A DNA stretch of 64,000 bases, taken from the NCBI RefSeq assembly GCF_001013905.1, contig NZ_LN831790.1:1550001-1614000 (forward strand), read 5' to 3'. The position numbers were made by a program, and so were the translations under genes. The notes under the pieces are model-generated. The model saw only the letters and a list, made by a program, of their open reading frames with translations. It was not told the DNA's origin and searched no databases. The DNA is from Streptomyces leeuwenhoekii (GTDB taxonomy: Bacteria; Actinomycetota; Actinomycetes; Streptomycetales; Streptomycetaceae). The stretch's first letter is position 1, and each line of letters begins with the position of its first letter. Of the stretch, positions 1 through 64,000 are shown one piece after another.

Positions 1-601
1 GGTCGGCGATGGTGCGGCGGGGGCTGCGGCCCTGCCCGGCGCCGGTGAAGCGGCCCCGGCCCGCGGGGACGAGGCCGTGCGCGCGGGCGTGCTCCTCGAC
101 GGCCGCCGCGGCGTCCCGGGCCGTGCTGGGCGGGCGGGCGGCGAGGACGGCGTCGATGTCGCTGCCGACGTTGTGGGCGGCGCCCTTGTCGACCGTGGTG
201 ACGTAGACCCCGCCCGGCCGCAGCACGCGGGCGCACTCGCCGACGATCGCCCGCGCGTCGTCGGCGCTGCCGGTCAGGTGCAGCAGCCACACGCTGCTGA
301 CGGCGTCGAACGCCGCGTCCGCGAACGGCAGCCGGCGGCTGTCGGCCCGGACGACGGCGCCGGGCAGCCGGGCGGCGGCGCGGCGGACCATCGCGGGCGC
401 CAGGTCGGCGCCGGTCACCCGCATGCCGTCGCGCGCCGCGGCCAGCCGCCGGGTGACGATGCCGGTGCCGCAGGCGAGGTCGAGGAGGCTGCGCGCGCCC
501 CGCGGTACGAGCTCCAGGACGGCCCGCGCGGCGGCGGCCGCCCGGGCCTCGCCGCCGCGTGAGGCGTCGTACCGCTCCGCTTCCTTGTCGTAGTCCAGCA
601 C
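1..601 (-). CDS. Class I SAM-dependent methyltransferase (C-terminus off left edge)
   Basis: This gene encodes a class I methyltransferase that would transfer a methyl group from S-adenosylmethionine; the substrate is unknown. The SAM-binding glycine motif DLACGTG lies near residues 41-47, and the post-motif segment RVLRPGGVYVTT is typical of the fold. Translation probably starts at the GTG at 601-599. The reading frame runs open to the window edge, so the C-terminus is missing here. It lies 5 bp downstream of the pterin dehydratase gene on the same strand, so the two are probably co-transcribed. The fold is clear but the family name is not. Confidence 0.8.
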   Translation of the reverse strand, partial: MLDYDKEAERYDASRGGEARAAAAARAVLELVPRGARSLLDLACGTGIVTRRLAAARDGMRVTGADLAPAMVRRAAARLPGAVVRADSRRLPFADAAFDAVSSVWLLHLTGSADDARAIVGECARVLRPGGVYVTTVDKGAAHNVGSDIDAVLAARPPSTARDAAAAVEEHARAHGLVPAGRGRFTGAGQGRSPRRTIAD

Positions 602-606
602 GCGCC

Positions 607-912
607 TCAGTGTGCCCCGTGGCCCGGTGCCAGGTCCTCCACCCTGCGGGCGAGTTCGACGTCCTTCTCGGTGACGGCACCGCCGGCGCTGTGGGTGTGC
701 ACGCTCACCGACACGGTGTCGTAGCCCAGGGTCAGGTCGGAGTGGTGGTCGAGCTCGTCCTGGACCTGGGCGATGTGGACGACCATCGCCGTGGCCGCGG
801 CATGGGAGGCGAGCCGGTAGACGCGGGTGAGGCGGTCCCCGTCGAGGGACCAGCCCGGCAGCTCGGTGAGCCGGTTCTCGATCTCCTGCCGCGACAGCGG
901 TTCGACGGGCAT
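607..912 (-). CDS. 4a-hydroxytetrahydrobiopterin dehydratase (pterin-4a-carbinolamine dehydratase)
   Basis: The 101-residue product matches the pterin-4a-carbinolamine dehydratase family, which dehydrates the 4a-hydroxy pterin formed by aromatic amino acid hydroxylases. The paired-histidine motif DHHS sits at residues 55-58, followed by the family pattern HTHSAGGAVTEKDVELA near 72-88. Length is normal for the family. I chose the ATG at 912 because an AAGGAG ribosome site lies 6 bp upstream; the longer frame to 957 has no such site. No aromatic hydroxylase gene is next to it. It appears to lead a two-gene unit with the downstream methyltransferase. Confidence 0.88.
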   Translation of the reverse strand: MPVEPLSRQEIENRLTELPGWSLDGDRLTRVYRLASHAAATAMVVHIAQVQDELDHHSDLTLGYDTVSVSVHTHSAGGAVTEKDVELARRVEDLAPGHGAH

Positions 913-962
913 GGGCCGCTCCTTCCGGCGGGGTCGCGTACCCGTCCAGCCTGCCACAGGAA

Positions 963-1003
963 CCGTACCGGGGCCCTGGCCGGTGGCCCGGGCCCCGGTA
1001 CGG
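963..1003 (-). terminator. Stem-loop after the ADP-ribosylglycohydrolase gene
   Basis: Bases 963-975 and 991-1003 form a perfect 13-bp inverted repeat with a 15-base loop. It lies 11 bp beyond the stop codon of the minus-strand glycohydrolase gene. There is no T-run, which is usual for Streptomyces terminators. Confidence 0.6.
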
Positions 1004-1014
1004 GCCGGGGGCGG

Positions 1015-2103
1015 TCAGCGGCGGGCGCACTCCGCCGCCAAGTCGTCCGCCAGGGCCGCGATCCGGTCGCGGCCCTCCACCCGCTCCACCCAGTCGTGCG
1101 GCAGGCCGACGTCGCCGTACCGGGCGCCGACGATGTTGCCGCAGACGGAGCCGGTGGAGTCGCTGTCGCCGGAGTGGTTGACCGCCAGCAGCAGCGCGTC
1201 CTCCACCCGGGGCGCGGCCAGAGCGGCGTACACGCCGATGGCCAGGGCCTCCTCGGCGACCCATCCGGCCCCGAGCCGCTCCACCTTCTCGGCGCTCGGG
1301 TCGCCCTCGGCGGCCAGGTCCAGCGCCCGTCCCAGCGCGGCGGAGGTCTCCTGGTGCCCGGGGTGGGCGGCGAGCAGGCGCAGGGTGCGCAGGACGGCCC
1401 CCTCGACGGATTCCCCCTCGACGACGTACGCCACGAGGGCGGCGAGGGCACCGGCCGCGTAGTAGCCGGTGGGGTGGCCGTGGGTGGTCTGGGCGCAGCG
1501 GGCGGCCAGGCCGAAGGCCCGGTCGGCGGGGGCACCGGTCAGGCCGAAGGGCGCCGAGCGCATGACCGTCCCGCAGCCCTTGGAGTCGGGATTGACCGGT
1601 CCGGGCGGGCCGAGCGGGGCCGCCGGGTCGGGGACGAAGTCGGTGGCGAGGCCGGACAGGCAGGCGTTGCCCGGGGCGCGGCGGGAGTACAGCCACGCCT
1701 CGGTGACCAGGCCGCCGGCGGGCCCCGGGTGGGTGCGGGCGAACTCCGGATCGGGGGCGGGCTTGCGCTGGGTCTCCAGCCAGCGCTCGTAGGCCCAGCG
1801 GACCAGGCGGGGCGTGCCGCCGCCGATGCCCTTGAGCCGCTCCCGGGAGTGGGCCTGCCGCAGGGCCTCCACGGTGAACAAGGTCATCTGGGTGTCGTCG
1901 CTGATCCGGCCGGGCGCGTCGGCACCGTCGGTGACGAGGCCGGTCACGCCGCGCGGCCCGTGGGCGGCGCGGATGCGGTCCAGGGAGGAGAATTCCACCG
2001 GGTAGCCGAGGGCGTCGCCGAGCGCCCCGCCCAGCAGGCAGCCGCGCACGCGCGCGCGGTGGACGGCCTGGGCCTGGAGGGACTGCTGCCACGGCTCGTT
2101 CAT
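1015..2103 (-). CDS. ADP-ribosylglycohydrolase family protein
   Basis: The 362-residue protein belongs to the ADP-ribosylglycohydrolase (DraG/ARH) family, dinuclear-magnesium enzymes that remove ADP-ribose from proteins or small molecules. Visible motifs are GALGDALG (26-33), SDDTQM (68-73), THGHPTGYYAAGALA in the middle, and NHSGDSDSTGS near the C-terminus, which supply the acidic metal ligands. The ATG at 2103 has a GAGGAG site 7 bp upstream; a frame extending to 2145 lacks one. It diverges from an XRE-type regulator whose start is 28 bp away, so the two probably share a control region. The substrate cannot be told from sequence. Confidence 0.9.
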   Translation of the reverse strand: MNEPWQQSLQAQAVHRARVRGCLLGGALGDALGYPVEFSSLDRIRAAHGPRGVTGLVTDGADAPGRISDDTQMTLFTVEALRQAHSRERLKGIGGGTPRLVRWAYERWLETQRKPAPDPEFARTHPGPAGGLVTEAWLYSRRAPGNACLSGLATDFVPDPAAPLGPPGPVNPDSKGCGTVMRSAPFGLTGAPADRAFGLAARCAQTTHGHPTGYYAAGALAALVAYVVEGESVEGAVLRTLRLLAAHPGHQETSAALGRALDLAAEGDPSAEKVERLGAGWVAEEALAIGVYAALAAPRVEDALLLAVNHSGDSDSTGSVCGNIVGARYGDVGLPHDWVERVEGRDRIAALADDLAAECARR

Positions 2104-2121
2104 GCACAACTCCTCGACTAC

Positions 2122-2149
2122 GGTCGTCAGTATGACCATTGTCACGACC
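2122..2149. promoter_or_regulatory. Candidate operator between divergent glycohydrolase and XRE regulator genes
   Basis: TGAC-CATT-GTCA (2133-2144) is a perfect inverted repeat that begins inside the ATG of the regulator gene. An overlapping pair GGTCG (2122-2126) and CGACC (2145-2149) lies around it with a slightly different centre. Placement over the start codon suggests autoregulation, but this is inference from symmetry only. Confidence 0.35.
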
Positions 2150-2962
2150 GGTACCGCCGCGCCTCAGGCCGCCCCCGCCGGCAAGGGAGCCGGCCCCCTG
2201 CTGCGGGCCTGGCGGGAGCGGCGGCGGATCAGCCAGCTCGAGCTGGCGCTGCGGGCCGACTCCTCCGCCCGGCACATCAGCTTCATCGAGACGGGGCGCT
2301 CCCGGCCGAGTGAGGAGATGGTGCTGCGGCTGGCCGAGCACCTGGACGTGCCGGTGCGGGAGCGCAACGCGCTGCTGCTGGCGGCGGGCTACGCCCCGCG
2401 CTTTCCGGAGACCCCGCTGGACGACCCGGCGCTGGACGCGCTGCGCACCGGGATGGAGCGGCTGATCACCGGTTACGAGCCCTACCCGGCGCTGGTGGTC
2501 GACGCCGTGTACAACGTGCTGGCGGCCAACCGGGGCATCATGATGCTGATGGAGGGCGTCCCGGAAGAGCTGCTCCAGCCGCCGCTGAACGTGATGCGGC
2601 TGACCCTGCACCCTCGGGGCCTGGCACCGCGGATCCGCAATCTGCGCGAGTGGCGCGGCCATCTGCTGGCGCAGATGGAGCGGCAGATCGCCCTGCACCG
2701 GTCCGAGCCACTGCGGGCGCTGTACGAGGAGGTGGCGGCCTATCCGGTGCCGGAGGCGGCGCCCGGTGAGGAACCGGCCGAGCCGGTGCCGTACTTCGCG
2801 CTGCCGTTGCAGGTCGAGCACGCGGGGCGGACGCTGTCCTTCATCTCCTCGATCTCCACGTTCAACACGCCGATGGACGTGACCGTCGCCGAGCTGGCCA
2901 TCGAGACGTTGCTCCCGGCCGACCCGGCGACGGTGAAGTACCTTCAGGCGTACGTCTCCTGA
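2132..2962 (+). CDS. XRE-family regulator with MmyB-like ligand-binding domain
   Basis: The 276-residue protein has an N-terminal helix-turn-helix of the XRE type (about residues 22-78, including SARHISFIETGRSRPSEEM) followed by a C-terminal MmyB-like PAS-type domain from about residue 95. This architecture is widespread in Streptomyces, where such regulators often control a divergent neighbour. The ATG at 2132 was preferred over the frame start at 2102, which overlaps the divergent gene. There is no convincing ribosome site, so the transcript may be leaderless. Its 3' end overlaps the convergent membrane-protein gene by 19 bp. A ligand cannot be predicted. Confidence 0.85.
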   Translation: MTIVTTGTAAPQAAPAGKGAGPLLRAWRERRRISQLELALRADSSARHISFIETGRSRPSEEMVLRLAEHLDVPVRERNALLLAAGYAPRFPETPLDDPALDALRTGMERLITGYEPYPALVVDAVYNVLAANRGIMMLMEGVPEELLQPPLNVMRLTLHPRGLAPRIRNLREWRGHLLAQMERQIALHRSEPLRALYEEVAAYPVPEAAPGEEPAEPVPYFALPLQVEHAGRTLSFISSISTFNTPMDVTVAELAIETLLPADPATVKYLQAYVS

Positions 2963-3369
2963 CGGGCCTTCAGGGCGGCGTACTGGAGCAGTGCGAAGCC
3001 GCCGACGGTGACCGCCTGGAGCGCTCCCCAGACCGCGCCGGCCATGGTGGGCGTGAGCCAGACGACGAGGGCGACGAAACTGAGCACCGCCCAGGCGCAG
3101 TTGACCTCGACCACCGCCTGGACGGGCAGCGCCCCGGGACGTGCCCGGGAGGCGAGCCACCCCACGGCGCCGGCGAAGAGCAGGAGGAAGGCCCCCAGTT
3201 CCAGCAGCAGTCCGGAGCCGACCCCGAGCAGCCGTCCGAGCGGGCCGGACAGGGCGAGGTAGGCGATCGCGTTGGCGCCGGTCACCACGGCGTCCAGGGC
3301 CAGGAACCGGCGCAGCATCGACTGCGGCTCGGCGCTCCGGGCGAGCGCGGCAAGCTGGGTCACGGACAT
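2944..3369 (-). CDS. Small integral membrane protein, about four transmembrane helices
   Basis: This 141-residue protein has about four hydrophobic stretches (roughly residues 24-42, 50-72, 86-105 and 111-132) and no recognisable catalytic motif. The ATG at 3369 follows a GGAGGG site at good spacing. The polytopic four-helix layout is common in uncharacterised actinobacterial membrane proteins, and I do not recognise a specific family. It is convergent with the XRE regulator and diverges from the nitrate reductase operon across a 314-bp gap, so it may share regulation with that operon. Confidence 0.75.
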   Translation of the reverse strand: MSVTQLAALARSAEPQSMLRRFLALDAVVTGANAIAYLALSGPLGRLLGVGSGLLLELGAFLLLFAGAVGWLASRARPGALPVQAVVEVNCAWAVLSFVALVVWLTPTMAGAVWGALQAVTVGGFALLQYAALKARQETYA

Positions 3370-3683
3370 GGCGAATCACCCTCCGTAGGGTCGGGTAAGG
3401 CGGCGGAACCCGGGTGCCGGGCCGCTGTGCGCCGGACCGGATCCCGATGCGTCCACGATGCCGCCGGGCGGCGGCCGGGTCGATTACCCGCGGGGTAATG
3501 CCGGCCGCACCGGTCCCGTGCGGCCGCCGGGCGGCGCCCCCGGTCCCGGGGACCGGCCGGGCGCCGGGCGCCGCGCGAGGGACGCGCGGTGCCCCATACG
3601 GGCCCCGCGAACGGGTGCGCTCCCGCGTCCGCCCCTAGGTTCGGGAATCCAGGGTGCCCAGGGCCAGCGAGGGAGCAGCGCAC
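3370..3683. other. 314-bp divergent intergenic region upstream of narG
   Basis: No gene is visible here. The region separates the minus-strand membrane protein from narG and must hold promoters for both. It contains two palindromes: ATTACCC-GCG-GGGTAAT (3483-3499) and CCGGTCCC-G-GGGACCGG (3540-3556). TAGGTT near 3636-3641 could serve as a -10 element, but no good -35 is paired with it. Confidence 0.6.
3483..3499. promoter_or_regulatory. Palindromic candidate operator upstream of narGHJI
   Basis: ATTACCC and GGGTAAT form perfect 7-bp arms around GCG, in an AT-rich patch within very GC-rich DNA about 185 bp upstream of narG. The spacing does not fit the NarL 7-2-7 site, nor the DosR/DevR box, which has GGGAC half-sites in the other order. 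The bound protein is unknown. Confidence 0.4.
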
Positions 3684-6600
3684 GTGACGGACACGCGGAC
3701 ACCGCCCACCGAGCCGGGCGCGGCGCTGCTGCGCGCCGGGCGCTTCCTCAGACCCGGCACGCCCTCTCCCGACCTGCGCAGCATCGGCCTGACCGGGGGC
3801 CGCGAGTCGGACGCCTTCTACCGGGACCGGTGGAGCCACGACAAGGTCGTGACCTCCACGCACGGGGTGAACTGCACCGGCTCGTGCCGCTGGCAGGTGT
3901 ACGTCAAGGACGGGATCATCACCTGGGAGGCGCAGGCGACGGACTACCCGTCGGTCGGCCCGGACCGTCCCGAGTACGAGCCGCGCGGATGCCCCCGGGG
4001 TGCCGCGTTCTCCTGGTACACCTACTCGCCCACCCGGGTGCGCTACCCGTATGTGCGGGGCGAGCTGCTGCGGATGTACCGGGAGGCGAAGGCCCGCCTC
4101 ACCGACCCGGTGCTGGCCTGGGCGGACGTCCAGGGCGACCCGGAGCGGCGGCGCCGCTACCAGCGGGCGCGCGGCAAGGGCGGGCTGGTGCGGGCGAGCT
4201 GGGACGAGGCGGTGGAGCTGGTCGCGGCGGCCCACGTCCACACGATCAGGACCTACGGTCCCGACCGCATCGCCGGGTTCTCGCCGATCCCCGCGATGTC
4301 GATGGTGTCGCACGCGGCGGGCGCCCGCTTCCACTCGCTGATCGGCGCCCCGATGCTGTCGTTCTACGACTGGTACGCCGATCTGCCGGTGGCCTCGCCG
4401 CAGGTGTTCGGCGACCAGACCGACGTCCCGGAGTCGGGCGACTGGTGGGACGCGGCCTATCTGATCATGTGGGGGTCGAACGTCCCGGTGACGCGCACCC
4501 CGGACGCGCACTGGATGGCGGAGGCCCGCTACCGGGGCCAGAAGGTCGTGGTGGTGGCGCCCGACTACGCGGACAACGCCAAGTTCGCCGACCAGTGGCT
4601 GCACCCGCACCCGGGCACGGACGGGGCGCTCGCGATCGCCATGGGGCATGTGATTCTCAAGGAGTTCTTCGTCGACCGGCAGACCCCGTTCTTCACCGAC
4701 TACGTGCGGCGCTTCACCGATCTGCCGTTCCTGGTGACGCTGGAGGAGCGGGAGGGGGCGCGGGTCCCGGCGAAGTTCCTGCGCGCGGCCGACCTGGGGC
4801 AGGAGGGCGAGGACGCGTGCTGGAAGACGGTGGTGCTGGACGAGGCGACCGGCCGGGCGGTGGTGCCCAACGGCTCGCTGGGCTTCCGCTGGAACGAGGA
4901 CGACCGGGGCCGGTGGAACCTGGACCTGGGGGACGCCCGGCCCCGGCTGAGCCTGCACGGCCACGAGGCCGCCGCGGCCGTGGAGGTGCTGCTGCCCCGC
5001 TTCGACACCGAGGGCGGCCCGCACGGGCAGGGGCGCGGGGACGTGGTGCGGCGGGGGGTGCCGGCGACCCGGCTGGGCGGGCCGGACGGGCCGCTGGTGA
5101 CGACCGTGTTCGACCTGCTGCTGGCCCAGTACGGGGTGGGCCGCCCCGGCCTGCCGGGCGACTGGCCCGGCTCCTACGAGGACGCGGACGCGCCCGGCAC
5201 CCCCGCCTGGCAGGAGACGCACACGTCCGTTCCGGCGGCGGCATGTGTGCGGATCGCCCGGGAGTTCGCGCGGACCGCCGAGCGGTCGAAGGGCCGCTGC
5301 ATGATCATCATGGGGGCGGGGGCGAACCACTGGTTCCACTCGGAGACGATCTACCGCGCCTTCCTCGCCCTGCTCCAGCTCACCGGTTGCCAGGGCCGCA
5401 ACGGCGGCGGCTGGGCGCACTACGTGGGCCAGGAGAAGTGCCGCCCGTCGACCGGCTGGGCCTCGCTGGCCGCCGCGTCGGACTGGTCGCGTCCGCCGCG
5501 GCAGATGATCGGCACCGCGTACTGGTACCTGAACACCGACCAGTGGCGCTACGACCGGTTCCGCGCCGATGTGCTGGCCTCGCCGCTGGGCGAGGGGCGG
5601 CTGGCGGGGATGACGGGCGCGGACTGCGTGGCCCTTTCGGCGCGCTGCGGGTGGATGCCGTCGTACCCGACCTTCGACCGCAATCCGCTGGAGCTGGGTG
5701 AGGCGTTCGGCGACCCGGTGGCCCGGGCGGTGGCCGAACTGCGGGCCGGGACCCTGAAGTTCGCCTGCGAGGACCCGGACGCGCCCGAGAACTGGCCCCG
5801 CGTGCTGACCCTGTGGCGGGCCAATCTGCTGGGCTCGTCGGCCAAGGGCGCCGAGTACTTCACCAAGCACCTGCTGGGCACCCACTCCTCGCTGCGCGCG
5901 GAGGAGGCCGCGCCCGACGAGCGGCCCCGGGACGTCGTCTGGCGGGAGTCGGCGCCGGAGGGCAAGCTCGACCTGCTGCTGTCGCTGGACTTCCGGCACA
6001 CCTCCTCCACGCTGCTGTCGGACGTGGTGCTGCCCGCCGCGACCTGGTACGAGAAGCACGACCTGTCCAGCACGGACATGCACCCCTATGTGCACGCCTT
6101 CACCCCGGCCGTCGATCCGCCGTGGCAGGCGCGCACCGACTTCGACACCTTCAAGGCGCTGGCGGAGAAGCTGAGCGAGCTCGCAGCCGGGCACCTCGGC
6201 GTCCGCAAGGACCTGGTGGCCGCCCCGCTCCAGCACGACACACCGGGCGAGACGGCCCAGCCGGGCGGTGTGGTGCGGGACTGGAAGCGCGGGGAGTGCG
6301 ACCCGCAGCCGGGCAGGACCCTGCCGAACCTGACGGTGGTGGAGCGCGACTACACGGCGATCGGCGCGAAGTTCGCGGCGCTGGGCCCGCTGGCGGAGGG
6401 CAAGGGCCTGCCCGCCAAGGGCATCACCCTGCGGCCGGACGAGGAGGTCGAGCGGCTGCGGGGGACCAACGGGACGGTGCGCGGCGGGCCGGCCGACGGG
6501 CGCCCCGCGCTGGACACGGCCGTGAAGATGGCGAACACCATCCTCGCCCTGTCCGGCACCACCAACGGCCGGCTGGCCGTGCAGGGTTTCCGCGCGCTGG

Positions 6601-7379
6601 AGGCGAGGACCGGGCAGGAGATGGCCCATCTGGCCGCCGAGCACGAGGGCAAGCGGATCACCTACGCGGACACCCAGTCCGCGCCGGTGCCCGTGATCAC
6701 CTCGCCGGAGTGGTCCGGCAGCGAGGCGGGCGGGCGCCGCTACACGGCGTTCACACTGAACACCGAGCACCTCAAGCCCTGGCACACCCTCACCGGCCGC
6801 CAGCACTTCTTCCTCGACCACGACTGGGTGCACGAGCTGGGCGAGGCGCTGCCGGTGTACCGGCCGCCGCTGGACATGAACAAGCTGTTCGGCGAGCCGC
6901 GGCTCGGCCCCGACGGGTCCCGGGAGGTGACGGTCCGTTACCTCACCCCGCACAACAAGTGGTCCATCCACTCCGAGTACCACGACAACCTGTTCATGCT
7001 GTCGCTGTCCCGGGGCGGCCAGAGCATCTGGATGTCCCCGCAGGACGCGGGCGCGATCGGCGTGGCCGACGACGACTGGGTGGAGGCCGTCAACCGCAAC
7101 GGCGTGGTCGTGGCCCGCGCCATCGTCTCGCACCGCATGCCGCCCGGCACCGTCTACATGCACCACGCCCAGGACCGCACGGTGAACGTGCCGCTCGCCG
7201 AGGCCACCGGGATGCGCGGCGGCACCCACAACTCCCTCACCCGGCTGCTCCTCAAGCCGACCCATCTCGTCGGCGGCTACGCCCAGTTGTCCTGGGCGTT
7301 CAACTACCTCGGGCCGACGGGCAACCAGCGCGACGAGGTGACCGTGATCCGGCGCCGCGGCCAGGAGGTCGAGTACTGA
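3684..7379 (+). CDS. narG: Respiratory nitrate reductase alpha subunit
   Basis: NarG (1231 residues) is the molybdenum bis-MGD catalytic subunit that reduces nitrate to nitrite at the cytoplasmic face of the membrane-bound NarGHI complex. The FS0 iron-sulfur ligands are visible as His60, Cys64, Cys68 and Cys103 (in HGVNCTGSC and RGCPRG). The molybdenum ligand is Asp229 in YDWYADLP. Length matches the family. I chose the GTG at 3684 because of an AGGGAG site just upstream. The gene ends in TGATG, overlapping the narH start by one base. Electrons reach it through NarI and NarH. Streptomycetes often carry several nar operons that respond to oxygen or growth stage. Confidence 0.96.
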   Translation: MTDTRTPPTEPGAALLRAGRFLRPGTPSPDLRSIGLTGGRESDAFYRDRWSHDKVVTSTHGVNCTGSCRWQVYVKDGIITWEAQATDYPSVGPDRPEYEPRGCPRGAAFSWYTYSPTRVRYPYVRGELLRMYREAKARLTDPVLAWADVQGDPERRRRYQRARGKGGLVRASWDEAVELVAAAHVHTIRTYGPDRIAGFSPIPAMSMVSHAAGARFHSLIGAPMLSFYDWYADLPVASPQVFGDQTDVPESGDWWDAAYLIMWGSNVPVTRTPDAHWMAEARYRGQKVVVVAPDYADNAKFADQWLHPHPGTDGALAIAMGHVILKEFFVDRQTPFFTDYVRRFTDLPFLVTLEEREGARVPAKFLRAADLGQEGEDACWKTVVLDEATGRAVVPNGSLGFRWNEDDRGRWNLDLGDARPRLSLHGHEAAAAVEVLLPRFDTEGGPHGQGRGDVVRRGVPATRLGGPDGPLVTTVFDLLLAQYGVGRPGLPGDWPGSYEDADAPGTPAWQETHTSVPAAACVRIAREFARTAERSKGRCMIIMGAGANHWFHSETIYRAFLALLQLTGCQGRNGGGWAHYVGQEKCRPSTGWASLAAASDWSRPPRQMIGTAYWYLNTDQWRYDRFRADVLASPLGEGRLAGMTGADCVALSARCGWMPSYPTFDRNPLELGEAFGDPVARAVAELRAGTLKFACEDPDAPENWPRVLTLWRANLLGSSAKGAEYFTKHLLGTHSSLRAEEAAPDERPRDVVWRESAPEGKLDLLLSLDFRHTSSTLLSDVVLPAATWYEKHDLSSTDMHPYVHAFTPAVDPPWQARTDFDTFKALAEKLSELAAGHLGVRKDLVAAPLQHDTPGETAQPGGVVRDWKRGECDPQPGRTLPNLTVVERDYTAIGAKFAALGPLAEGKGLPAKGITLRPDEEVERLRGTNGTVRGGPADGRPALDTAVKMANTILALSGTTNGRLAVQGFRALEARTGQEMAHLAAEHEGKRITYADTQSAPVPVITSPEWSGSEAGGRRYTAFTLNTEHLKPWHTLTGRQHFFLDHDWVHELGEALPVYRPPLDMNKLFGEPRLGPDGSREVTVRYLTPHNKWSIHSEYHDNLFMLSLSRGGQSIWMSPQDAGAIGVADDDWVEAVNRNGVVVARAIVSHRMPPGTVYMHHAQDRTVNVPLAEATGMRGGTHNSLTRLLLKPTHLVGGYAQLSWAFNYLGPTGNQRDEVTVIRRRGQEVEY

Positions 7380-8974
7380 TGCGTGTGATGGCCCAGATCG
7401 CCATGGTGATGAACCTCGACAAGTGCATCGGCTGCCACACCTGCTCGGTCACCTGCAAGCAGGCGTGGACCAACCGGCGCGGCATGGAGTACGTCTGGTT
7501 CAACAACGTCGAGACCCGCCCCGGCCAGGGCTACCCCCGCCGCTACGAGGACCAGGACCGGTGGCGCGGAGGCTGGGAGCTGAACCGGCGCGGCGCGCTG
7601 AAGCTCAAGGCGGGCGGACGGCTGCGCAAGCTCGCCGGCATCTTCTCCAACCCCAGGCTCCCCGAGATCAAGGACTACTACGAGCCCTGGACCTACGACT
7701 ACAAGAACCTCACCGACGCCCCGCTGGGCACCGACTACCCGGTCGCCCGGCCCGTCTCCCAGCTCGACGGCAAGCCGATGAAGATCGAGTGGTCGGCCAA
7801 CTGGGACGACAACCTGGGCGGGGCGCCCGCCTACGGCGACCTGGACCCGATGGTGGAGCGCACCCGGCGGCAGGCCGCCGAGAAGGTCCGGTTCGCCTAC
7901 GAGCAGACGTTCATGTTCTACCTGCCGCGCATCTGCGAGCACTGCCTGAACCCGTCCTGCGTGGCGTCCTGCCCGTCCGGCGCGCTGTACAAGCGCACCG
8001 AGGACGGTGTGGTCCTCGTCGACCAGGACCGGTGCCGGGGCTGGCGGATGTGCGTGACGGGCTGCCCGTACAAGAAGGTGTACTTCAACCACCGCACCGG
8101 CAAGGCCGAGAAGTGCACGTTCTGCTTCCCCCGCATCGAGGTCGGGATGCCGACGATCTGCTCGGAGACGTGCGTGGGACGGCTGCGCTACCTGGGGGTC
8201 GTGCTCTACGACGCCGACAAGGTGGCGGCCGCGGCCGGGGTGCCCGACGAGCGGGACCTGTACGAGGCGCAGCTGGGCGTCTTCCTCGACCCGCACGATC
8301 CCGCGGTGGGGCGGGCGGCGGCGGAGGCGGGCATCCCGCACGACTGGCTGGAGGCGGCCCGGCGCTCCCCGGTGCACGCGCTGGTCAGCCGCCACCGGGT
8401 GGCGCTCCCCCTGCACCCGGAGTACCGGACGATGCCGATGGTCTGGTACATCCCGCCGCTGTCGCCGGTGGTCGACGCGCTGACGGAGACCGGGCACGAC
8501 GGGGAGGACGCGGACAACCTGTTCGGGGCGATCGACACCTTGCGCATTCCGCTGGAGTACCTGGCGGAGCTGTTCACGGCCGGCGACACCGGGCCGGTGC
8601 GGGCGTCGCTGGAGAAGCTGGCCGCGATGCGCTCCCACATGCGGGCGGTCAACCTCGGCGAGGAACCCGACCCCGCCGCCGCTGCCGCCGTCGGCATGCG
8701 CCCGGAGGAGATCGAGGAGATGTACCGGCTGCTGGCCATCGCCAAGTACGAGGAACGGTACGTGATCCCGACGGCGGCCGTCGGGGAGGCGCGGCGGCTG
8801 GAGGAGTCGGCCCTGCCGGACGTGTGCAGCCTGGACCACGACGGCGGGCCCGGCATGGGCGGCGACGGCCCCTTCGGCCGGGACTCCGGACGCAGACGGC
8901 TGCCGCTGGTGCCGGTGGAGAACTTCCACATCCTGCGCCGGCGGCAGACCGCGGACGACGAGCGGGAGGTGTGA
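7379..8974 (+). CDS. narH: Respiratory nitrate reductase beta subunit
   Basis: NarH (531 residues) is the iron-sulfur electron-transfer subunit between NarI heme b and NarG. The first cluster motif is Cys16, Cys19, Cys22, Cys26. Further cysteine groups occur in CEHCLNPSCVASC, CRGWRMCVTGC and CTFC. The Trp in CRGW replaces a cysteine, as in all NarH proteins, and makes that centre a [3Fe-4S] cluster. The ATG overlaps the narG stop, indicating translational coupling. A second in-frame ATG at 7388 is possible, but the family start is usually the first one. Confidence 0.96.
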   Translation: MRVMAQIAMVMNLDKCIGCHTCSVTCKQAWTNRRGMEYVWFNNVETRPGQGYPRRYEDQDRWRGGWELNRRGALKLKAGGRLRKLAGIFSNPRLPEIKDYYEPWTYDYKNLTDAPLGTDYPVARPVSQLDGKPMKIEWSANWDDNLGGAPAYGDLDPMVERTRRQAAEKVRFAYEQTFMFYLPRICEHCLNPSCVASCPSGALYKRTEDGVVLVDQDRCRGWRMCVTGCPYKKVYFNHRTGKAEKCTFCFPRIEVGMPTICSETCVGRLRYLGVVLYDADKVAAAAGVPDERDLYEAQLGVFLDPHDPAVGRAAAEAGIPHDWLEAARRSPVHALVSRHRVALPLHPEYRTMPMVWYIPPLSPVVDALTETGHDGEDADNLFGAIDTLRIPLEYLAELFTAGDTGPVRASLEKLAAMRSHMRAVNLGEEPDPAAAAAVGMRPEEIEEMYRLLAIAKYEERYVIPTAAVGEARRLEESALPDVCSLDHDGGPGMGGDGPFGRDSGRRRLPLVPVENFHILRRRQTADDEREV

Positions 8975-9468
8975 TGCCCGGTTTCGAGGTGCTGTACCAG
9001 GCGGCGGCGCTCTGCCTGACCTACCCCGACGAGGAGTTCCGGGCCCGGCTGCCGCTGCTGCGGGAAGCGGCCCCGCAGTTGCGGGAGTTCACCGATCACG
9101 CGGCCATGACGGCGCCGGACGAGCTGGAGGCGCACTATGTGCGGGTCTTCGACCTGAAGAACCGGCACAGCCTGTACCTGAGCTGGTGGCGGGACGGCGA
9201 CACCCGGCGCCGCGGGCTGTCGCTGGTCCGGTTCAAGGAGCTCTACCGCGCCCACGGCCTGGAGTGCACCGGCGAGGAGCTGCCCGACTTCCTGCCCGCG
9301 GTGCTGGAGTTCGCCGCCCGCACCGGCAACATCGACCCGCTCGTCGAGCACCGCGACGCCCTCGACCTGCTGCGCGGCCGCCTCGCCGACTTCGGCACCC
9401 CCTACGCGTGCGTCCTGGACGCCGTCTGCGCCACCCTTCCCCCCGCACCCGCCGGAGCCCGCCCATGA
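8974..9468 (+). CDS. narJ: Nitrate reductase molybdenum cofactor assembly chaperone
   Basis: NarJ (164 residues) is the TorD/NarJ-type chaperone that binds apo-NarG and assists cofactor insertion; it is not part of the final enzyme. The segment FEVLYQAAALCLTYPDEEF at the N-terminus and the helical DLKNRHSLYLSWWRDGDTR region are characteristic. It is shorter than the roughly 236-residue Escherichia coli protein, which is usual for actinobacteria. The ATG overlaps the narH stop by one base with a GGGAGG site upstream, and its own stop overlaps narI by 4 bp. Confidence 0.93.
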   Translation: MPGFEVLYQAAALCLTYPDEEFRARLPLLREAAPQLREFTDHAAMTAPDELEAHYVRVFDLKNRHSLYLSWWRDGDTRRRGLSLVRFKELYRAHGLECTGEELPDFLPAVLEFAARTGNIDPLVEHRDALDLLRGRLADFGTPYACVLDAVCATLPPAPAGARP

Positions 9469-10187
9469 CCGTCTTCCTCTGGGGCGTGCTGCCGTACGCC
9501 GCGTTCGTGCTGCTCGTCGCCGGGCTGGTCTGGCGGCACCGCTACGACCGGTTCGGCTGGACGACCCGGTCCTCCCAGGTGTACGAGTCGAAGCTGCTGA
9601 ACATCGCCTCGCCCGTCTTCCACTACGGCATCCTGTTCGTCCTGGTCGGCCATCTGATCGGCCTGTTCGTGCCGGAGACGTGGACGGACGCGCTGGGCCT
9701 GGGCGAACACGCCTACCACCTGCTGTCGCTCTACAGCGGCACCGCGGCCGGGGCGCTCGCGGTCGCCGGGATCGCGATGCTGATCTACCGGCGCCGCACC
9801 AACGCGCCGGTGTTCCGCGCGACCACCGCCAACGACAAGCTGATGTACCTCGTGCTGTTCGCGTCGATCGTGCTGGGCATGGTCGCCAAGCTGGCCCACA
9901 CCTCCGGCAACGGCTACGACTACCGGCACACCATCGCCCCCTGGTCGCGCAGCCTGTTCACGCTCCGGCCGGACACGGCCCTGATGGAGGGCGTACCGGT
10001 GCTGTACCAGGTGCACGCCGTGGTCGGCATGGTGCTGATCGCGCTGGTGCCGTACACCCGCCTGGTGCACATGTTCAGCGCGCCGGTGCAGTACCTGTTG
10101 CGCCCCTACGTCGTGTACCGCTCGCGCGACCCCAGGCAACTGGGGCCGCGCCCGGACCGGCCGGGGTGGGAGCGGGCCGGGCTGTGA
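9465..10187 (+). CDS. narI: Respiratory nitrate reductase gamma subunit (cytochrome b)
   Basis: NarI (240 residues) is the membrane anchor that oxidises menaquinol and passes electrons through two b hemes. Five hydrophobic helices are seen. Candidate heme ligands are His53 and His63 in the second helix and His184 and His202 in the last, matching the family pattern. The start overlaps narJ in ATGA. The operon ends here, and the next gene is convergent after 61 bp. No nitrate transporter gene lies beside this operon. Confidence 0.95.
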   Translation: MTVFLWGVLPYAAFVLLVAGLVWRHRYDRFGWTTRSSQVYESKLLNIASPVFHYGILFVLVGHLIGLFVPETWTDALGLGEHAYHLLSLYSGTAAGALAVAGIAMLIYRRRTNAPVFRATTANDKLMYLVLFASIVLGMVAKLAHTSGNGYDYRHTIAPWSRSLFTLRPDTALMEGVPVLYQVHAVVGMVLIALVPYTRLVHMFSAPVQYLLRPYVVYRSRDPRQLGPRPDRPGWERAGL

Positions 10188-10248
10188 GCGGGGCCCGCCC
10201 CTCGGACGGACGGCGTGACCGTGCGGACAGCCCCTGGCCCCACTCGGC

Positions 10249-12126
<1,878 letters not shown>

Positions 12127-12163
12127 CGCCGTCCCCTTCCTTCAGGGCAGTTCTCCCGATTCC

Positions 12164-12196
12164 AGCACAAAACGGGAGGGCGCCGTTGTCAACGGC
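12164..12196 (-). promoter_or_regulatory. Probable dnaK promoter with overlapping palindrome
   Basis: On the minus strand TTGACA (12192-12187) and TGTGCT (12169-12164) are separated by exactly 17 bases, a good housekeeping-sigma spacing. The -35 lies inside a perfect 15-base palindrome GCCGTTG-A-CAACGGC (12182-12196), a plausible operator for repression of dnaK. This is seen in the sequence; promoter activity is inference. Confidence 0.55.
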
Positions 12197-12215
12197 AGGG
12201 CAGGGGGGCGCGCAT

Positions 12216-12247
12216 CGCGCAGGCCACCCACGGGGGCGGCCTGCGCG
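12216..12247 (-). terminator. Stem-loop after the OsmC gene
   Basis: CGCGCAGGCC (12216-12225) and GGCCTGCGCG (12238-12247) form a perfect 10-bp stem with a 12-base loop. It lies 22 bp beyond the OsmC stop codon and should insulate the downstream dnaK promoter. Confidence 0.6.
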
Positions 12248-12269
12248 ACGGTGCGGTGCGGGCGAGCGG

Positions 12270-12695
12270 TCAGGCGAGCTTCGCGGACAGCGTGATCGGT
12301 ACGGCCTTCAGGGCCTGGCTGACCGGGCAGTTGGCCTTGGCGTCCTCGGCGGCGGCGACGAAGCCGTCGTTGTCGAGACCGGCCACGGTGCCCTCGACGG
12401 TGAGGTGGATGCCGGTGATGCCCTCACCCGGCTGGAAGGTGACGTCCGCGGAGGTGACGAGCTTGGTGGGCGGGGTGCCGGCGCCGGCCAGGGCGTGCGA
12501 CAGCGCCATCGAGAAGCAGCTCGAGTGGGCGGCGGCGATCAGCTCCTCGGGGCTGGTCTTGCCGTTCGCCTGCTCGGCGCGCGACGGCCACGACACCGGC
12601 TGCTGTCCGATGCCGGAGGAGTCGAAGGTGACGACGCCGTTCCCCTCGAGCAGGTTGCCTTCCCAGACGGTGTGTGCGGAGCGCGTGGTTGCCAC
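12270..12695 (-). CDS. OsmC-family peroxiredoxin-like protein
   Basis: The 141-residue protein is an OsmC/Ohr-superfamily member, thiol peroxidases that reduce organic hydroperoxides in the cytoplasm. The two redox cysteines are Cys60 (HSSCFSMAL) and Cys123 (ANCPVSQAL), at the family spacing. The start is GTG at 12695 with an AAAGGA site upstream. The N-terminal part and the LEGNG-type opening resemble the OsmC branch rather than Ohr, but assignment between them is only moderate. It is flanked by dnaK and a transporter, each apparently separately transcribed, and fits the stress theme. Confidence 0.88.
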   Translation of the reverse strand: MATTRSAHTVWEGNLLEGNGVVTFDSSGIGQQPVSWPSRAEQANGKTSPEELIAAAHSSCFSMALSHALAGAGTPPTKLVTSADVTFQPGEGITGIHLTVEGTVAGLDNDGFVAAAEDAKANCPVSQALKAVPITLSAKLA

Positions 12696-12823
12696 GACGG
12701 TTCCTTTCGAAAGCTGCCTAGTCGTTGTCGGTGGGCCCCGTTTCCGGTGTCCAGGCCCATACGATCACACTCCGGCCCGGCTCACCGGCAAGACCGCCCC
12801 ACGGACGCGACCGGCGGGCCGCC

Positions 12824-12855
12824 GCCCGCCCCGGGGAGCCCCGGGGGGGGCGGGC
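12824..12855 (-). terminator. GC-rich stem-loop abutting the antiporter stop codon
   Basis: GCCCGCCCC (12824-12832) and GGGGCGGGC (12847-12855) form a 9-bp stem directly beyond the antiporter stop at 12857, with a loop that is itself rich in G and C blocks. Confidence 0.55.
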
Positions 12856-12856
12856 C

Positions 12857-14260
12857 TCAGGCGCGCTGCTGACGGCGGGCCGCCATCACCGCGTACACCA
12901 GCACACCCGCGAAGAGGAACAGCACACCCTGGTAGACGGCCGCGTAGCCGGCGCCCGCGACGAGCCACATCGAGAAGGCGGCGGCGACGGCCGCGACCAC
13001 GGCGTCCCGCACCAGCCGCCGCCGGTCGACCAGATCGCGCCGCCCCGAGACGAGGTGGAAGATCTGCGCGGCGGTGGCCAGCAGGTACGGCACGGTGGCG
13101 GTGAAGGTGGTGACGAGGACCAGGACCTCGAAGACCTTCGCCGAGCCGGCCATGTAGTTGTAGACGGTCAGCAGTGAGGCGAGGACGACGGTGACGCCGA
13201 CGCCGACGGTGGGCACGCCGCGCCGCTTGCGCGCGAAGGCGGCCGGGAAGAGCCCGTCCTTGGCGGCGGCGTAGGGGGTCTGGGCGCTCAGCAGGGTCCA
13301 GCCGTTGAGGCAGCCGGTGATCGACACCAGCGCGGCCAGCGCGACGGCCCAGCCGCCCCAGGTACCGCCGAACATGGCGTTCACGGCGTCCGAGAAGGGC
13401 GCGGTGGACTCCACCAGACGGTCGTGGGAGACGGTGCCGAAGACCGAGAGGGTGCCCAGCAGGTACACCAGCGCCGCGCCCGCGGTGCCGATGACGGTGG
13501 CCAGTCCCACGGTGCGCCGCGGGTTCTTGACCTCGCCGGCGCTCACCGCGGCCGACTCCACACCCAGGTAGGAGAAGAGCAGGATCGCCGCCGAGGCGGA
13601 GACGGCGCCGGTCAGGCTGCCGTCGCCGACGTGGAAGGGCCCCAGGTTGTCCGCGTCGAAGAAGAACAGCCCGCCGAAGGCGACCAGCAGCAGCGGCGCG
13701 AACTTCAGCACGGTGGCGACCATCTGGACGGCGCCGACGTAGCGGGTGCCGGCGAAGTTGGCCAGCGCGGGCAGCCACTGCACGACCAGCGCGGCCAGGC
13801 AGGCGGTCCAGCGGTGGTCGTTCACCGGGATCAGTACGTCGAGGTAGCCGACGGCGGCCACGGCCAGGGCCGCGTTCGACACCCAGGAGGTGATCCAGTA
13901 CGCCCAGGCGGCGAGGAAGCCGGCGAAGTCGCCGAAGGCCCCGCGGGCGTAGACGTAGGGGCCTCCGGTGCGGGGGTCGCGCTGGGCGAGCCGGCCGAAG
14001 ACCAGGGCGAGGGCGATGGCTCCCACGGTCAGGACGCCGAAGGCGACCAGGCTGACCGTGCCGAAGGGGGCCACCGAGGCCGGGAGCAGGAAGATGCCGC
14101 CGCCGATGATGTTGCCCATGACCAGGGCGGTGGCGACGGGCAGCCCGAAACGGCGGGCGTGGCGACCGGTGCCGCCGGTGGGGTCCTCGGCCTGTGCGGG
14201 GTCCGCGGGGGTCTCCTGCGGGGCCGGAGCCGACGGGGGGACGGATCCGGTGACGTGCAT
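12857..14260 (-). CDS. APC-family amino acid permease, AdiC-like
   Basis: The 467-residue membrane protein is an amino acid-polyamine-organocation transporter with about 12 helices. The substrate-binding signature GNIIGGGIFLLPASVAPFG in helix 1 and the GGPYVYAR motif in helix 3 resemble the basic amino acid antiporters AdiC and PotE. An arginine/agmatine or related exchange is possible, but the substrate is not proven. The charged N-terminal tail (about 35 residues) is cytoplasmic. I chose the ATG at 14260, whose ribosome site (GAGAGG) is rather distant. No decarboxylase gene lies alongside, unlike classical acid-resistance pairs. Confidence 0.87.
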   Translation of the reverse strand: MHVTGSVPPSAPAPQETPADPAQAEDPTGGTGRHARRFGLPVATALVMGNIIGGGIFLLPASVAPFGTVSLVAFGVLTVGAIALALVFGRLAQRDPRTGGPYVYARGAFGDFAGFLAAWAYWITSWVSNAALAVAAVGYLDVLIPVNDHRWTACLAALVVQWLPALANFAGTRYVGAVQMVATVLKFAPLLLVAFGGLFFFDADNLGPFHVGDGSLTGAVSASAAILLFSYLGVESAAVSAGEVKNPRRTVGLATVIGTAGAALVYLLGTLSVFGTVSHDRLVESTAPFSDAVNAMFGGTWGGWAVALAALVSITGCLNGWTLLSAQTPYAAAKDGLFPAAFARKRRGVPTVGVGVTVVLASLLTVYNYMAGSAKVFEVLVLVTTFTATVPYLLATAAQIFHLVSGRRDLVDRRRLVRDAVVAAVAAAFSMWLVAGAGYAAVYQGVLFLFAGVLVYAVMAARRQQRA

Positions 14261-14343
14261 GGGGTGGTGCGCCTCTCGTCGTGCTGTTGCCCGGGATCGC
14301 CGGACGGCGCCCATGGTCGGACATGCTCCGAGGCCGCGCCAAA

Positions 14344-16482
14344 TCACGCGCTTTTGTCCTGCAATCCCCCGTCCGGTACCGCAAAAGGTGCGCTGTCGCG
14401 GGCTTCGGACGGCGAATCGTCCAGCGGCACCTGCGGGCCGTTCACCTCGCTCAGCCAGCGGCGCAGCACCCGGTGCACCTGCTCGGCGCCGACCAGGTGC
14501 GCGCCCTCGGCGACGGGCGGGGAGAAGACGAGCGGGGAGAGCAGGAAGGCCCGGGACTGGGCGCCCCCGAGCCCGCCGTGGGAGCCGATCTGCTCCTCGA
14601 AGGCGAGGACCTCGCCGTCGGCCGGGTCGTAGAAGGAGTTGACCATGATGTCGGCGGTGTGCGGGAAGGAGTGGGTGCGGCGGACGGCGTCGGCGGCACC
14701 GGGCCCGAACACGGCGAGCGGGCCGGGGTCCTCGTCGAGCCGGTCCAGGGGGATCTCCACGCCGCGGGCACCGAGCACCACCCCGCCGTGCCGCTCGCTG
14801 CGCACCAGCAGGAAGCCGATGCCGGGATGGTTGGCGAGGGTCGGCAGCAGCGCCGGGTGGCGGGCGTCGATCTCCTCCTTGGTCATCCGGTGCCCGACGT
14901 CCGGGAAGGAGACCAGGCCCAGATTGCCGGAGGCGAGCACGATCGGCTCCGAGCGGCGCCCGGCGGACGGCCGCTCCTCGCCGCCCTCCTCCACCGGGCG
15001 GCGCAGGGCGGCGCGCACCGCGTTGCGGGCCTCGGCGCCGCTGCGGGTGCGGCGGGCCCGGCGCGGCACGGGCAGCCCGCACCCGGCCCGCACGAGATCG
15101 CCGAGGGTGAGGCCGTAGCGGGCGCGGAAGGTCTCGCCGGGGCTCTGGCCGTGATCGGACAGGACGACGATCCGGTACGGGCGGGGGGCGTGCTCGGCGA
15201 CCTTCTCGATCAGCGCGAGGGCGCGGTCCAGGCGCTGGAGGACCTGCTCGGCGTCGCGGCCGGACGGCCCGGAGTGGTGCGCCACCTCGTCGTAGGCGAC
15301 CAGATCGGCGTAGACGGCGGTGCGCCCGGCGAGCATGTCCCCCGTCACCGCGGCGACGACGACGTCCCGCTCGACGACGGTGGCGAAGGCGCGGACGAAG
15401 GGGTAGAGGCCGCCGCGCGAGACCCGCGGGCGCTCCTTGCGCAGCCGGGCGCGGGTGGACTGGGCGATCTCCCGGCCGACCTCGGCGGCGAAGGACATCG
15501 CGGTGCGCACCGCGTTGGCCGGGTCGGAGAAGTAGGCGAAGTAGCCGTCCCGGGAGCGGTTCTCGCGGCTGCGGCGGCGGGTGGCGATGGACAGCACGAG
15601 GGCCTGTTCGCCGGCGCCGCCGCTGAAGAGGTTGCCGCGGCTGGCGCCGTCGACGGTGAGCAGCCCGCCGTGCCCGGCGTCCTCGGCGGCGCGGTGCTGG
15701 AGCAGGGCGGCGCTGGCCGGGCGGTTGCAGACGATCACCTCGCCGCGGTCCTTCTCGTACCAGCGGAAGGCCGGGACGTCGTGATTGCTCCCGTGCAGGA
15801 TGCCGAGCTGGCTGGCGCCGGTCTGGCTGGACCAGTCGGTGCGCCAGGGGACGATCCGGTGGGTGGCGGGCCGGCCCTCGCCGCCGCCCAGCCAGCGGGC
15901 GACGGTGGGCATCAGACCCTTGCCGACGGCGTCCAGGAGGATGTCGTGGCCGACGCCGTCGAGCTGGACGAAGACGGTGCCGGGGGTGGCGGGGCAGGGC
16001 GGTCCGGCGCGGCGCCGGCGGCGGTCGGCGAGACGGTACAGGCGGCGCCGGTAGGCGTCGTCGTCGCGCACGGCCAGGGCGGCGCCGGTGGCGGAGGCGA
16101 CGGCGGACATCACGGCGGCCACCACCACCGCGGTCTCCGGGGCGACGGCGCCCCGCTCGGACGGGTTGAGGTGCAGCGCGAGGAGCAGCAGGGCGCCGTT
16201 GAGGAAGAAGACCAGCAGTCCGAGGACGAGCGCGGGCACCAGGAGCAGCAGCCGTACGAGCGCCGGCCACACCAGGGCGGACAGCAGGCCGAAGGCGCCG
16301 GCGCCGAAGCCGGCGGTGACCGCGATGGTGGTGGCGCTGTCCCCGTCGGCGGACTGGAGCTGGAAGTCCGGCAGGATGCCGGCGAGCACCAGCATGGTGA
16401 CCGTGGAGACGGCCCACACCGCGACACTGCGCCCGATCTGGCTGGCTGCCTTCCGCCAGCGTCCTCGCCCCACGCTCCGCAC
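14344..16482 (-). CDS. Membrane-anchored alkaline phosphatase superfamily protein with holin-like N-terminus
   Basis: The 712-residue protein has two parts. Residues 1-130 hold about four transmembrane helices resembling the phage holin family IV fold. From about residue 165 there is an alkaline phosphatase/phosphodiesterase superfamily domain with metal-site segments VFVQLDGVGHDILL, VAYDEVAHHSGP, VVLSDHGQSPGETF and NSFYDPADGEV. The predicted role is hydrolysis of a phosphate ester at the membrane; the substrate is unknown. The start is taken as GTG at 16482, although GTG at 16473 is equally possible. It is followed on the same strand by the antiporter after 83 bp. This fusion architecture recurs in Streptomyces genomes. 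Confidence 0.82.
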   Translation of the reverse strand: MRSVGRGRWRKAASQIGRSVAVWAVSTVTMLVLAGILPDFQLQSADGDSATTIAVTAGFGAGAFGLLSALVWPALVRLLLLVPALVLGLLVFFLNGALLLLALHLNPSERGAVAPETAVVVAAVMSAVASATGAALAVRDDDAYRRRLYRLADRRRRRAGPPCPATPGTVFVQLDGVGHDILLDAVGKGLMPTVARWLGGGEGRPATHRIVPWRTDWSSQTGASQLGILHGSNHDVPAFRWYEKDRGEVIVCNRPASAALLQHRAAEDAGHGGLLTVDGASRGNLFSGGAGEQALVLSIATRRRSRENRSRDGYFAYFSDPANAVRTAMSFAAEVGREIAQSTRARLRKERPRVSRGGLYPFVRAFATVVERDVVVAAVTGDMLAGRTAVYADLVAYDEVAHHSGPSGRDAEQVLQRLDRALALIEKVAEHAPRPYRIVVLSDHGQSPGETFRARYGLTLGDLVRAGCGLPVPRRARRTRSGAEARNAVRAALRRPVEEGGEERPSAGRRSEPIVLASGNLGLVSFPDVGHRMTKEEIDARHPALLPTLANHPGIGFLLVRSERHGGVVLGARGVEIPLDRLDEDPGPLAVFGPGAADAVRRTHSFPHTADIMVNSFYDPADGEVLAFEEQIGSHGGLGGAQSRAFLLSPLVFSPPVAEGAHLVGAEQVHRVLRRWLSEVNGPQVPLDDSPSEARDSAPFAVPDGGLQDKSA

Positions 16483-16609
16483 ACCTCACGTCCCGGCCCG
16501 TCGTCGGCGCGGGCCCCTCCCCACCCTGTCACAACGGTCCGAAGCGCCTGATCGTCCCCCGGGCGCGGGGCCCGGCCGGGCGGGTCCCGCTCGCCGGCGC
16601 GGGCGGCGG

Positions 16610-17011
16610 TCAGCGCCCGTCGTAGCCGGCCGTCGGCATCGACAGGCGGCGGTGCACCCGGGCCTTCATCTCGGCGTCGTAGGCGGGCTCGGCCTGCCCG
16701 ACCGTCTCCACGCGCACCCCGCGCCGCGCGCACTCCTCGGTGAACTCCTCGACCGACGACAGCGCGCTCTCCAGCACCCGGCGGCTGGGTGCCACGAACA
16801 GGTCGGCCCCCGGGCGCACGCCCTCCCACAGCGCCTCGTGGTCGGGCCGCAGCCCCCGCACCAGCAGCTCCCTGGTGACGACGTAGCCGTGCTCGGCGGC
16901 CCAGCGGGCGCACATGGCGTGCTGGCCGCGGGAGTCCACCAGGAAGGGGTCGGCGTCCAGTTCCTCCAGCGGCGTCAGGCTCGCGATCGCCGTCACCCGG
17001 AGCGGCCTCAT
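16610..17011 (-). CDS. Small protein resembling the serine recombinase N-terminal fold
   Basis: This 133-residue protein is usually left unnamed. Its order of segments recalls the catalytic domain of serine recombinases: RGQHAMCARWAAEHGYVV like the QxxxCxxYA region, LRPDHEALWEGV, ADLFVAPSRRVLESA like the DRLSRS loop, and VEEFTEECARRGVRVETV. The canonical catalytic serine environment (YxRVSxxxQ) is not preserved: the aligned stretch reads IASLTPLEE. There is no DNA-binding domain. A structural relative without recombinase activity is the most likely reading. The ATG at 17011 precedes a coherent frame, but its ribosome site is weak. It diverges from the hydrolase gene at 17093. Confidence 0.6.
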   Translation of the reverse strand: MRPLRVTAIASLTPLEELDADPFLVDSRGQHAMCARWAAEHGYVVTRELLVRGLRPDHEALWEGVRPGADLFVAPSRRVLESALSSVEEFTEECARRGVRVETVGQAEPAYDAEMKARVHRRLSMPTAGYDGR

Positions 17012-17092
17012 GGGTCCCCCTCACCTCCGTCATCGCCGCCGACCCTACCCCTGGACGTAGGCTTCGGGGAGTCGCGCGAAGGAGGCGAAGAG

Positions 17093-17866
17093 GTGCCGGT
17101 GGAGGTCACCTGGTGGGGTCATGCCACCTGCACGGTGGAGGACTCGCACATACGTGTGCTCACGGATCCCCTGTTCACCCGCCGGCTCGCCCATCTGCGC
17201 CGCCGGCGCGGTGCCCTGCCGCCCCCGGACGCCTGGCGCGCGGACGTGGCACTGGTGTCGCACCTGCACGCCGACCATCTCCACGTGCCCTCGCTGGCGC
17301 GGCTCGCGCCGGGCACGCGCCTGCTCGTGCCCCGGGGCGCGCCACGCGCGGTGCCGGGGCTGCGCCGGCTGCGCCATCTGCGGGTGAGCGAGGTGGCGCC
17401 CGGCGATGTCACGGCCGTCGGGGACCTCGTCGTACGGGCGGTTCCGGCGCGGCACGACGGGCGGCGGCTGCCGTTCGGGCCGCACCGCTCCCCCGCGCTC
17501 GGCTATGTCGTCGAGGGCGAGGCCAGGACGTACTTCGCCGGGGACACCGGTCTGTTCGACGAGATGGAGAAGGAGGTCGGGCCGGTCGACGTGGCGCTGC
17601 TGCCGGTGGGCGGCTGGGGGCCGTTCCTCGGGGAAGGGCATCTGGACGCGGGGCGGGCGGCCGAGGCGCTGGCCCGGCTGGCGCCGGGGAGCGCGGTGCC
17701 GGTGCACTACGGCACGTACTGGCCGATCGGGATGGATGCCGTGCGCCCCCATGAATTCCACGCGCCGGGGGATGACTTCGTGCGCCTGGCGGCGCTGCGG
17801 GTGCCGAGCGTGGCGGTGCACCGGCTCGCGCACGGGGAGAGCGTGCGCCTGGAGGTCGCGCGGTGA
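17093..17866 (+). CDS. Metallo-beta-lactamase-fold hydrolase (UlaG-like)
   Basis: The 257-residue cytoplasmic protein is an MBL-fold metal-dependent hydrolase of the UlaG/NAPE-PLD-like group. The metal motif is HLHADH (57-62), with further ligands in the YFAGDTGLF segment and the C-terminal PVHYGTYWP. The start is GTG at 17093 with GGAGG 8 bp upstream. It overlaps the DedA gene by 4 bp (GTGA), so the two are translated together; a role in lipid or phosphoester metabolism at the membrane can only be suggested from this. The substrate is unknown. Confidence 0.88.
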   Translation: MPVEVTWWGHATCTVEDSHIRVLTDPLFTRRLAHLRRRRGALPPPDAWRADVALVSHLHADHLHVPSLARLAPGTRLLVPRGAPRAVPGLRRLRHLRVSEVAPGDVTAVGDLVVRAVPARHDGRRLPFGPHRSPALGYVVEGEARTYFAGDTGLFDEMEKEVGPVDVALLPVGGWGPFLGEGHLDAGRAAEALARLAPGSAVPVHYGTYWPIGMDAVRPHEFHAPGDDFVRLAALRVPSVAVHRLAHGESVRLEVAR

Positions 17867-18489
17867 CCTGGCTGGCCGCCGCGTCGACGGCCGTCCCGCC
17901 GGAGACCACGCAACAGGCGCTGGGCTACCCGTCGTTGTTCCTGCTGGTGCTCATCGGGGCGCTGGTGCCGGTGGTGCCGACGGGCGCGCTGGTGAGTTCG
18001 GCGGCGGTGGTGGCCTTCCACCAGACGGCGCCGTTCGCGCTGGCGCTGGTGTTCGTGACGGCGTCGCTGGCCGCCTTCCTCGGGGACGTGGCGCTGTACT
18101 GGCTGGGGCGGCGCGGCATGGGCTCGAAGAACGGCTCGCGCTGGCTGGCGGCGATCCGGGCGCGGGCGCCGGAGGACCGGCTGGCGCAGGCGCAGGAGAA
18201 GCTGGCCGGCCACGGGGTCGCGGTGCTGGTGCTGTCCCGGCTGGTGCCGGCGGGCCGGATCCCGGTGATGCTGGCCTGCCTGATGGCGCGGTGGCCGCTG
18301 CGCCGTTTCGTCCGGGGCAATCTGCCGGCCTGTCTGGCCTGGACGGTGACGTACCAGCTCATCGGCATCCTGGGCGGTTCGCTGTTCCCGGAGCCGTGGG
18401 AGGGCGTGGCCGCGGCGGTCGCGCTGACGGTGCTGGTCAGCGCGGCGCCGGGGGTGTGGAGGCGGCTGCGGGGGACGGCCGCTCGGTAG
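17863..18489 (+). CDS. DedA-family membrane protein
   Basis: The 208-residue protein has the DedA/SNARE-associated domain: hydrophobic helices, the GDVALYWLGRRGM segment and the SRLVPAGRIPV motif carrying the conserved arginine. DedA proteins are proton-dependent carriers thought to flip lipid carriers such as undecaprenyl phosphate or phospholipids. The GTG start overlaps the stop of the preceding MBL-fold gene. The gene is convergent with the next MBL-fold hydrolase, with only 2 bp between them. Confidence 0.87.
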   Translation: MTWLAAASTAVPPETTQQALGYPSLFLLVLIGALVPVVPTGALVSSAAVVAFHQTAPFALALVFVTASLAAFLGDVALYWLGRRGMGSKNGSRWLAAIRARAPEDRLAQAQEKLAGHGVAVLVLSRLVPAGRIPVMLACLMARWPLRRFVRGNLPACLAWTVTYQLIGILGGSLFPEPWEGVAAAVALTVLVSAAPGVWRRLRGTAAR

Positions 18490-18491
18490 CG

Positions 18492-19559
18492 CTACTCCAG
18501 CACCCGCGAGCCGCCCACCGGCAGGTCCCACAGGTCCTCCCGGGGCAGGCCCGCCCGCTCCCAGGCGGCGCGGACCCGGATGAGCGGCTCCAGGACCGGC
18601 TCGGCGGACAGCACGAACGTTCCCCAGTGCATGGGGGCCATGCGGCGGGCGCCCACGTCCTGTGCGGCGCGGACCGCCTCCTCCGGGTCGCAGTGGACGT
18701 CGCGCAGCCACCAGCGGGGGTCGTAGGCGCCGATGGGGAGCAGGGCGAGGTCGATGCCGGGGTAGCGGTCACCGATGCGGGAGAACCAGTGGCCGTAGCC
18801 GGTGTCGCCGGCGAAGTACACGCGCTGTCCGGCGGGGGCGGTGAGGACCCAGCCGCCCCACAGGGTGCGGCAGGTGTCGGTGAGGCTGCGCTTGGACCAG
18901 TGGTGGGCGGGGACGAAGTCGAAGCGAACGCCGTGCAGTTCGGCCGCCTCCCACCAGTCCAGCTCGGTGACGCGGGTGAAGCGGCGGCGGTGGAACCAGC
19001 GGCCGAGTCCGGCCGGCACGAACACCGGGGTGTCGCGCGGGAGTCTGCGCAGCGTGGGCGCGTCCAGGTGGTCGTAGTGGTTGTGGCTGATGACGACCGC
19101 GTCGATGTGGGGCAGGGCTTCCCAGGCGACGCCGACGGGGGTGACGCGGGCGGGCGTGCCGATGATGCGCCGGGACCAGACGGGATCGGTGAGCACGGTC
19201 AGCCCTCCGATCCGCACCACCCAACTGGCGTGTCCCGCCCAGGTGACGGCGACGGTGCGGGCGTCGACGCGGGGCAGCGGGCCGGGCTCGAACGGCAGCC
19301 GGGGGATGTCGGCGAGCCCTTCGGGCCCGGGTCTGACGGCGCCCTCGCGGGCGAACCGGGCGAACGCCTTCAGGCCGGGCAGCGGGGCGGTCAGCCGGTC
19401 GTGGAAGGTCCGCGGCCACACCCGCCGCTCGGCCGGCGGGCGGGGCTCGGCGAGCGGCGGGAGGGGGCCCGCCGCGGATGACGTGACCGCCTGAGCGCCG
19501 GTGTCCTCGGGGGGCGCGCTCGTGCTGGTGATCGTGGTCGACTCGGGCTGCTGCGTCAT
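18492..19559 (-). CDS. Metallo-beta-lactamase-fold hydrolase, NAPE-PLD-like
   Basis: The 355-residue protein has a disordered Ser/Thr/Pro-rich N-terminus (about 60 residues) followed by an MBL domain with the metal motif HNHYDHLD, the YFAGDTGYG segment and the C-terminal APMHWGTF. This pattern fits the N-acyl-phosphatidylethanolamine phospholipase D-like / UlaG group. The ATG at 19559 overlaps the upstream aminotransferase-like stop by 4 bp, which supports this start over one five codons earlier. It is a second MBL hydrolase within 1 kb. The operon partner is a degenerate aminotransferase, so a shared pathway is likely but unidentified. Confidence 0.87.
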   Translation of the reverse strand: MTQQPESTTITSTSAPPEDTGAQAVTSSAAGPLPPLAEPRPPAERRVWPRTFHDRLTAPLPGLKAFARFAREGAVRPGPEGLADIPRLPFEPGPLPRVDARTVAVTWAGHASWVVRIGGLTVLTDPVWSRRIIGTPARVTPVGVAWEALPHIDAVVISHNHYDHLDAPTLRRLPRDTPVFVPAGLGRWFHRRRFTRVTELDWWEAAELHGVRFDFVPAHHWSKRSLTDTCRTLWGGWVLTAPAGQRVYFAGDTGYGHWFSRIGDRYPGIDLALLPIGAYDPRWWLRDVHCDPEEAVRAAQDVGARRMAPMHWGTFVLSAEPVLEPLIRVRAAWERAGLPREDLWDLPVGGSRVLE

Positions 19560-20800
19560 CGAGGAGGCTCCCATCGCTGAGCGTCGCGGAGGTCGTCGAA
19601 GACCGACTTCACGGTGATCAACGCGCGTTGCACCTGTGGCAGTTCCAGCGGTGCGGGTGAGCTGAGGCAGGCCGCGCGTTCGTCCTCCGTGCCGCCCAGC
19701 AGGGGGCTGGTGGACAGCCGAACGCGCAGGGCGCCGAGGTCGTCGCCGAAGCGGTGGCCGCCGGGCGCGGGCATGCCGAGCCGGCCGGTCAGGAAGTCCT
19801 CCAGGTCCTGGGCATCGCCGACGCCGCGCGCGGCGAGCGCGCCGCGCAGCGGGGCCAGATCGGCGTACAGGTGGCGTCCGGCGCGCGGGGGGCGGGCGAG
19901 GGCGCCCGCCGCGACGACGGTGGCGTGCGCGGCGGCGGCCACACGCGCGTGCAGCCGTACGGCCGCCGCGCGGTGCTCGGTGAGCGGCTCGGGCTCGGCC
20001 AGGGCGTACCCGGCCGCGGCGGCGACCGGCGCGGCGACGCGCGCGTCGAGGGCGGTGAGCACGTCCAGCACGCGCGCGTGGAGGCCGTCCCCGGCGGCGG
20101 AGGCGGGGAAGCGGGCGACGGCGGCCGGCCAGCCGGCCGGGAGCAGGGCGCCGGTCAGGTCGGTGACGACGGTGACCCGCTCGGGCAGCATCTCGGCGGG
20201 GCTGAGCAGCACCGTGTCGCGGGGTTCGTGCAGGGTGTCGCGCCAGGTCTCGTCGCTGGCCAGGTGGAGCCCTGCGGCGGCGGCGGCCTCCACGGTCTCG
20301 TGCAGCAGCTCGGGCGGGGCGACGGTGGCGGTGGGGTCGTCGGCGACGGAGAGCACCAGCAGGCGCGGGTCGCCGCCCTCGGCGCGGACCCGGCGCACGG
20401 TCTCCAGCAGGGCGTACGGGTCGGGGACACCGCCGCACTCGGCGGGCGTGGGCACGTGGAAGGCGGGTCGCCCCAGCAGACGGGCGTAGGGCCCCCACCA
20501 GGCGGCGCAGGGGCGCGGGACGAGGACGTCGCCGCCGAGCGCGGCGGTCAGCGCCAGCAGCAGGGCGGGGGCGCCGGGCGCGGCGGCCACGGCGGCGGGC
20601 TCGCAGGACAGTCCGCGCCGGGCCCAGTAGCCGCAGGCGGCCTCCCGCAGGGCGGGGCCGCCGCCGACCGGTTCGCCCGCGGTCCGGGACGCCGCCGCGG
20701 CGAGGACCGCGGACAGCTCGGGCGGCACGGGCAGCCCGTCGCCGGGAAGCGGTGGCCCGTAGCGGACGGGGCCGTGGCCTTCGGTGGCCGTCCGCCGCAT
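19556..20800 (-). CDS. Aminotransferase class I/II-like protein lacking the PLP lysine
   Basis: The 414-residue protein has the fold-type I aminotransferase layout: PALREAACGYWARRGL, a VPRPCAAWWGPYARLLG strand, ASDETWRDTL (181-190, with the PLP-pyridine aspartate) and the C-terminal LRVRLSTSPL with the carboxylate-binding arginine. The NPTG asparagine is replaced (DDPTA, 154-158). Where the Schiff-base lysine should be (about 213-224) the sequence reads TDLTGALLPAGW. The only lysine in the whole protein is Lys398. It is probably not a working transaminase. A GGAGGTGA site precedes the ATG. It is coupled by a 4-bp overlap to the MBL hydrolase gene. Confidence 0.8.
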   Translation of the reverse strand: MRRTATEGHGPVRYGPPLPGDGLPVPPELSAVLAAAASRTAGEPVGGGPALREAACGYWARRGLSCEPAAVAAAPGAPALLLALTAALGGDVLVPRPCAAWWGPYARLLGRPAFHVPTPAECGGVPDPYALLETVRRVRAEGGDPRLLVLSVADDPTATVAPPELLHETVEAAAAAGLHLASDETWRDTLHEPRDTVLLSPAEMLPERVTVVTDLTGALLPAGWPAAVARFPASAAGDGLHARVLDVLTALDARVAAPVAAAAGYALAEPEPLTEHRAAAVRLHARVAAAAHATVVAAGALARPPRAGRHLYADLAPLRGALAARGVGDAQDLEDFLTGRLGMPAPGGHRFGDDLGALRVRLSTSPLLGGTEDERAACLSSPAPLELPQVQRALITVKSVFDDLRDAQRWEPPR

Positions 20801-20978
20801 GCCTCACCTCCGCGCAGTCCGTGGCCCGGTGCCGTGTCTTCCCGCCGCCTCGCGTACGTCCGTGGCCGTCGGCCGGGTGGGCGACCACGGGCACTGAGTA
20901 CCCACGGCGGCGCCCGGTCATGAGCGCGGGGCGGCGTTGCGCGGATCACAGCGACGGGCGCACCGGCGCGCGGTCCGG

Positions 20979-22136
20979 TCATCGCAGCCGGCTTCCCGGG
21001 TGCGCGGCGAAGGCGCCTCGTCGGGCCCGCAGCCGGTGGACGGCGGCTCCGGCCGCGCCGGCGATCAGGAGGCCGCCGGCGACCAGCGCGGGCACGGAGC
21101 GGGTGAAGGCGCCGCCGTGCCCGGCCCGCACGCCGTGCCGGGCGGTGGCGCCGCCGCAGGGCTCTTCCTCGGGTCCGTGCGGTGCGGCGGGGGTGGGGCA
21201 AGGGCGGGGGGTGCCGCCGGCGCAGGAGCCGTCGTGCCCCGCGCCCTCGGGGCACGGCCCGGCGGTGCCGCCGGGCCGCGCGACCATGAGTTTCGCGCTC
21301 CAGGGCGCGCCCCGCCCGCCGTCGGCCGGGGCCGGGCAGGTGCCGTCGACGGTCCACGCCGAGTCCGTTCCGGCCGCGTCCGCAGCGCCCTCGAAGTCCT
21401 CGGCCGGGGCGATCCGGGCCGTGCCGCGGTAGGCGGCGCCGGGTGCCGTGGCGTCGCCGCCGGAGACCTTGCGGAGCGGGACGGAGCCCCCGTCGAAGGC
21501 CTCCGAGGTGGCGTCGAGGGCGGCGGGCGCGGCACCCCCGGCGGCGTCGCAGGTGACGGAGACGGTGACGCTGTCGCCGGGGGCGGCGGCTCCGGGGGCG
21601 ACCTTCGCGGCCGGCTCCCCGGGCCGGCCCGGCTCCACCGGCTGTCCGGCACCACCCGAGTCCGGCTCCACGGGCTGCCCGGCATCCTCCGAGCCCGGCT
21701 CCACGGGCTCCCCCGCATCTTCCGAGCCCGGCTCCACCGGTGCGCCCCCGCCCGGGTCGTCCGGCACCAGCAGCTCGGCGGCGCCTTCCGTCCCCAGCTC
21801 TCCCGCATCTCCCGGTTCACCCACTTCTCCCGGCGCGACCGGGTCCGCTGCGGGCTCGGCGGCCCGCTCGCCCGGCACTCCCGGCTCCCCGGCGGCATCC
21901 GCGCCCGGCCCTCCCGGCTCCCAGCTCTCCGCCGAGTCCTCGGACCCCGCTGCATCCCCGGGCTCCGGGGCGGACTCGGCGACCCGCTCGCCCAGCGCCC
22001 GTGGCCGCGGCTGCGCGGCGCTCGCTATGCGCGGCTCCTCGGGCGCCCCGGGTGCCGCGGTGGCGGCCGCGGCGGGGACCCCCAGGGCTGCGCTGGCCAG
22101 GACGGCGGCGGACAGGGCGCGGGCGGTGCGGCGCAT
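20979..22136 (-). CDS. Secreted or surface-anchored Gly/Pro/Glu-rich repeat protein
   Basis: The 385-residue protein begins with a signal peptide (MRRTARALSAAVLASAALG, cleavage near Ala-Thr-Ala-Ala). A long low-complexity region rich in Glu, Pro, Gly and Ala follows, including four 11-residue repeats of the type GEPVEPGSEDA. A folded part with cysteines follows, then one C-terminal transmembrane helix (VPALVAGGLLIAGAAGAAV) and a basic tail. This resembles a tail-anchored cell-wall protein, but there is no LPXTG motif. The ATG at 22136 has AAGGAG 9 bp upstream. The function is unknown. Confidence 0.75.
   Translation of the reverse strand: MRRTARALSAAVLASAALGVPAAAATAAPGAPEEPRIASAAQPRPRALGERVAESAPEPGDAAGSEDSAESWEPGGPGADAAGEPGVPGERAAEPAADPVAPGEVGEPGDAGELGTEGAAELLVPDDPGGGAPVEPGSEDAGEPVEPGSEDAGQPVEPDSGGAGQPVEPGRPGEPAAKVAPGAAAPGDSVTVSVTCDAAGGAAPAALDATSEAFDGGSVPLRKVSGGDATAPGAAYRGTARIAPAEDFEGAADAAGTDSAWTVDGTCPAPADGGRGAPWSAKLMVARPGGTAGPCPEGAGHDGSCAGGTPRPCPTPAAPHGPEEEPCGGATARHGVRAGHGGAFTRSVPALVAGGLLIAGAAGAAVHRLRARRGAFAAHPGSRLR
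21631..21747. repeat. 33-bp tandem repeats inside the secreted protein gene
   Basis: Three 33-bp units (21631-21663, 21664-21696, 21697-21729) and a partial fourth each begin GGCTCCAC on the plus strand. They encode 11-residue Glu/Pro/Gly repeats and are nearly identical, suggesting recent slippage. Confidence 0.8.
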
Positions 22137-22264
22137 GGGACGGGCTCCTTCGAGCGACGGCAGCGGGGGCACGTCCTTCGCGCCCCCGTTGAGCCATCAC
22201 AGCCCGCCCGTCGCCGCCCCGCGCGCGGCCGGGCACCATTCGCGCGACGGTGCCGCCCGTTCGG

Positions 22265-22594
22265 GTGAGACGGGGTACGGGGTGCACGGACTCGCGCATC
22301 ACCTGTTGCCGCGGCGTGGCCGCACCCGGGCCGTCCCGGCCGATCGTCTCGGCCACGCCGGGGGCGATCTGGCCCAGGGGCTCCTGGCTTCCGCCGCAGC
22401 CGCGGCCGTCACGCGAGCCGTTCGGCCACCGGCAGCCAGGTTTCGACGATCGCATCGTGGAGCGCGTGCCCCGCGGGCCGTCGGCGAGCGGCCGCGGCGA
22501 CGCAGGGGGCAGGGCGGCGGGCGCGGAGGGCGGCGGCCCGGGCGTTCGGCAAACTTTGCCGACTGCCCACCCCGCCATGTGTCATGCGTGTCAC
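22265..22594 (-). pseudogene. Decayed SigB/SigF-family sigma factor remnant
   Basis: The frame from 22594 to 22409 ends HALHDAIVETWLPVAERLA, then a stop. A second frame continues as GRGCGGSQEPLGQIAPGV and ends in AETIGRDGP. Together these match the region 2 start of stress sigma factors of the SigB/F/G group (a pattern like VE-WLP-A-RLA-RY-GRGE--EDL-QVA-LGL--A-DRYDP). The frame break lies near 22410. Downstream only a weak match remains (RESVHPVPRLTR), and regions 2.4 to 4 are missing before the secreted-protein gene. A frameshifted, truncated sigma gene is the best reading. Confidence 0.55.
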
Positions 22595-22800
22595 TCAAGT
22601 CACAGATGACAGGCGATCAGTGCAAGTTACATCTGAAGACGGGGGATCGCCTGGGATGCCGGCGCAAGACGCCTGATTCACCGTCCCTTCGCAGGAAAGC
22701 GCGAGCGAATTCCGTTGATTGACGCTCCGTCAGGTCCGCGACCCTACGTGTTTCTTGTTCATGGAATCGATAGTTCCGCGGGTCATGTAGCGACAATGTG
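22595..22800. other. Noncoding region with nested inverted repeats
   Basis: No gene is seen. CAGATG (22603-22608) pairs with CATCTG (22630-22635), and AGGCGATC (22611-22618) pairs with GATCGCCT (22645-22652). The two repeats interlock, so only one can form at a time. TTGACG and TTGTTC occur further on, but neither has a well-spaced -10. Confidence 0.4.
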
Positions 22801-22824
22801 AAGGCGCACCGGCTGGTGCGCCTT
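22801..22824. terminator. Perfect 10-bp stem-loop upstream of the secreted protein
   Basis: AAGGCGCACC (22801-22810) and GGTGCGCCTT (22815-22824) form a perfect stem around the tetraloop GGCT, followed by CGTTCT. It may stop transcription from the left or act as a leader element for the gene at 22912. Confidence 0.6.
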
Positions 22825-22883
22825 CGTTCTGCGTGAGCCGCCGGGCTGCTCATGCCGGGCTCCGGGGGCTGCGCTTCTTCACA

Positions 22884-22913
22884 GAGGGGGACGCACATGA
22901 GGGGGACGCACAT
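22884..22913 (+). repeat. Tandem 15-bp duplication of ribosome site and start codon
   Basis: GAGGGGGACGCACAT occurs twice in direct succession (22884-22898 and 22899-22913). Each copy carries the ribosome site and the first two bases of an ATG, giving two in-frame starts at 22897 and 22912 with the same spacing. Confidence 0.9.
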
Positions 22914-23445
22914 GAGACGTGCGCGCATGACGACGGCGGCGACGGTGGCGGGCGCGGCGCTGTCGCTGCTGGGAGCCGGGGTGGCCTCGGCGGGTACGGG
23001 GCCGGCGCCCACGCCGCAGCAGCGGGCGGACACCGAGGCAGCGGGTACCGCGGGGACGGAGGCGGGCAACCCGGCCAGCGCCGTCGCTGCCGCGACGGGG
23101 GTGTGTTCGGACGCGTACCAGATCGGTTCGACCGCCTACATCTACCGCGGCACCGAGAAGATCGCCTCGGTCAAGCAGTTCTACTCGCCCACCTGCAACG
23201 AGAACTACGGCTACACCTGGGTGTGGCAGTCCTTCCTGGACAAGAACATCAGTTTCGACCTGACGGTCGGGGTGTGGTCCTTCGAGCGCGACAGCCTCGT
23301 CGGCCGGAAGGACGTCTTCGACACCCACGCCCAGGAGTTCTGGAGCAACGGCGCCGACACCGTCGACGAGTGCACCTCGGCCGACGGCGCCCTGAGCATC
23401 GTGGGCGAGGCCACGTACGAAGCGCGCACCGAGCGCCGCTGCTGA
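22912..23445 (+). CDS. Small secreted cysteine-containing protein, possibly DUF2690-like
   Basis: The product of about 177 residues starts with a Sec signal peptide ending near GVASA-G. The mature part has four cysteines, including VCSDAYQIG, SPTCNENYG, DECTSADG and a C-terminal Cys, likely as disulfides. The stretch YIYRGTEKIASVKQFYSPTC resembles DUF2690 proteins, secreted actinobacterial proteins of unknown function, but the match is weak. Two equivalent starts exist (22897, 22912) because the ribosome site and ATG are duplicated; the second gives the cleaner signal peptide. It lies 117 bp upstream of the RHS gene on the same strand. Confidence 0.75.
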   Translation: MRRARMTTAATVAGAALSLLGAGVASAGTGPAPTPQQRADTEAAGTAGTEAGNPASAVAAATGVCSDAYQIGSTAYIYRGTEKIASVKQFYSPTCNENYGYTWVWQSFLDKNISFDLTVGVWSFERDSLVGRKDVFDTHAQEFWSNGADTVDECTSADGALSIVGEATYEARTERRC

Positions 23446-23562
23446 CGCGACGCCGACCACCACACGGTCATCACCTCGGGGACAGGGCGGGACGGCACCC
23501 CGGCACGGGTGCCGCCCCCACAGGCCCTGCTCCTTTGCCATCCACGCATCGGAGAGACCTTC

Positions 23563-26500
23563 GTGAATTCTCGCATGCCCGAAATACGGCACCGCAGACA
23601 TTGGCTGTCGCTCGCGGTCCTGGCCGCGGCCACCGCGACCGCCACCATGGCCGCCACCGTCCCGGCCGTCGCCGCGCCGCGCCAGGCCACAGCGCCTGCC
23701 GCCAAGGTGCCGCCGACGCCGCTGGGGATCACCAAGGCGCCGGCCAGCACCCCGGTCAAGGCCACCGAGACCGACGGCCCGCTGCTGAAGTCCGCCGCCG
23801 CCGAACCCGGCGTCGTGGCCGTCGGCGTCGGCCAGGTGCCCTGGGCCGAGTTCCTCACCGCGCAGTTGTCCGACGGCGTCAGCGCCCAGATCAACTACGG
23901 CACCGGCAACCTCCTGGTCACCGTCGACGGCTTCGACATCGCCGACGCCGGCCCCGGCCTGTCCTACGGCAACACCTTCAACAGCCTCAACCAGGCGGGC
24001 TGGAACGCCACCACCGGCGCCGACTACCGCGTCAACGAGGCCACCCCCAACGCCGTGGTGGTCGAGGGACCCACCGGCACCATGGCGGTCTTTCCCCGCG
24101 ACGGCTCCGGCTTCACCCCGGCCAAGGGCTACAAGCAGGACCTGACCGAGGCGGACGACAAGAAGTCCTTCACCCTCACCAGCCGCCGCACGGGTGAGAA
24201 GACCACCTTCACCCGGTCCGGCACCACAGGGGCCGCGCGGGTGTCGAAGGTGGAGGACAGGAACGGCAACGCCACCACGATCACCTACTCCGGCGCCTTC
24301 GCCTCGAAGATCACTGCCGCATCGGGGCGGACGCTGACGCTCACCAACGACGGCACGCACATCACGAAGGTGACCGACGACACCGGACGGTCGATCAGCT
24401 ACACCTACACCGGTGACCTGATCAGGACCTTCACCGACACCGCCGGCAAGACCACCACCTTCGCCTACGACGCCTCCGACCGGCTGACGAAGATCACCAC
24501 CGCGGAGGGGCGGCAGACCACCTTCACCTGGGACAGCACCAAGGTCGCCTCGCTCACCCGGGTCGTGAACAACGCCACCGGGACCGGCAACACCACCGCC
24601 TTCCGCTGGATCCTGCCCGCCGACAACACCGACGACGAGGGCGTCGTACGGATCACCGACCCCCGCGGCAAGCACACGCTCAAGACGGTCGACGGCCACT
24701 GGCGCACCAAGAAGACCGAGGATCCGCTCGGCCGCACCCGCTCGAAGTCCTGGGGCCCGGACAACGACGTCATGACCGCCACCGACGCCATGGGCGCCAC
24801 CCCCGAAGAGGGCAACGTCACCAGCTACACGTACGACTCGGCCTTCAACCCGACCTCGGTCACCCTCCCGACCGGCGCGCAGGCGACCGCGACCTGGGTG
24901 AAGAAGGGCAGCGGTTTCTTCCCCGAGACGCTGACCTCCGCCTCGGCGGAGAAGACCACCAACGGCTACGACACCTCGGGCAACCTGCTCACCTCGCAGG
25001 ACTCCACCTCCGGCGGCACCGCCGCGAAATGGGAGTACACCTACAACCCCAAGACAGGTGAGATGGACTGCGGGGGCCTGCCCGGCCAGCGCTGCACCGC
25101 CACCGACCCGCGGGGCAAGAAGACCAGCTACACCTACGACGCCAAGGGCAATCTGACCAAGGTCACCCCGCCCAGCCCGCTCAAGCCCCTCACCTACACC
25201 TACGACGAGCTGGGCCGGCAGCGAACGGTGACCGACGGCCGCGGCATCACCACCACCTACACCTACGACGGCCGCGACCGCGTCAAGAGCCAGACGGCCG
25301 GCTCGGCGGCCGCCGACTTCACCTACGACGGCGACGGCAACCTCATCACGCGTACCACCCCGGCGGGCACCTCGACGTTCACCTACGACGAGCAGAACCG
25401 GGAACGCACCCGCACCCTGCCCGGCACCGGCAGCACGCAGATCACCTACGACCCGGCCGGCAACGTCGCCACCGCGACCGACTCCGGCGGCACCGTCACC
25501 TACGGCTACGACGACGCCAACCAGCTCACCTCGGTGACCGAACCGGGCGGCGCCAAGACGACGTTCGAGTACGACAAGAACGGCAAGCGCATCAAGACGG
25601 TCTTCCCCGGCGGCACCACCCAGACCGTCACCCCCGACGACTCCGACCGCCCCACCAAGATCGAAGTGAAGTCCGGCACCACGACCTTGTCGTCGATCTC
25701 CTACGACTACAGCAACAGCGGCAAGGACACCGACAAGATCCGCAAGCGCACGGCCGACGGCGCCGTCACCACCTACACCTACGACACTCTCGGCCGCCTC
25801 ACCAAGGCCGTGGAGACCAAGAACGGCTCCACCACGGCCGGCTGGGCCTACTGCTACGACAAGGCCGGCAACCGCACCGCAAGCTCCACCGGCACCTCCC
25901 TGCCGGCCTGCGACAGCGCCCAGCACACCTACACCTACAACGATGCCGGCCAACTGACGGCCTACGACGGCGACTCGGGCTTCACCTACGACGGCGACGG
26001 CAACGAGACCAGCGCCGCCGGCCCCACCGGCACCCGGACCGACGAAACCTGGACCCCTTTCACCCAGCTCGCCTCCTACACCCAGTCGGGCACCACCACC
26101 GGCCACACCTACGCCGGCACCGACAACACCCAGCGCCTGACCCGCGGCGACACCACCTTCACCAACTCCGCGGTCGGCCTGACCGGCCAGAGCGTGAGCG
26201 GCACGGCCACCGGTTTCGTCCGCGAACCCTCGGGCACCTTGGTAGCCATGAGGAGCGGGGGAAGCAGCCAGTACTACCTCACCGACGCCCAGAACTCCGT
26301 CATCGGCCTGGTCGACACCGCCGGCAAGCGCACCGCCACCTACACCTACGGACCCTACGGCGAGCCGCGCACCCACACCGGCACCCAGCAGCCCTACCGC
26401 TACACCAGCACCTACCTCGACCCGTCCGGCCTGTACAAAATGGGCGCCCGCTACTACGACCCCGCCCTCGGCCGCTTCACCCAGCCCGACCCCAGCGGCC

Positions 26501-26778
26501 AGGAGAACAACCCCTACCTCTACGCCACCGGCGACCCCATCAACCACAGCGATCCGACCGGACTCTTCAGCTTCTCTGACGCCCTCGACGTAGGGGAAAA
26601 AATCTTCAGCGCTGCCACTGGTTGCCTGGCAGGTATCAGCGCTGCGGGTGAAACCGGCATCCTTACGGCAGCAACTGGTTTCTTCGGCGCGCCGGGCGGC
26701 TTGGCGGCCGGGGCACTGGCCTGCGGAGTCGGAGCAGGGGCCGGCCTGATAGGCGCGGACATCATCTCCTATGGGTGA
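23563..26778 (+). CDS. Secreted RHS/YD-repeat protein with short hydrophobic C-terminal module
   Basis: The 1071-residue protein has a twin-arginine-like or Sec signal region (HRRHWLSLAVLAAATATAT), then many YD repeats of the form TYTYDxxGRLT. These end in the RHS core signature: YYLTDAQNSVIG, GARYYDPALGRFTQPDP and NPYLYATGDPINHSDPTGL (DPTGL at 997-1001). RHS proteins form a closed shell around a C-terminal toxin. Here the variable tip after DPTGL is only 70 residues, Ala/Gly-rich and hydrophobic, without a known nuclease or deaminase motif. GC content drops at this point, as expected at an exchanged tip. The start is GTG at 23563 with GGAGAG 7 bp upstream. The small membrane gene downstream may be its immunity partner. 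Confidence 0.9.
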   Translation: MNSRMPEIRHRRHWLSLAVLAAATATATMAATVPAVAAPRQATAPAAKVPPTPLGITKAPASTPVKATETDGPLLKSAAAEPGVVAVGVGQVPWAEFLTAQLSDGVSAQINYGTGNLLVTVDGFDIADAGPGLSYGNTFNSLNQAGWNATTGADYRVNEATPNAVVVEGPTGTMAVFPRDGSGFTPAKGYKQDLTEADDKKSFTLTSRRTGEKTTFTRSGTTGAARVSKVEDRNGNATTITYSGAFASKITAASGRTLTLTNDGTHITKVTDDTGRSISYTYTGDLIRTFTDTAGKTTTFAYDASDRLTKITTAEGRQTTFTWDSTKVASLTRVVNNATGTGNTTAFRWILPADNTDDEGVVRITDPRGKHTLKTVDGHWRTKKTEDPLGRTRSKSWGPDNDVMTATDAMGATPEEGNVTSYTYDSAFNPTSVTLPTGAQATATWVKKGSGFFPETLTSASAEKTTNGYDTSGNLLTSQDSTSGGTAAKWEYTYNPKTGEMDCGGLPGQRCTATDPRGKKTSYTYDAKGNLTKVTPPSPLKPLTYTYDELGRQRTVTDGRGITTTYTYDGRDRVKSQTAGSAAADFTYDGDGNLITRTTPAGTSTFTYDEQNRERTRTLPGTGSTQITYDPAGNVATATDSGGTVTYGYDDANQLTSVTEPGGAKTTFEYDKNGKRIKTVFPGGTTQTVTPDDSDRPTKIEVKSGTTTLSSISYDYSNSGKDTDKIRKRTADGAVTTYTYDTLGRLTKAVETKNGSTTAGWAYCYDKAGNRTASSTGTSLPACDSAQHTYTYNDAGQLTAYDGDSGFTYDGDGNETSAAGPTGTRTDETWTPFTQLASYTQSGTTTGHTYAGTDNTQRLTRGDTTFTNSAVGLTGQSVSGTATGFVREPSGTLVAMRSGGSSQYYLTDAQNSVIGLVDTAGKRTATYTYGPYGEPRTHTGTQQPYRYTSTYLDPSGLYKMGARYYDPALGRFTQPDPSGQENNPYLYATGDPINHSDPTGLFSFSDALDVGEKIFSAATGCLAGISAAGETGILTAATGFFGAPGGLAAGALACGVGAGAGLIGADIISYG

Positions 26779-26828
26779 AAGAAGCTCCAAAGAGATCGCG
26801 AATTGAAGCAACGGAGTCAATGAGTGGT

Positions 26829-26870
26829 ACTTCCGTGTGGCAGTCTTGGTTCAGACTGCCACACGGAAGT
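26829..26870 (+). terminator. Perfect 18-bp hairpin between RHS gene and small membrane gene
   Basis: Bases 26829-26846 and 26853-26870 are exact reverse complements with the loop TGGTTC, about 50 bp after the RHS stop. A pyrimidine-rich stretch follows at 26879-26892. It is strong enough to terminate RHS transcription and so separate it from the next gene. Confidence 0.8.
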
Positions 26871-26941
26871 GGCGAATTCCTTTCATTCTCTTTGTGAATA
26901 TCCCCCGAGAGAATGCGCAGAGCAGGAACCTGGAGGATGTT

Positions 26942-27127
26942 ATGTCAATTAGTCCGGCCAAGAAGCTGGCTTGGTTCGTAGCGGTAGGGACAGTGTTCGG
27001 GCTGTTCTGCATTATCCTGGGCGCTCAGAGCCGGAACTATTTTCTTCTAGGCGCCGGAGGGCTTGCAGCTATTGGTGGTTTCTCTCTGATCCTGATGGCA
27101 ATCGTTCGCCAGGGGTCGAGAAAGTGA
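26942..27127 (+). CDS. Small two-helix membrane protein, candidate RHS immunity protein
   Basis: This 61-residue protein starts at an ATG with GGAGG 7 bp upstream. It has two hydrophobic helices (about 10-27 and 33-55) and basic ends (PAKK at the start, RQGSRK at the end). It is the first gene after the RHS protein, where polymorphic toxin loci normally carry immunity genes, and a membrane location would suit defence against a membrane-acting tip. Codon use is less GC-biased than in neighbouring genes. It matches no family I recognise. The role is inference from position. Confidence 0.6.
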   Translation: MSISPAKKLAWFVAVGTVFGLFCIILGAQSRNYFLLGAGGLAAIGGFSLILMAIVRQGSRK

Positions 27128-27325
27128 AATAGTCTATATCGATCCGTAAGCGGTGCGGGTTCTGGGTCGTTGGTGGATCGATCTGGTGCACTGCTTCTGT
27201 GTGTGTATGGCCCCGACATTCCTTTCGGCAGCCCGTACACGGGAGTCGCGGGGATCTTCCCGTCGGACGTCATGGCGGACCGCAGCGGTGGGAGCGGCGT
27301 GCGTTGCAGTAGTGGAACGCGGCGG

Positions 27326-27547
27326 ATGGATGCGCCGGTGCAAGATGCGATAAGAGGAGTGCGAGCCTTTTCTGCGACCCTGATCGCAGGCGGGATGGCG
27401 GCGTCGGTCGCGAGAACGGTAACTGACGACACTGTGCCGATCGCTCTCGGAGCGATCGGCACAGTCAGTGGAGTGGTTCTGGCGGTCTTCGCCTTCCTGG
27501 GACATCGGAAAACTCGCTATCGCTCCTGCCACGATGATTCGGATTGA
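27326..27547 (+). CDS. Possible small two-helix membrane protein
   Basis: This frame encodes about 73 residues with two hydrophobic segments (AFSATLIAGGMAASVA and IALGAIGTVSGVVLAVFAF) and a charged tail. Its size and topology recall the 61-residue protein upstream. No good ribosome site precedes the chosen ATG at 27326, and the start is uncertain. A perfect 15-bp hairpin at 27431-27465 lies within the second helix region, which raises the alternative that this is noncoding. It could be a second immunity gene left from an earlier RHS tip. Confidence 0.4.
   Translation: MDAPVQDAIRGVRAFSATLIAGGMAASVARTVTDDTVPIALGAIGTVSGVVLAVFAFLGHRKTRYRSCHDDSD
27431..27465. other. Perfect 15-bp hairpin inside the possible ORF
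   Basis: ACTGTGCCGATCGCT (27431-27445) and AGCGATCGGCACAGT (27451-27465) are exact reverse complements around CTCGG. It may be a terminator or a structural element of the exchanged region. No T-run follows. Confidence 0.6.
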
Positions 27548-27628
27548 TTGCGCGTGCCGTACTGGTCTCGACGATTCAGACGGCTCGAGACCGGCGCACC
27601 GCCGCTTGGCAGCAGCGCGGCCAGCTGA

Positions 27629-27802
27629 GACGGTCCATCCTCATTGAGGAAAGATTTGGTAGCCGTCGGCGCGGCCGGCGAGTTCGCCTGCTACTTCGCA
27701 GCGGGATTCGTTGCGGCTCCCACGGCGGGACTCGGCGGCGCAGCCGTGGCCGCCGAATGTACGGCCATCGCCTTTACGCCGACTTCGGCACGGAGCAGTT
27801 GA
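27629..27802 (+). pseudogene. Displaced RHS C-terminal tip-like fragment
   Basis: Between stop codons at 27626 and 27800 an open frame of 57 codons encodes segments such as VGAAGEFACYFAAGF and AAPTAGLGGAAVAA. They resemble the tip of the RHS protein (SAAGETGILTAATGFF, APGGLAAGALACGVGAG) in order, spacing and Ala/Gly/aromatic pattern. No ATG or ribosome site is present. This fits a silent orphan tip of the kind that accumulates 3' of RHS genes by exchange. The similarity rests on short low-complexity segments and was judged by eye. Confidence 0.45.
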
Positions 27803-27843
27803 CAGGTCGAGGTAGCCCGCATCGATCGCGTCGACCAGGCGGT

Positions 27844-27873
27844 GTGGGGTATGGCATCCATGCGGTACCCCAC
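27844..27873 (+). promoter_or_regulatory. Leader hairpin just before the 38-residue ORF
   Basis: GTGGGGTA (27844-27851) and TACCCCAC (27866-27873) form an 8-bp stem with an inner GCAT/ATGC helix. The ribosome site AAGGAGGG begins 3 bp beyond it. It could end upstream transcription or shield the leader. Confidence 0.45.
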
Positions 27874-27889
27874 ATCAAGGAGGGAAGCA

Positions 27890-28006
27890 ATGGAAATGGC
27901 TCGTGGCTCCAGTATCGATGGTGGCGGCCATCTGGCGTTGATCGCCTTGGGTATCGCAGTCGTCTGCTTCATCATCGCCGCCGTGGCCTCACGGAAGAAG
28001 CGATAG
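27890..28006 (+). CDS. 38-residue single-helix membrane peptide
   Basis: The ATG at 27890 has a strong GGAGGG site 6 bp upstream. The 38-residue product has a short Gly/Ser-rich start, one transmembrane helix (LALIALGIAVVCFIIAAVA) and a basic end SRKKR. It directly follows the displaced RHS tip fragment, so it could be the immunity partner of that tip. Alternatively it is a small membrane peptide unrelated to RHS. I recognise no family. Confidence 0.55.
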   Translation: MEMARGSSIDGGGHLALIALGIAVVCFIIAAVASRKKR

Positions 28007-28359
28007 CAATGGCCGGGGCAGCTCCTGGCCTCCGGGGCTGAGAAACGTACCGACTGGCAGGGTGCGAGCCCTCGGCGGTCCGCCCGCGGCGGACCGGGGT
28101 CGTCGTGCCGGTGATCACGGGGCGTCGGTGGGACCGTACGGCCTGCGGAACGGTCGGTCATCGGGGGAACACGTCCGGGGCGGACGGCGGGCGCCGGACG
28201 CGCCGCTCCCGAGGACGTAGGGCCCACTCGAAGCACCGGGGTGCCCTGCCCGCACCCGGCCGCGAACGCCCCGGGTGATGTTTTCCGGCATCCCGCCCGG
28301 TGACTCGTACGGCTGCTGCCGGGAACTCCCCCCACGACCCATCTCCTGGAGGTCCGTAC
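28007..28359. other. Intergenic region before the PoxB-like gene
   Basis: No gene is seen in these 353 bp. GC content returns to the genome norm, marking the right edge of the low-GC RHS tail. A stem-loop lies at 28076-28096, and a GGAGG site for the next gene is at the end. GGGTGATG near 28276 recalls a SigB-type -10 but has no fitting -35. Confidence 0.6.
28076..28096 (+). terminator. Stem-loop at the end of the RHS tail
   Basis: CGGTCCGCC (28076-28084) and GGCGGACCG (28088-28096) form a perfect 9-bp stem around CGC, 70 bp beyond the 38-residue ORF. Confidence 0.55.
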
Positions 28360-30153
28360 ATGAGCACCAAGGTCGCCGACCACGTCCTGGAGCGGCTGCG
28401 CGCATGGGGTGTCGACCATGTGTTCGGCTACCCGGGCGACGGCATCAACGGTCTGCTCGCCGCCTGGGGCCGCGCCGACAACCAGCCCCGTTTCGTGCAG
28501 TCCCGGCACGAGGAGATGTCCGCGTTCCAGGCGGTCGGGTACGCCAAGTTCAGCGGCCGGCTCGGCGTGTGCGCCGCCACCTCGGGGCCGGGCGCGATCC
28601 ACCTGCTCAACGGGTTGTACGACGCCAAGCTCGACCACGTCCCGGTGCTGGCGATCGTCGGGCAGACCCACCGCACGGCGATGGGGGGCTCCTATCAGCA
28701 GGAGGTGGACCTGCACACCCTCTACAAGGACGTCGCCTCGGAGTTCGTGGAGACCGTGACGGTGCCCGAGCAGCTCCCGAACGTCCTGGACCGGGCGATC
28801 CGCACCGCGTACGCGCGCCGCTGTCCCACCGCGGTCATCATCCCCGGCGACGTGCAGGAACTGGACTACTCGCCGCCCACCCACGCGTTCAAGATGGTGC
28901 CCTCCAGCCTGGGGCGCAGCGAGTGGACCACGGTCCCGTCCGAGGAGTCCGTGCGGCGGGCGGCGGAGATCCTCAACGCCGGTGACAAGGTGGCGATCCT
29001 GGTCGGGCAGGGCGCGGCGGGGGCCCGGGCCGAGGTGGAGCGGCTCGCCGAGCTGCTGGGGGCCGGGGTGGCCAAGGCGCTGCTCGGCAAGGACGTGCTG
29101 AGCGACGAACTGCCGTACGTCACCGGCTCGATCGGACTGCTCGGCACGCGGCCGAGCTATGAGCTGATGCGCGACTGCGACACGCTGCTGACCATCGGGT
29201 CGTCGTTCCCGTACTCGCAGTTCCTGCCGGAGTTCGGCGAGGCGCGGGGCGTGCAGATCGACCTGGACCCGCACATGGTGGGCATGCGCTACCCCTACGA
29301 GGTGAATCTCGTCGGCGACGCCAAGGCCACGCTGGAGCGGCTCATCCCGCTGATCGACGGCGAGCGCGGGCGGGAGTGGTTCGAGACGGTGTGCGACAAC
29401 GTCCGGCACTGGCGCGACGTGCTGGAACGGCGAGCGGAGCTGGACGCCGATCCGGTCAACCCGGAGTACGTCGCCCGCGCCCTGGACCCGCTGCTGCCCG
29501 CGAACGCGATCGTCACCTGCGACTCGGGCTCCACCGCGAACTGGTACGCCCGGCACCTGACCATGCGGCCCGGCATGCGCGGTTCGCTGTCCGGCACGCT
29601 GGCGACGATGGGGTGCGCGGTGCCGTACGCGATCGGAGCGAAGTTCGCCCACCCCGACCGTCCGGTGGTCGCCCTGGCGGGGGACGGCGCGATGCAGATG
29701 AACGGACTCGCGGAGATGATCACCGCGGCGAAGTACCGGGACCTGTGGGAGGACCCGCGGCTGGTCGTGGGCGTGTGGAACAACCGCGACCTGAACCAGG
29801 TCACCTGGGAGCTGCGGGCCATGGGCGGTGCCCCGTCCTTCGAGCCCTCGCAGGAGCTCCCGGACGTGCAGTACGCGGCGTTCGCCCGGTCACTGGGGCT
29901 GACCGGCATCCGCGTGGAGAAGCCCGAGGACGTGGAGGCGGGCTGGCGGGCCGCGCTGGAGGCGGACGGCCCCGCGGTGGTGGAGTTCCTCACCGACCCG
30001 GCGGTGCCGCCGATCCCGCCGCACGCCACCTGGGAGCAGATGGAGGCCACGGCCGCCGCGCTCCTCAAGGGCGACCCGGACGGCGCCTCGGTGGTCAAGC
30101 AGGGCTTCATGGCGAAGATGCAGGAGTTCCTGCCGGGCCGGACGAGGAAGTAG
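28360..30153 (+). CDS. Thiamine-diphosphate enzyme, PoxB-like pyruvate oxidase/dehydrogenase (quinone)
   Basis: The 597-residue protein has the three-domain acetolactate synthase/pyruvate oxidase fold. The N-terminal PYR domain includes FGYPGDGINGLL and the catalytic-glutamate region QSRHEEMSAF. A central domain follows. The C-terminal ThDP-binding domain carries GDGAMQMNGLAE and the closing WNN. PoxB-type enzymes oxidise pyruvate to acetate and CO2 with electrons passed to menaquinone, typically in stationary phase. A C-terminal membrane-binding helix as in Escherichia coli PoxB is not evident, so the exact acceptor is open. The ATG at 28360 has GGAGG 7 bp upstream. Confidence 0.85.
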   Translation: MSTKVADHVLERLRAWGVDHVFGYPGDGINGLLAAWGRADNQPRFVQSRHEEMSAFQAVGYAKFSGRLGVCAATSGPGAIHLLNGLYDAKLDHVPVLAIVGQTHRTAMGGSYQQEVDLHTLYKDVASEFVETVTVPEQLPNVLDRAIRTAYARRCPTAVIIPGDVQELDYSPPTHAFKMVPSSLGRSEWTTVPSEESVRRAAEILNAGDKVAILVGQGAAGARAEVERLAELLGAGVAKALLGKDVLSDELPYVTGSIGLLGTRPSYELMRDCDTLLTIGSSFPYSQFLPEFGEARGVQIDLDPHMVGMRYPYEVNLVGDAKATLERLIPLIDGERGREWFETVCDNVRHWRDVLERRAELDADPVNPEYVARALDPLLPANAIVTCDSGSTANWYARHLTMRPGMRGSLSGTLATMGCAVPYAIGAKFAHPDRPVVALAGDGAMQMNGLAEMITAAKYRDLWEDPRLVVGVWNNRDLNQVTWELRAMGGAPSFEPSQELPDVQYAAFARSLGLTGIRVEKPEDVEAGWRAALEADGPAVVEFLTDPAVPPIPPHATWEQMEATAAALLKGDPDGASVVKQGFMAKMQEFLPGRTRK

Positions 30154-30185
30154 GTCCGGCCGCGCCCCGGCCGACGGGCATAGCG

Positions 30186-30300
30186 GTGCCCCCTCGGCCG
30201 GGCGGTCCCACCGTCTCGAACTCGAACACGTCGCGGTGGAAGGCGAGCGACGCCTCCGGTTCGTCGTGCGGGAGGGCGGTGGTGCGAATGGCACGTCCAT
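30186..30300 (-). pseudogene. Frameshifted remnant of a VOC (glyoxalase-like) protein
   Basis: The minus-strand ATG at 30300 starts in the wrong frame. Shifting frame after four codons gives IRTTALPHDEPEASLAFHRD then VFEFETVG, which matches the first 35 residues of small actinobacterial VOC proteins (pattern HTTALPHDDPDASLAFYRD-LGFEV). The match ends near the PoxB-like stop, so the rest of the domain is lost. A frameshift plus a 3' truncation is inferred. Confidence 0.6.
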
Positions 30301-30376
30301 GACATTCAGGGAGATTCAGGTGGGGACGCGTCGCGGCCCCTGCGTCTCGATGATTCCTGATCGGTCCGGCGGGCCG

Positions 30377-30526
30377 TCATGGCCGCGCGTCCGGCACGGC
30401 CGCGGCCGGGTCGAGGGCGTCGGGCTGCGGTTCGGAGCCCGGGAGCACGAACTCCTCGTACCGGCCGAGCGCCAGCACCACGCCGAGCATGAGGGCCGGG
30501 ATGAGCACAGCGAACAGCACCACCAT
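30377..30526 (-). CDS. Small single-helix membrane protein (49 residues)
   Basis: A good GGAAGGAC ribosome site precedes the ATG at 30526. The product has one N-terminal transmembrane helix (MVVLFAVLIPALMLGVVLAL) and an acidic, Pro/Ala-rich cytoplasmic tail. It lies divergently from the DUF2795 gene. Similar small proteins occur in Streptomyces stress regions, but I cannot assign a family or role. Confidence 0.6.
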   Translation of the reverse strand: MVVLFAVLIPALMLGVVLALGRYEEFVLPGSEPQPDALDPAAAVPDARP

Positions 30527-30653
30527 GGTCCGTCCTTCCCGTACGGGGGCGGCGTGGGGGGCGCGAGCCGGGTTCCCGCCGCCCGGCGGGCCAACCCCGT
30601 CCTCGTACGCCCGCGCGATCCATCCCAAAATCGGGCCGGACCCGTCCGAATCC

Positions 30654-30678
30654 GTGTCGGCGTCCGGTCTTCGGGTAC
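30654..30678 (+). promoter_or_regulatory. SigB-type promoter upstream of the DUF2795 gene
   Basis: GTGTC (30654-30658) and GGGTAC (30673-30678) are 14 bp apart, fitting the Streptomyces SigB-family pattern GNNTN(14-16)GGGTAY. The -10 ends 34 bp before the ATG at 30713. Confidence 0.55.
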
Positions 30679-30712
30679 GCGGTGGCCACCCCCGAAGGAT
30701 CTGGAGGGAGAC

Positions 30713-31114
30713 ATGCAGCGAGGCAGTGACCGGCTGAGCGTCCACCGCGACGACGAGATGAAGCACGAATTGCAGGGTCTGCTCAGGTCCGGGCACCCCA
30801 CCCGCACCGAGGAGTGGAACGACCCCGAGCCGACCGCCGAGGACGATCCGGAGGTCGCGCGCGGCCCGGTGACGCCGAGTCGCGGGCCCACGTACCTGGA
30901 GGCGCTCCGGCTGGAACTGGCCCGGACCCTGACGCGCGGCACCTTTCCCGCCAACCCGCGGGAGCTCTCCCGTGCCCTGCGCCGCGCCAACGCTCCCGAC
31001 GCCCTGGTCGAGCGGGTGGAGGAGCTGCCGCACAAGGAGCGCTTCGGCAACGTCCAGCAGCTCGCCCAGGCCCTGACCGGGCCCGGTGCCGCCGGGCGGG
31101 CCGGGCCCGAGTAG
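30713..31114 (+). CDS. DUF2795 domain protein
   Basis: The 133-residue protein has a charged, disordered N-terminal half and a DUF2795-like helical domain from about residue 65 (LELARTLTRGTFPANPRELS through FGNVQQLAQAL). The biochemical role of DUF2795 is unknown. It has a GGAGGGAG site before the ATG and a likely SigB-type promoter. It is followed after 69 bp by a CBS protein and then a DJ-1/PfpI gene on the same strand, so the three may be co-expressed under stress. Confidence 0.8.
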   Translation: MQRGSDRLSVHRDDEMKHELQGLLRSGHPTRTEEWNDPEPTAEDDPEVARGPVTPSRGPTYLEALRLELARTLTRGTFPANPRELSRALRRANAPDALVERVEELPHKERFGNVQQLAQALTGPGAAGRAGPE

Positions 31115-31183
31115 AGAAGAAGGCCCCGGCCGGGTCTCCGCGGACGGCGCCGCCGGCCGGGTACATCAGGGAGGTCCCTGCTG

Positions 31184-31639
31184 ATGGCCGAGTTCGTGAA
31201 GGACGTGATGACCCCGGGCGTGGTCGCCGTCCGCCCGGACGCCTCGCTCGTCGAGGCGGCGCAGTTGATGCGCTCGCAGAACATCGGCGACGTGGTGGTG
31301 GCCGACGGGCAGGAGATCGTCGGCGTGCTCACCGACCGCGACATCGCGGTGCGGGCCGTCGCGGAGGGCCTGGACCCGCTGACGGTGGGCGCCGGGTCCG
31401 TGTGCACCCCGGACCCGCTGGTGGTGGCGCCGCACGATCCCGTGTCGGCGGCGGAGGCACTGATGCGCGAGCAGGCGGTGCGCCGGCTGCCGGTCGTGGA
31501 GAACGGGCTGCCGGTCGGAATGGTCAGCCTCGGTGACCTGGCCGAGGCGGAGGACCCCGCCTCGCCGCTCGCCGACATCAGCCGCGCCGCGCCGGACACC
31601 CGGGACGCCCGCGGCGGCCCGCCGCCGCCACTCGTCTGA
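31184..31639 (+). CDS. CBS-pair domain protein
   Basis: The 151-residue protein is a tandem CBS pair. The first repeat carries VKDVMTPGVVAVRPDASLVE and VVADGQEIVGVLTDRDIAVR; the second carries CTPDPLVVAPHDPVSAAEAL and PVGMVSLGDLAEA. CBS pairs bind adenine nucleotides and report energy state. The tail (about 25 residues) is Pro/Gly-rich. The ATG at 31184 has GGGAGG upstream. GGGTAC at 31159-31164 resembles a SigB -10, but a matching -35 is missing. Similar stand-alone CBS proteins are common in hypoxia and stress gene sets of actinobacteria. Confidence 0.88.
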   Translation: MAEFVKDVMTPGVVAVRPDASLVEAAQLMRSQNIGDVVVADGQEIVGVLTDRDIAVRAVAEGLDPLTVGAGSVCTPDPLVVAPHDPVSAAEALMREQAVRRLPVVENGLPVGMVSLGDLAEAEDPASPLADISRAAPDTRDARGGPPPPLV

Positions 31640-31681
31640 GCGGAAGCGGAAGCGGAAGCAACGAAAGGAACACGGAACACC

Positions 31682-32224
31682 ATGCGCATCGCTTTTCTCA
31701 CCGCACCGGAAGGTGTCGAACAGGTCGAGCTGACCGACCCGTGGCAGGCCGCGGTGGACGCCGGGCACGAGCCGGTGCTCGTGTCGACGAAGGCGGGTGA
31801 GATCCAGGCCTTCAACCATCTCGACAAGGCGGACACCTTCCCCGTGGACGAGGTGGTCGGCGAGACGTCGGCCGACTCGTTCGGCGGGCTGGTCCTGCCG
31901 GGCGGGGTGGCCAACCCCGACTTCCTGCGGATGGACGACAAGGCCGTGGCGTTCGTGAAGGACTTCTTCGACCAGGGCCGCCCGGTCGCCGCGATCTGCC
32001 ACGCCCCGTGGACGCTGGTCGAGGCGGACGTCGTCCGCGACCGGGTCCTGACCTCCTGGCCGAGCCTGCGGACCGACATCCGCAACGCGGGCGGCACCTG
32101 GGTCGACGAACAGGTCAAGATCTGCGACCACGGCCCCAACCGGCTGATCACCAGCCGGAAGCCGGACGACCTGAAGGCGTTCTGCGAGACCTACCTCGCG
32201 GAGTTCGGCCGGGCGGGCGGCTGA
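31682..32224 (+). CDS. DJ-1/PfpI-family protein (type 1 glutamine amidotransferase-like)
   Basis: The 180-residue protein has the DJ-1/PfpI flavodoxin-like fold with the nucleophile elbow AAICHAPW (Cys106, His107) and the GLVLPGG strand (residues 69-75). Members act as proteases, glyoxalases III or deglycases; the exact activity is not predictable. AAAGGAA precedes the ATG. The leader contains three GCGGAA units in a row (31640-31660). A very strong 24-bp hairpin follows the gene. Confidence 0.88.
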   Translation: MRIAFLTAPEGVEQVELTDPWQAAVDAGHEPVLVSTKAGEIQAFNHLDKADTFPVDEVVGETSADSFGGLVLPGGVANPDFLRMDDKAVAFVKDFFDQGRPVAAICHAPWTLVEADVVRDRVLTSWPSLRTDIRNAGGTWVDEQVKICDHGPNRLITSRKPDDLKAFCETYLAEFGRAGG

Positions 32225-32248
32225 ACCGGCGAACCGGCCTACCCACGC

Positions 32249-32301
32249 CGCACGCAGCGGGCCCGGTCCTCCCCGTCGGAGGACCGGGCCCGCTGCGTGC
32301 G
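32249..32301. terminator. Perfect 24-bp hairpin after the DJ-1/PfpI gene
   Basis: Bases 32249-32272 and 32278-32301 are exact reverse complements around the loop CCGTC. This is the strongest simple hairpin in the window. It lies 24 bp after the stop and separates the plus-strand stress genes from the convergent DUF6158 gene, so it may act in both directions. Confidence 0.85.
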
Positions 32302-32481
32302 TGCCGACGCCGGTTCCGGCCGCGTCCGGGCTGCCCCGCGGCCCGTCCGTTTGCCCAGCCGGAACAGCCGGGGAGCAGGTCTTTCTTCACCCTGGCCGGA
32401 ACAGCCGGAGAGCGGGCCGTCCGTTCTCCGGCCCGCAACGGCCGGCGGCCGGGGAGACGGGCGCCGGGGAGACCCGGCCGC

Positions 32482-32760
32482 TCACACGCCGGGAGTCGCC
32501 GACTCCCCGCAGCCCCGCTCCCGGGCCCCCTCGCGGGTGCGGCCCGCGGCGACCGGACGGCGGGGGTTGCGGCGCAGCCATTCGCCCTCGAGCTGTGCCA
32601 TGCGCTCGTTGTGCGCCCGCAGCGCGTCGTTCGAGCCGTACAGCAGCGTGTCGTGCCGGGTGCGGTGGATGGTCTCCAGCTCCTTCATGAGCTGCTGGTC
32701 GTCCAGCCGGTCGGGATCTATCCCGGTCGCGGTGATCTCCCGCTCGTCGTGTTCGTTCAT
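32482..32760 (-). CDS. DUF6158-family small protein
   Basis: This 92-residue charged, mostly helical protein has the family core LMKELETIHRTRHDTLLYGS and the segment LRAHNERMAQLEGEWLRR, matching small Streptomyces proteins annotated as DUF6158. The function is unknown. The ATG at 32760 lacks a strong ribosome site. It diverges from the BaeRF2-like gene, and the -35 of that gene lies within its first codons. GGGTACCC at 32768-32775 is palindromic and could serve both directions. Confidence 0.78.
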   Translation of the reverse strand: MNEHDEREITATGIDPDRLDDQQLMKELETIHRTRHDTLLYGSNDALRAHNERMAQLEGEWLRRNPRRPVAAGRTREGARERGCGESATPGV

Positions 32761-32773
32761 GCGGTCCGGGTAC
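32749..32773 (+). promoter_or_regulatory. SigB-type promoter upstream of the BaeRF2-like gene
   Basis: GTGT (32749-32752) and GGGTAC (32768-32773) are separated by 15 bp, the same layout as at 30654-30678. The ATG is 47 bp further on. Confidence 0.55.
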
Positions 32774-32820
32774 CCGGCGCGGGAGCACTACCACCCCCGA
32801 GCGGCATCCGGGAGGGAACC

Positions 32821-33948
32821 ATGGATCTCGCCTTCTTGCACCCCCTGTACGAACAGCCCGGCCCCTGGGCCTCCGTGTACGTCGACCTCTCCCGGCACGC
32901 GGAGGACACCGCCCGCGAGCGGCAGCTCACGGCCGGCGCGGTGGCCCGGGAGCTCGCGGCACAGGGCGCCGACGAGGCGACCTGCCGGGCCGTGCAGGAG
33001 GCGGTGGACGACCTGCGTCACTCCTCCGACCCGCACGGGCGCGCCCTGTTCGCCCGCGCCGGCCGGGTCGTCCTCGACCCGCCGCTGGCCCGGCCCCCCC
33101 AGGGCGGCACCACCGCCCACTGGGCGCCCCTGCCGCGGGTCTCGCCGCTGCTGGAGCTGATGGGCGAGGACCCGGTCTGCGTGGTCGCGTACATCGACCG
33201 CAAGGGCGCCGACTTCGAGCTGCGCAGCGCCCTGGGCAGCCGGGAGGCGGGCGGGGTCACCGGCCGGCAGTGGCCGTTGCACCGGACGAGCAGCGCGGAG
33301 TGGTCGGAGCGCCATTTCCAGCTCCGGGTGGAGAACACCTGGGAGCACAACGCGGCGGAGATCGCCGACGCGCTCGCCGTGTGCCAGGAGGAGACCGGCG
33401 CCGACCTGCTGATCCTCGTCGGTGACGACCGGGAGCGGCGCGCGGTCCACGAGCGGCTCCCCAAGCGGCTGCAGCACTGCGTGGTCGAGGCCACGCGGGG
33501 CGCCGGCAGCCGGCTGCTCGACGACGAGGTGGAGCGGCTGCGCGCCGAGCACGTACGCGCCCGGACCCAGGAGGACCTGGACAAGTTCCTGGCCGCCCGC
33601 ACCCCGGACGGCGAGGGGCGGGCCGCCGCGGTGGAGGGTGTGCCCGCGCTGGTCGAGGCCGCCCGCGAACACCGCATCGACGAGCTGCTGCTCATCCCCG
33701 AGGGCCCGGACACGCACCGCGAGGTCTGGATCGGCGAGGACGCGGACCAGCTCGCGGTGCGCCGTACGGAACTGAAGACCCTGGGCGAGCAGCACTCCTG
33801 GTCCGCCCGCGCGGACGACGCCCTGCTGCGCTCGGCCGTGATGACCGGCGCCCCGGCGATCGCGGTGACCCCGGCGCTGCCGCCGGACGCGGCCGAGGAG
33901 GCCGACGCCCCGGTGGGCGGTCTGGGCGCCCTGCTGCGCTGGAAGTGA
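32821..33948 (+). CDS. Bacterial eRF1-like family 2 protein (BaeRF2; Rv2629/Balon-like)
   Basis: The 375-residue protein matches the bacterial family of archaeo-eukaryotic release-factor-like proteins (BaeRF2, also annotated Vms1/Ankzf1-like), which includes Mycobacterium tuberculosis Rv2629. The segments FQLRVENTWEHNAAEIADAL, LLILVGDDRERRAVHERLP and EHRIDELLLIPEGP are typical. Related Balon proteins bind the ribosomal A site as hibernation factors, so a dormancy role is plausible. No GGQ peptide-release motif is visible. The ATG has GGGAGG upstream, and the promoter looks SigB-type. This gene supports a stress-survival reading of the region. Confidence 0.82.
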   Translation: MDLAFLHPLYEQPGPWASVYVDLSRHAEDTARERQLTAGAVARELAAQGADEATCRAVQEAVDDLRHSSDPHGRALFARAGRVVLDPPLARPPQGGTTAHWAPLPRVSPLLELMGEDPVCVVAYIDRKGADFELRSALGSREAGGVTGRQWPLHRTSSAEWSERHFQLRVENTWEHNAAEIADALAVCQEETGADLLILVGDDRERRAVHERLPKRLQHCVVEATRGAGSRLLDDEVERLRAEHVRARTQEDLDKFLAARTPDGEGRAAAVEGVPALVEAAREHRIDELLLIPEGPDTHREVWIGEDADQLAVRRTELKTLGEQHSWSARADDALLRSAVMTGAPAIAVTPALPPDAAEEADAPVGGLGALLRWK

Positions 33949-33951
33949 GCG

Positions 33952-33984
33952 CCCGCCGGAGCGCGCGCCTGCCCGGGCGGCGGG
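33952..33984. terminator. Stem-loop between convergent genes
   Basis: CCCGCCG (33952-33958) and CGGCGGG (33978-33984) form a 7-bp stem in the 36-bp gap between the BaeRF2-like gene and the convergent ABC-F gene. Confidence 0.4.
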
Positions 33985-35604
33985 TCAGCGGGCCCGTTCC
34001 ACCCGCCGCTCGTCCCACACCGGTTCCGGCGTCTCGCGGACCCGGCCGTCGCTGCCGAAGACGAGGAACCGGTCGAAGGAGCGGGCGAACCAGCGGTCGT
34101 GGGTGACCGCGAGCACCGTGCCCTCGAAGCCCTCCAGCCCTTCCTGGAGGGCTTCGGCCGATTCCAGGTCGAGGTTGTCGGTCGGCTCGTCCAGCAGCAG
34201 GGCGGTGGCGCCCTCCAGTTCCAGCAGCAGGATCTGGAAGCGGGCCTGCTGGCCGCCCGACAGCCGGCCGAAGGTCCGCTCGGCCTGGGCGGTCAGCTCG
34301 TAGCGGCGTAGCCGGGACATGGCGGCGCCCCGGTCCTGGGCGTGCTCCCGCCACAGGATGTCCAGCAGCGTGCGGTCCTGGAGCTCGGGGTGCGCATGGG
34401 TCTGCGCGAAGTGCCCCGGGACGACGCGCGCCCCCAGTTTCCACCGGCCCGTGTGGGCCACCTCGCCGCCGGCGAGCAGACGCAGGAAGTGGGACTTGCC
34501 GGAACCGTTGGAACCGAGGACGGCGACGCGTTCGCCGTAGAAGACCTCCAGGTCGAACGGTTTCATCAGGCCGGTCAGCTCCAGCCCCTCGCAGGTGATG
34601 GCCCGTACGCCGGTCCGGCCGCCCTTGAGCCGCATCCTGATGTCCTGCTCGCGCGGCGGTTCCGGCGGCGGGCCGGCCTCCTCGAACCTGCGCAGCCGGG
34701 TCTGGGCGGCGCGGTAGCGGGAGGCCATGTCGTCGCTGTTGGAGGCCGCCTGGCGGAGCGTCAGGACAAGCTTCTTCAACTGGGCGTGCTTCTCGTCCCA
34801 GCGCCGGCGCAGCTCCTCGAAGCGGGCGAACCGCTCGCGCCGCGCCTGGTGGTAGGTGCCGAAGCCGCCGCCGTGCACCCACGCGTCCGCGCCCGCCGGA
34901 CCCGGCTCCAGGGAGACGATCCTCCGGGCGGCACGGGCGAGGAGTTCGCGGTCGTGGGAGACGAACAGCACCGTCTTGCGGGTCTCGGCGAGCCGCTCCT
35001 CCAGCCAGCGCTTGCCGGGGACGTCGAGATAGTTGTCGGGCTCGTCGAGCAGCAGCACCTCGTCGGGGCCGCGCAGCAGCGCCTCCAGCACCAGCCGCTT
35101 CTGCTCACCGCCGGACAGCGTGCGCACCTGCCGCCACTGCGCCCGGTCGTAGGGCACGCCCAGGGCGGCGGTGGTGCAGATGTCCCACAGCGTCTCGGCC
35201 TCGTATCCGCGGGCCTCCGCCCAGTCGGCCAGCGCCTGCGCGTAGGCGAGCTGGGCGGCTTCGTCGTCGGCGGTCATGACCGCGTGCTCGGCGGCGTCGA
35301 CGGCCCGCGCGGCCTCGCGGATCCGGGGCGCCGCCACGGACACCAGCAGGTCGCGTACGGTCGTGTCGTCGCGTACGGACCCGACGAACTGCCGCATCAC
35401 GCCGAGGCCGCCGCTCACGGCGACGCTGCCGCCGTGCGGCCGGAGCTCGCCCGCCAGCATCCGCAGCAAGGTCGTCTTGCCGGCGCCGTTGGGTCCGACG
35501 AGGGCGACGACCGAGCCCTCCCCCACCCGGAAGGACACATCCCCCAGCAGCGCTCTCCCGTCGGGCAGGTGGTACTCCAGGTGCGCCGCTTCGAGATGTC
35601 CCAT
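33985..35604 (-). CDS. ABC-F family ATP-binding protein
   Basis: The 539-residue soluble protein has two ATP-binding cassettes without membrane domains. The first has Walker A GPNGAGKTT, signature LSGGEQKR and Walker B LLLDEPDNYLD. The second has GSNGSGKSH, LSGGQQARF and LLLDEPTDNLD. A charged linker lies between them (EKHAQLKKLVLTLRQAASN). ABC-F proteins act on the ribosome, as translation factors or antibiotic-protection proteins. Subclass and antibiotic link cannot be stated. The ATG at 35604 has no clear ribosome site. It diverges from the PAP2-kinase gene. Confidence 0.92.
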   Translation of the reverse strand: MGHLEAAHLEYHLPDGRALLGDVSFRVGEGSVVALVGPNGAGKTTLLRMLAGELRPHGGSVAVSGGLGVMRQFVGSVRDDTTVRDLLVSVAAPRIREAARAVDAAEHAVMTADDEAAQLAYAQALADWAEARGYEAETLWDICTTAALGVPYDRAQWRQVRTLSGGEQKRLVLEALLRGPDEVLLLDEPDNYLDVPGKRWLEERLAETRKTVLFVSHDRELLARAARRIVSLEPGPAGADAWVHGGGFGTYHQARRERFARFEELRRRWDEKHAQLKKLVLTLRQAASNSDDMASRYRAAQTRLRRFEEAGPPPEPPREQDIRMRLKGGRTGVRAITCEGLELTGLMKPFDLEVFYGERVAVLGSNGSGKSHFLRLLAGGEVAHTGRWKLGARVVPGHFAQTHAHPELQDRTLLDILWREHAQDRGAAMSRLRRYELTAQAERTFGRLSGGQQARFQILLLELEGATALLLDEPTDNLDLESAEALQEGLEGFEGTVLAVTHDRWFARSFDRFLVFGSDGRVRETPEPVWDERRVERAR

Positions 35605-35724
35605 GGGCAGCGATTGTGCGGCGGGGCCGACCGCCCGGCAAACGGTTTTCGCGCCGGTGCCGCCCGGGCCCGCCGCCGCCCCGCGGTCCGGCAGGAAACC
35701 CGCCCGGCAGGGTAGGCGGGAGGC

Positions 35725-37239
35725 ATGAGCCCCGACGTAGACCTCACCGCCCCGACGCCCGGCCCGCACCCCGTCCGCGACGGCTTCCTGGAGCTGGACC
35801 GCCGGCTGTTCGAGGCCGTCGCCGCCCGCCACTGGCCCGGCGCCGACCGTCTGCTGCCGCGCCTGAGCCGCAGCGCCAACCACGGTGTGCTGTGGTGCGC
35901 GGCCGCCGCCGCGCTGGCCGCCTCCCGCACCCCGAGAGCCCGCCGGGCCGCCGCGCGCGGCCTCGCCTCGCTGGGGCTGGCCTCCCTGACCATCAACACC
36001 CTCGGCAAGCGCAGCGTCCGCCGCCCCCGCCCGGTGCTGGACCCGGTGCCCCTCGTCCGGCGGCTGAAGCGGCAGCCGATCACGACGTCCTTCCCGTCCG
36101 GCCACGCCGCGTCGGCCGCCGCGTTCGCCACCGGCGTGGCGCTGGAGTCGCCGGCCTGGGGGGCGGCGGTGGCCCCGGTGGCCGCCGCGGTCGCCGTCTC
36201 CCGGGTCTACACCGGTGTCCACTTCCCGAGCGATGTGCTGGCCGGGGCGGCCCTCGGCGCGGGCGCCGCGTTCGCCGTACGGGGCCTGGTCCCCACCCGC
36301 GCCCAGATCGTCCCGCCGGCCCGGCCCCGCGCGGACGTGCCCGCGCTGCCCGAGGGCGAGGGCCTGGTCATGGTGGCCAACCGGGGGTCGGGCACGGCGG
36401 ACCGGGTGCGGGCCCTGTGCGACGCGCTGCCCCGGGCGGAGGTCGTCGAGTGCGAGCCGGAGGAGGTGGGCGCGGAGCTGGAGAGGGCCGCGGGCCGGGC
36501 CCGGGTGCTCGGGGTGTGCGGCGGCGACGGCACCGTGAACGCCGCCGCCCGGATCGCCCTGCGCCACGGCCTGCCGCTGGCGGTGCTGCCCGGCGGGACG
36601 CTCAACCACTTCGCGTACGACCTGGGTGTGGAGGACGTGCGCAGCCTGTCCCGGGCGGTGGTCCGGGGCGAGGGCGTGCGGGTGGACGTGGGCCGGTTCT
36701 CGTCGGGCGACCGGCAGGGGATCTTCCTGAACACCTTCAGCCTCGGGGTCTACCCGGAGCTGGTGCGCGAACGGGAGCGCTGGTCGCACCGGATCGGCGG
36801 CTGGCCGGCCGGGGTGCTGGCGGCCGTGCGGGTGCTGCGCGCCGACCGGCACCCGCTCCACGCCGAGGTGAAGGGCCGTTCCCACCCGCTGTGGATGCTG
36901 TTCGCCGGCAACGGCACCTACCACCGCATGGGCCTGGCCCCGGGCCGCCGGATGGATCTCGCCGACGGGCAGCTCGACGTCCGGGTGGTGCACGGCGGCC
37001 GCCGGCCCGCCCTGCGGCTGCTGTCGGCGGCCCTGGCCGGGCCGCTCACCCGCTCCCCCGCCCATGCCGCGGTGCAGGTGGGCCGCCTGCACCTGACCGG
37101 TGTCGCCGACGGCACGCTGCTGGCGTACGACGGGGAGATCACCGAGACCCGGGGCGACCTGACGCTGGAGAAGCTCCCCGAGGCGCTCACCGTCTACCGG
37201 CCGCTGCCGGGCAGCCGCCCGGCGCCCGCTGTCACCTGA
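35725..37239 (+). CDS. PAP2 phosphatase-diacylglycerol kinase fusion protein
   Basis: The 504-residue protein joins two lipid enzymes. Residues 20-190 form a PAP2 (type 2 phosphatidic acid phosphatase) membrane domain with the three motifs GKRSVRRPRP (94-103), PSGHAA (124-129) and SRVYTGVHFPSD (159-170). From about residue 205 a diacylglycerol/sphingosine kinase domain has GGDGTVN and LPGGTLNHFAYDLG. It could interconvert diacylglycerol and phosphatidic acid or act on a related lipid. AGGCGGGAGG lies just before the ATG. Such fusions are known in Streptomyces. Confidence 0.92.
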   Translation: MSPDVDLTAPTPGPHPVRDGFLELDRRLFEAVAARHWPGADRLLPRLSRSANHGVLWCAAAAALAASRTPRARRAAARGLASLGLASLTINTLGKRSVRRPRPVLDPVPLVRRLKRQPITTSFPSGHAASAAAFATGVALESPAWGAAVAPVAAAVAVSRVYTGVHFPSDVLAGAALGAGAAFAVRGLVPTRAQIVPPARPRADVPALPEGEGLVMVANRGSGTADRVRALCDALPRAEVVECEPEEVGAELERAAGRARVLGVCGGDGTVNAAARIALRHGLPLAVLPGGTLNHFAYDLGVEDVRSLSRAVVRGEGVRVDVGRFSSGDRQGIFLNTFSLGVYPELVRERERWSHRIGGWPAGVLAAVRVLRADRHPLHAEVKGRSHPLWMLFAGNGTYHRMGLAPGRRMDLADGQLDVRVVHGGRRPALRLLSAALAGPLTRSPAHAAVQVGRLHLTGVADGTLLAYDGEITETRGDLTLEKLPEALTVYRPLPGSRPAPAVT

Positions 37240-37308
37240 CGGGCTCGGTCCACAATGCGATACGGCGATCTCATATCCCGGCACCGGCGCGTAGCGTGAC
37301 GTCCGTCG

Positions 37309-37342
37309 CGGTGCACGGGTCCCCGGGGATGCCCGTGCACCG
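37309..37342 (+). promoter_or_regulatory. Leader hairpin upstream of the methyltransferase
   Basis: CGGTGCACGGG (37309-37319) and CCCGTGCACCG (37332-37342) form a perfect 11-bp stem, and the loop contains the palindrome TCCCCGGGGA. It ends 31 bp before the ATG and could end upstream transcription or regulate this gene. Confidence 0.5.
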
Positions 37343-37373
37343 GCGCGACGTGCCGCCGGAGAGGGGACCAGCC

Positions 37374-38195
37374 ATGCCGAAGCCGCAGGAGACCGCCGTC
37401 TACACGCACGGGCACCACCCGTCGGTGCTGCGCTCGCACACCTGGCGCACCGCGGCGAACTCCGCGCCGTACCTGCTGGACCGGCTCGAGCCCCACATGA
37501 GGATCCTCGACGTCGGGTGCGGTCCGGGCACGATCACCGCCGACTTCGCGGCCCTGGTGCCGGACGGGCACGTCACGGGCGTCGACCGGGCCCCGGAGAT
37601 CCTGGAGCGGGCCCGGGCCACGGCCGCCGGGCGGGGGCTGGCCAACGTCGACTTCGCCGTGGCGGACGTGCACGCCCTGGACTACCCGGACGGCACCTTC
37701 TGCGTCGTCCACGCCCACCAGGTGCTCCAGCACGTGGGCGACCCGGTGCGGGCGCTGCGCGAGATGCGGCGGGTGACCAGGCCGAACGGATTCGTCGCCG
37801 TCCGCGACTCGGACTACGCCGCCATGACCTGGTACCCCGCGTCGGCGGGCATGGACGCCTGGCTGGACCTGTACCGCCGGGTGGCCCGCGCCAACGGGGG
37901 CGAGCCGGACGCCGGGCGCCGGCTGAAGTCGTGGGCGCTGCGGGCGGGCTTCACCGACATCACGGCGACCTCCGGCACCTGGACCTTCTCCACCCCCGGG
38001 GAACGGCGGTGGTGGAGCGATCTGTGGGCCGAGCGCACCGTGGCGTCCGCGTACGCCGCCCAGGCCACCGGCGGCGGGCACGCGACCGACGCGCAACTGC
38101 GGGCCGTCTCCGCGGCCTGGCGGGAATGGGGAAAACAGCCCGACGGCTGGTTCAGTGTGCTGCACGGAGAAATTCTGTGCAGAAAGGAAGCCTGA
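37374..38195 (+). CDS. Class I SAM-dependent methyltransferase (UbiE-like)
   Basis: The 273-residue protein has motif I ILDVGCGPGT, an acidic motif II region VTGVDRAPEILERA, and VHAHQVLQHVGDPVRALREM with RVTRPNGFVAVRDSDY after it. The sequence resembles UbiE/COQ5-like and small-molecule methyltransferases, but the substrate is unknown. GGAGAGGGG precedes the ATG. A small hydrophobic protein gene follows 42 bp later on the same strand. Confidence 0.87.
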   Translation: MPKPQETAVYTHGHHPSVLRSHTWRTAANSAPYLLDRLEPHMRILDVGCGPGTITADFAALVPDGHVTGVDRAPEILERARATAAGRGLANVDFAVADVHALDYPDGTFCVVHAHQVLQHVGDPVRALREMRRVTRPNGFVAVRDSDYAAMTWYPASAGMDAWLDLYRRVARANGGEPDAGRRLKSWALRAGFTDITATSGTWTFSTPGERRWWSDLWAERTVASAYAAQATGGGHATDAQLRAVSAAWREWGKQPDGWFSVLHGEILCRKEA

Positions 38196-38237
38196 TCGGT
38201 GAATTCCGGGAAACCAGTACGGCAGGAGGTTCACATT

Positions 38238-38408
38238 ATGGTCCCGCTTCTGCTCGTACTGCTTCTCGCGCTTATTCTGTTCGGCGCCGGATTCGCGGTG
38301 AAAGTGCTCTGGTGGATAGCCCTGGCCGTTCTGGTGCTGTGGCTGCTGGGCTTCGTGGCCCGCGGCACCTCCGCGAGCGGCGGCAGGGGGCGCTGGTACA
38401 GGTGGTGA
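38238..38408 (+). CDS. Small hydrophobic membrane protein (DUF5670-like)
   Basis: This 56-residue protein has two closely spaced hydrophobic helices (VPLLLVLLLALILFGAGFAV and LWWIALAVLVLWLLGFVA) and a Gly/Arg-rich end. It resembles the short proteins annotated as DUF5670 or lmo0937-type. The ATG at 38238 has an AGGAGG site 8 bp upstream, preferred over an upstream in-frame GTG. The function is unknown. It is convergent with gvpK. Confidence 0.75.
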   Translation: MVPLLLVLLLALILFGAGFAVKVLWWIALAVLVLWLLGFVARGTSASGGRGRWYRW

Positions 38409-38429
38409 CGTAGGAGGACGGCCCCGCCG

Positions 38430-38454
38430 CCCCGGGAGGCTCACTCCCGGGGCA
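38430..38454. terminator. Hairpin overlapping the end of gvpK
   Basis: GCCCCGGGAG (38430-38439) and CTCCCGGGGC (38445-38454) form a perfect 10-bp stem around GCTCA, which includes the gvpK stop codon. It sits between convergent units and may end both. Confidence 0.6.
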
Positions 38455-38725
38455 GCAGCGGCCCGAGCGGCCCGAGGTCCAGATTCAGGTCCTCGGGCCG
38501 CAGTCCGTAGCGCTCCCGCAGCTCGGCCATCCGGTCCTCGAGCAGCATGAGGGTGAGCCCGATCCGCTCCTCCTGGTCCTCGCTCAGGTCTCCCTCGTCG
38601 AAGCGGCGCAGCGCCTGGCGTTCCATGAGCTGGCGCAGCAGCTCCACCACGGTCAGCACCAGTTTGATCAGATCGCGTTCGACGGTGTCCGGTGCGAACT
38701 CGACACGGTTGCGGTGTTCGCTCAC
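38441..38725 (-). CDS. gvpK: Gas vesicle protein GvpK
   Basis: GvpK (94 residues) is a small helical protein needed for gas vesicle formation in many clusters. The core RDLIKLVLTVVELLRQLMER with QALRRFDEGDLSEDQ and LRPEDLNLDLGPLGPLL is characteristic. The start is GTG at 38725 with an AGTGAG-type site; the next upstream gene ends 2 bp before it. It is the last gene of the gvp cluster. A hairpin overlaps its stop codon. Confidence 0.9.
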   Translation of the reverse strand: MSEHRNRVEFAPDTVERDLIKLVLTVVELLRQLMERQALRRFDEGDLSEDQEERIGLTLMLLEDRMAELRERYGLRPEDLNLDLGPLGPLLPRE

Positions 38726-38726
38726 C

Positions 38727-38909
38727 TCACTCCCCCCACGGCGACGGCACATTGGCGTTGACCGAACTGATCAGCGCGTTCAGATCGATGCGGACCAGAT
38801 CGACGTCCGCGATGCGCAGCGTGATGTCGCCCGTGATGACCACCCCGCCGGCCAGGAGCCGGTCGAGCAGGTCCACCAGGGCGATCTCACGGCGTTCGAC
38901 GATGGTCAC
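38727..38909 (-). CDS. gvpS: Gas vesicle protein GvpS (GvpA-like)
   Basis: This 60-residue protein has a GvpA-like core (IALVDLLDRLLAGGVVITGD and LRIADVDLVRIDLNALISSV). By position between gvpL and gvpK it corresponds to Streptomyces coelicolor gvpS. Such GvpA relatives probably act as minor shell or nucleation parts. The GTG start overlaps the gvpL stop by 4 bp, so the two are coupled. It is shorter than GvpA and lacks a C-terminal extension. Confidence 0.87.
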   Translation of the reverse strand: MTIVERREIALVDLLDRLLAGGVVITGDITLRIADVDLVRIDLNALISSVNANVPSPWGE

Positions 38910-39727
38910 GATGCCTCCCCGGCGCCGGTGTCCCGCGGACGGCTCTCTCCGGAACTCCCTTCCCGGGATTCCTCTCCGGCGAAGGAATACGCCGCCCAGG
39001 GCCCGGTGAGTTCCACACGGATTCCCGGGGCCTCGTCCTTCGTCCGGTCCACCATTTCCACGAATTCCTCGGAGACGTCCCGTCGCACCAGATAGGCGGC
39101 GTTGAGGACGTTCCGGCCGGCGGCGCCGGAGAGCGCGGCGTTCTGCGGCGCGTGCAGCCGGGTGTCCTCGGCCCGCTGGGACAGGGTCCCGTGGAGCCGG
39201 GTCGCGAATTCCTCGGCCCGCTGCCACATGTCCTCATGGGCCCGCGACCGCATGCTGCGCTGCCGCAGATAGTCGCGGCCCGACGCCGGTTTCCCGGCCG
39301 GCCGCTCCGCCAGGGCGCCCTGTCCGGGGTCGGACTCGACGTACACCTTGACGCCCCATTCCACCCGCCCCTCCAGCCGGTCGAGGGTGCGGCGGAAGTA
39401 GTCCTCCCGCTCCTCCATCATCACCCGGACGCCGCTGTCGTCCCGGAAGACGGTGGCGAGCCGGAGCGGCAGCGGCGTGGTCACGGCGGTCAGCGCGTCG
39501 ATGACCTGCTGGTGGGCACGGGCGGTCGCGGCGAGCCAGTCCAGGTCCTCCAGATGGGCCCGCAGCGCCTCTTCGGCGAAGTCCGCCTCGGGCACATGGC
39601 TGACCACGGCCACCAGATCGTGGTGGTGCAGCACCCGGGGCGGATCACCCGCCACCCCGGTGAGCTGGGCTTGCAGGGCCGCGCCGAAGGGGCGGCAGAC
39701 GGCGTAGACGTACCGCAGTCCGGTCAT
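38906..39727 (-). CDS. gvpL: Gas vesicle protein GvpL (GvpF/GvpL family)
   Basis: GvpL (273 residues) belongs to the GvpF/GvpL family of accessory proteins that act early in vesicle assembly. LRYVYAVCRPFG opens the protein, and VVSHVPEADFAEEALRAHLE, LPLRLATVFRDD and LTGPWAAYSFA follow. It has the DFAE and LRLATVF features of the second family copy, and a charged C-terminal tail. GGAGGAG precedes the ATG. It overlaps gvpJ upstream by 4 bp. Confidence 0.9.
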   Translation of the reverse strand: MTGLRYVYAVCRPFGAALQAQLTGVAGDPPRVLHHHDLVAVVSHVPEADFAEEALRAHLEDLDWLAATARAHQQVIDALTAVTTPLPLRLATVFRDDSGVRVMMEEREDYFRRTLDRLEGRVEWGVKVYVESDPGQGALAERPAGKPASGRDYLRQRSMRSRAHEDMWQRAEEFATRLHGTLSQRAEDTRLHAPQNAALSGAAGRNVLNAAYLVRRDVSEEFVEMVDRTKDEAPGIRVELTGPWAAYSFAGEESREGSSGESRPRDTGAGEAS

Positions 39728-40050
39728 GGTGACTCCTCCGGTGCGCGGCCCGGTTCCAGTTCCGCCAGACGGGCGCGCAGTTCGGCGTTCTCCCGGGCGA
39801 GTTCCTTGTGCCTGGCGTTGGAGGAGAGCGCCGGGTCGCTCTCCCACCAGTCGATACCCATCTCCTTGGCCTTGTCGACGGAGGCGACGACGAGCCGCAG
39901 TTTGATGGTGAGCAGCTCGATGTCGAGCAGGTTGATCCGGATGTCGCCCGCGATGACGACACCCTTGTCGAGTACCCGTTCCAGGATGTCGGCGAGGTTG
40001 GCGCCCTGTCCCTGGCCATAGGGTTCGGGCAGCCGGCCGGGAGTCGTCAT
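39724..40050 (-). CDS. gvpJ: Gas vesicle protein GvpJ (GvpA family)
   Basis: GvpJ (108 residues) has the GvpA fold (LADILERVLDKGVVIAGD then INLLDIELLTIKLRLVVASV) with a longer charged C-terminal helix (ARHKELARENAELRARLAEL), as in GvpJ/M proteins that cap or nucleate vesicles. GGGGAG lies 6 bp before the ATG. It overlaps gvpL and gvpZ by 4 bp each, part of a tightly packed operon. Confidence 0.88.
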   Translation of the reverse strand: MTTPGRLPEPYGQGQGANLADILERVLDKGVVIAGDIRINLLDIELLTIKLRLVVASVDKAKEMGIDWWESDPALSSNARHKELARENAELRARLAELEPGRAPEESP

Positions 40051-41161
40051 CGGCGGCTCCCCTGGTCGGCGTACGCGTCCTCGTCGCGGTAGGCGTAGGT
40101 GTCCCCGCCCTCGATCCGGTCCGCGTCCGCCCCGGCGTCGTCGTACGCGTACGCGTCGTCCTCGTACACGGCCTCCTCCGCCTCCTCGGGCTGCTCCTCG
40201 GGCTCCGCCTCATAGGCGACGCCCTCCTCCCCGTACGGGGCTTCCTCCTCGGCGTGCAGGGGCTTCTCCTCGCTCTCGTGGCGTTCCTCTTCCTCGTACC
40301 GGTCCGGCTCGTCACCGGCCACCCGGCCGGAAGCCGTCTCCTCCCGGTCCTGCCGGGCCTTCGCGCTCCCGTCCCGGTCCTCCCGCGTCACCGTGTCCTC
40401 ATGGGCGCGGGCGGCCTCGCCGTCGAGGATCTCGTCGCGCCGGCCGTCCTGCGCCTCTCCCTCGAGGGTGAGGTGGCGGGCGAAGTTCTTCAGGTCGAGC
40501 CGGGCCCGGCGGCCCCGGGCCCGCCAGAGGCTGCCGGTCTTCTCGAACAGGCCCTGGGGGCGGTACTCGACGACCAGCAGCACCCGGGTGAGGTCGTCGG
40601 CGAGCCGGTGGAAGGAGACGACGCCCCTCGTGGAGCCTCCGGCGCCCTCCGACCTCCAGAAGATCCGGTCGCCGGGGACCTGCTCGGTGATCTCGGCCTG
40701 CCAGGAGTCCTCGTACCGCGCCCACCGGTCGTAGGCGGTGCGCACCGGCACGCCGACGTCGATGTGCTCGACGATCACGGTCGGCTTCCCGCCGGTCCCG
40801 CCTTCGCGCCTTCCTCGGCCGCCGAGGTTCTTCAGGGCGCCGGTGACACCGTCCTTGGCCCGCGAGGCGCCGAGCTCCACCGCGGTGCGCGCCGGTCCCT
40901 TGCCCTCGGCGAGCTTGCGCCCGACGTCGAGGGCGAGCCTGGCGAAGCCGGGGCTCCTGCCCTCGGCCACGTCGTTGAGTCTGACGGTGGCCTCGCCGAG
41001 CTTGCGGCCGACGCCGACCAGCAGGCGCTGCGCCTGGACGGCGAGGTACTCCTGTGCCTCCGCCTTGAGCCGTTCGGCGGCCTCGCTGTGGGCCACGTCG
41101 GCGAGCAAGCCGTTCTTCGCGGCCGGCCGTGCCGTGGAGCCGGCCGAGCCGGGGATCTCCG

Positions 41162-41165
<4 letters not shown>
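40047..41165 (-). CDS. gvpZ: Gas-vesicle cluster SRPBCC protein GvpZ
   Basis: The 372-residue protein matches the GvpZ position in Streptomyces. Residues 1-110 are helical and charged, about 125-240 form a SRPBCC (polyketide cyclase-like) domain (VIVEHIDVGVPVRTAYDRW, VSFHRLADDLTRVLLVVEYR), and the last 130 residues are acidic and tyrosine-rich with EEE and AYAYDD runs. Its role in vesicle formation is unknown. GGGAGGTGG precedes the ATG. It overlaps gvpY and gvpJ. Confidence 0.82.
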
Positions 41166-41946
<781 letters not shown>

Positions 41947-41950
<4 letters not shown>

Positions 41951-42210
41951 CGTGGCGTCCCGTTGCCCGTCCCCGCGCCGCCGCGCGACGCGACCTCCAG
42001 CCGGTCCAGGAGCTCGTCCTCCCGCCGGTCGAACTCCTCCTCGCTGATCTCACCGGCCTCCAGCAGCTCTTCCAGCCGCGCGAGTTCGGCCCGGACGGTG
42101 GCGGGGTCGTAGTAGATCCGCTCGGCCTCCTGGAGCACCTGTCTGACGGCCCAGGCGCTGCCGCGCACCGGGGCGAACGGCAGCAGCAGCACCTCCGAGA
42201 TCAGGCCCAT
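41947..42210 (-). CDS. gvpG: Gas vesicle protein GvpG
   Basis: GvpG (87 residues) is a small helical accessory protein that works with GvpF and GvpL. The signature GLISEVLLLPFAPVRGSAWA, then LARLEELLEAGEISEEEFDR, is typical. It begins 4 bp after the gvpF stop and shows no strong ribosome site, so it may depend on coupling. It overlaps gvpY by 4 bp. Confidence 0.9.
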
Positions 42211-42214
42211 GACG

Positions 42215-42985
42215 TCACGCCCCGGCGTCGGCTCCGCCGGCCGCGGTGGCCGCGGGCTCGGCGGGACCCGGTTCGACGAAGCTGTACGGCGGCAGCGGGC
42301 CGTTGACCCGCACCTCCAGGTGCGGCAGCTCCTTGCGGGCCTGCTCGACGGCGGCCAGGAAGGTCTCGGCGGAGCCGCGGTCCACCAGGAAGGAGACGTT
42401 GGCCAGCCAGCCCGTGGAGTCGGGCCCCGTGCTCACCGCCTCGGCGGCCGGTTCCAGGACGCGCTGCAGGGCGGCGGCGTCCTCCGCCTCCCTGGCCTTG
42501 ACCGCCTGGGCGACCATCTCGCCGAGCCGGATCTTGTCCTCGTAACTGCCGCCTCCGGCCTTGCGGTTGGCCTCGGCCAGGGCACGGATCTCCGGGCTCT
42601 CCGCCATCACGTGGTGCAGGACGGCCTCTTCCACGTGGTTGGCCTTGATGTTGTACTCGACCCGGCCGTCCAGCGTCCGCAGACGCTCGCGGTAGTGCTC
42701 GGCGCGCTCGGCGAGCACCCCGGTCACGGCCTCGTCGTCGGGGGCGACACTGCCGAACCGCATGGGCAGCACACAGCCGGCCGCGCCCGTCTCGCTGAGC
42801 ACGTTCTGATGCGCCAGCAGGTCCTTGCGCTTGGGGCGCAGCCCCTCGGGCGCGTCGCTGACGACGGCCGCCAGCTCGCCCTCCCGCAGGATGCGCACGG
42901 GGCGCGGCGGGTCGCCGACCCCGCCCATGCCCTCGGGGAGCGACGGGTGGGTGCTCGCCGTGATGCCGTAGACGTAGGTGCTCAC
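42215..42985 (-). CDS. gvpF: Gas vesicle protein GvpF
   Basis: GvpF (256 residues) begins [18 protein letters not shown] and has the family segments [29 protein letters not shown] and [11 protein letters not shown]. GvpF binds GvpA and is thought to chaperone it before vesicle growth. The start is GTG at 42985 with GGAGGAG upstream. The GTG overlaps the gvpA stop by 4 bp. Confidence 0.92.
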
Positions 42986-43407
42986 TCCTGCTCCTCCTTC
43001 CTGCGGGCGGCCGTGGACTTGCGGGCGCGCGGACGGGACTCGCCCTCGCCTTCGTCACGCGCCTGCTTGAAGGCGTCGGAAATGGTCTGGGCGGCGCCGG
43101 ACAGCGCCCCCTTGGACTTGCCGCGGGCGCCGGACTCGGTGACCTGGCCGACCACGTCGGGCAGGCCCGGGCTCTTGCGCGGCCCGGATTCCAGGTCGAG
43201 CCGGTTGCACGCCTCCGCGAAGCGCAGATACGTGTCCACGCTGGCGACGACGACCCGCACATCGATCTTGAGGATCTCGATACCGACCAGGGACACGCGC
43301 ACGAACGCGTCGATCACGAGCCCCCTGTCCAGAACAAGTTCGAGCACGTCGTAGAGGCCGGAGCTTCCGCCTCCACCACCGGTCTGCTGTGCCGGTACGA
43401 CAGTCAT
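42982..43407 (-). CDS. gvpA: Major gas vesicle structural protein GvpA
   Basis: GvpA (141 residues) is the shell protein. The core is [20 protein letters not shown] followed by [20 protein letters not shown], with the amphipathic helix-strand-strand pattern. It is longer than the roughly 70-residue cyanobacterial form because of a charged C-terminal extension (residues 85-141), as is usual for Streptomyces GvpA. AAGGAGGT precedes the ATG. A small hairpin lies between gvpO and gvpA and may affect relative expression. Confidence 0.92.
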
Positions 43408-43439
43408 GCCGGCTGTACCTCCTTGGTGTGTGTGGGTGT

Positions 43440-43455
43440 CCGTCCGGTCGGACGG
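43440..43455 (-). promoter_or_regulatory. Small hairpin between gvpO and gvpA
   Basis: CCGTCC (43440-43445) and GGACGG (43450-43455) pair around GGTC directly after the gvpO stop. It could stabilise the end of gvpO mRNA or adjust gvpA expression. This 49-bp gap is the largest inside the otherwise overlapping operon. Confidence 0.4.
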
Positions 43456-43456
43456 C

Positions 43457-43897
43457 CTAGCCGCCGGACCTGCGCGCGTCGGCCCGTCCCCGCTCGTAGC
43501 GGCGGACGCGGCGGTATCCGGTGAGCTGACCGTCGTGGTCGAGCTCCACCTGGTAACCGGCCATCAGGCTCATCGTGTCGGGCACCCTCTCGAGTTCGAG
43601 GACCTCGACCTCCAGCGCCCAGCCCTCCTCCGTCCGCTCGAAGGACGACACGGACTCGGCGACCATTCCGGTGAGTTCCGCGAGTTGCTCGCGTGCCTGG
43701 CGCAGCACGTGCATGGGACTCGGCCGGCGGTCCGCCGTCTGGTGCGTCGCGTTGCTGTTGTCGTCGCTGTCGCCGCTGTGTCCAGCGTTGCCGTCGCCGT
43801 TGTCGGCGGTCTGGTCGGTCAGCTCGTGACCGTCTCGTGATTCTTGTGAACTTTGTTCCCGCTCTTGCGAATCCGATGTGTTTTTCGTGTTCGTCAT
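43457..43897 (-). CDS. gvpO: Gas vesicle protein GvpO
   Basis: GvpO (146 residues) has a long, acidic, low-complexity N-terminus (about 55 residues, rich in Asp, Asn, Ser and Gln) and a folded GvpO domain ([40 protein letters not shown] and [20 protein letters not shown]). The first gene of the cluster, it has a GGGGAGGTG ribosome site. No clear SigB-type promoter was found in the 122 bp upstream. Confidence 0.9.
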
Positions 43898-44019
43898 AGG
43901 CACCTCCCCCTCCGTGTGGCCGCAAGTCTGTTCGCCAAACCTCCACGGGCCTCCGCATCGGCCACCCGTCGCCGTCCGCCCGTCCCGCGACGGGGCCCGG
44001 CCTGCCGCGCGCGGGCCGC

Positions 44020-44955
44020 TCAGCCGCGCAGGGCGTTCAGCCGCCGCCGGGCCGGTCCCAGGGCCCGCGGGCGGCTCATGATCCCGGCCCAGGGGTCGGT
44101 GCGCGCCTGCTCGACGGCGTCTGCGACGGTCCAGCGGCGCGCGTGCAACTCCGGGTCGTCGAGCTGCGACCAGGCGAAGGGAGCGGCCACGGGGGCGCCT
44201 GGCCGGGCGCGGACCGTGAAGGGCACGACCGCGGTCTGCGCGTAGGCGTTGCGCTGGACGTCCAGATAGAGCCGTCCGCCGCGGTCCTTCTTGCGGGCGG
44301 CGGTGGTGAGCCGGCCGGGATGCGCGGCGGCCAGAAACCCGGCCACGTCGTGAGCGAACTCCCGCACCTCGTCGAAATCCTGACGGCCGTTCAGCGGCAC
44401 CACCACATGCAGTCCGCGCGATCCGGTGGTCATCGGCGCACAGGGCAGCCGCAGTTCGCCGAGCAGCTCCGAGAGGAGAAAGGCGGCCTCGCGCACGGGC
44501 GCGAAGTCGTCGCCGGGCGGATCGAGGTCGAACACGAGCCGGTCGGGCCGGTCCACCGCGGTGGTCCGGGACAGCCAGCGGTGCAGGGTGAAGGCGGCCT
44601 GGTCGACGAGGTAGAGGAGGGTGGCCTGGTCGTCGCAGACCGTGTGGCACACGGTGCCGCCTTCCTTCGCCACCTCCACCCGGGTGATCCACTCCGGATA
44701 GTGGTCCGGGGTGTTCTTCTGCATGAAGCGCGGGCCGTCCGGCCCGTCCGGATACCGCTCCAGCATCAACGGGCGGCCCCGCAGGTGCGGCAGCATGAAC
44801 GGGGCGACGGCCCGGTAGTAGTCGACGAGGTCGCCCTTGGTGTACTCCTGCGGGCGCCCCGCCCCGCCGTCGCCGGGCAGCAGCACCTTGCCGGGCCGGT
44901 GGATCTCCACGGTGCGCCGGCCGGCCCGTATGGTCCGGGCGCCGTCATCGCTCAC
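44020..44955 (-). CDS. LigD-type DNA polymerase/primase domain protein
   Basis: The 311-residue protein is the stand-alone polymerase domain (PolDom, archaeo-eukaryotic primase fold) of LigD, used in non-homologous end joining. The catalytic aspartates are Asp143 and Asp145 in VFDLDPPGDDF. The motif TTGSRGLHVVVPL (176-188) and TPDHYPEWITR are typical. There is no ligase or nuclease domain, and no ku gene lies beside it. The start is GTG at 44955. It is divergent in function from the adjacent gvp operon, though on the same strand. Confidence 0.9.
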   Translation of the reverse strand: MSDDGARTIRAGRRTVEIHRPGKVLLPGDGGAGRPQEYTKGDLVDYYRAVAPFMLPHLRGRPLMLERYPDGPDGPRFMQKNTPDHYPEWITRVEVAKEGGTVCHTVCDDQATLLYLVDQAAFTLHRWLSRTTAVDRPDRLVFDLDPPGDDFAPVREAAFLLSELLGELRLPCAPMTTGSRGLHVVVPLNGRQDFDEVREFAHDVAGFLAAAHPGRLTTAARKKDRGGRLYLDVQRNAYAQTAVVPFTVRARPGAPVAAPFAWSQLDDPELHARRWTVADAVEQARTDPWAGIMSRPRALGPARRRLNALRG

Positions 44956-45096
44956 GGCGCCCTCCCCGGACCGGCCCGGGCGGCGCCGGCCGCTCGGCGC
45001 ACCCGGCCCCGGCGGTGCCGCGCCCCGCCGGCCGTTCGTGGCACCCGCCCCGCGCGGCCCGGACGCCCCGGTGAGCGCTCCCGGCCCCGCGACCGG

Positions 45097-46944
45097 TCAC
45101 GGCACCACCGCCTGCTCGGTCAGCAGGCGGCCGGCCGCGGTGATCGACTCCGCGTCGATGCCCGCGGCGCGCAACTGCTCCGCCGGGGACGCCGAGCCCG
45201 GCATCGTACGGACGGCGAGCCGCACCAGACGCGGTACGGGCCGCCCGTCGCCGAAGGCGTCGAGGACCGCGTCCCCGAGGCCGCCCTCCTCACGGTGGTC
45301 CTCCACGGTCAGCAGGCAGCCGGTCTCCTCGGCGGCCTGCCGCAGCGTGGCCCGGTCGACTGGCTTGACCGAGTACAGGTCGATCACGCGGACCGGGATG
45401 CCCTCGCGGCCGAGCGCGTCGGCCGCGGCCAGCGCCTCGGGGACGGTGACCCCCGCCGCGACGATGGTCATGCGGTCCTCGGCGGAGGAGCGCAGCACCT
45501 TGCTCCCGCCGATCGGGAACTCCTCGTCGGGGCCGTAGATCACCTCGCTGCCGCCGCGCGAGGTGCGCAGATAGCGGATGCCGTCCAGGTCCGCCATCGC
45601 GGCGACGAGCCGGGCGGTCTGGTTGGCGTCGCACGGGTACAGCACGGTGGAGCCGTGGACGGCCCGCATCATCGCCAGGTCCTCCAGACCCATCTGGCTG
45701 GGTCCGTCCTGGCCGATGGCGACCCCCGCGTGGGAGCCGACGAGGTTGATGCCGGAGCCGCTGACGGCGGCCATGCGCACGAAGTCGTAGGCGCGCGTCA
45801 GGAACGCCGCGAACGTGGACGCGTACGGCACCCAGCCGCGCGCCGCGATCCCGACCGCGGTGGCGACCATCTGCTGCTCGGCGATGTAGCACTCGACGTA
45901 GCGGTCGGGATGCTCCTTGGCGAAGAACTCGGCGCGCGTGGAGTCGCCCACCTCGCCGTCGAGGGCGACGACGTCGTCCCGGGCCGTGCCGAGCGCGGCC
46001 AGCGCCTTCCCGTAGGCGTCGCGGGTGGCGGCCTTCTCGCCCTTGTCCCAGCGGGGCAGCTCGACGGAGCGGGAGTCCACCGCGTGCGGGACGCGCGCGG
46101 CCGGCGGCTCGTGCACCCGGACGCGCAGGTCCCGGGGGCCGCCGAGTTCGGCGATCGCCTCGTCGGCGTCGGGCAGCGGCTTGCCGTGCAGGCCCTCGCG
46201 GTCCTCGACGCCCTCGACGCCCTTGCCCTTGAGGGTGCGGGCTAGGATCGCGGTGGGCTGGCCCCGGGTGGACAGGGCTTCCCCGTAGGCGCGGTCGACG
46301 GCGTCCACGTCGTGGCCGTCGACCTCGACGGTGTGCCAGCCGAACGCCTGGAAACGGCGCGCGTAGGCGTCCAGGTCGTGGCCGTGCCGGGTGGGGCCGC
46401 GCTGGCCGAGCCGGTTGACGTCGACGATCGCGACGAGGTTGTCGAGGTTCTCGAACCCGGCGGCCTCGGCGGCTTCCCACACCGATCCCTCGGCCAGCTC
46501 GCTGTCGCCGCACAGTACCCACACCCGGTAGTCGGTGCGGTCCAGCCGCTTGCCGGCCAGGGCGATGCCGACCCCGACCGGCAGGCCCTGCCCGAGCGAG
46601 CCGGTCGCCGTCTCGACCCAGGGCAGCCGCTGCGGGGTGGGATGGCCCTCGAGGCGGCTGCCCAGCTTGCGGAAGGTGAGCAGCTCCTCGTCGTCGATGG
46701 CGCCGGCCGCCTTGTAGGCGGCGTACAGCAGCGGCGAGGCGTGCCCCTTGGAGAGCACGAAGCGGTCGTTGCCGGAGTGGGCGGGGCGGGCGAAGTCGTA
46801 GCGGAGGTGGTTGGCGAGGAGGACGGCCATCAGGTCCGCGGCGGACATCGACGAGGTCGGATGCCCGGATCCCGCGGCGGCGGAGGCGCGCACGCTGTCC
46901 ACGCGCAACTGCCGGCCGAGTTCGACGAGTTCACCGGTGTTCAT
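45097..46944 (-). CDS. tkt: Transketolase
   Basis: The 615-residue protein is a complete transketolase of the shorter type: N-terminal ThDP domain (LSKGHASPLLYAAYKAAG, the GDSELAEGSVWEA motif and VDVNRLGQRG), a PYR domain (CYIAEQQMVATAVGIAARG, SHAGVAIGQDGPSQMGLED) and a C-terminal domain. It transfers two-carbon units in the pentose phosphate pathway. It is likely an accessory copy rather than the main Streptomyces transketolase, which has a different neighbourhood. AAGGAG precedes the ATG, and the start overlaps the oxidoreductase stop by 4 bp. Confidence 0.92.
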   Translation of the reverse strand: MNTGELVELGRQLRVDSVRASAAAGSGHPTSSMSAADLMAVLLANHLRYDFARPAHSGNDRFVLSKGHASPLLYAAYKAAGAIDDEELLTFRKLGSRLEGHPTPQRLPWVETATGSLGQGLPVGVGIALAGKRLDRTDYRVWVLCGDSELAEGSVWEAAEAAGFENLDNLVAIVDVNRLGQRGPTRHGHDLDAYARRFQAFGWHTVEVDGHDVDAVDRAYGEALSTRGQPTAILARTLKGKGVEGVEDREGLHGKPLPDADEAIAELGGPRDLRVRVHEPPAARVPHAVDSRSVELPRWDKGEKAATRDAYGKALAALGTARDDVVALDGEVGDSTRAEFFAKEHPDRYVECYIAEQQMVATAVGIAARGWVPYASTFAAFLTRAYDFVRMAAVSGSGINLVGSHAGVAIGQDGPSQMGLEDLAMMRAVHGSTVLYPCDANQTARLVAAMADLDGIRYLRTSRGGSEVIYGPDEEFPIGGSKVLRSSAEDRMTIVAAGVTVPEALAAADALGREGIPVRVIDLYSVKPVDRATLRQAAEETGCLLTVEDHREEGGLGDAVLDAFGDGRPVPRLVRLAVRTMPGSASPAEQLRAAGIDAESITAAGRLLTEQAVVP

Positions 46945-48503
46945 GAGTCTCCTTCCGCGGGCGCGTCGGACCGCTTGACGGGGCCGGGTGCGATGTCGGG
47001 GCCGGGCGCGGGCTGCCCCTCGGGGGGTTCCAGGTGCCCCAGGCGCCTCGGGTGCCCGGGCTGCCCTGGACCGGTGGATTCCGTCCCGCCGGGTGGCCGG
47101 GCGGCGGGCGCACCGCCGGGCCGCTCCGGGGCCGGTGCACGGCCGGGCGGTCCCGTGACGGGCCCCGAGGGCGCGGCGCCCTCCCGCCCCGCGCCGGCCG
47201 GGGCCCGCGCCAGCTCCGGGGAGGCCGTGTCCAGCGGCACCGCCCAGGACCGTACGAGCCCCAACTGCACGGCCTGGCGCGGCAGTACGGCGTCCAGCAG
47301 CCAGTCCGCGGCGACCCGCACCCGGTTCCCGGGCATAGCCGCGAGGTGGTAGCCGCGGGTGACCGCTCCGGCCACCGGACCGGACAGGGCGACACCGAGC
47401 GGATCCGCGGCGGCCTTGGCGCCGCCGAGGTCGACGACGAAGCCGAGGTCGCGATGGCGGTACGGGCGCCGCCGGGCGCCTTCCAGCCCGAGGGAGGCCG
47501 CGACGTTGTGGGCGCAGACCTTGCCGTGCCGCCAGGCGTGCTGCGCGGTCATCGGCGTGTACCGGCCGGGCTTGCCGAGGTCGGGCACCGCGGCCACGTC
47601 ACCGCAGGCGAACAGCTCGGGGCGGCCGGGGACCTGCAGGTACGGGTCGACGAGCAGCCGGCCGCGCTCCATGGGCAGCCCGAGGGACTCCACGAGCGGG
47701 TCGGGCCGCACGCCGACGCACCACACCAGGGTGCGGGTGCGGACGAACTCGCCGTCGGTGAGCAGGACCCCGTCGGGCGTGGCCTCCCGCACGGAGGTCC
47801 CCGTCCGCACCTCGACGCCCCGCTGCCGCAGGACCCGGTCGGCGGTGGCCGACAGTTTCCCGCCCATCTCGGGCAGCACGCGGGGCGCGACGTCCAGCAG
47901 CATCCAGCGGGGCCGCAGACCGCCGCGCAGGGGACGCCCGCGGACCTGCGCGTCGGTGAACATCTGGCCGTGCGCGGCGACCTCGGTACCGGTGTATCCG
48001 GCGCCGACCACCACGAAGGTGCACCGGGCGGTGTCCTGCGCGGGGTCGCCGCCCGCGGCGGCCAGCTCCACCTGCCGGGTGACGTGGTCGCGCAGGTACA
48101 GCGCCTCCGGCAGCCCCCGGAAGCCGTGCGCGTGCTCGGCGACGCCGGGGACGGGCAGCAGTCTGTTGACACTGCCGGCGGCGAGCACCAGCCGGTCGTA
48201 GCCGAGGGTGCCGTCCTGCCCCTCGGGGTCCGTGTAGTGCACGGTGCGGCCGTCGGGGTCGATCCGCACGGCCTCACCCAGTACCAGTCGTACCCCCGGC
48301 AGCGTGGCCGAGAGGGACACGGTGACCCGGCGCGGTTCGAGTATGCCGGCGGCGACCTGGGGCAGCAGAGGCAGGTAGAGGAAGTAGTCGGTGGGATTCA
48401 GCAGCGTGATGTCGGCCTGGCGCCGGGCGAGCCGGGACAGGGTGCGGGCCGTCCGGTACCCGGCGAAGCCGGCACCGACGATCACGATGCGGGGTCGGCT
48501 CAC
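46941..48503 (-). CDS. NAD(P)/FAD-dependent oxidoreductase, NDH-2-like
   Basis: The 520-residue protein has two Rossmann motifs: FAD-binding VGAGFAGY (9-16) and NAD(P)-binding VVVGAGYTGTEVAA, plus the FAD-contact CGDVAAVP. This is the layout of type II NADH:quinone dehydrogenases and related sulfide or ferredoxin reductases. About 75 C-terminal residues are Pro/Gly-rich and probably disordered. The start is GTG at 48503 with GGAGGCGAG upstream. It is translationally coupled to transketolase, which is unusual and suggests a common redox role. Confidence 0.88.
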   Translation of the reverse strand: MSRPRIVIVGAGFAGYRTARTLSRLARRQADITLLNPTDYFLYLPLLPQVAAGILEPRRVTVSLSATLPGVRLVLGEAVRIDPDGRTVHYTDPEGQDGTLGYDRLVLAAGSVNRLLPVPGVAEHAHGFRGLPEALYLRDHVTRQVELAAAGGDPAQDTARCTFVVVGAGYTGTEVAAHGQMFTDAQVRGRPLRGGLRPRWMLLDVAPRVLPEMGGKLSATADRVLRQRGVEVRTGTSVREATPDGVLLTDGEFVRTRTLVWCVGVRPDPLVESLGLPMERGRLLVDPYLQVPGRPELFACGDVAAVPDLGKPGRYTPMTAQHAWRHGKVCAHNVAASLGLEGARRRPYRHRDLGFVVDLGGAKAAADPLGVALSGPVAGAVTRGYHLAAMPGNRVRVAADWLLDAVLPRQAVQLGLVRSWAVPLDTASPELARAPAGAGREGAAPSGPVTGPPGRAPAPERPGGAPAARPPGGTESTGPGQPGHPRRLGHLEPPEGQPAPGPDIAPGPVKRSDAPAEGDS

Positions 48504-48672
48504 GGTCTCGCCTCCGGGCTGTCGCGTACCTCGAACCTTCCGCGTCCCCCTGACCAGGGCGGCCAAACGTCGGCCGGGGCGCGCCCCCGGGTCCGGCCGG
48601 CGGTTTCCGGACCGGCCGGCGGGTAACCCGGGGCGAGAACCACACCCCCCCACGCCCCGGAGGCAGACCCCC

Positions 48673-49632
48673 ATGCCCGAGTACGGCTACTTCCTCTCCT
48701 GCGAGCAGCACGGGCCCGCCGAGCTGCTGGAGCAGGCCCGCATGGCCGAGCAGGCCGGTTTCCAGGCGCTGTGGATCTCCGACCACTACCACCCGTGGAA
48801 CGACGCGCAGGGCCAGAGTCCGTTCGTGTGGTCGGTGATCGGCGCGCTCTCCGAGGCGGTGTCCCTGCCGATCGAGACGGCGGTGACCTGCCCGACCGTG
48901 CGCGTCCACCCGGCGGTGGTGGCGCAGGCCGCGGCGACCAGCGCGGTGATGACCGACGGCCGCTTCCGGCTCGGCGTCGGCACCGGTGAGGCGCTCAACG
49001 AGCACATCGTCGGCCACACCTGGCCGCCCGCGCATGTGCGTCTGGAGATGCTGGAAGAGGCCGTCCAAATCATGCGGCGGCTGTTCACCGGCGAGGAGGT
49101 CAACCACCACGGCACGCACTACACGGTGGAGAACGCCCGCCTGTACACCGTCCCGGACCAGCCGGTCCCGATCGACATCTCCGGTTTCGGGCCCGCGGCG
49201 ACGGCGCTGGCCTCCCGGGTCGGCGACGGCTACATCACGATGATGCCGGACGCCTCGATGGTGGAGCAGTACCGCAAGGGCGGAGGCGGCGGCAAGCTGG
49301 TCAGCGGCGGTACCAAGGTCTGCTACGACACCGACAGGGACGCGGCGGTACGGACCGTGCACCGGCTGTGGGCCAACGAGCTGCTGCCCGGCGAGCTGGG
49401 CCAGGTGCTGCCCTCCCCGAAGCACTTCGAGCAGGCGCAGACCCTCGTCACCGAGGACATGGTGCGGGAGAGCCGGGTGTGTGGCGATTCCCCGGACGAG
49501 CACGTCGCGGAGCTGAAGCGGTTCGCCGACGCCGGATTCGACCGGGTCTACGTCAACCAGATCGGCCCGGACGTGCGCGGCTTCTTCGACTTCTACCGCA
49601 CGAAGGTGCTGCCGCAGCTCCAGACGGTGTGA
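48673..49632 (+). CDS. LLM-class F420-dependent oxidoreductase
   Basis: The 319-residue protein belongs to the luciferase-like monooxygenase superfamily and resembles the F420-dependent glucose-6-phosphate dehydrogenase-like subgroup. Segments such as ISDHYHPWNDAQGQSPFVW, TAVTCPTVRVHPAVVAQAAA and RLGVGTGEALNEHIVG fit. It would use deazaflavin F420 with an unidentified substrate. The ATG at 48673 has GGAGG 9 bp upstream. The gene diverges from the NDH-2-like gene. A 10-bp stem-loop follows it. Confidence 0.87.
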   Translation: MPEYGYFLSCEQHGPAELLEQARMAEQAGFQALWISDHYHPWNDAQGQSPFVWSVIGALSEAVSLPIETAVTCPTVRVHPAVVAQAAATSAVMTDGRFRLGVGTGEALNEHIVGHTWPPAHVRLEMLEEAVQIMRRLFTGEEVNHHGTHYTVENARLYTVPDQPVPIDISGFGPAATALASRVGDGYITMMPDASMVEQYRKGGGGGKLVSGGTKVCYDTDRDAAVRTVHRLWANELLPGELGQVLPSPKHFEQAQTLVTEDMVRESRVCGDSPDEHVAELKRFADAGFDRVYVNQIGPDVRGFFDFYRTKVLPQLQTV

Positions 49633-49639
49633 GAGGACG

Positions 49640-49673
49640 GTGCGAGAGGACCGGTGCGACCGGCCTCTCGCAC
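49640..49673 (+). terminator. Two-tier stem-loop after the F420 oxidoreductase
   Basis: GTGCGAGAGG (49640-49649) and CCTCTCGCAC (49664-49673) pair perfectly, and CCGGT/ACCGG pair within. It lies 8 bp after the stop codon. Confidence 0.75.
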
Positions 49674-49750
49674 CCGGCCGGATGTGCGCGGAACGCGTGC
49701 GTCACGCCCCTTGCGGCGCGTGACGCTCCGGTCCAACTAGGCTCGCCCGT

Positions 49751-50098
49751 ATGGAGATTCTCGGAGCGACGCTGCGCGTGTGCGTCGACGACCTGGAGAA
49801 AGCGATCCCCTTCTACGAGCGCCTGGCGGGCGGCAGAGCCCTCCGTTTCGAGCGCGGCGGCGTACAGGTGGCCGCGGCGGGCTGCTTCCTGCTGATGAGC
49901 GGCCCCGAGTCCGAGCTGGAGGTGCTGCGCAAGGTCGCCGCGACCATCGCCGTCACGGACGTCGAGGAGACCCACCGGGTCCTCGTCGAACTGGGCGCCG
50001 ACATCATCGCCGGCCCGGTCCCCACCCCCGTGGGCCGCAACCTGATCGTCAGACACCCGGACGGGGCGGTCTACGAGTACGTCGACCGCCGCGCCTGA
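49751..50098 (+). CDS. VOC-family (glyoxalase-like) protein
   Basis: The 115-residue protein has the vicinal oxygen chelate fold: LRVCVDDLEKAIPFYERLAG, then AAAGCFLLMSGPE and NLIVRHPDGAVYEYVD. Members of this fold include glyoxalases, dioxygenases and antibiotic-binding proteins; here the metal site is not clear and the role is unknown. The ATG at 49751 follows TAGGCT at 49739-49744, close enough that the transcript may be leaderless or nearly so. Length is typical for single-domain members. Confidence 0.83.
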   Translation: MEILGATLRVCVDDLEKAIPFYERLAGGRALRFERGGVQVAAAGCFLLMSGPESELEVLRKVAATIAVTDVEETHRVLVELGADIIAGPVPTPVGRNLIVRHPDGAVYEYVDRRA

Positions 50099-50290
50099 CC
50101 CGCGCCACCGCCCGGCACCGTCCCCGCCCGACCGTCCCGCCGCGCCGCGTGGCCGCCACCGCATGCAGCCGTGCGCGCGACGGGATGGCGGCGGCGATCG
50201 CCCGGGACCGGGTGAAGAGCGCCCTGCGGGCCCTCGGCCGCGGCCTGCGCGACCCGCGCCGCACAGCCACCGACCTGGACACCGTGCAGA

Positions 50291-50842
50291 TCAACCGGAA
50301 GTCACCGTCTCGGCGGTGACGGCCCACCGCTGATGGTCGCGCCAGGCCCCGTCGATGTAGAGCATCTTCGGGGAGAACCCCTCCAGCCAAAAGCCGCAGG
50401 CGCGCGCCAGCGCGATCGAGGCGGCGTTGCCCGGCTGGACGTTGATCTCCAGCCGGTGCAGCCGCATCGGCCCGAACGCGTACCCCATGACCAGGCCGAG
50501 CCCCTCCCGCATCAGTCCGCGACCCGCCGCGTGGGCGAAGGCGCCGTAGCCGAGGGCTCCGCTGCGGAAGGCGCCGTGGACGATGTTGTTGATGTTGATG
50601 AACCCGGCCAGGGAGCCGTCGCTCTTCTCGCACACCAGGAATCCGGCCTTGTCCGGGTCCTCGATCAGCCGCCCCGCGTAGGCCGCGTAGGCGGTGTCGT
50701 CGTCCGGCGGGAAGAGCCACGGACGGTGCAGGTCCCGGCTCTCCCGCGCACGGGCGGTGAACTCGGCTCCGTCCTCGTGGGTGAAGGGGCGTATCCCCAC
50801 GCGGGGGCCCTCGGCGAGATAACGGCGAGCGTGGTGCGGCAC
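50291..50842 (-). CDS. GNAT-family N-acetyltransferase (RimJ/RimL-like)
   Basis: The 183-residue protein resembles RimJ/RimL ribosomal-protein acetyltransferases. The acetyl-CoA region is RGLMREGLGLVMGYAFG, and the next strand LHRLEINVQPGNAASIALAR with ACGFWLEG is the usual GNAT C-terminal pattern. The natural substrate could be a ribosomal protein N-terminus or a small amine. The start is GTG at 50842. No operon partner is evident. Confidence 0.88.
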   Translation of the reverse strand: MPHHARRYLAEGPRVGIRPFTHEDGAEFTARARESRDLHRPWLFPPDDDTAYAAYAGRLIEDPDKAGFLVCEKSDGSLAGFININNIVHGAFRSGALGYGAFAHAAGRGLMREGLGLVMGYAFGPMRLHRLEINVQPGNAASIALARACGFWLEGFSPKMLYIDGAWRDHQRWAVTAETVTSG

Positions 50843-50871
50843 GGCGCCAGCTTACGACGCCCCCGGCCGGA

Positions 50872-51131
50872 TCACCCGCCGGCCACCGGCAGCTCGACCA
50901 CCCCGGTGTCGCCCGGCGCGCTGACCACGGTCGCCGGCTTGATCCCCCGGTTCCCGGCGTAGGCGCCGTCGGCGGCCGCGATCACGAACCGGAGCCGGTG
51001 CCCCAGCTCGTAGCGGTGCACGATGCCGGGCAGCGTGACGCGACGAGGGCCGCGCCGAGGGCGAGCGCGAGCGGGCCCCGGGTGCGGCGGGCGCGCCGGG
51101 CGCGTGAGGACCTGGGGAGACGACGGGACAC
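50872..51131 (-). pseudogene. Remnant of a secreted S15-type X-Pro dipeptidyl-peptidase/CocE hydrolase
   Basis: A GGAGG site lies 6 bp before a GTG at 51131, which opens an Arg-rich signal peptide (RGPLALALGAALVA). After about 30 residues the reading frame must shift to give LPGIVHRYELGHRLRFVIAA, then DGAYAGNRGIKPATV and VVELPVAGG, the typical end of the C-terminal beta domain of S15/CocE hydrolases. The alpha/beta catalytic domain (about 500 residues) is absent. A large internal deletion out of frame explains this best. Confidence 0.6.
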
Positions 51132-51174
51132 GGAGACCTCCACACTGAGGGCCCACTGCGCGGGCGACCCGGCT

Positions 51175-51221
51175 TACCGACCGGTAGGTACCGGCCGGGA
51201 GTCATCGTGTGACACGTGTCA
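51175..51221. promoter_or_regulatory. Two operator-like palindromes upstream of the peptidase remnant
   Basis: TACCGACCGGTAGGTA (51175-51190) is a near-perfect TetR-type palindrome (14 of 16 positions symmetric). TGACACGTGTCA (51210-51221) is a perfect 12-bp palindrome. They lie 44 and 79 bp upstream of the remnant's start and may be surviving operators. Confidence 0.4.
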
Positions 51222-51289
51222 GGCACGGGTCAATCACCGGGACGGCGGTTTCTCGGCACCGATCCGGCGCCCGGGGGGCCGGGACCGGT

Positions 51290-52213
51290 TCAGCGCAGCG
51301 CCGGTTCCGCGAGCGTCAACGTGCCGGCGTCGGCGTCCAGTTCGGCCGCCACCCCGAAGGGAACCGTCAGCGCGCCCGCGCAGTGCCCGAAGCCGAACTC
51401 CTCCGCCACCGGCACGCCCAGGCCGCCGAGCCGGTCGGCGAGCAGGGGGCGCAGCCGGTCGCGGGGCTCGCACCGCTCCCACGACCCGAGGAGGACGCCC
51501 CGGACCCCGTCCAGCCAGCCGGCCCGCAGCAACTGGGTCAGGTAGCGGTCCAGCCGGTACGTCTCCTCCCCGACGTCCTCCAGGCACAGCAGCCCGCCGC
51601 GCGCGCCGGGCCGGGCGTGCGGGGTGCCCAGTTCGGCGGCGAGCAGGGACAGGCAGCCGCCGAGTGTGACGCCCCGCGCCCGCCCGGGGACCAGGGGGGC
51701 GCCGCCGGAGACCAGGGTGGTGACCGTCTCCGGGGCGAACAGCGTCGCCTTCAGGTGCTCCTGCGCCCGCCCGTTCTTGAGGAAGTCGACGCCCGCCGCC
51801 ATCGGCCCGTGCAGGGTCACCAGCCCCAGCCGGGTGGCGAACGCCTCGTGCAGCGCGGTGATGTCGCTGAAGCCGACGAACACCTTCGGCCCGGCCGCCC
51901 GCATCGCCTCCCAGTCGAGCAGGTCGGCGATCCGCTGGGCGCCGTAGCCGCCGCGGGCGCACAGCACCGCGTCCACGGACGGGTCGCACCACGCGCTTCG
52001 CAGATCGGCGGCCCGGTCCGCGTCCGCGCCCGCCAGGTAGCCGAACGTGCCGTGGCGGTCCAGGACATGGGGTGCCACGACCGGGTCGAGGTGCCAGCCG
52101 CGCAGCACGTCGAGCCCCGCCTGGAGACGCTCCTCGGGCACCGGTCCGCTCGGCGCGACGACGGCCACCCGGGCGCCGGGCGTGAGCCGGGCCGGGCGCA
52201 GCAGGGTCTTCAC
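51290..52213 (-). CDS. S66-family LD-carboxypeptidase
   Basis: The 307-residue protein is a peptidase S66 (murein LD-carboxypeptidase A) member. The catalytic triad is visible as Ser in GFSDITALH, Glu in CLEDVGEETYRLD and His in FGHCAGALTVPFG. Such enzymes remove the terminal D-Ala from muropeptide stem peptides during cell-wall recycling. It lacks a signal peptide. The GTG start overlaps the S9 peptidase stop by 4 bp (GTGA). Confidence 0.9.
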   Translation of the reverse strand: MKTLLRPARLTPGARVAVVAPSGPVPEERLQAGLDVLRGWHLDPVVAPHVLDRHGTFGYLAGADADRAADLRSAWCDPSVDAVLCARGGYGAQRIADLLDWEAMRAAGPKVFVGFSDITALHEAFATRLGLVTLHGPMAAGVDFLKNGRAQEHLKATLFAPETVTTLVSGGAPLVPGRARGVTLGGCLSLLAAELGTPHARPGARGGLLCLEDVGEETYRLDRYLTQLLRAGWLDGVRGVLLGSWERCEPRDRLRPLLADRLGGLGVPVAEEFGFGHCAGALTVPFGVAAELDADAGTLTLAEPALR

Positions 52214-54165
52214 CCGGTCAGCTCCAGTTCCGGTACGTCACCGGGCCGCAGCCCGAAGACCTGGGCGTACAGGGACAGTTCCGCCTCCAGCGCGCGCACC
52301 ATGGTCTCCGCCCGCCGGAAGCCGTGCCCCTCGCCCTCGAAGGCGAGGTAGGCGTGCGGCACCCCGCGGCCGGCCATGCGGGCCAGGAAGCGTTCGCACT
52401 GCGCGGGCGGGCAGATGACGTCGTCCAGGCCCTGGAGCAGCAGGAAGGGCGCGGTGATCCGGTCGGCGTGCTCGGCGGGCGACCGCTCGGTGTACCGCTC
52501 GGGCACCCGCGCGTACGGGCCGATCAGCGTCTCCAGGTAGCACGACTCGAAGTCGTGGGTCTCCCCCGCCGACCAGCCGGTCAGGTCGAGGACCGGGTAG
52601 CTGATCGTGCCGCAGGCGTAGACGTCGGTGGTGGCGAGCGAGGCGGCGGCGGTCCAGCCGCCCGCGCTGCCGCCGCGCACGGCGAGCCGGTCCGGGTCGG
52701 CGGTGCCCTCGTCGGCCAGGGCCCGGGCGACGGCGGCGCAGTCCTCGACGTCGACGACGCCCCACTGCTCGCGCAGCCGGTCGCGGTAGCGCCGCCCGTA
52801 CCCGGTCGACCCGCCGTAGTTGACGTCGACGACCCCGATGCCGCGCGAGGTGAAGTAGGCGGTCTCCAGGTCCAGGACGAGCGGTGCCCGGCTGGTGGGG
52901 CCGCCGTGCGCCCGGACGACGTAAGGAGGCAGCTCGTCGTCGGGGGCGGCGCAGTCGGGGTGGTGCGGCGGATAGACGTGCGCGTGGATCTCCCGCCCAC
53001 CGGGACCGGTGAAGGTACGGACCCGGGGCCGGGGGTAGTAGGCGGGGTCCACGGCGTCGTGGTGGGCGGCGCCGATCACCCGGGCGTGGCCGGTCCGGGT
53101 GTCCAGCTCGATCACCTCGTAGCCGCTGTACGGGCTCGCCCCGACGGCCACCACCCGCTCGCCGAGCGCCGCGAGAGCGGGCGCGAACTCGGTCCACGGG
53201 CCCGCGGCGTCGGCGATCTCGCCGGTCTCCGGGTCTAGTATGCCGAGGCGGGGGGCGCCGCGGCCGTGCAGGACGGCGATCAGGCCGTTGTCCAGCGGGG
53301 CGAACCAGCGCTGGCCCAGCTTCCACAGCGGCCCGCCGAACTCCTCCTCGCGCGGGCACAGCGGTGTCCCGTCGCGGTGGAGGTTCCACCAGCCGCCGCG
53401 GTCGCCGACGTGGAGGAGGGAGCCGTCGGGCGCCCAGTCCACCTGGGCGATCGACTCCTCGGGGCCGCCGGCCACCGTGCGGGCACCGCGGAAGGTGCCG
53501 TCGGGGGCGATGTCGGCGAGGACCAGTTCGGTGCCGTCCCACGGCATGCGCGGATGGTCCCAGGCGAGCCAGGCGGCGCGCCGTCCGTCGGGCGAGATCC
53601 TCGGCCCGGTGACGAAGCGGTGCCGGTCGTCGGTGAGTTCCCGTACCGCGCCCCGGTCCCCGGCGGCCGAGCCGTCCAGCGGTACCGCGGCAAGGACCCG
53701 GCGCACGTCGGCGGGCCCGTCACCGGTGAACTCCTCCAGCACGCACCACACCTCGCCCCGCTCCGGGTGGATCCGGGGCTCGGCCCAGCGCAGTCCGCCG
53801 CCCACCGTCGAGACGGGGGTCAGGGGCCGCGGCTCCTCGCCGCCCGGCCGCCAGGCGTACAGCCGCTGGTCGGGGAAGTGCGCGAACACCACGAGCGGCC
53901 CGCGGGCGTCCGTGACCGCGGCCCAGGCCCGGCCGCCGTACTCGATGACACGGCTGCGCACGTTCCACGGCGCGGGCAGCACCGTCTCCTGCGTGCCGTC
54001 GGCCCGGCGCCGCACCAGGGCGCGCCGCCCGCCCTCCGCGGGGCGCGGCTCGGTCCACCACACCTCGTCGCCGGCGAAGTCCACGTCCTCCGGGCGCCCG
54101 TCGTGCGCGGCGGCGAGCGCCGCGTCGATGGGCGAGGGCCACGATCCGTACGCCAGGGTCTGCAC
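52210..54165 (-). CDS. S9-family prolyl oligopeptidase-like serine peptidase
   Basis: The 651-residue protein has a beta-propeller N-terminal part with WD-like repeats and a C-terminal alpha/beta hydrolase of family S9. The catalytic Ser is in GGSAGG (Ser500), Asp in LDDVICPP (Asp581) and His in GEGHGF (His614). These enzymes cleave proline or other small peptides. The start is GTG at 54165 with AGGAGGAAAG upstream. It overlaps the S66 gene downstream, so the two are coupled. Confidence 0.92.
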   Translation of the reverse strand: MQTLAYGSWPSPIDAALAAAHDGRPEDVDFAGDEVWWTEPRPAEGGRRALVRRRADGTQETVLPAPWNVRSRVIEYGGRAWAAVTDARGPLVVFAHFPDQRLYAWRPGGEEPRPLTPVSTVGGGLRWAEPRIHPERGEVWCVLEEFTGDGPADVRRVLAAVPLDGSAAGDRGAVRELTDDRHRFVTGPRISPDGRRAAWLAWDHPRMPWDGTELVLADIAPDGTFRGARTVAGGPEESIAQVDWAPDGSLLHVGDRGGWWNLHRDGTPLCPREEEFGGPLWKLGQRWFAPLDNGLIAVLHGRGAPRLGILDPETGEIADAAGPWTEFAPALAALGERVVAVGASPYSGYEVIELDTRTGHARVIGAAHHDAVDPAYYPRPRVRTFTGPGGREIHAHVYPPHHPDCAAPDDELPPYVVRAHGGPTSRAPLVLDLETAYFTSRGIGVVDVNYGGSTGYGRRYRDRLREQWGVVDVEDCAAVARALADEGTADPDRLAVRGGSAGGWTAAASLATTDVYACGTISYPVLDLTGWSAGETHDFESCYLETLIGPYARVPERYTERSPAEHADRITAPFLLLQGLDDVICPPAQCERFLARMAGRGVPHAYLAFEGEGHGFRRAETMVRALEAELSLYAQVFGLRPGDVPELELTG

Positions 54166-54258
54166 GCTGTCTTTCCTCCTAGGCAGCTCGTTCGGATCAC
54201 GCCGGGCTCCCGGGGCCCGGCACCGCTCCCTGATCCGGCCGGGTCCCGGCCGAAGACG

Positions 54259-55611
54259 CTAAGCCGTGCGCAGGAAGCGGTCGAGGACACGGACGCCGAA
54301 GTGGAGCGCCTCGACGGGGACACGTTCGTCGACCCCGTGGAAGAGCGCCTGGTAGTCGAGGCCCTCCGGCAGTTTCAGCGGCGAGAATCCGTAGCCGGTG
54401 ATGCCCAGCCGGGAGAACTGCTTGGCGTCCGTGCCGCCCGACATGCAGTACGGCACCACCCGCCCCTCCGGGGCGAACGCCTCCACGGCGGCCCGCATCC
54501 GCGCGAACGTCGGCGAGTCCACCGGCGCCTGGAGGGCGACCTCGCGGTGGTGGAACTCCCACTCCACGTCCGGCCCGGTGAGCCGGTCCACAGTGGCGCG
54601 GAACTCGTCCTCGGTGCCCGGCAGGAAGCGCCCGTCGACGTACGCGACGGCCTCCCCCGGGATCACGTTGACCTTGTAACCGGCCTGCATCATGGTCGGG
54701 TTGGCGCTGTTGCGCACGGTGGCCTCGACGAGCGCCGCGGCCGGCCCCAGCTTGTCCAGCAACGCGTCCGTGTTCTCGGGGCTCTCGGGGTTCTCGGGGT
54801 TTTCGGGGTTGTCGGGGTCCACGGACTCCAGGCCGTACAGGGCGGCGAGCTCGGCGAGGGCGGCGCGCACGGTCGGGGTCAGCCGCAGCGGCCACTCGTG
54901 GGCGCCGATCCGGCTGAGCGCCGCCGCCAGCCGGGTCACCGCGTTGTCCCGGTTCACCTTGGAGCCGTGCCCGGCCCGGCCGCGCGCGGTCAGCTTCAGC
55001 CAGGCGGTGCCGCGCTCACCGGCCGCGATCGGGTAGAGCTGCCGCCCGGCGCCGTCGTGGAAGGTGAAGGCGCCCGACTCGCCGACGCCCTCGGTGCACC
55101 CCTCGAACAGCGCGGCGTGCCGGTCGGCGAGGAAGCCGGAGCCGTCCTCGGCGCTGGCCTCCTCGTCCGCGGTGAACGCGATCACCACGTCCCGGCGGGG
55201 CCGCACGCCCTGCCGGGCCCAGGCCCGCACCACGGCGAGGATCATCGCGTCCATGTTCTTCATGTCGACCGCGCCGCGCCCCCAGACGACCCCGTCGCGG
55301 ATCTCCCCGGAGAACGGGTGCACGCTCCAGTCGGCGGCCTCGGCGGGCACCACGTCGAGGTGGCCGTGGAGCAGCAGCGCGTCGGCCACGGGGTCGGTGC
55401 CCTCGATCCGGGCGACCACGTTGGTGCGGCCCTCGGTGCGCTCCAGCAGGACGGGTTCGACCCCCGCCTCCGCGAGCAGCGCGGCGGCGTACTCGGCGGC
55501 GGGCCGCTCCCGGCAGTCGCCGCCGCCCCGGTTGCCGGTGTCGATCCGGATGAGGTCGGAGGTGAACGTGACGACCTCGTCGAGGGCCTGTGCGTCGGGC
55601 TGATCAGCCAT
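54259..55611 (-). CDS. M20-family zinc peptidase
   Basis: The 450-residue protein is an M20 di-zinc peptidase with metal-site motifs LLLHGHLDVVP, GRGAVDMKN and FTADEEAS, plus the dimerisation domain and HFGVRVLDRF at the end. Members remove N-terminal or acyl groups from peptides and amino acids. Within the dimerisation domain is a slippage-prone insertion DNPENPENPESPEN (five 9-bp DNA repeats), not usually present in the family. The ATG has GGAGGAGCAG upstream. It overlaps the M55 gene by 8 bp. Confidence 0.9.
   Translation of the reverse strand: MADQPDAQALDEVVTFTSDLIRIDTGNRGGGDCRERPAAEYAAALLAEAGVEPVLLERTEGRTNVVARIEGTDPVADALLLHGHLDVVPAEAADWSVHPFSGEIRDGVVWGRGAVDMKNMDAMILAVVRAWARQGVRPRRDVVIAFTADEEASAEDGSGFLADRHAALFEGCTEGVGESGAFTFHDGAGRQLYPIAAGERGTAWLKLTARGRAGHGSKVNRDNAVTRLAAALSRIGAHEWPLRLTPTVRAALAELAALYGLESVDPDNPENPENPESPENTDALLDKLGPAAALVEATVRNSANPTMMQAGYKVNVIPGEAVAYVDGRFLPGTEDEFRATVDRLTGPDVEWEFHHREVALQAPVDSPTFARMRAAVEAFAPEGRVVPYCMSGGTDAKQFSRLGITGYGFSPLKLPEGLDYQALFHGVDERVPVEALHFGVRVLDRFLRTA
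54773..54817. repeat. 9-bp tandem repeats within the M20 gene
   Basis: Five units of the type TTCTCGGGG run from 54773 to 54817. They encode Glu-Asn-Pro-type triplets, so copy-number change would keep the reading frame. Confidence 0.85.
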
Positions 55612-56437
55612 ACTGCTCCTCCACCGCTGCCGAGACGATCGTGGTGACCGCCTTGAAGGTCCGGATCGCCTCGTACATGGTGGCGTGGGTGTAGGCCACC
55701 TTCCGCTCTCCGACGCGCTCCACTCCCGGCACGACCGTCGCGGCCAGGGCCAGGTGCTCGGCGTCGAACTCCAGCGCGATGGTGTGCGGCCCGCCGCGCA
55801 CGGGTTCGTGACGCACCGCCAGCGACGCCGCCTCCTTGGCCGCCGCCCGGATCTCGGCGGCGGTCCGCGCGGGCGTCCGGCACACGGCCGCGTACCGCGA
55901 CACATGGTCCTTGACGGCGACCTTCAGCGCGCCGGGCGCGTAGCCGAGCGCGTCCTCGCAGGCCACGTCGTCCCCGGTGACGAGCACGACCGGCACCCCG
56001 TACTCGGCGACGACATGCGCGTTGAGCAGGCCCTCGCTGGCCCGTACGTCGTTCAGCCACACCCCGGTGATGGAGTTGGCGAGGTAGGTGTGGGCGAGGA
56101 CGCCCTCCATCCCGGCGCCCGCGTGGTAGCCGACGAAGGCGATGCCGTCCACGTCGCCGTGCTGGACGCCCTCCACCATCGACAGGGACTTGTGCCGCCC
56201 GGTGAGCATCTGCGCCCGCTCGTCGAGCCGTTCCAGCAGCAGATTGCGCATGGTCCAGTGGGCCTCGTTGATGAGCACCTCGTCGGCGCCGCCGTCGAGG
56301 AAGCCCAGCACGGCGGCGTTGACGTCGGAGGTGAACATCGACCGGCACCGCTCCCACTGGGGCGTGCCCGGCAGCACGTCGGCCGGCCAGGTCACCCCGG
56401 TGGCGCCTTCCATGTCGGCGCTGATGAGGATCTTCAC
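55604..56437 (-). CDS. M55-family D-aminopeptidase (DppA-like)
   Basis: The 277-residue protein belongs to peptidase family M55, zinc D-aminopeptidases such as Bacillus DppA that cleave D-Ala or other D-residues. ISADMEGATGV at the N-terminus, EAHWTMRNLL, HAGAGMEG and LVTGDDVACEDA carry the metal ligands. The start is GTG at 56437 without a strong ribosome site. Its stop overlaps the M20 gene. Together with the S66 and M20 genes it suggests breakdown of D-amino-acid-containing peptides, possibly peptidoglycan fragments. Confidence 0.9.
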   Translation of the reverse strand: MKILISADMEGATGVTWPADVLPGTPQWERCRSMFTSDVNAAVLGFLDGGADEVLINEAHWTMRNLLLERLDERAQMLTGRHKSLSMVEGVQHGDVDGIAFVGYHAGAGMEGVLAHTYLANSITGVWLNDVRASEGLLNAHVVAEYGVPVVLVTGDDVACEDALGYAPGALKVAVKDHVSRYAAVCRTPARTAAEIRAAAKEAASLAVRHEPVRGGPHTIALEFDAEHLALAATVVPGVERVGERKVAYTHATMYEAIRTFKAVTTIVSAAVEEQYG

Positions 56438-56578
56438 GGGGCGCCACGTTACGCGCCGGGCGGCGCACTGGCCAGGACGCGGAGCGCGGGGGCCGGGACG
56501 GACCTCCCGAGTCCCGGGGGCGGCCCCGCCGCGCCGGCGCCGTGTCCTCTCACGGCACCGGCCCGCCCTTCGAGCCGG

Positions 56579-56917
56579 TCAGACCAGGGCGAGGGAGGCG
56601 GCCACCGGCGCCGCGTACAGCAGCGGGATCGGCACATGGGTGAACCAGCGGGCCCGTACCACCGTGACGACGGCCCCGAGGAAGTACAGCACCAGGCCGG
56701 TCGCGGCGAGGACGCCGACGGCGGGCACCGCGAGGCCCACCAGCAGACCGGCCGCCCCGGCGGCCTTGGCGGTGGCGAGCCAGGGCCACCAGGCGCGGGG
56801 GACGCCGTAGTCGGCCAGCGGCTTGGCGATCCACTCCACGCGCAGGAAGGTGGTGATCGCCGAGACGCCCGCCATGACGGCTCCCAGCACGGTGACGACG
56901 AGGTAGGCGGTGGACAT
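56579..56917 (-). CDS. DoxX-like membrane protein
   Basis: The 112-residue protein has four hydrophobic helices (MSTAYLVVTVLGAVMAGV, then three more) in the order of DoxX-like small membrane proteins. Its role is unknown; relatives have been linked to oxidative or redox stress. The ATG at 56917 has GGGAGGAG 9 bp upstream. A longer frame extends to 56977 but lacks a ribosome site. Confidence 0.75.
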   Translation of the reverse strand: MSTAYLVVTVLGAVMAGVSAITTFLRVEWIAKPLADYGVPRAWWPWLATAKAAGAAGLLVGLAVPAVGVLAATGLVLYFLGAVVTVVRARWFTHVPIPLLYAAPVAASLALV

Positions 56918-57060
56918 GGCGGGGGCTCCTCCCGGACGGGCCGGTCCCGGACGCGCCCGGCCGGCCTCTCGACTCACGACATCTCACTGACGTCGCGCGC
57001 CGCGGGAGTGTGACGGCGTACGACGGCCCCGCCCTGTGACGACGGTCACCCCGTCCTCGG

Positions 57061-59451
57061 TCAGTCCTCGTGACCGAGCTGGAGGTCGCGTTCGGTGCGC
57101 CCGCCCCCGGCCACCTGGAGCACGGTGGCGACCGGCGGATAGCCCGCCGCGATGACGGTGTACTCGCCGGAGGCCAGGTCGACGAACCGGAAGGCGCCGT
57201 CGTCGCCGGTGGTGAGGGTGTCCACGACGTTGCCGGCCGCGTCGAGCAGGGTCACGCGGGCCTCTTCCACGGGCCGCCCGCCGCCCGCCCGCACGGTGCC
57301 GCGCAGCACGGCGCCGCCCGCGAGCTCGATGTCCTGCCGGGTCTCCCGGGCGGCCTGGACGCTGACCGGGAGGGCGGCCGGGCGGAAGGCGGGCGCACTG
57401 CCGGCCAGGGTGTACTCACCGGCCACCAGTTCGCTGATCACATAGCCTCCCTCGCGTCCGCTGCGGGTGCTGGCCACCACCTCGCCGTGCACGTTGGTGA
57501 GGGTGACGGTGGCGTCGCGGACGGGGGTGCCGTCGGCGGTGACCACGGTGCCGGCCAGGCGTCCGGCGCCGCCGAGGACGACGTCCAGCTCGACGGGGCG
57601 TTCGCCGACGGTCACGGAGACCGCCTGCGGCTGGTGGCCGCCCGCCGCGGCGATCAGGACGTACGCCCCCGGGCCCGGCGTGCCCAGCGCGTACCGGCCG
57701 TCGTTGCCGCTGGCACCCCGGCCGACCTGCTGTCCGACGACGTCGATGAGGGTGAGCGCCGCGCGGGGGACGACGGTCCCGTCGGGGTGCTGCACCGTGC
57801 CGCAGACCGGGGTGCCGGCGGTGTAGGGCGAACGGGCCTGCGGGACCGGCACGGTCTCCGCCTCGCCGGCCGGGGCGTGGTGGGCTGCTGTGCTGTTCAC
57901 CAGGGGGGTCTCCTTGAGGAAGAAGGCGAGGACCAGGCCGAGGACGAGGACCGGCACCAGATAGAGGAAAACGCGGGGCATCGCGTCGGCGTACGCCTGG
58001 ACGTAGGCGTCGCGGAGCTGCGGGGGCAGCGCGTGGACGAGCTGCGGGGTGAGGGACTCGGCGGCGGGCAGCCCGGGGCCGGCCTGGGCGGGGATCCGGT
58101 CGGCGAGGGCGTCGGTGAGCCGGTCGGCGAAGAGGGTGCCGAAGATCGCCGCGCCGACGCTGCCGCCGATCTGCCGGAAGTAGGTGTTGGCGCTGGTGGC
58201 GGTGCCCAGGTCGGCGGGGCGGACCGCGTTCTGCACGGCGAGGACGAGGACGGGCATCACCATGCCGATGCCGGCGCCGAGGACGGTCATCCAGACGCTG
58301 TAGTGGAGGCGGGGGGTGTCGGCGTCGAGGCGGGAGAGCAGCCACATGCCGGTGACGGAGAGCGCACCGCCCACGATGGGGTGCGAGCGGTAGCGCCCGG
58401 TGCGGCTGATGAGCTGGCCGGAGACGATCGAGGCGACGACGACGCCGCCCATCATCGGCAGCATCAGCAGGCCGGACTCGGTGGCGGAGGCGCCGTCGAC
58501 CATCTGCAGGAAGGTCGGCAGATAGCTGGCGGCGCCGAACAGGGCGACACCGACGACGAGGCCGACCAGGCCGGTGATGTTGAAGACCGAGTCGCGGAAC
58601 AGGCGCAGCGGGATGAGCGGTTCGGCGGCGTGGCGCTCGGCGATCAGGAAGAGGACGGTGGCCGCCGCCGCCCCGGCGGCGAGGCCGAGGATGACGCCCG
58701 AGTCCCAGGCGTACTCGGTGCCGCCCCAGCTCGTCAGCAGCACCAGGCAGACGGAGGCGGCGGCCAGCAGCACCGAGCCGACCACGTCCAGGCGGGGCTT
58801 CACCTCGGGTTTGGGCAGTTTGAGGACGATGGCGACGACGGCCATGGTGATCAGGCCGAAGGGCACGTTGAAGTAGAAGCACCAGCGCCAGGAGAGGTGG
58901 TCGGTGAAGTAGCCGCCGAGCAGCGGGCCGGCGACGGAGGCGAGGCCGAAGGAGCCGCCGACCAGGCCCATGAACCGGCCCCGGTCCCGCGGCGGCACGA
59001 TGTCCGCGATGATCGCCTGGACGCCGATCATCAGGCCGCCCGCGCCGACCCCCTGCAAGGCGCGGAAGGCGATGAGCTGGTCCATGGTCTGCGCCCGGCC
59101 GGCCAGCGCCGAGCCGACGACGAAGACGAGGATCGCGAACTGGAAGACGCCCTTGCGGCCGCGCAGGTCACCGAGCTTGCCGTAGATCGGCAGGCCGACG
59201 GTGGAGGTGAGCAGGTAGGCGGTGATCACCCAGGACATCTTGTCCAGGCCGTGCAGCTCGCCGACGATCTTGGGGAGCGCGGTGGCGACGATCATCTGCT
59301 CCAGGGCGGCGAGCAGCAGCGCCAGCATCAGTCCGCAGAAGACCAGCCGGACTTGGCGCGGACCGAGCGGGGCGGCCGGCTCCGGGTCCGGTGCCTGGCT
59401 CATGGGAGGCGCGGCGACCGGTTCGTCCCGCGCCAGAGTGGTCCCGACCAC
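57061..59451 (-). CDS. MFS drug exporter with C-terminal carboxypeptidase-regulatory-like domains
   Basis: The 796-residue protein has an MFS transporter of the 14-helix DHA2 type (motif A GKLGDLRGRKGVF, and the GGYFTDHLSWRW segment) over about residues 35-530. After that come three carboxypeptidase-regulatory-like beta domains of about 80 residues each (e.g. GTVVTADGTPVRDATVTLTN, GTVRAGGGRPVEEARVTL). The transporter would export drugs or metabolites by proton antiport, and the tail would be extracytoplasmic. The start is GTG at 59451 with GGGGAG upstream; ATG 59403 has none. A long inverted repeat lies upstream. Confidence 0.86.
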   Translation of the reverse strand: MVGTTLARDEPVAAPPMSQAPDPEPAAPLGPRQVRLVFCGLMLALLLAALEQMIVATALPKIVGELHGLDKMSWVITAYLLTSTVGLPIYGKLGDLRGRKGVFQFAILVFVVGSALAGRAQTMDQLIAFRALQGVGAGGLMIGVQAIIADIVPPRDRGRFMGLVGGSFGLASVAGPLLGGYFTDHLSWRWCFYFNVPFGLITMAVVAIVLKLPKPEVKPRLDVVGSVLLAAASVCLVLLTSWGGTEYAWDSGVILGLAAGAAAATVLFLIAERHAAEPLIPLRLFRDSVFNITGLVGLVVGVALFGAASYLPTFLQMVDGASATESGLLMLPMMGGVVVASIVSGQLISRTGRYRSHPIVGGALSVTGMWLLSRLDADTPRLHYSVWMTVLGAGIGMVMPVLVLAVQNAVRPADLGTATSANTYFRQIGGSVGAAIFGTLFADRLTDALADRIPAQAGPGLPAAESLTPQLVHALPPQLRDAYVQAYADAMPRVFLYLVPVLVLGLVLAFFLKETPLVNSTAAHHAPAGEAETVPVPQARSPYTAGTPVCGTVQHPDGTVVPRAALTLIDVVGQQVGRGASGNDGRYALGTPGPGAYVLIAAAGGHQPQAVSVTVGERPVELDVVLGGAGRLAGTVVTADGTPVRDATVTLTNVHGEVVASTRSGREGGYVISELVAGEYTLAGSAPAFRPAALPVSVQAARETRQDIELAGGAVLRGTVRAGGGRPVEEARVTLLDAAGNVVDTLTTGDDGAFRFVDLASGEYTVIAAGYPPVATVLQVAGGGRTERDLQLGHED

Positions 59452-59464
59452 GAGTGACTCCCCT

Positions 59465-59518
59465 CGTCGCACTTGCGCACGTGCCCGCATAGGCGGACAA
59501 CTGCGAACAAGCGCGACG
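59465..59518. promoter_or_regulatory. Long inverted repeat upstream of the MFS gene
   Basis: CGTCGCACTTG (59465-59475) and CAAGCGCGACG (59508-59518) are 11-base arms matching at 10 positions, about 32 bp apart. They span the expected promoter of the exporter gene and could bind a dimeric regulator. No regulator gene is adjacent. Confidence 0.4.
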
Positions 59519-59563
59519 AGTTACGGCGTATGCGGCGCGCGCCGGGGGATCACCCGAACCAGT

Positions 59564-59583
59564 GAGGGCGCCAACACGCCCTC
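59564..59583 (-). terminator. Stem-loop after the SRPBCC gene
   Basis: GAGGGCG (59564-59570) and CGCCCTC (59577-59583) pair around CCAACA, 17 bp beyond the SRPBCC stop. Confidence 0.5.
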
Positions 59584-59599
59584 CGCACAGGGATCTTGG

Positions 59600-60043
59600 C
59601 TACTTCTCGACCTCGGCGGCGAGCCTGGCCAGCAGCGCGTCGTAGATGCGGCCGAGCCCCTTGGGCGCGAACGTCTTCTCGAAGAAGCCGCCGATACCTC
59701 CGGCGCCCTGCCAGGTGGTCGTGACGACGACGCGGGACTTGCCCTCACCGGCCGGGGTGACCCGCCAGGTGGTGACCATCGAGGAGTTGCGGTCCTTCTC
59801 GACGAGTTCGCCGTCGGACGGCTCGGTGACCTCCAGCAGGCAGTCGCGGACCCGCTTGCTGGTGGCCTGGAGCTTCCAGTGGACGAGGGTGCCCTCGCCG
59901 TCGCCGCCCTCGCGGACCTCGTATTCACTGAACTGCTCGGGCAGCAGCTTCGCGCGCGTGCCGCTGTAGTCGGCGAGCGTGTCGAACACCGTCTCCGCGT
60001 CCGCGGCGACGATCCGCTCCGTCGTGGCCTCGACCTGCGCCAT
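59600..60043 (-). CDS. SRPBCC-family protein
   Basis: The 147-residue protein has the SRPBCC/START-like fold found in polyketide cyclases and CoxG-type proteins. Segments ATTERIVAADAETVFDTLAD, VEKDRNSSMVTTWRVTPAG and ARLAAEVEK fit. A hydrophobic ligand is expected, but none can be named. GGAGGAACC precedes the ATG at 60043; a longer frame begins at 60109. It diverges from the radical SAM gene, so the LexA-type box between them could affect both. Confidence 0.82.
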   Translation of the reverse strand: MAQVEATTERIVAADAETVFDTLADYSGTRAKLLPEQFSEYEVREGGDGEGTLVHWKLQATSKRVRDCLLEVTEPSDGELVEKDRNSSMVTTWRVTPAGEGKSRVVVTTTWQGAGGIGGFFEKTFAPKGLGRIYDALLARLAAEVEK

Positions 60044-60155
60044 CGGGTTCCTCCAGGAGGTGGTTCTCAGGGTCGGGGCAAGCCAACCACCCCCGCTCGC
60101 GGCGGCCAAATCCGGGCGTTCGAACCCGGCCGGGCGGCACGTCGCACGATCAAGG

Positions 60156-60167
60156 GAACAAGTGTTC
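60156..60167 (+). promoter_or_regulatory. LexA/SOS-type box
   Basis: GAAC-AAGT-GTTC is a perfect 12-bp palindrome that matches the core of the actinobacterial SOS box (CGAAC-N4-GTTCG), though the outermost bases differ. It is centred 40 bp before the ATG of the radical SAM gene. Confidence 0.65.
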
Positions 60168-60200
60168 TATTCTGTGGCCCAGTGCTACCGAGGAGGCGTC

Positions 60201-61244
60201 ATGCGCTGGGACAACCTCAGCCTCACCGAGTCCGGCCACGGCCGGGCGGCCGACGCGGCGCTGTTCGACGCGGACGCGGTCACCACCCGCACCTTCGACA
60301 CGCCGGAGTTCCGCGGCATCACCTTCCACGAGGTGCGGGCCCGCTCGATCCTGAACCGGGTGCCGGGCGCCTCGCGCATGCCCTTCGAGTGGACGGTCAA
60401 CCCCTACCGGGGCTGCACGCACGCGTGCGTGTACTGCTTCGCCCGCAAGACGCACGGCTACCTGGACCTCGACACGGGGCTCGGGTTCGACACCCAGATC
60501 GTGGTCAAGGTGAACGCGCCCGAGCTGCTGCGCCGCCAGCTCGCCTCGCCGCGCTGGCAGGGCGACCACATCGCGATGGGCACCAACGTCGACTGCTACC
60601 AGCGCGCCGAGGGCCGCTACCGGCTGATGCCGGGCATTCTCACCGCCCTGCGCGACCGCGCGAATCCCTTCTCCATCCTCACCAAGGGCACGCTGATCCT
60701 GCGCGACCTGGACCTGCTGACGCAGGCGGCCCGGGTGACGGACGTGGGCATCTCGGTGTCGGTCGGCTTCACCGACCCGGAGCTGTGGCGCACGGTGGAG
60801 CCGGGCACGCCCGCCCCGGAACGGCGCCTGGAGGTCGTACGGACCCTGAGCGAGCACGGCATCGGCTGCGGGGTCCTGATGGCGCCCGTGATCCCGTTCC
60901 TCGGCGACCACCCGGCGCAGCTACGGGAGACCGTGCGGGCGATCGCGGCGTCCGGGGCCACCTCGGTCACGCCGCTGGTGCTGCATCTGCGGCCCGGCGC
61001 CCGGGAGTGGTTCATGGCCTGGCTCGCCCAGCGGCACCCGCATCTGGTGGGCCGGTACGAGCGGCTGTACGCGGAGGGGGCCTACGCCCCGAAGTGGTAC
61101 CAGCGCCGGATCACCCGCCAGGTGCACGAGCTGGCCGAGGAGTACGGCATCGGCCCCACGCGCGCGGAAGCGCGGCGCCGGATCCGGCCGCCGCGGACGG
61201 CCGCGCCCGCGGCGCCGGAGGCGACCCAGCTCTCGTTCATCTGA
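60201..61244 (+). CDS. Rv2578c-family radical SAM protein
   Basis: The 347-residue protein is a radical SAM enzyme with the cluster motif CTHACVYC (Cys72, Cys76, Cys79). It resembles Mycobacterium tuberculosis Rv2578c, a family near spore photoproduct lyase-like repair proteins and found in the LexA/DNA-damage gene set there. The N-terminal NPYRGCTHACVYCFARKTH and the GTNVDCYQRAEGRYRLMPG segment are typical. GAGGAGG precedes the ATG. With the LexA-type box upstream, a DNA-damage role is likely; the reaction is unknown. Confidence 0.87.
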   Translation: MRWDNLSLTESGHGRAADAALFDADAVTTRTFDTPEFRGITFHEVRARSILNRVPGASRMPFEWTVNPYRGCTHACVYCFARKTHGYLDLDTGLGFDTQIVVKVNAPELLRRQLASPRWQGDHIAMGTNVDCYQRAEGRYRLMPGILTALRDRANPFSILTKGTLILRDLDLLTQAARVTDVGISVSVGFTDPELWRTVEPGTPAPERRLEVVRTLSEHGIGCGVLMAPVIPFLGDHPAQLRETVRAIAASGATSVTPLVLHLRPGAREWFMAWLAQRHPHLVGRYERLYAEGAYAPKWYQRRITRQVHELAEEYGIGPTRAEARRRIRPPRTAAPAAPEATQLSFI

Positions 61245-61271
61245 GAGTCCCCGGGACCGTGTCCCCGGGGT

Positions 61272-61291
61272 CCGCGGGATGCGCCCCGCGG
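61272..61291 (+). terminator. Stem-loop after the radical SAM gene
   Basis: CCGCGGG (61272-61278) and CCCGCGG (61285-61291) form a 7-bp stem, 28 bp after the stop codon. Confidence 0.5.
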
Positions 61292-61424
61292 CGTTCGGGG
61301 GCATCCGGCGGGCCGATCGGGTCCATGCGGGACGGGTCGCGTTTGCGCACGGGGGCTTGCCGGGACGATGCGGCGAGGACCGCGGCCCTCGCGGCCCGCC
61401 GCCCCTCCGTCCCGGGAGGACCCC

Positions 61425-63002
61425 ATGAGACGACGCGCAGCCGCGCTGTGCGGCGCCGCGGCCGTGGTGGCCGCGACGGTCGCCGCCGCCCCCGCCGGTG
61501 CGGGCGCGCCCCCGCGCGCGGACGCCCCGGCCACCGCGGGGATCGACTGGAGGAAGTGCGGTACGGCCAGGCACCCGGCGCTCCAGTGCGCGACCCTCGC
61601 GGTGCCGCTGGACCACGCCCGCCCGCGCGGGGAGCGGATCACACTGGCGCTCACCCGCGTCCCGCACACCGCGCCCGTCTCGCAGGGCCCGCTGCTGGTC
61701 AACCCCGGCGGCCCCGGCGGCAGCGGGCGGGCGCTCGCCAGGGTCGTCGCCTCCTCGCTGCCGGCCGAGGTGGCCGCCCGGTACGACGTGATCGGCTTCG
61801 ACCCGCGCGGCGTCGGCGCGAGCAGGCCCGCCCTGGACTGCCGACCGGGCCACTTCGCCCCGGTGCGCCCCGACTCCCTGCCGCGCACGCCCGCGACCGA
61901 GCGGGCCAACCTGGCGCGCGCCAAGTCCTTCGCCGAGGCGTGCGGCGCGAAGTACGCGCGCGTGCTGCCGCACCTGGACACGGTCGCCGCGGCGCGGGAC
62001 ATGGAGGCGATCCGGGCGGCGCTGGGCGCGCCGAGGATCAGCTACCTCGGCTACTCGTACGGGACGTACCTCGGCGCCGTCTACGCGAAGCTGTTCCCGC
62101 ACCGGGTCGGGCGCATGGCCCTGGACTCGGTCGCCGACCCGGCGGGGATCTGGTACGAGGCCAACCTCCACCAGAACCTGGCGTTCGACGACCGCCACCG
62201 CGCCTTTCTGGCCTGGGTCGCCCGGCACCACGCGACCTACCGGCTCGGCACCGATCCGGAGCGCGTGGAGACCCGGTGGTACGCGATGCGGGCGGCGCTG
62301 GCCAGGAATCCGGCGGCCGGGAAGGTGGGCGCCGCGGAACTGGAGGACACCTTCGTCCCCGGCGGCTACCACGACCGCTACTGGCCCACCCTGGCCGCGG
62401 CGTTCGCGGCGTACGCGCGGGAGGGGGACACCGGGCCGCTGGTCGAGGCGTACGAGGAGTTCGGCGCCGTGGACGCCGCGGGCGCCAACAGCTACAGCGT
62501 CTACGCCGCGGTGCAGTGCCGGGACGCGGCCTGGCCCCGCGACTGGCGCCGCTGGCGCGAGGACAACCGGGCGTTGTACCGGAAAGCTCCGTTCCTGACC
62601 TGGAACAACGCCTGGTACAACGCGCCGTGCGCGTTCTGGCCGGTGCCGGCGCGACGGCCGGTGGACATCGCCAACGACGCGCTGCCACCGGTCCTGCTGT
62701 TCCAGGCGACCCACGACGCCGCCACTCCGTACCAGGGCGCCGTCAGGATGCGCCGGCTGCTGGCGGGCTCGCGTCTGGTGGTCGAGGAGGGCGGCGGCAA
62801 CCACGGCGTCACACTGAGGGGTAACGCCTGCCTGGACAGGCATCTGACGGCCTATCTGGCCGATGGCACGGTGCCGCGCGGCGGGGGCGAGGCGGACGCG
62901 GTCTGCCCGGCGCTCCCGGAGCCGGTGCCGCTGGAGCCGAAGGCGGCGTCGGCGTCGCGCGGCCCGGCCCTCCCCCGGCTGCCAGGCCCGGGCCGCCGGT
63001 GA
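61425..63002 (+). CDS. Secreted alpha/beta hydrolase, tripeptidyl aminopeptidase-like
   Basis: The 525-residue protein has an N-terminal signal peptide (MRRRAAALCGAAAVVAATVA) and an alpha/beta hydrolase domain of the tripeptidyl aminopeptidase/S33 type. The oxyanion region is LLVNPGGPGGSG, the nucleophile is Ser211 in GYSYGTYLG, the acid is in FQATHDAATP and the histidine in GGGNHGVTL. Such enzymes release tripeptides from secreted proteins or act on related peptides. GGGAGGA precedes the ATG at 61425, so the longer frame (61368) is not needed. The C-terminal 40 residues are Pro/Arg-rich. Confidence 0.9.
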   Translation: MRRRAAALCGAAAVVAATVAAAPAGAGAPPRADAPATAGIDWRKCGTARHPALQCATLAVPLDHARPRGERITLALTRVPHTAPVSQGPLLVNPGGPGGSGRALARVVASSLPAEVAARYDVIGFDPRGVGASRPALDCRPGHFAPVRPDSLPRTPATERANLARAKSFAEACGAKYARVLPHLDTVAAARDMEAIRAALGAPRISYLGYSYGTYLGAVYAKLFPHRVGRMALDSVADPAGIWYEANLHQNLAFDDRHRAFLAWVARHHATYRLGTDPERVETRWYAMRAALARNPAAGKVGAAELEDTFVPGGYHDRYWPTLAAAFAAYAREGDTGPLVEAYEEFGAVDAAGANSYSVYAAVQCRDAAWPRDWRRWREDNRALYRKAPFLTWNNAWYNAPCAFWPVPARRPVDIANDALPPVLLFQATHDAATPYQGAVRMRRLLAGSRLVVEEGGGNHGVTLRGNACLDRHLTAYLADGTVPRGGGEADAVCPALPEPVPLEPKAASASRGPALPRLPGPGRR

Positions 63003-63053
63003 CCTGACGACCCGTCGAGCGGCGCTGTCGGTGGCATGGTCCACCATGGCGGC

Positions 63054-63452
63054 GTGAACGCGCTGACCAGGATCCCCGCACCCGACGGCGTCGCCCCCGC
63101 CGCCCACTACACCCACGTCGTCCACGGCACCGGGCGGTTCGTGGCCGTCTCGGGGCAGCTCCCCCTGGACGAGGAGGGCCGGATCGTGGGCGAGGGCGAT
63201 CCGGCGGCCCAGGCCCGCCAGGTCTTCGAGAACCTGCGCCGCTGCCTGGCGGCGGCCGGGGCCACCTTCGACGACGTCGTGAAGCTGACGTTCTTCGTCA
63301 CGGACACGGCGTACCTGCCGGCCATCCGCGCGGCCCGCGCCGAGCACATACCCGACGACCGGCTGCCGGCCGCCTCGGCGGTGCGGGTCGCGGGCCTGGT
63401 GCGGCCGGAGTTCCTGATGGAGATCGAGGCGTTCGCGGTGGTGGCCCCGTGA
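63054..63452 (+). CDS. RidA-family protein (enamine/imine deaminase)
   Basis: The protein (132 residues from GTG 63054) belongs to the RidA/YjgF/UK114 family. FVAVSGQLPLDEEGRIVGEG, ENLRRCLAAAGATFDDVVKL and LFRPEF-like LVRPEFLMEIEAFAVV segments are typical. RidA proteins hydrolyse reactive enamines formed by PLP enzymes. An ATG at 63036 would add six residues; neither start has a clear ribosome site. The conserved arginine that binds the imine lies in the DRLPAASAVRV region. It is convergent with the HEAT-repeat gene. Confidence 0.87.
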   Translation: MNALTRIPAPDGVAPAAHYTHVVHGTGRFVAVSGQLPLDEEGRIVGEGDPAAQARQVFENLRRCLAAAGATFDDVVKLTFFVTDTAYLPAIRAARAEHIPDDRLPAASAVRVAGLVRPEFLMEIEAFAVVAP

Positions 63453-63512
63453 CCGCGGTCCGGCCCGGACGCGCGGCCGGGGCCCGCTCGGCGGCCCGGC
63501 CCCCTGCTCGCC

Positions 63513-64000
63513 TCACCGCCGTTTCGGGATCCGTGCCAGCGCCCGCACCGCCGCCTCGGCCAGGACCGGGTGGGCGAGGGCCTCGTTGAGCACGGGGGCG
63601 GCGCGGGCGTCGCCCAGGGCGCCGAGGCCCTCCACACACGCGAGTGCGACCCGGCGGTAGGGGTCGTGCGGGCGCAGCCGCCGCCGCAGGGTGGTGATCA
63701 GCGCGGGCACGGACTCCGGGGCGCGCAGCTCGACCAGGAGCCGGACGGGGTGCAGGGCGTAGGCGACGCGCAGTTCGTTGGTGGCGAGCGCGGCCGCGGC
63801 CCGGGCGGTGCGCGGGTCGCCGAGGCGGGCCAGGGCGTACGCGGCGGAGGCGCAGCGCGGCGGATCACGGTGGTTGAGCAGCAGCACCAGGGACTCGAAG
63901 GCCCGCCGGTCCCCCGCCAGCCCCAGCCGGAACGCGGCCAGCTCCCGGGCCCACAGAGGCTGTCCGGGCTCGGTGAGGACCGCCGCCAGCTCGTCCTGGT
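63513..64000 (-). CDS. HEAT-repeat protein (N-terminus off right edge)
   Basis: The frame runs open into the right edge; about 162 codons are visible on the minus strand. The product has HEAT/PBS-lyase-type alpha repeats, e.g. CASAAYALARLGDPRTARAA, LITTLRRRLRPHDPYRRVAL and GLGALGDARAAPVLNEAL. Such scaffolds mediate protein contacts, and some are phycobilisome-lyase-like. No catalytic residues are seen in the visible part. The start and full length are outside the window. Confidence 0.85.
   Translation of the reverse strand, partial: QDELAAVLTEPGQPLWARELAAFRLGLAGDRRAFESLVLLLNHRDPPRCASAAYALARLGDPRTARAAAALATNELRVAYALHPVRLLVELRAPESVPALITTLRRRLRPHDPYRRVALACVEGLGALGDARAAPVLNEALAHPVLAEAAVRALARIPKRR

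What the first reader, a model, noticed from the sequence alone, without database searches (positions are those of the whole stretch)
23563..28006. RHS polymorphic-toxin locus with an unclassified hydrophobic tip and small membrane proteins
A 1071-residue RHS/YD protein ends in a 70-residue hydrophobic, Ala/Gly-rich tip with no known toxin motif. GC content falls right at the tip (after DPTGL, 26565) and stays low to about 28010. The low-GC part holds three small membrane ORFs (61, about 73 and 38 residues) and a displaced tip-like fragment. This fits a toxin-immunity exchange hotspot whose effector may act on membranes, with membrane-embedded immunity proteins. The RHS architecture is established; the toxin and immunity roles are inference.
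Basis: partly seen in the sequence, partly recalled or inferred. Interest (0 to 1): 0.72.

Follow-up and report, generated by a model that had tools for sequence, protein, structure and literature searches.

The report
Swappable membrane-toxin tip with paired immunity genes
A Streptomyces-type bacterium carries a toxin-delivery protein whose short greasy end, probably a membrane-damaging weapon against rival bacteria, was swapped in together with its own small protective membrane protein, and the wreck of the previous weapon is still visible next door.

Summary
An RHS/YD protein (23575-26778) ends after DPTGL in a 70-residue hydrophobic tip without known domain, followed by 61-, 73- and 38-residue membrane ORFs in the lowest-GC kilobase of the window. 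Comparison shows tip-immunity exchange. DNA is 93% identical to Streptomyces harenosi up to 26568; then about 1.09 kb replaces the front of harenosi's different tip, whose rest survives as the 'displaced fragment', with the 38-residue ORF behind it; harenosi's 71-residue 2-TM gene is missing. Relatives of the window's tip form three classes, each followed by its own 2-TM protein type (tip-immunity correlation 0.90, core-tip 0.21; 11 loci). The 61-residue protein is the probable cognate immunity; the 73-residue one belongs to a sister class. Across the relatives fetched, 54 of 61 distinct tips have a small membrane ORF within 200 bp (control 5 of 200), and 54 of 58 long enough tips are hydrophobic. 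Best reading: secreted polymorphic RHS toxins whose tips insert into target membranes (works like Tse5/Tsi5; no sequence kinship found). Toxicity is untested. The papers searched do not describe this Streptomyces family. New variant of a known kind.

The parts
22927..23445 (+). secreted-looking 172-aa upstream protein, found with RHS cores of this sub-clade
23563..26778 (+). RHS/YD polymorphic-toxin carrier; N-terminus looks like a signal peptide (by eye); ATG at 23575 is the likelier start
   Evidence: Foldseek matches to RhsA, Tse15, Tse5, RhsP shells
26488..26562 (+). DPSG-X17-DPTG, the RHS aspartyl-protease (tip-release) motif
   Evidence: X17 spacing in 34 of 35 distinct full-length proteins; Asp, Pro and Gly invariant in 17 of 17; motif and role from PMC10684867 passages
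26566..26775 (+). current toxin tip (70 aa, Ala+Gly 46%, two Cys), low-confidence helical hairpin
   Evidence: homologous tips
26569..27658 (.). segment with no DNA match in the S. harenosi allele: new tip, hairpin, 61-aa and 73-aa ORFs
   Evidence: blastn breakpoints against L045
26829..26870 (.). 18-bp perfect inverted repeat between tip stop and 61-aa ORF
   Evidence: fold z-score -7.35 for 26810-26890
26942..27127 (+). 61-aa 2-TM protein, probable cognate immunity
   Evidence: homologues (64% and 49%) directly follow the two closest tips found (87% and 77%) in G555 and G601
27326..27547 (+). 73-aa 2-TM protein, homologue of the immunity of a sister tip class (retained or acquired orphan immunity)
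27659..27815 (+). remnant of the former tip: front part missing, C-terminal end out of frame (end approximate)
   Evidence: blastn piece 27659-27874 against L045 9121-9328, 81%
27843..27874 (.). remnant of the old cassette's intergenic hairpin (read from the sequence; counterpart of the L045 hairpin)
27890..28006 (+). 38-aa 1-TM protein of the old cassette, still open
   Evidence: 89% aa identity to the 40-aa ORF of L045; dN/dS 0.18 on 13 changes

Best explanation
This is a secreted RHS polymorphic toxin caught after a weapon exchange. The RHS cage is exported; its aspartyl-protease motif cuts after DPTGL; the freed 70-residue hydrophobic tip (two helices, two cysteines) inserts into the membrane of a neighbouring bacterium and makes it leaky. 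The producer protects itself with the 61-residue two-helix membrane protein encoded next to the tip, which meets the tip within the bilayer. Tip and immunity gene move as one cassette between RHS cores. Here the incoming cassette landed on an older one of the S. harenosi type, truncated its tip, and left its 38-residue membrane protein behind. The 73-residue protein is immunity against a sister tip class. Shown: architecture, breakpoints, tip-immunity co-inheritance independent of the core, purifying selection, the pattern across relatives. Inferred: export, release, membrane insertion, leakage, protection, and that the harenosi state is the older one.
For: Breakpoint at the DPTGL codons with 93% nt identity before it, no match in the next 1.09 kb, and old-tip remnants after it. 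Core and tip are uncoupled: of 8 pairs with cores at least 90% identical, half have tips under 40% and 1 has tips of 60% or more; e.g. core/tip 0.90/0.25 (L048-L049), 0.94/0.44 (window-L045; background tip median about 0.3), and conversely 0.52/0.90 (L044-L123). G601's RHS protein (P0007) is 44% identical overall, its tip 77%. Tip-immunity Mantel r 0.89 for 15 pairs (0 of 10000 permutations); for 11 with cores: tip-immunity 0.90 (0 of 10000), core-tip 0.21 (2419), core-immunity 0.13 (3513). Immunity identity 0.35-0.97 within classes, 0.11-0.34 between (13 of the 15 pairs). 54 of 61 distinct tips have an SD-preceded small membrane ORF within 200 bp (one, L035, is the rest of its own broken tip), against 113 of 3000 random positions and 5 of 200 other ORF ends. 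54 of 58 tips of at least 50 aa have a 19-residue hydropathy peak of 1.3 or more and 48 of 58 exactly two Cys; the last 90 residues of six other RHS/YD proteins of this genome stay below 1.0. Of 13 genomes with a 73-aa homologue, 6 show no RHS-like frame in the stretch fetched. Precedents: Tse5/Tsi5 (PMC9637101, PMC10684867, passages), BiTLP tip (PMC13018210, sections 8-9).
Against: No toxicity or protection data. The tip model is poor (pLDDT 52.5) and the tip is unresolved in the full-length model (pLDDT under 50 from residue 944). 61-aa homologues are rare: 3 of 392 genomes including its own, one weak. Adjacent genes co-inherit anyway, so co-variation shows a cassette, not binding. Classes were named after seeing the data. 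G555's tip sits in a frame of only 292 residues. A window-like orphan tip in G603 and a second tip in G601 had no immunity ORF found; 7 of 61 tips had none by the filter (one of these, L021, does have one without a clear SD). A few tips on the same family are polar (L042, L104) or Gly/Ser-rich (L036, L119, L094, L095).
Confidence: 0.77

Rival explanations
1. The hydrophobic tip is a membrane anchor that holds the RHS protein on the producer, and the small membrane proteins are anchoring or assembly partners, not immunity.
For: The protein looks Sec-exported (by eye) and the tip is hydrophobic; the partners are tiny membrane proteins.
Against: An anchor need not be polymorphic; some cores about 90% identical carry unrelated tips. 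Free-standing tips occur downstream of a carrier (L172, L094, L095). Partner homologues occur without an RHS-like frame in the fetched stretch in 6 of 13 genomes.
Confidence: 0.1
2. The tip is a membrane-active toxin, but the 1-TM proteins of about 40 residues are the true or joint immunity factors and the 2-TM proteins have another role, or both are needed for different faces of the membrane, as ExiAB and ExiCD are for EsxX.
For: 16 of 61 tips have only a 1-TM ORF and 13 have one 2-TM plus one 1-TM; the 38-aa ORF survived although its tip was broken and its 2-TM partner lost. Compartment-specific immunity exists for EsxX (PMC12744356, abstract).
Against: In the window, G555 and G601 no 1-TM ORF with a ribosome-binding site follows the window-class tip within 700 bp (G555 has a 36-residue piece of a 73-aa homologue), and 23 of 61 tips have only a 2-TM ORF.
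Confidence: 0.2
3. The tip inhibits a specific membrane enzyme or transporter rather than making the membrane leaky.
For: Small size; no pore demonstrated; no match to a known pore-former.
Against: Hydrophobic tips of other RHS proteins (Tse5, BiTLP) depolarise or permeabilise cells (PMC9637101, PMC13018210); many dissimilar tips share mainly hydrophobicity and two cysteines, which suits bilayer insertion better than one enzyme target (inference).
Confidence: 0.15
4. The low-GC stretch is decayed, non-functional DNA with chance hydrophobic ORFs.
For: The part around 27659-27815 is indeed a ruin.
Against: dN/dS 0.06 and 0.13 for the tip, 0.22 and 0.28 for the 61-aa gene, 0.18 for the 38-aa gene; tip and 61-aa homologue in the same order in two other genomes.
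Confidence: 0.03

Closest known systems
Tse5/Tsi5 (Pseudomonas aeruginosa Rhs pore-forming effector and its 2-TM immunity)
   Same: RHS shell with aspartyl-protease motif, non-enzymatic membrane-active C-terminus, immunity with two predicted TM regions (PMC9637101, PMC10684867; passages read).
   Different: Tse5 goes through the T6SS with a PAAR-like N-terminus and its CT has 149 residues (Ile1169-Gln1317); here a signal-peptide-like N-terminus, tip of 70 residues, X17 spacing instead of X19, no sequence match of tips.
BiTLP (Bacillus inaquosorum teneurin-like protein)
   Same: Gram-positive RHS/YD shell with a hydrophobic tip; the tip with a signal peptide stops growth and lets propidium iodide in (PMC13018210, sections 8-9 read).
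   Different: BiTLP is a teneurin-like protein; our protein shows only RHS_repeat in Pfam.
Rhs C-terminal displacement (Enterobacteriaceae)
   Same: Decoupled cores and tips, dissociated old tips in arrays (PMC2935791, abstract).
   Different: Here the displaced tips are of the hydrophobic kind and the scar keeps a small 1-TM gene while the 2-TM gene was lost.
CDI ionophores / Imm-CdiI, TspA-TsaI, EsxX-ExiCD, TelE
   Same: Membrane-depolarising or glycine-zipper toxins, several polymorphic, with polymorphic or membrane immunity and strings of immunity genes (PMC11630599, PMC9484751, PMC12744356 abstracts; Imm-CdiI from a passage of PMC3482391; PMC10434224 search listing).
   Different: Different carriers (CdiA, LXG/T7SS); sequence relation not tested.
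W-TIP toxin domain
   Same: Small hydrophobic two-helix tip proposed to form pores (PMC3482391, section 36 read).
   Different: Has RxxR and W-TIP motifs and was restricted to proteobacteria in 2012; the window tip has neither R nor W.

Membership tests
RHS polymorphic toxin | YD/RHS repeats and RHS-associated core domain | tested here: met
   PF05593 173.2 bits; TIGR03696 76.5 bits over cut-off 32.5
RHS polymorphic toxin | DPXG-Xn-DPXG protease motif just before the variable tip | tested here: met
   X17 in 34 of 35 distinct full-length proteins; published spacing 18 or 19
RHS polymorphic toxin | variable C-terminal tip decoupled from the core | tested here: met
RHS polymorphic toxin | tip is toxic and neighbour gene protects | not testable with these tools
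   co-variation only
Tse5/Tsi5 | tip homologous to Tse5-CT | tested here: not met
   profile of 24 tips finds no Tse5 chain among the 7 PDB sequences listed at E up to 1
Tse5/Tsi5 | PAAR-like N-terminus / T6SS delivery | tested here: not met
   Pfam scan finds only RHS_repeat; N-terminus looks like a signal peptide (by eye)
Tse5/Tsi5 | immunity protein with two TM segments | tested here: met
   hydropathy of the 61-aa ORF; 37 of 54 first ORFs are 2-TM by hydropathy
W-TIP toxin | RxxR and W-TIP motifs | tested here: not met
   tip contains no R and no W
bacterial teneurin-like protein | teneurin-type domains beyond the YD shell | tested here: inconclusive
   Pfam finds only RHS_repeat; Foldseek matches TLP shell 9ifo at rank 12, T6SS Rhs shells higher; teneurin domain list recalled
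glycine-zipper pore-former | GxxxG repeats needed for toxicity | tested here: inconclusive
   five GxxxG in a tip that is 46% Ala+Gly; may be composition alone

The most novel reading that the evidence does not exclude
Streptomyces RHS proteins hold a large, uncatalogued arsenal of disulfide-clasped membrane-inserting tips, many with a two-gene immunity module: a 2-TM protein set apart from the toxin by its own perfect hairpin, plus a 1-TM basic-tailed miniprotein of about 40 residues that guards a different face of the membrane. The exchange unit is tip + hairpin + immunity, and cells keep a ladder of past immunities.
Probability: 0.3. Interest if true: 0.7.

Novelty: new variant of a known kind. 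Interest (0 to 1): 0.56.

Why it matters
Pore-forming RHS tips are known from a few cases. Here one RHS clade in a heavily studied antibiotic-producing genus shows dozens of hydrophobic tips with matched tiny membrane proteins, easy to miss in annotation. The window catches one swap with old and new parts in place. It gives ready-made candidate toxin-immunity pairs in three specificity classes to ask how two tiny membrane proteins recognise each other inside a bilayer.

Tried and rejected
Whole-protein genome searches with the 1071-aa query gave no usable answer; a 104-aa C-terminal query worked. Family libraries give nothing firm for the tips (one NCBIfam hit at E 0.0037 in 1 of 24) and scattered sub-threshold hits for 13 small 2-TM proteins (8 families at E 0.0011-0.0079, one with 2 members, the rest with 1; taken as hydrophobic noise). 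Likewise PnuC at E 4e-4 for the 61-aa protein (20.3 bits, cut-off 335), Rhomboid and a holin for the 73-aa one, and an SLATT-type PADLOC hit at E 0.015. The tip profile touches SmhB/AhlB pore-forming proteins at E 0.04 (their nature recalled): not significant, not used. The tip model was too weak for a fold search; none was run on it. A sigma-70 scan found no promoter and 2 terminator-like sites against 1.5 expected, so the long hairpin is no classical T-tailed terminator by that scan. The protein database gave only its own cluster for the 61-aa protein and 3 proteins for the tip.

Hairpin idea: 22 of 33 gaps of 30 bp or more between tip and first ORF have a perfect stem longer than in any of 100 base shuffles. 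In the 75 bp after the stop, stems of 9 or more occur at 23 of 61 tips against 17 of 241 other ORF ends. By type 22 of 37 (2-TM first) against 1 of 17 (1-TM first), but 1-TM gaps are mostly too short to hold one, so the contrast is confounded. In the window class, G601 has a 14-bp stem and G555 none worth naming (5 bp). Role left open.

Rows dropped: one search counts identical tips once (62 rows; 61 after removing L009, the window's own copy; near-identical tips remain separate). In one search four of 19 rows were dropped (two without an ORF, L022 with unclear tip boundary, a 2-residue fragment of L016); class means also leave out L156 and the other L016 row. One search kept 11 pairs (L156, L016, L154 left out; core of 450 residues required, so G555 is not in it). 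Tips under 50 residues (L035, L039, L075; broken frames) are not in the 58. A first figure for the G601 core was out of frame and is replaced (0.53 over 450 residues).
Full report
What is there. The window lies in an 8.1-Mb genome of three contigs. Of the 48 named loci found with the RHS protein most are Streptomyces. The gene at 23563-26778 encodes an RHS/YD protein of 1071 residues, or 1067 from the ATG that a database record uses. It matches RHS_repeat, YD repeats and the RHS-associated core domain. Its AlphaFold model matches the shells of RhsA, Tse15, RhsP and Tse5 in Foldseek (E below 1e-31), although TM-scores are modest (0.29-0.50 by query length) because the model is loose (mean pLDDT 60.6). 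The junction reads DPSG-X17-DPTG-L; that spacing is found in 34 of 35 distinct full-length proteins and corresponds to the RHS aspartyl-protease motif DPXGX18-19DPXG described for enterobacterial Rhs and Tse5 (PMC10684867, passages).

The low-GC stretch. GC is 0.691 in the core, 0.648 in the tip and 0.497 just after it; 26569-27658 is at 0.591, and the six lowest of 629 sampled 1085-bp windows all start at 26301-26801. Small ORFs sit at 26942-27127, 27326-27547 and 27890-28006.

The swap. Against S. harenosi PRKS01-65 (L045) the DNA is 93% identical from 22579 to 26568, the tip junction, and then finds no match. Similarity resumes at 27659-27874 (81%) with the later part of the harenosi tip, skips 274 bp of harenosi that hold its 71-residue 2-TM ORF, and resumes at 27874-28078 with its 40-residue ORF. 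So the window carries another cassette in front of a broken one of the harenosi kind. That the harenosi state is the older one is inferred from the remnant's truncation.

Who goes with whom. Tips related to the window's were sought in 41, 392 and 394 genomes (7, 49 and 12 with a match; the sets overlap, and the 104-aa query of the first two includes 34 residues of core). I sorted them into three classes after seeing them. Window class (window, G555, G601; tips 77% identical on average): the first downstream ORF is a homologue of the 61-aa protein in 3 of 3. 'ITYG' class (7 rows): first ORF a homologue of the 73-aa protein. Third class (3 rows): a third 2-TM type. Immunity identity is 0.35-0.97 within classes and 0.11-0.34 between. 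Tip and immunity matrices correlate at 0.89 (15 pairs; 0 of 10000 permutations). In the 11 pairs with a 450-residue core: tip-immunity 0.90, core-tip 0.21, core-immunity 0.13; removing the core effect leaves 0.897. Tip and immunity travel together and apart from the core. This is what a cassette predicts; it does not by itself prove binding.

The wider family. From the 137 loci held at that point and the window I extracted 61 distinct tips. 54 are followed within 200 bp by a Shine-Dalgarno-preceded ORF of 30-130 residues with a TM-grade segment (one of them, L035, is the rest of its own broken tip); the same detector rings at 113 of 3000 random positions and after 5 of 200 other long ORFs. Make-up within 450 bp: 23 with a 2-TM ORF only, 16 with a 1-TM ORF only, 13 with one of each, 1 with two 2-TM, 1 with two 1-TM, 7 with none. 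Similar tips have similar ORFs in 51 of 182 pairs against a permutation mean of 10.8 and maximum of 22 in 2000; 131 similar-tip pairs do not, perhaps because short Ala/Gly-rich tips look alike by composition. The tips average 40% Ala+Gly, and 48 of 58 have exactly two cysteines, which in a secreted protein suggests a disulfide (inference). The last 90 residues of the six other RHS/YD proteins examined in this genome are not hydrophobic.

Selection. Against G555 and G601, dN/dS is 0.06 and 0.13 for the tip and 0.22 and 0.28 for the 61-aa gene; the 38-aa gene against harenosi gives 0.18 on 13 changes. All three are therefore probably real, used genes; the immunity gene changes faster than the tip.

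Orphans. Homologues of the 73-aa family (query: the 68-aa protein of L017) occur in 13 of 392 genomes. Seven lie in RHS loci: in four it is the first ORF after an 'ITYG'-class tip, in the window it is the second small ORF, in G322 it comes after two other ORFs behind another tip, and in G245 it lies about 1.8 kb beyond an RHS gene with another tip, followed by a 61-aa homologue. Six show no RHS-like frame in the stretch fetched, though two of these stretches (L180, L181) hold a weak partial tip-like match (E 3e-4 and 7e-5). Free tips without a full carrier follow others in G603, G129 and G151. This is the pattern of displaced tips and stacked immunities known from other RHS and T7SS systems (PMC2935791, PMC9484751, abstracts).

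How it probably works. Export, assembly of the cage, self-cleavage after DPTGL, release at contact, insertion of the tip into the target membrane, and protection of kin by a 2-TM protein that meets the tip in the bilayer. Only architecture, junction, co-inheritance and selection are shown here. The nearest tested precedents are Tse5 with its 2-TM immunity Tsi5, which depolarises cells (PMC9637101, passages), and the hydrophobic tip of the Gram-positive BiTLP, which permeabilises E. coli when sent out through a signal peptide (PMC13018210, section 8). EsxX shows that two immunity families can guard against a toxin in two compartments (PMC12744356, abstract), a possible model for the 2-TM plus 1-TM sets here.

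The hairpins. The window has an 18-bp perfect inverted repeat between tip and 61-aa gene (z-score -7.35 for the folded stretch); 22 of 33 comparable gaps have a stem beyond all shuffles, mostly of different sequence. Function unknown; see Tried and rejected for the confounding and for G555, which lacks one.

Novelty. Seven full-text searches listed no paper whose title or shown abstract describes hydrophobic RHS tips with small membrane immunities in Streptomyces; the library holds open-licence papers only, and I read passages or sections of few. The kind (RHS polymorphic toxin with membrane-active tip) is known; the family, its size, its cassette anatomy and the caught swap are what is new to me. 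I score it 0.56.

Noticed in passing
window 22927-23445 and L044-L053, L055, L059, L111, L122, L125: A secreted-looking 172-residue protein gives hits in 15 other RHS loci (61-93% identity; L111 and L125 probably the same contigs as L055 and L044), following the core sub-clade; it may be an export or cage partner.
   Followed up: partly
window 26829-26870; L045, L054, L064, L100 and others: Perfect hairpins, mostly of different sequence, between tip stop and 2-TM immunity gene: 22 of 33 gaps examined beyond shuffles.
   Followed up: partly
L036, L119, L094, L095: A second kind of tip on the same RHS clade: Gly/Ser-rich with cysteines and an aromatic C-terminal end, also followed by tiny membrane ORFs.
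   Followed up: no
L042, L104: Two polar tips of 64-65 residues on the same clade; L104 is still followed by a small membrane ORF.
   Followed up: no
L094 (G129:C299), L095 (G151:C66): Tandem arrays of RHS tips with small membrane ORFs between them, as in rhs tip arrays.
   Followed up: partly
L169 5483-5581 and 8777-8884 (G555): The 73-aa-type immunity homologue downstream of the 61-aa homologue is in two halves about 3.2 kb apart, as if interrupted.
   Followed up: no
L132-L137 (own genome): Six other RHS/YD proteins with non-hydrophobic C-termini; two (L136, L137) share a segment before the tip that looks like a HINT-type domain (recalled, not tested).
   Followed up: no
tips in general: Exactly two cysteines in 48 of 58 tips of at least 50 residues, although the tips otherwise diverge strongly.
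   Followed up: partly
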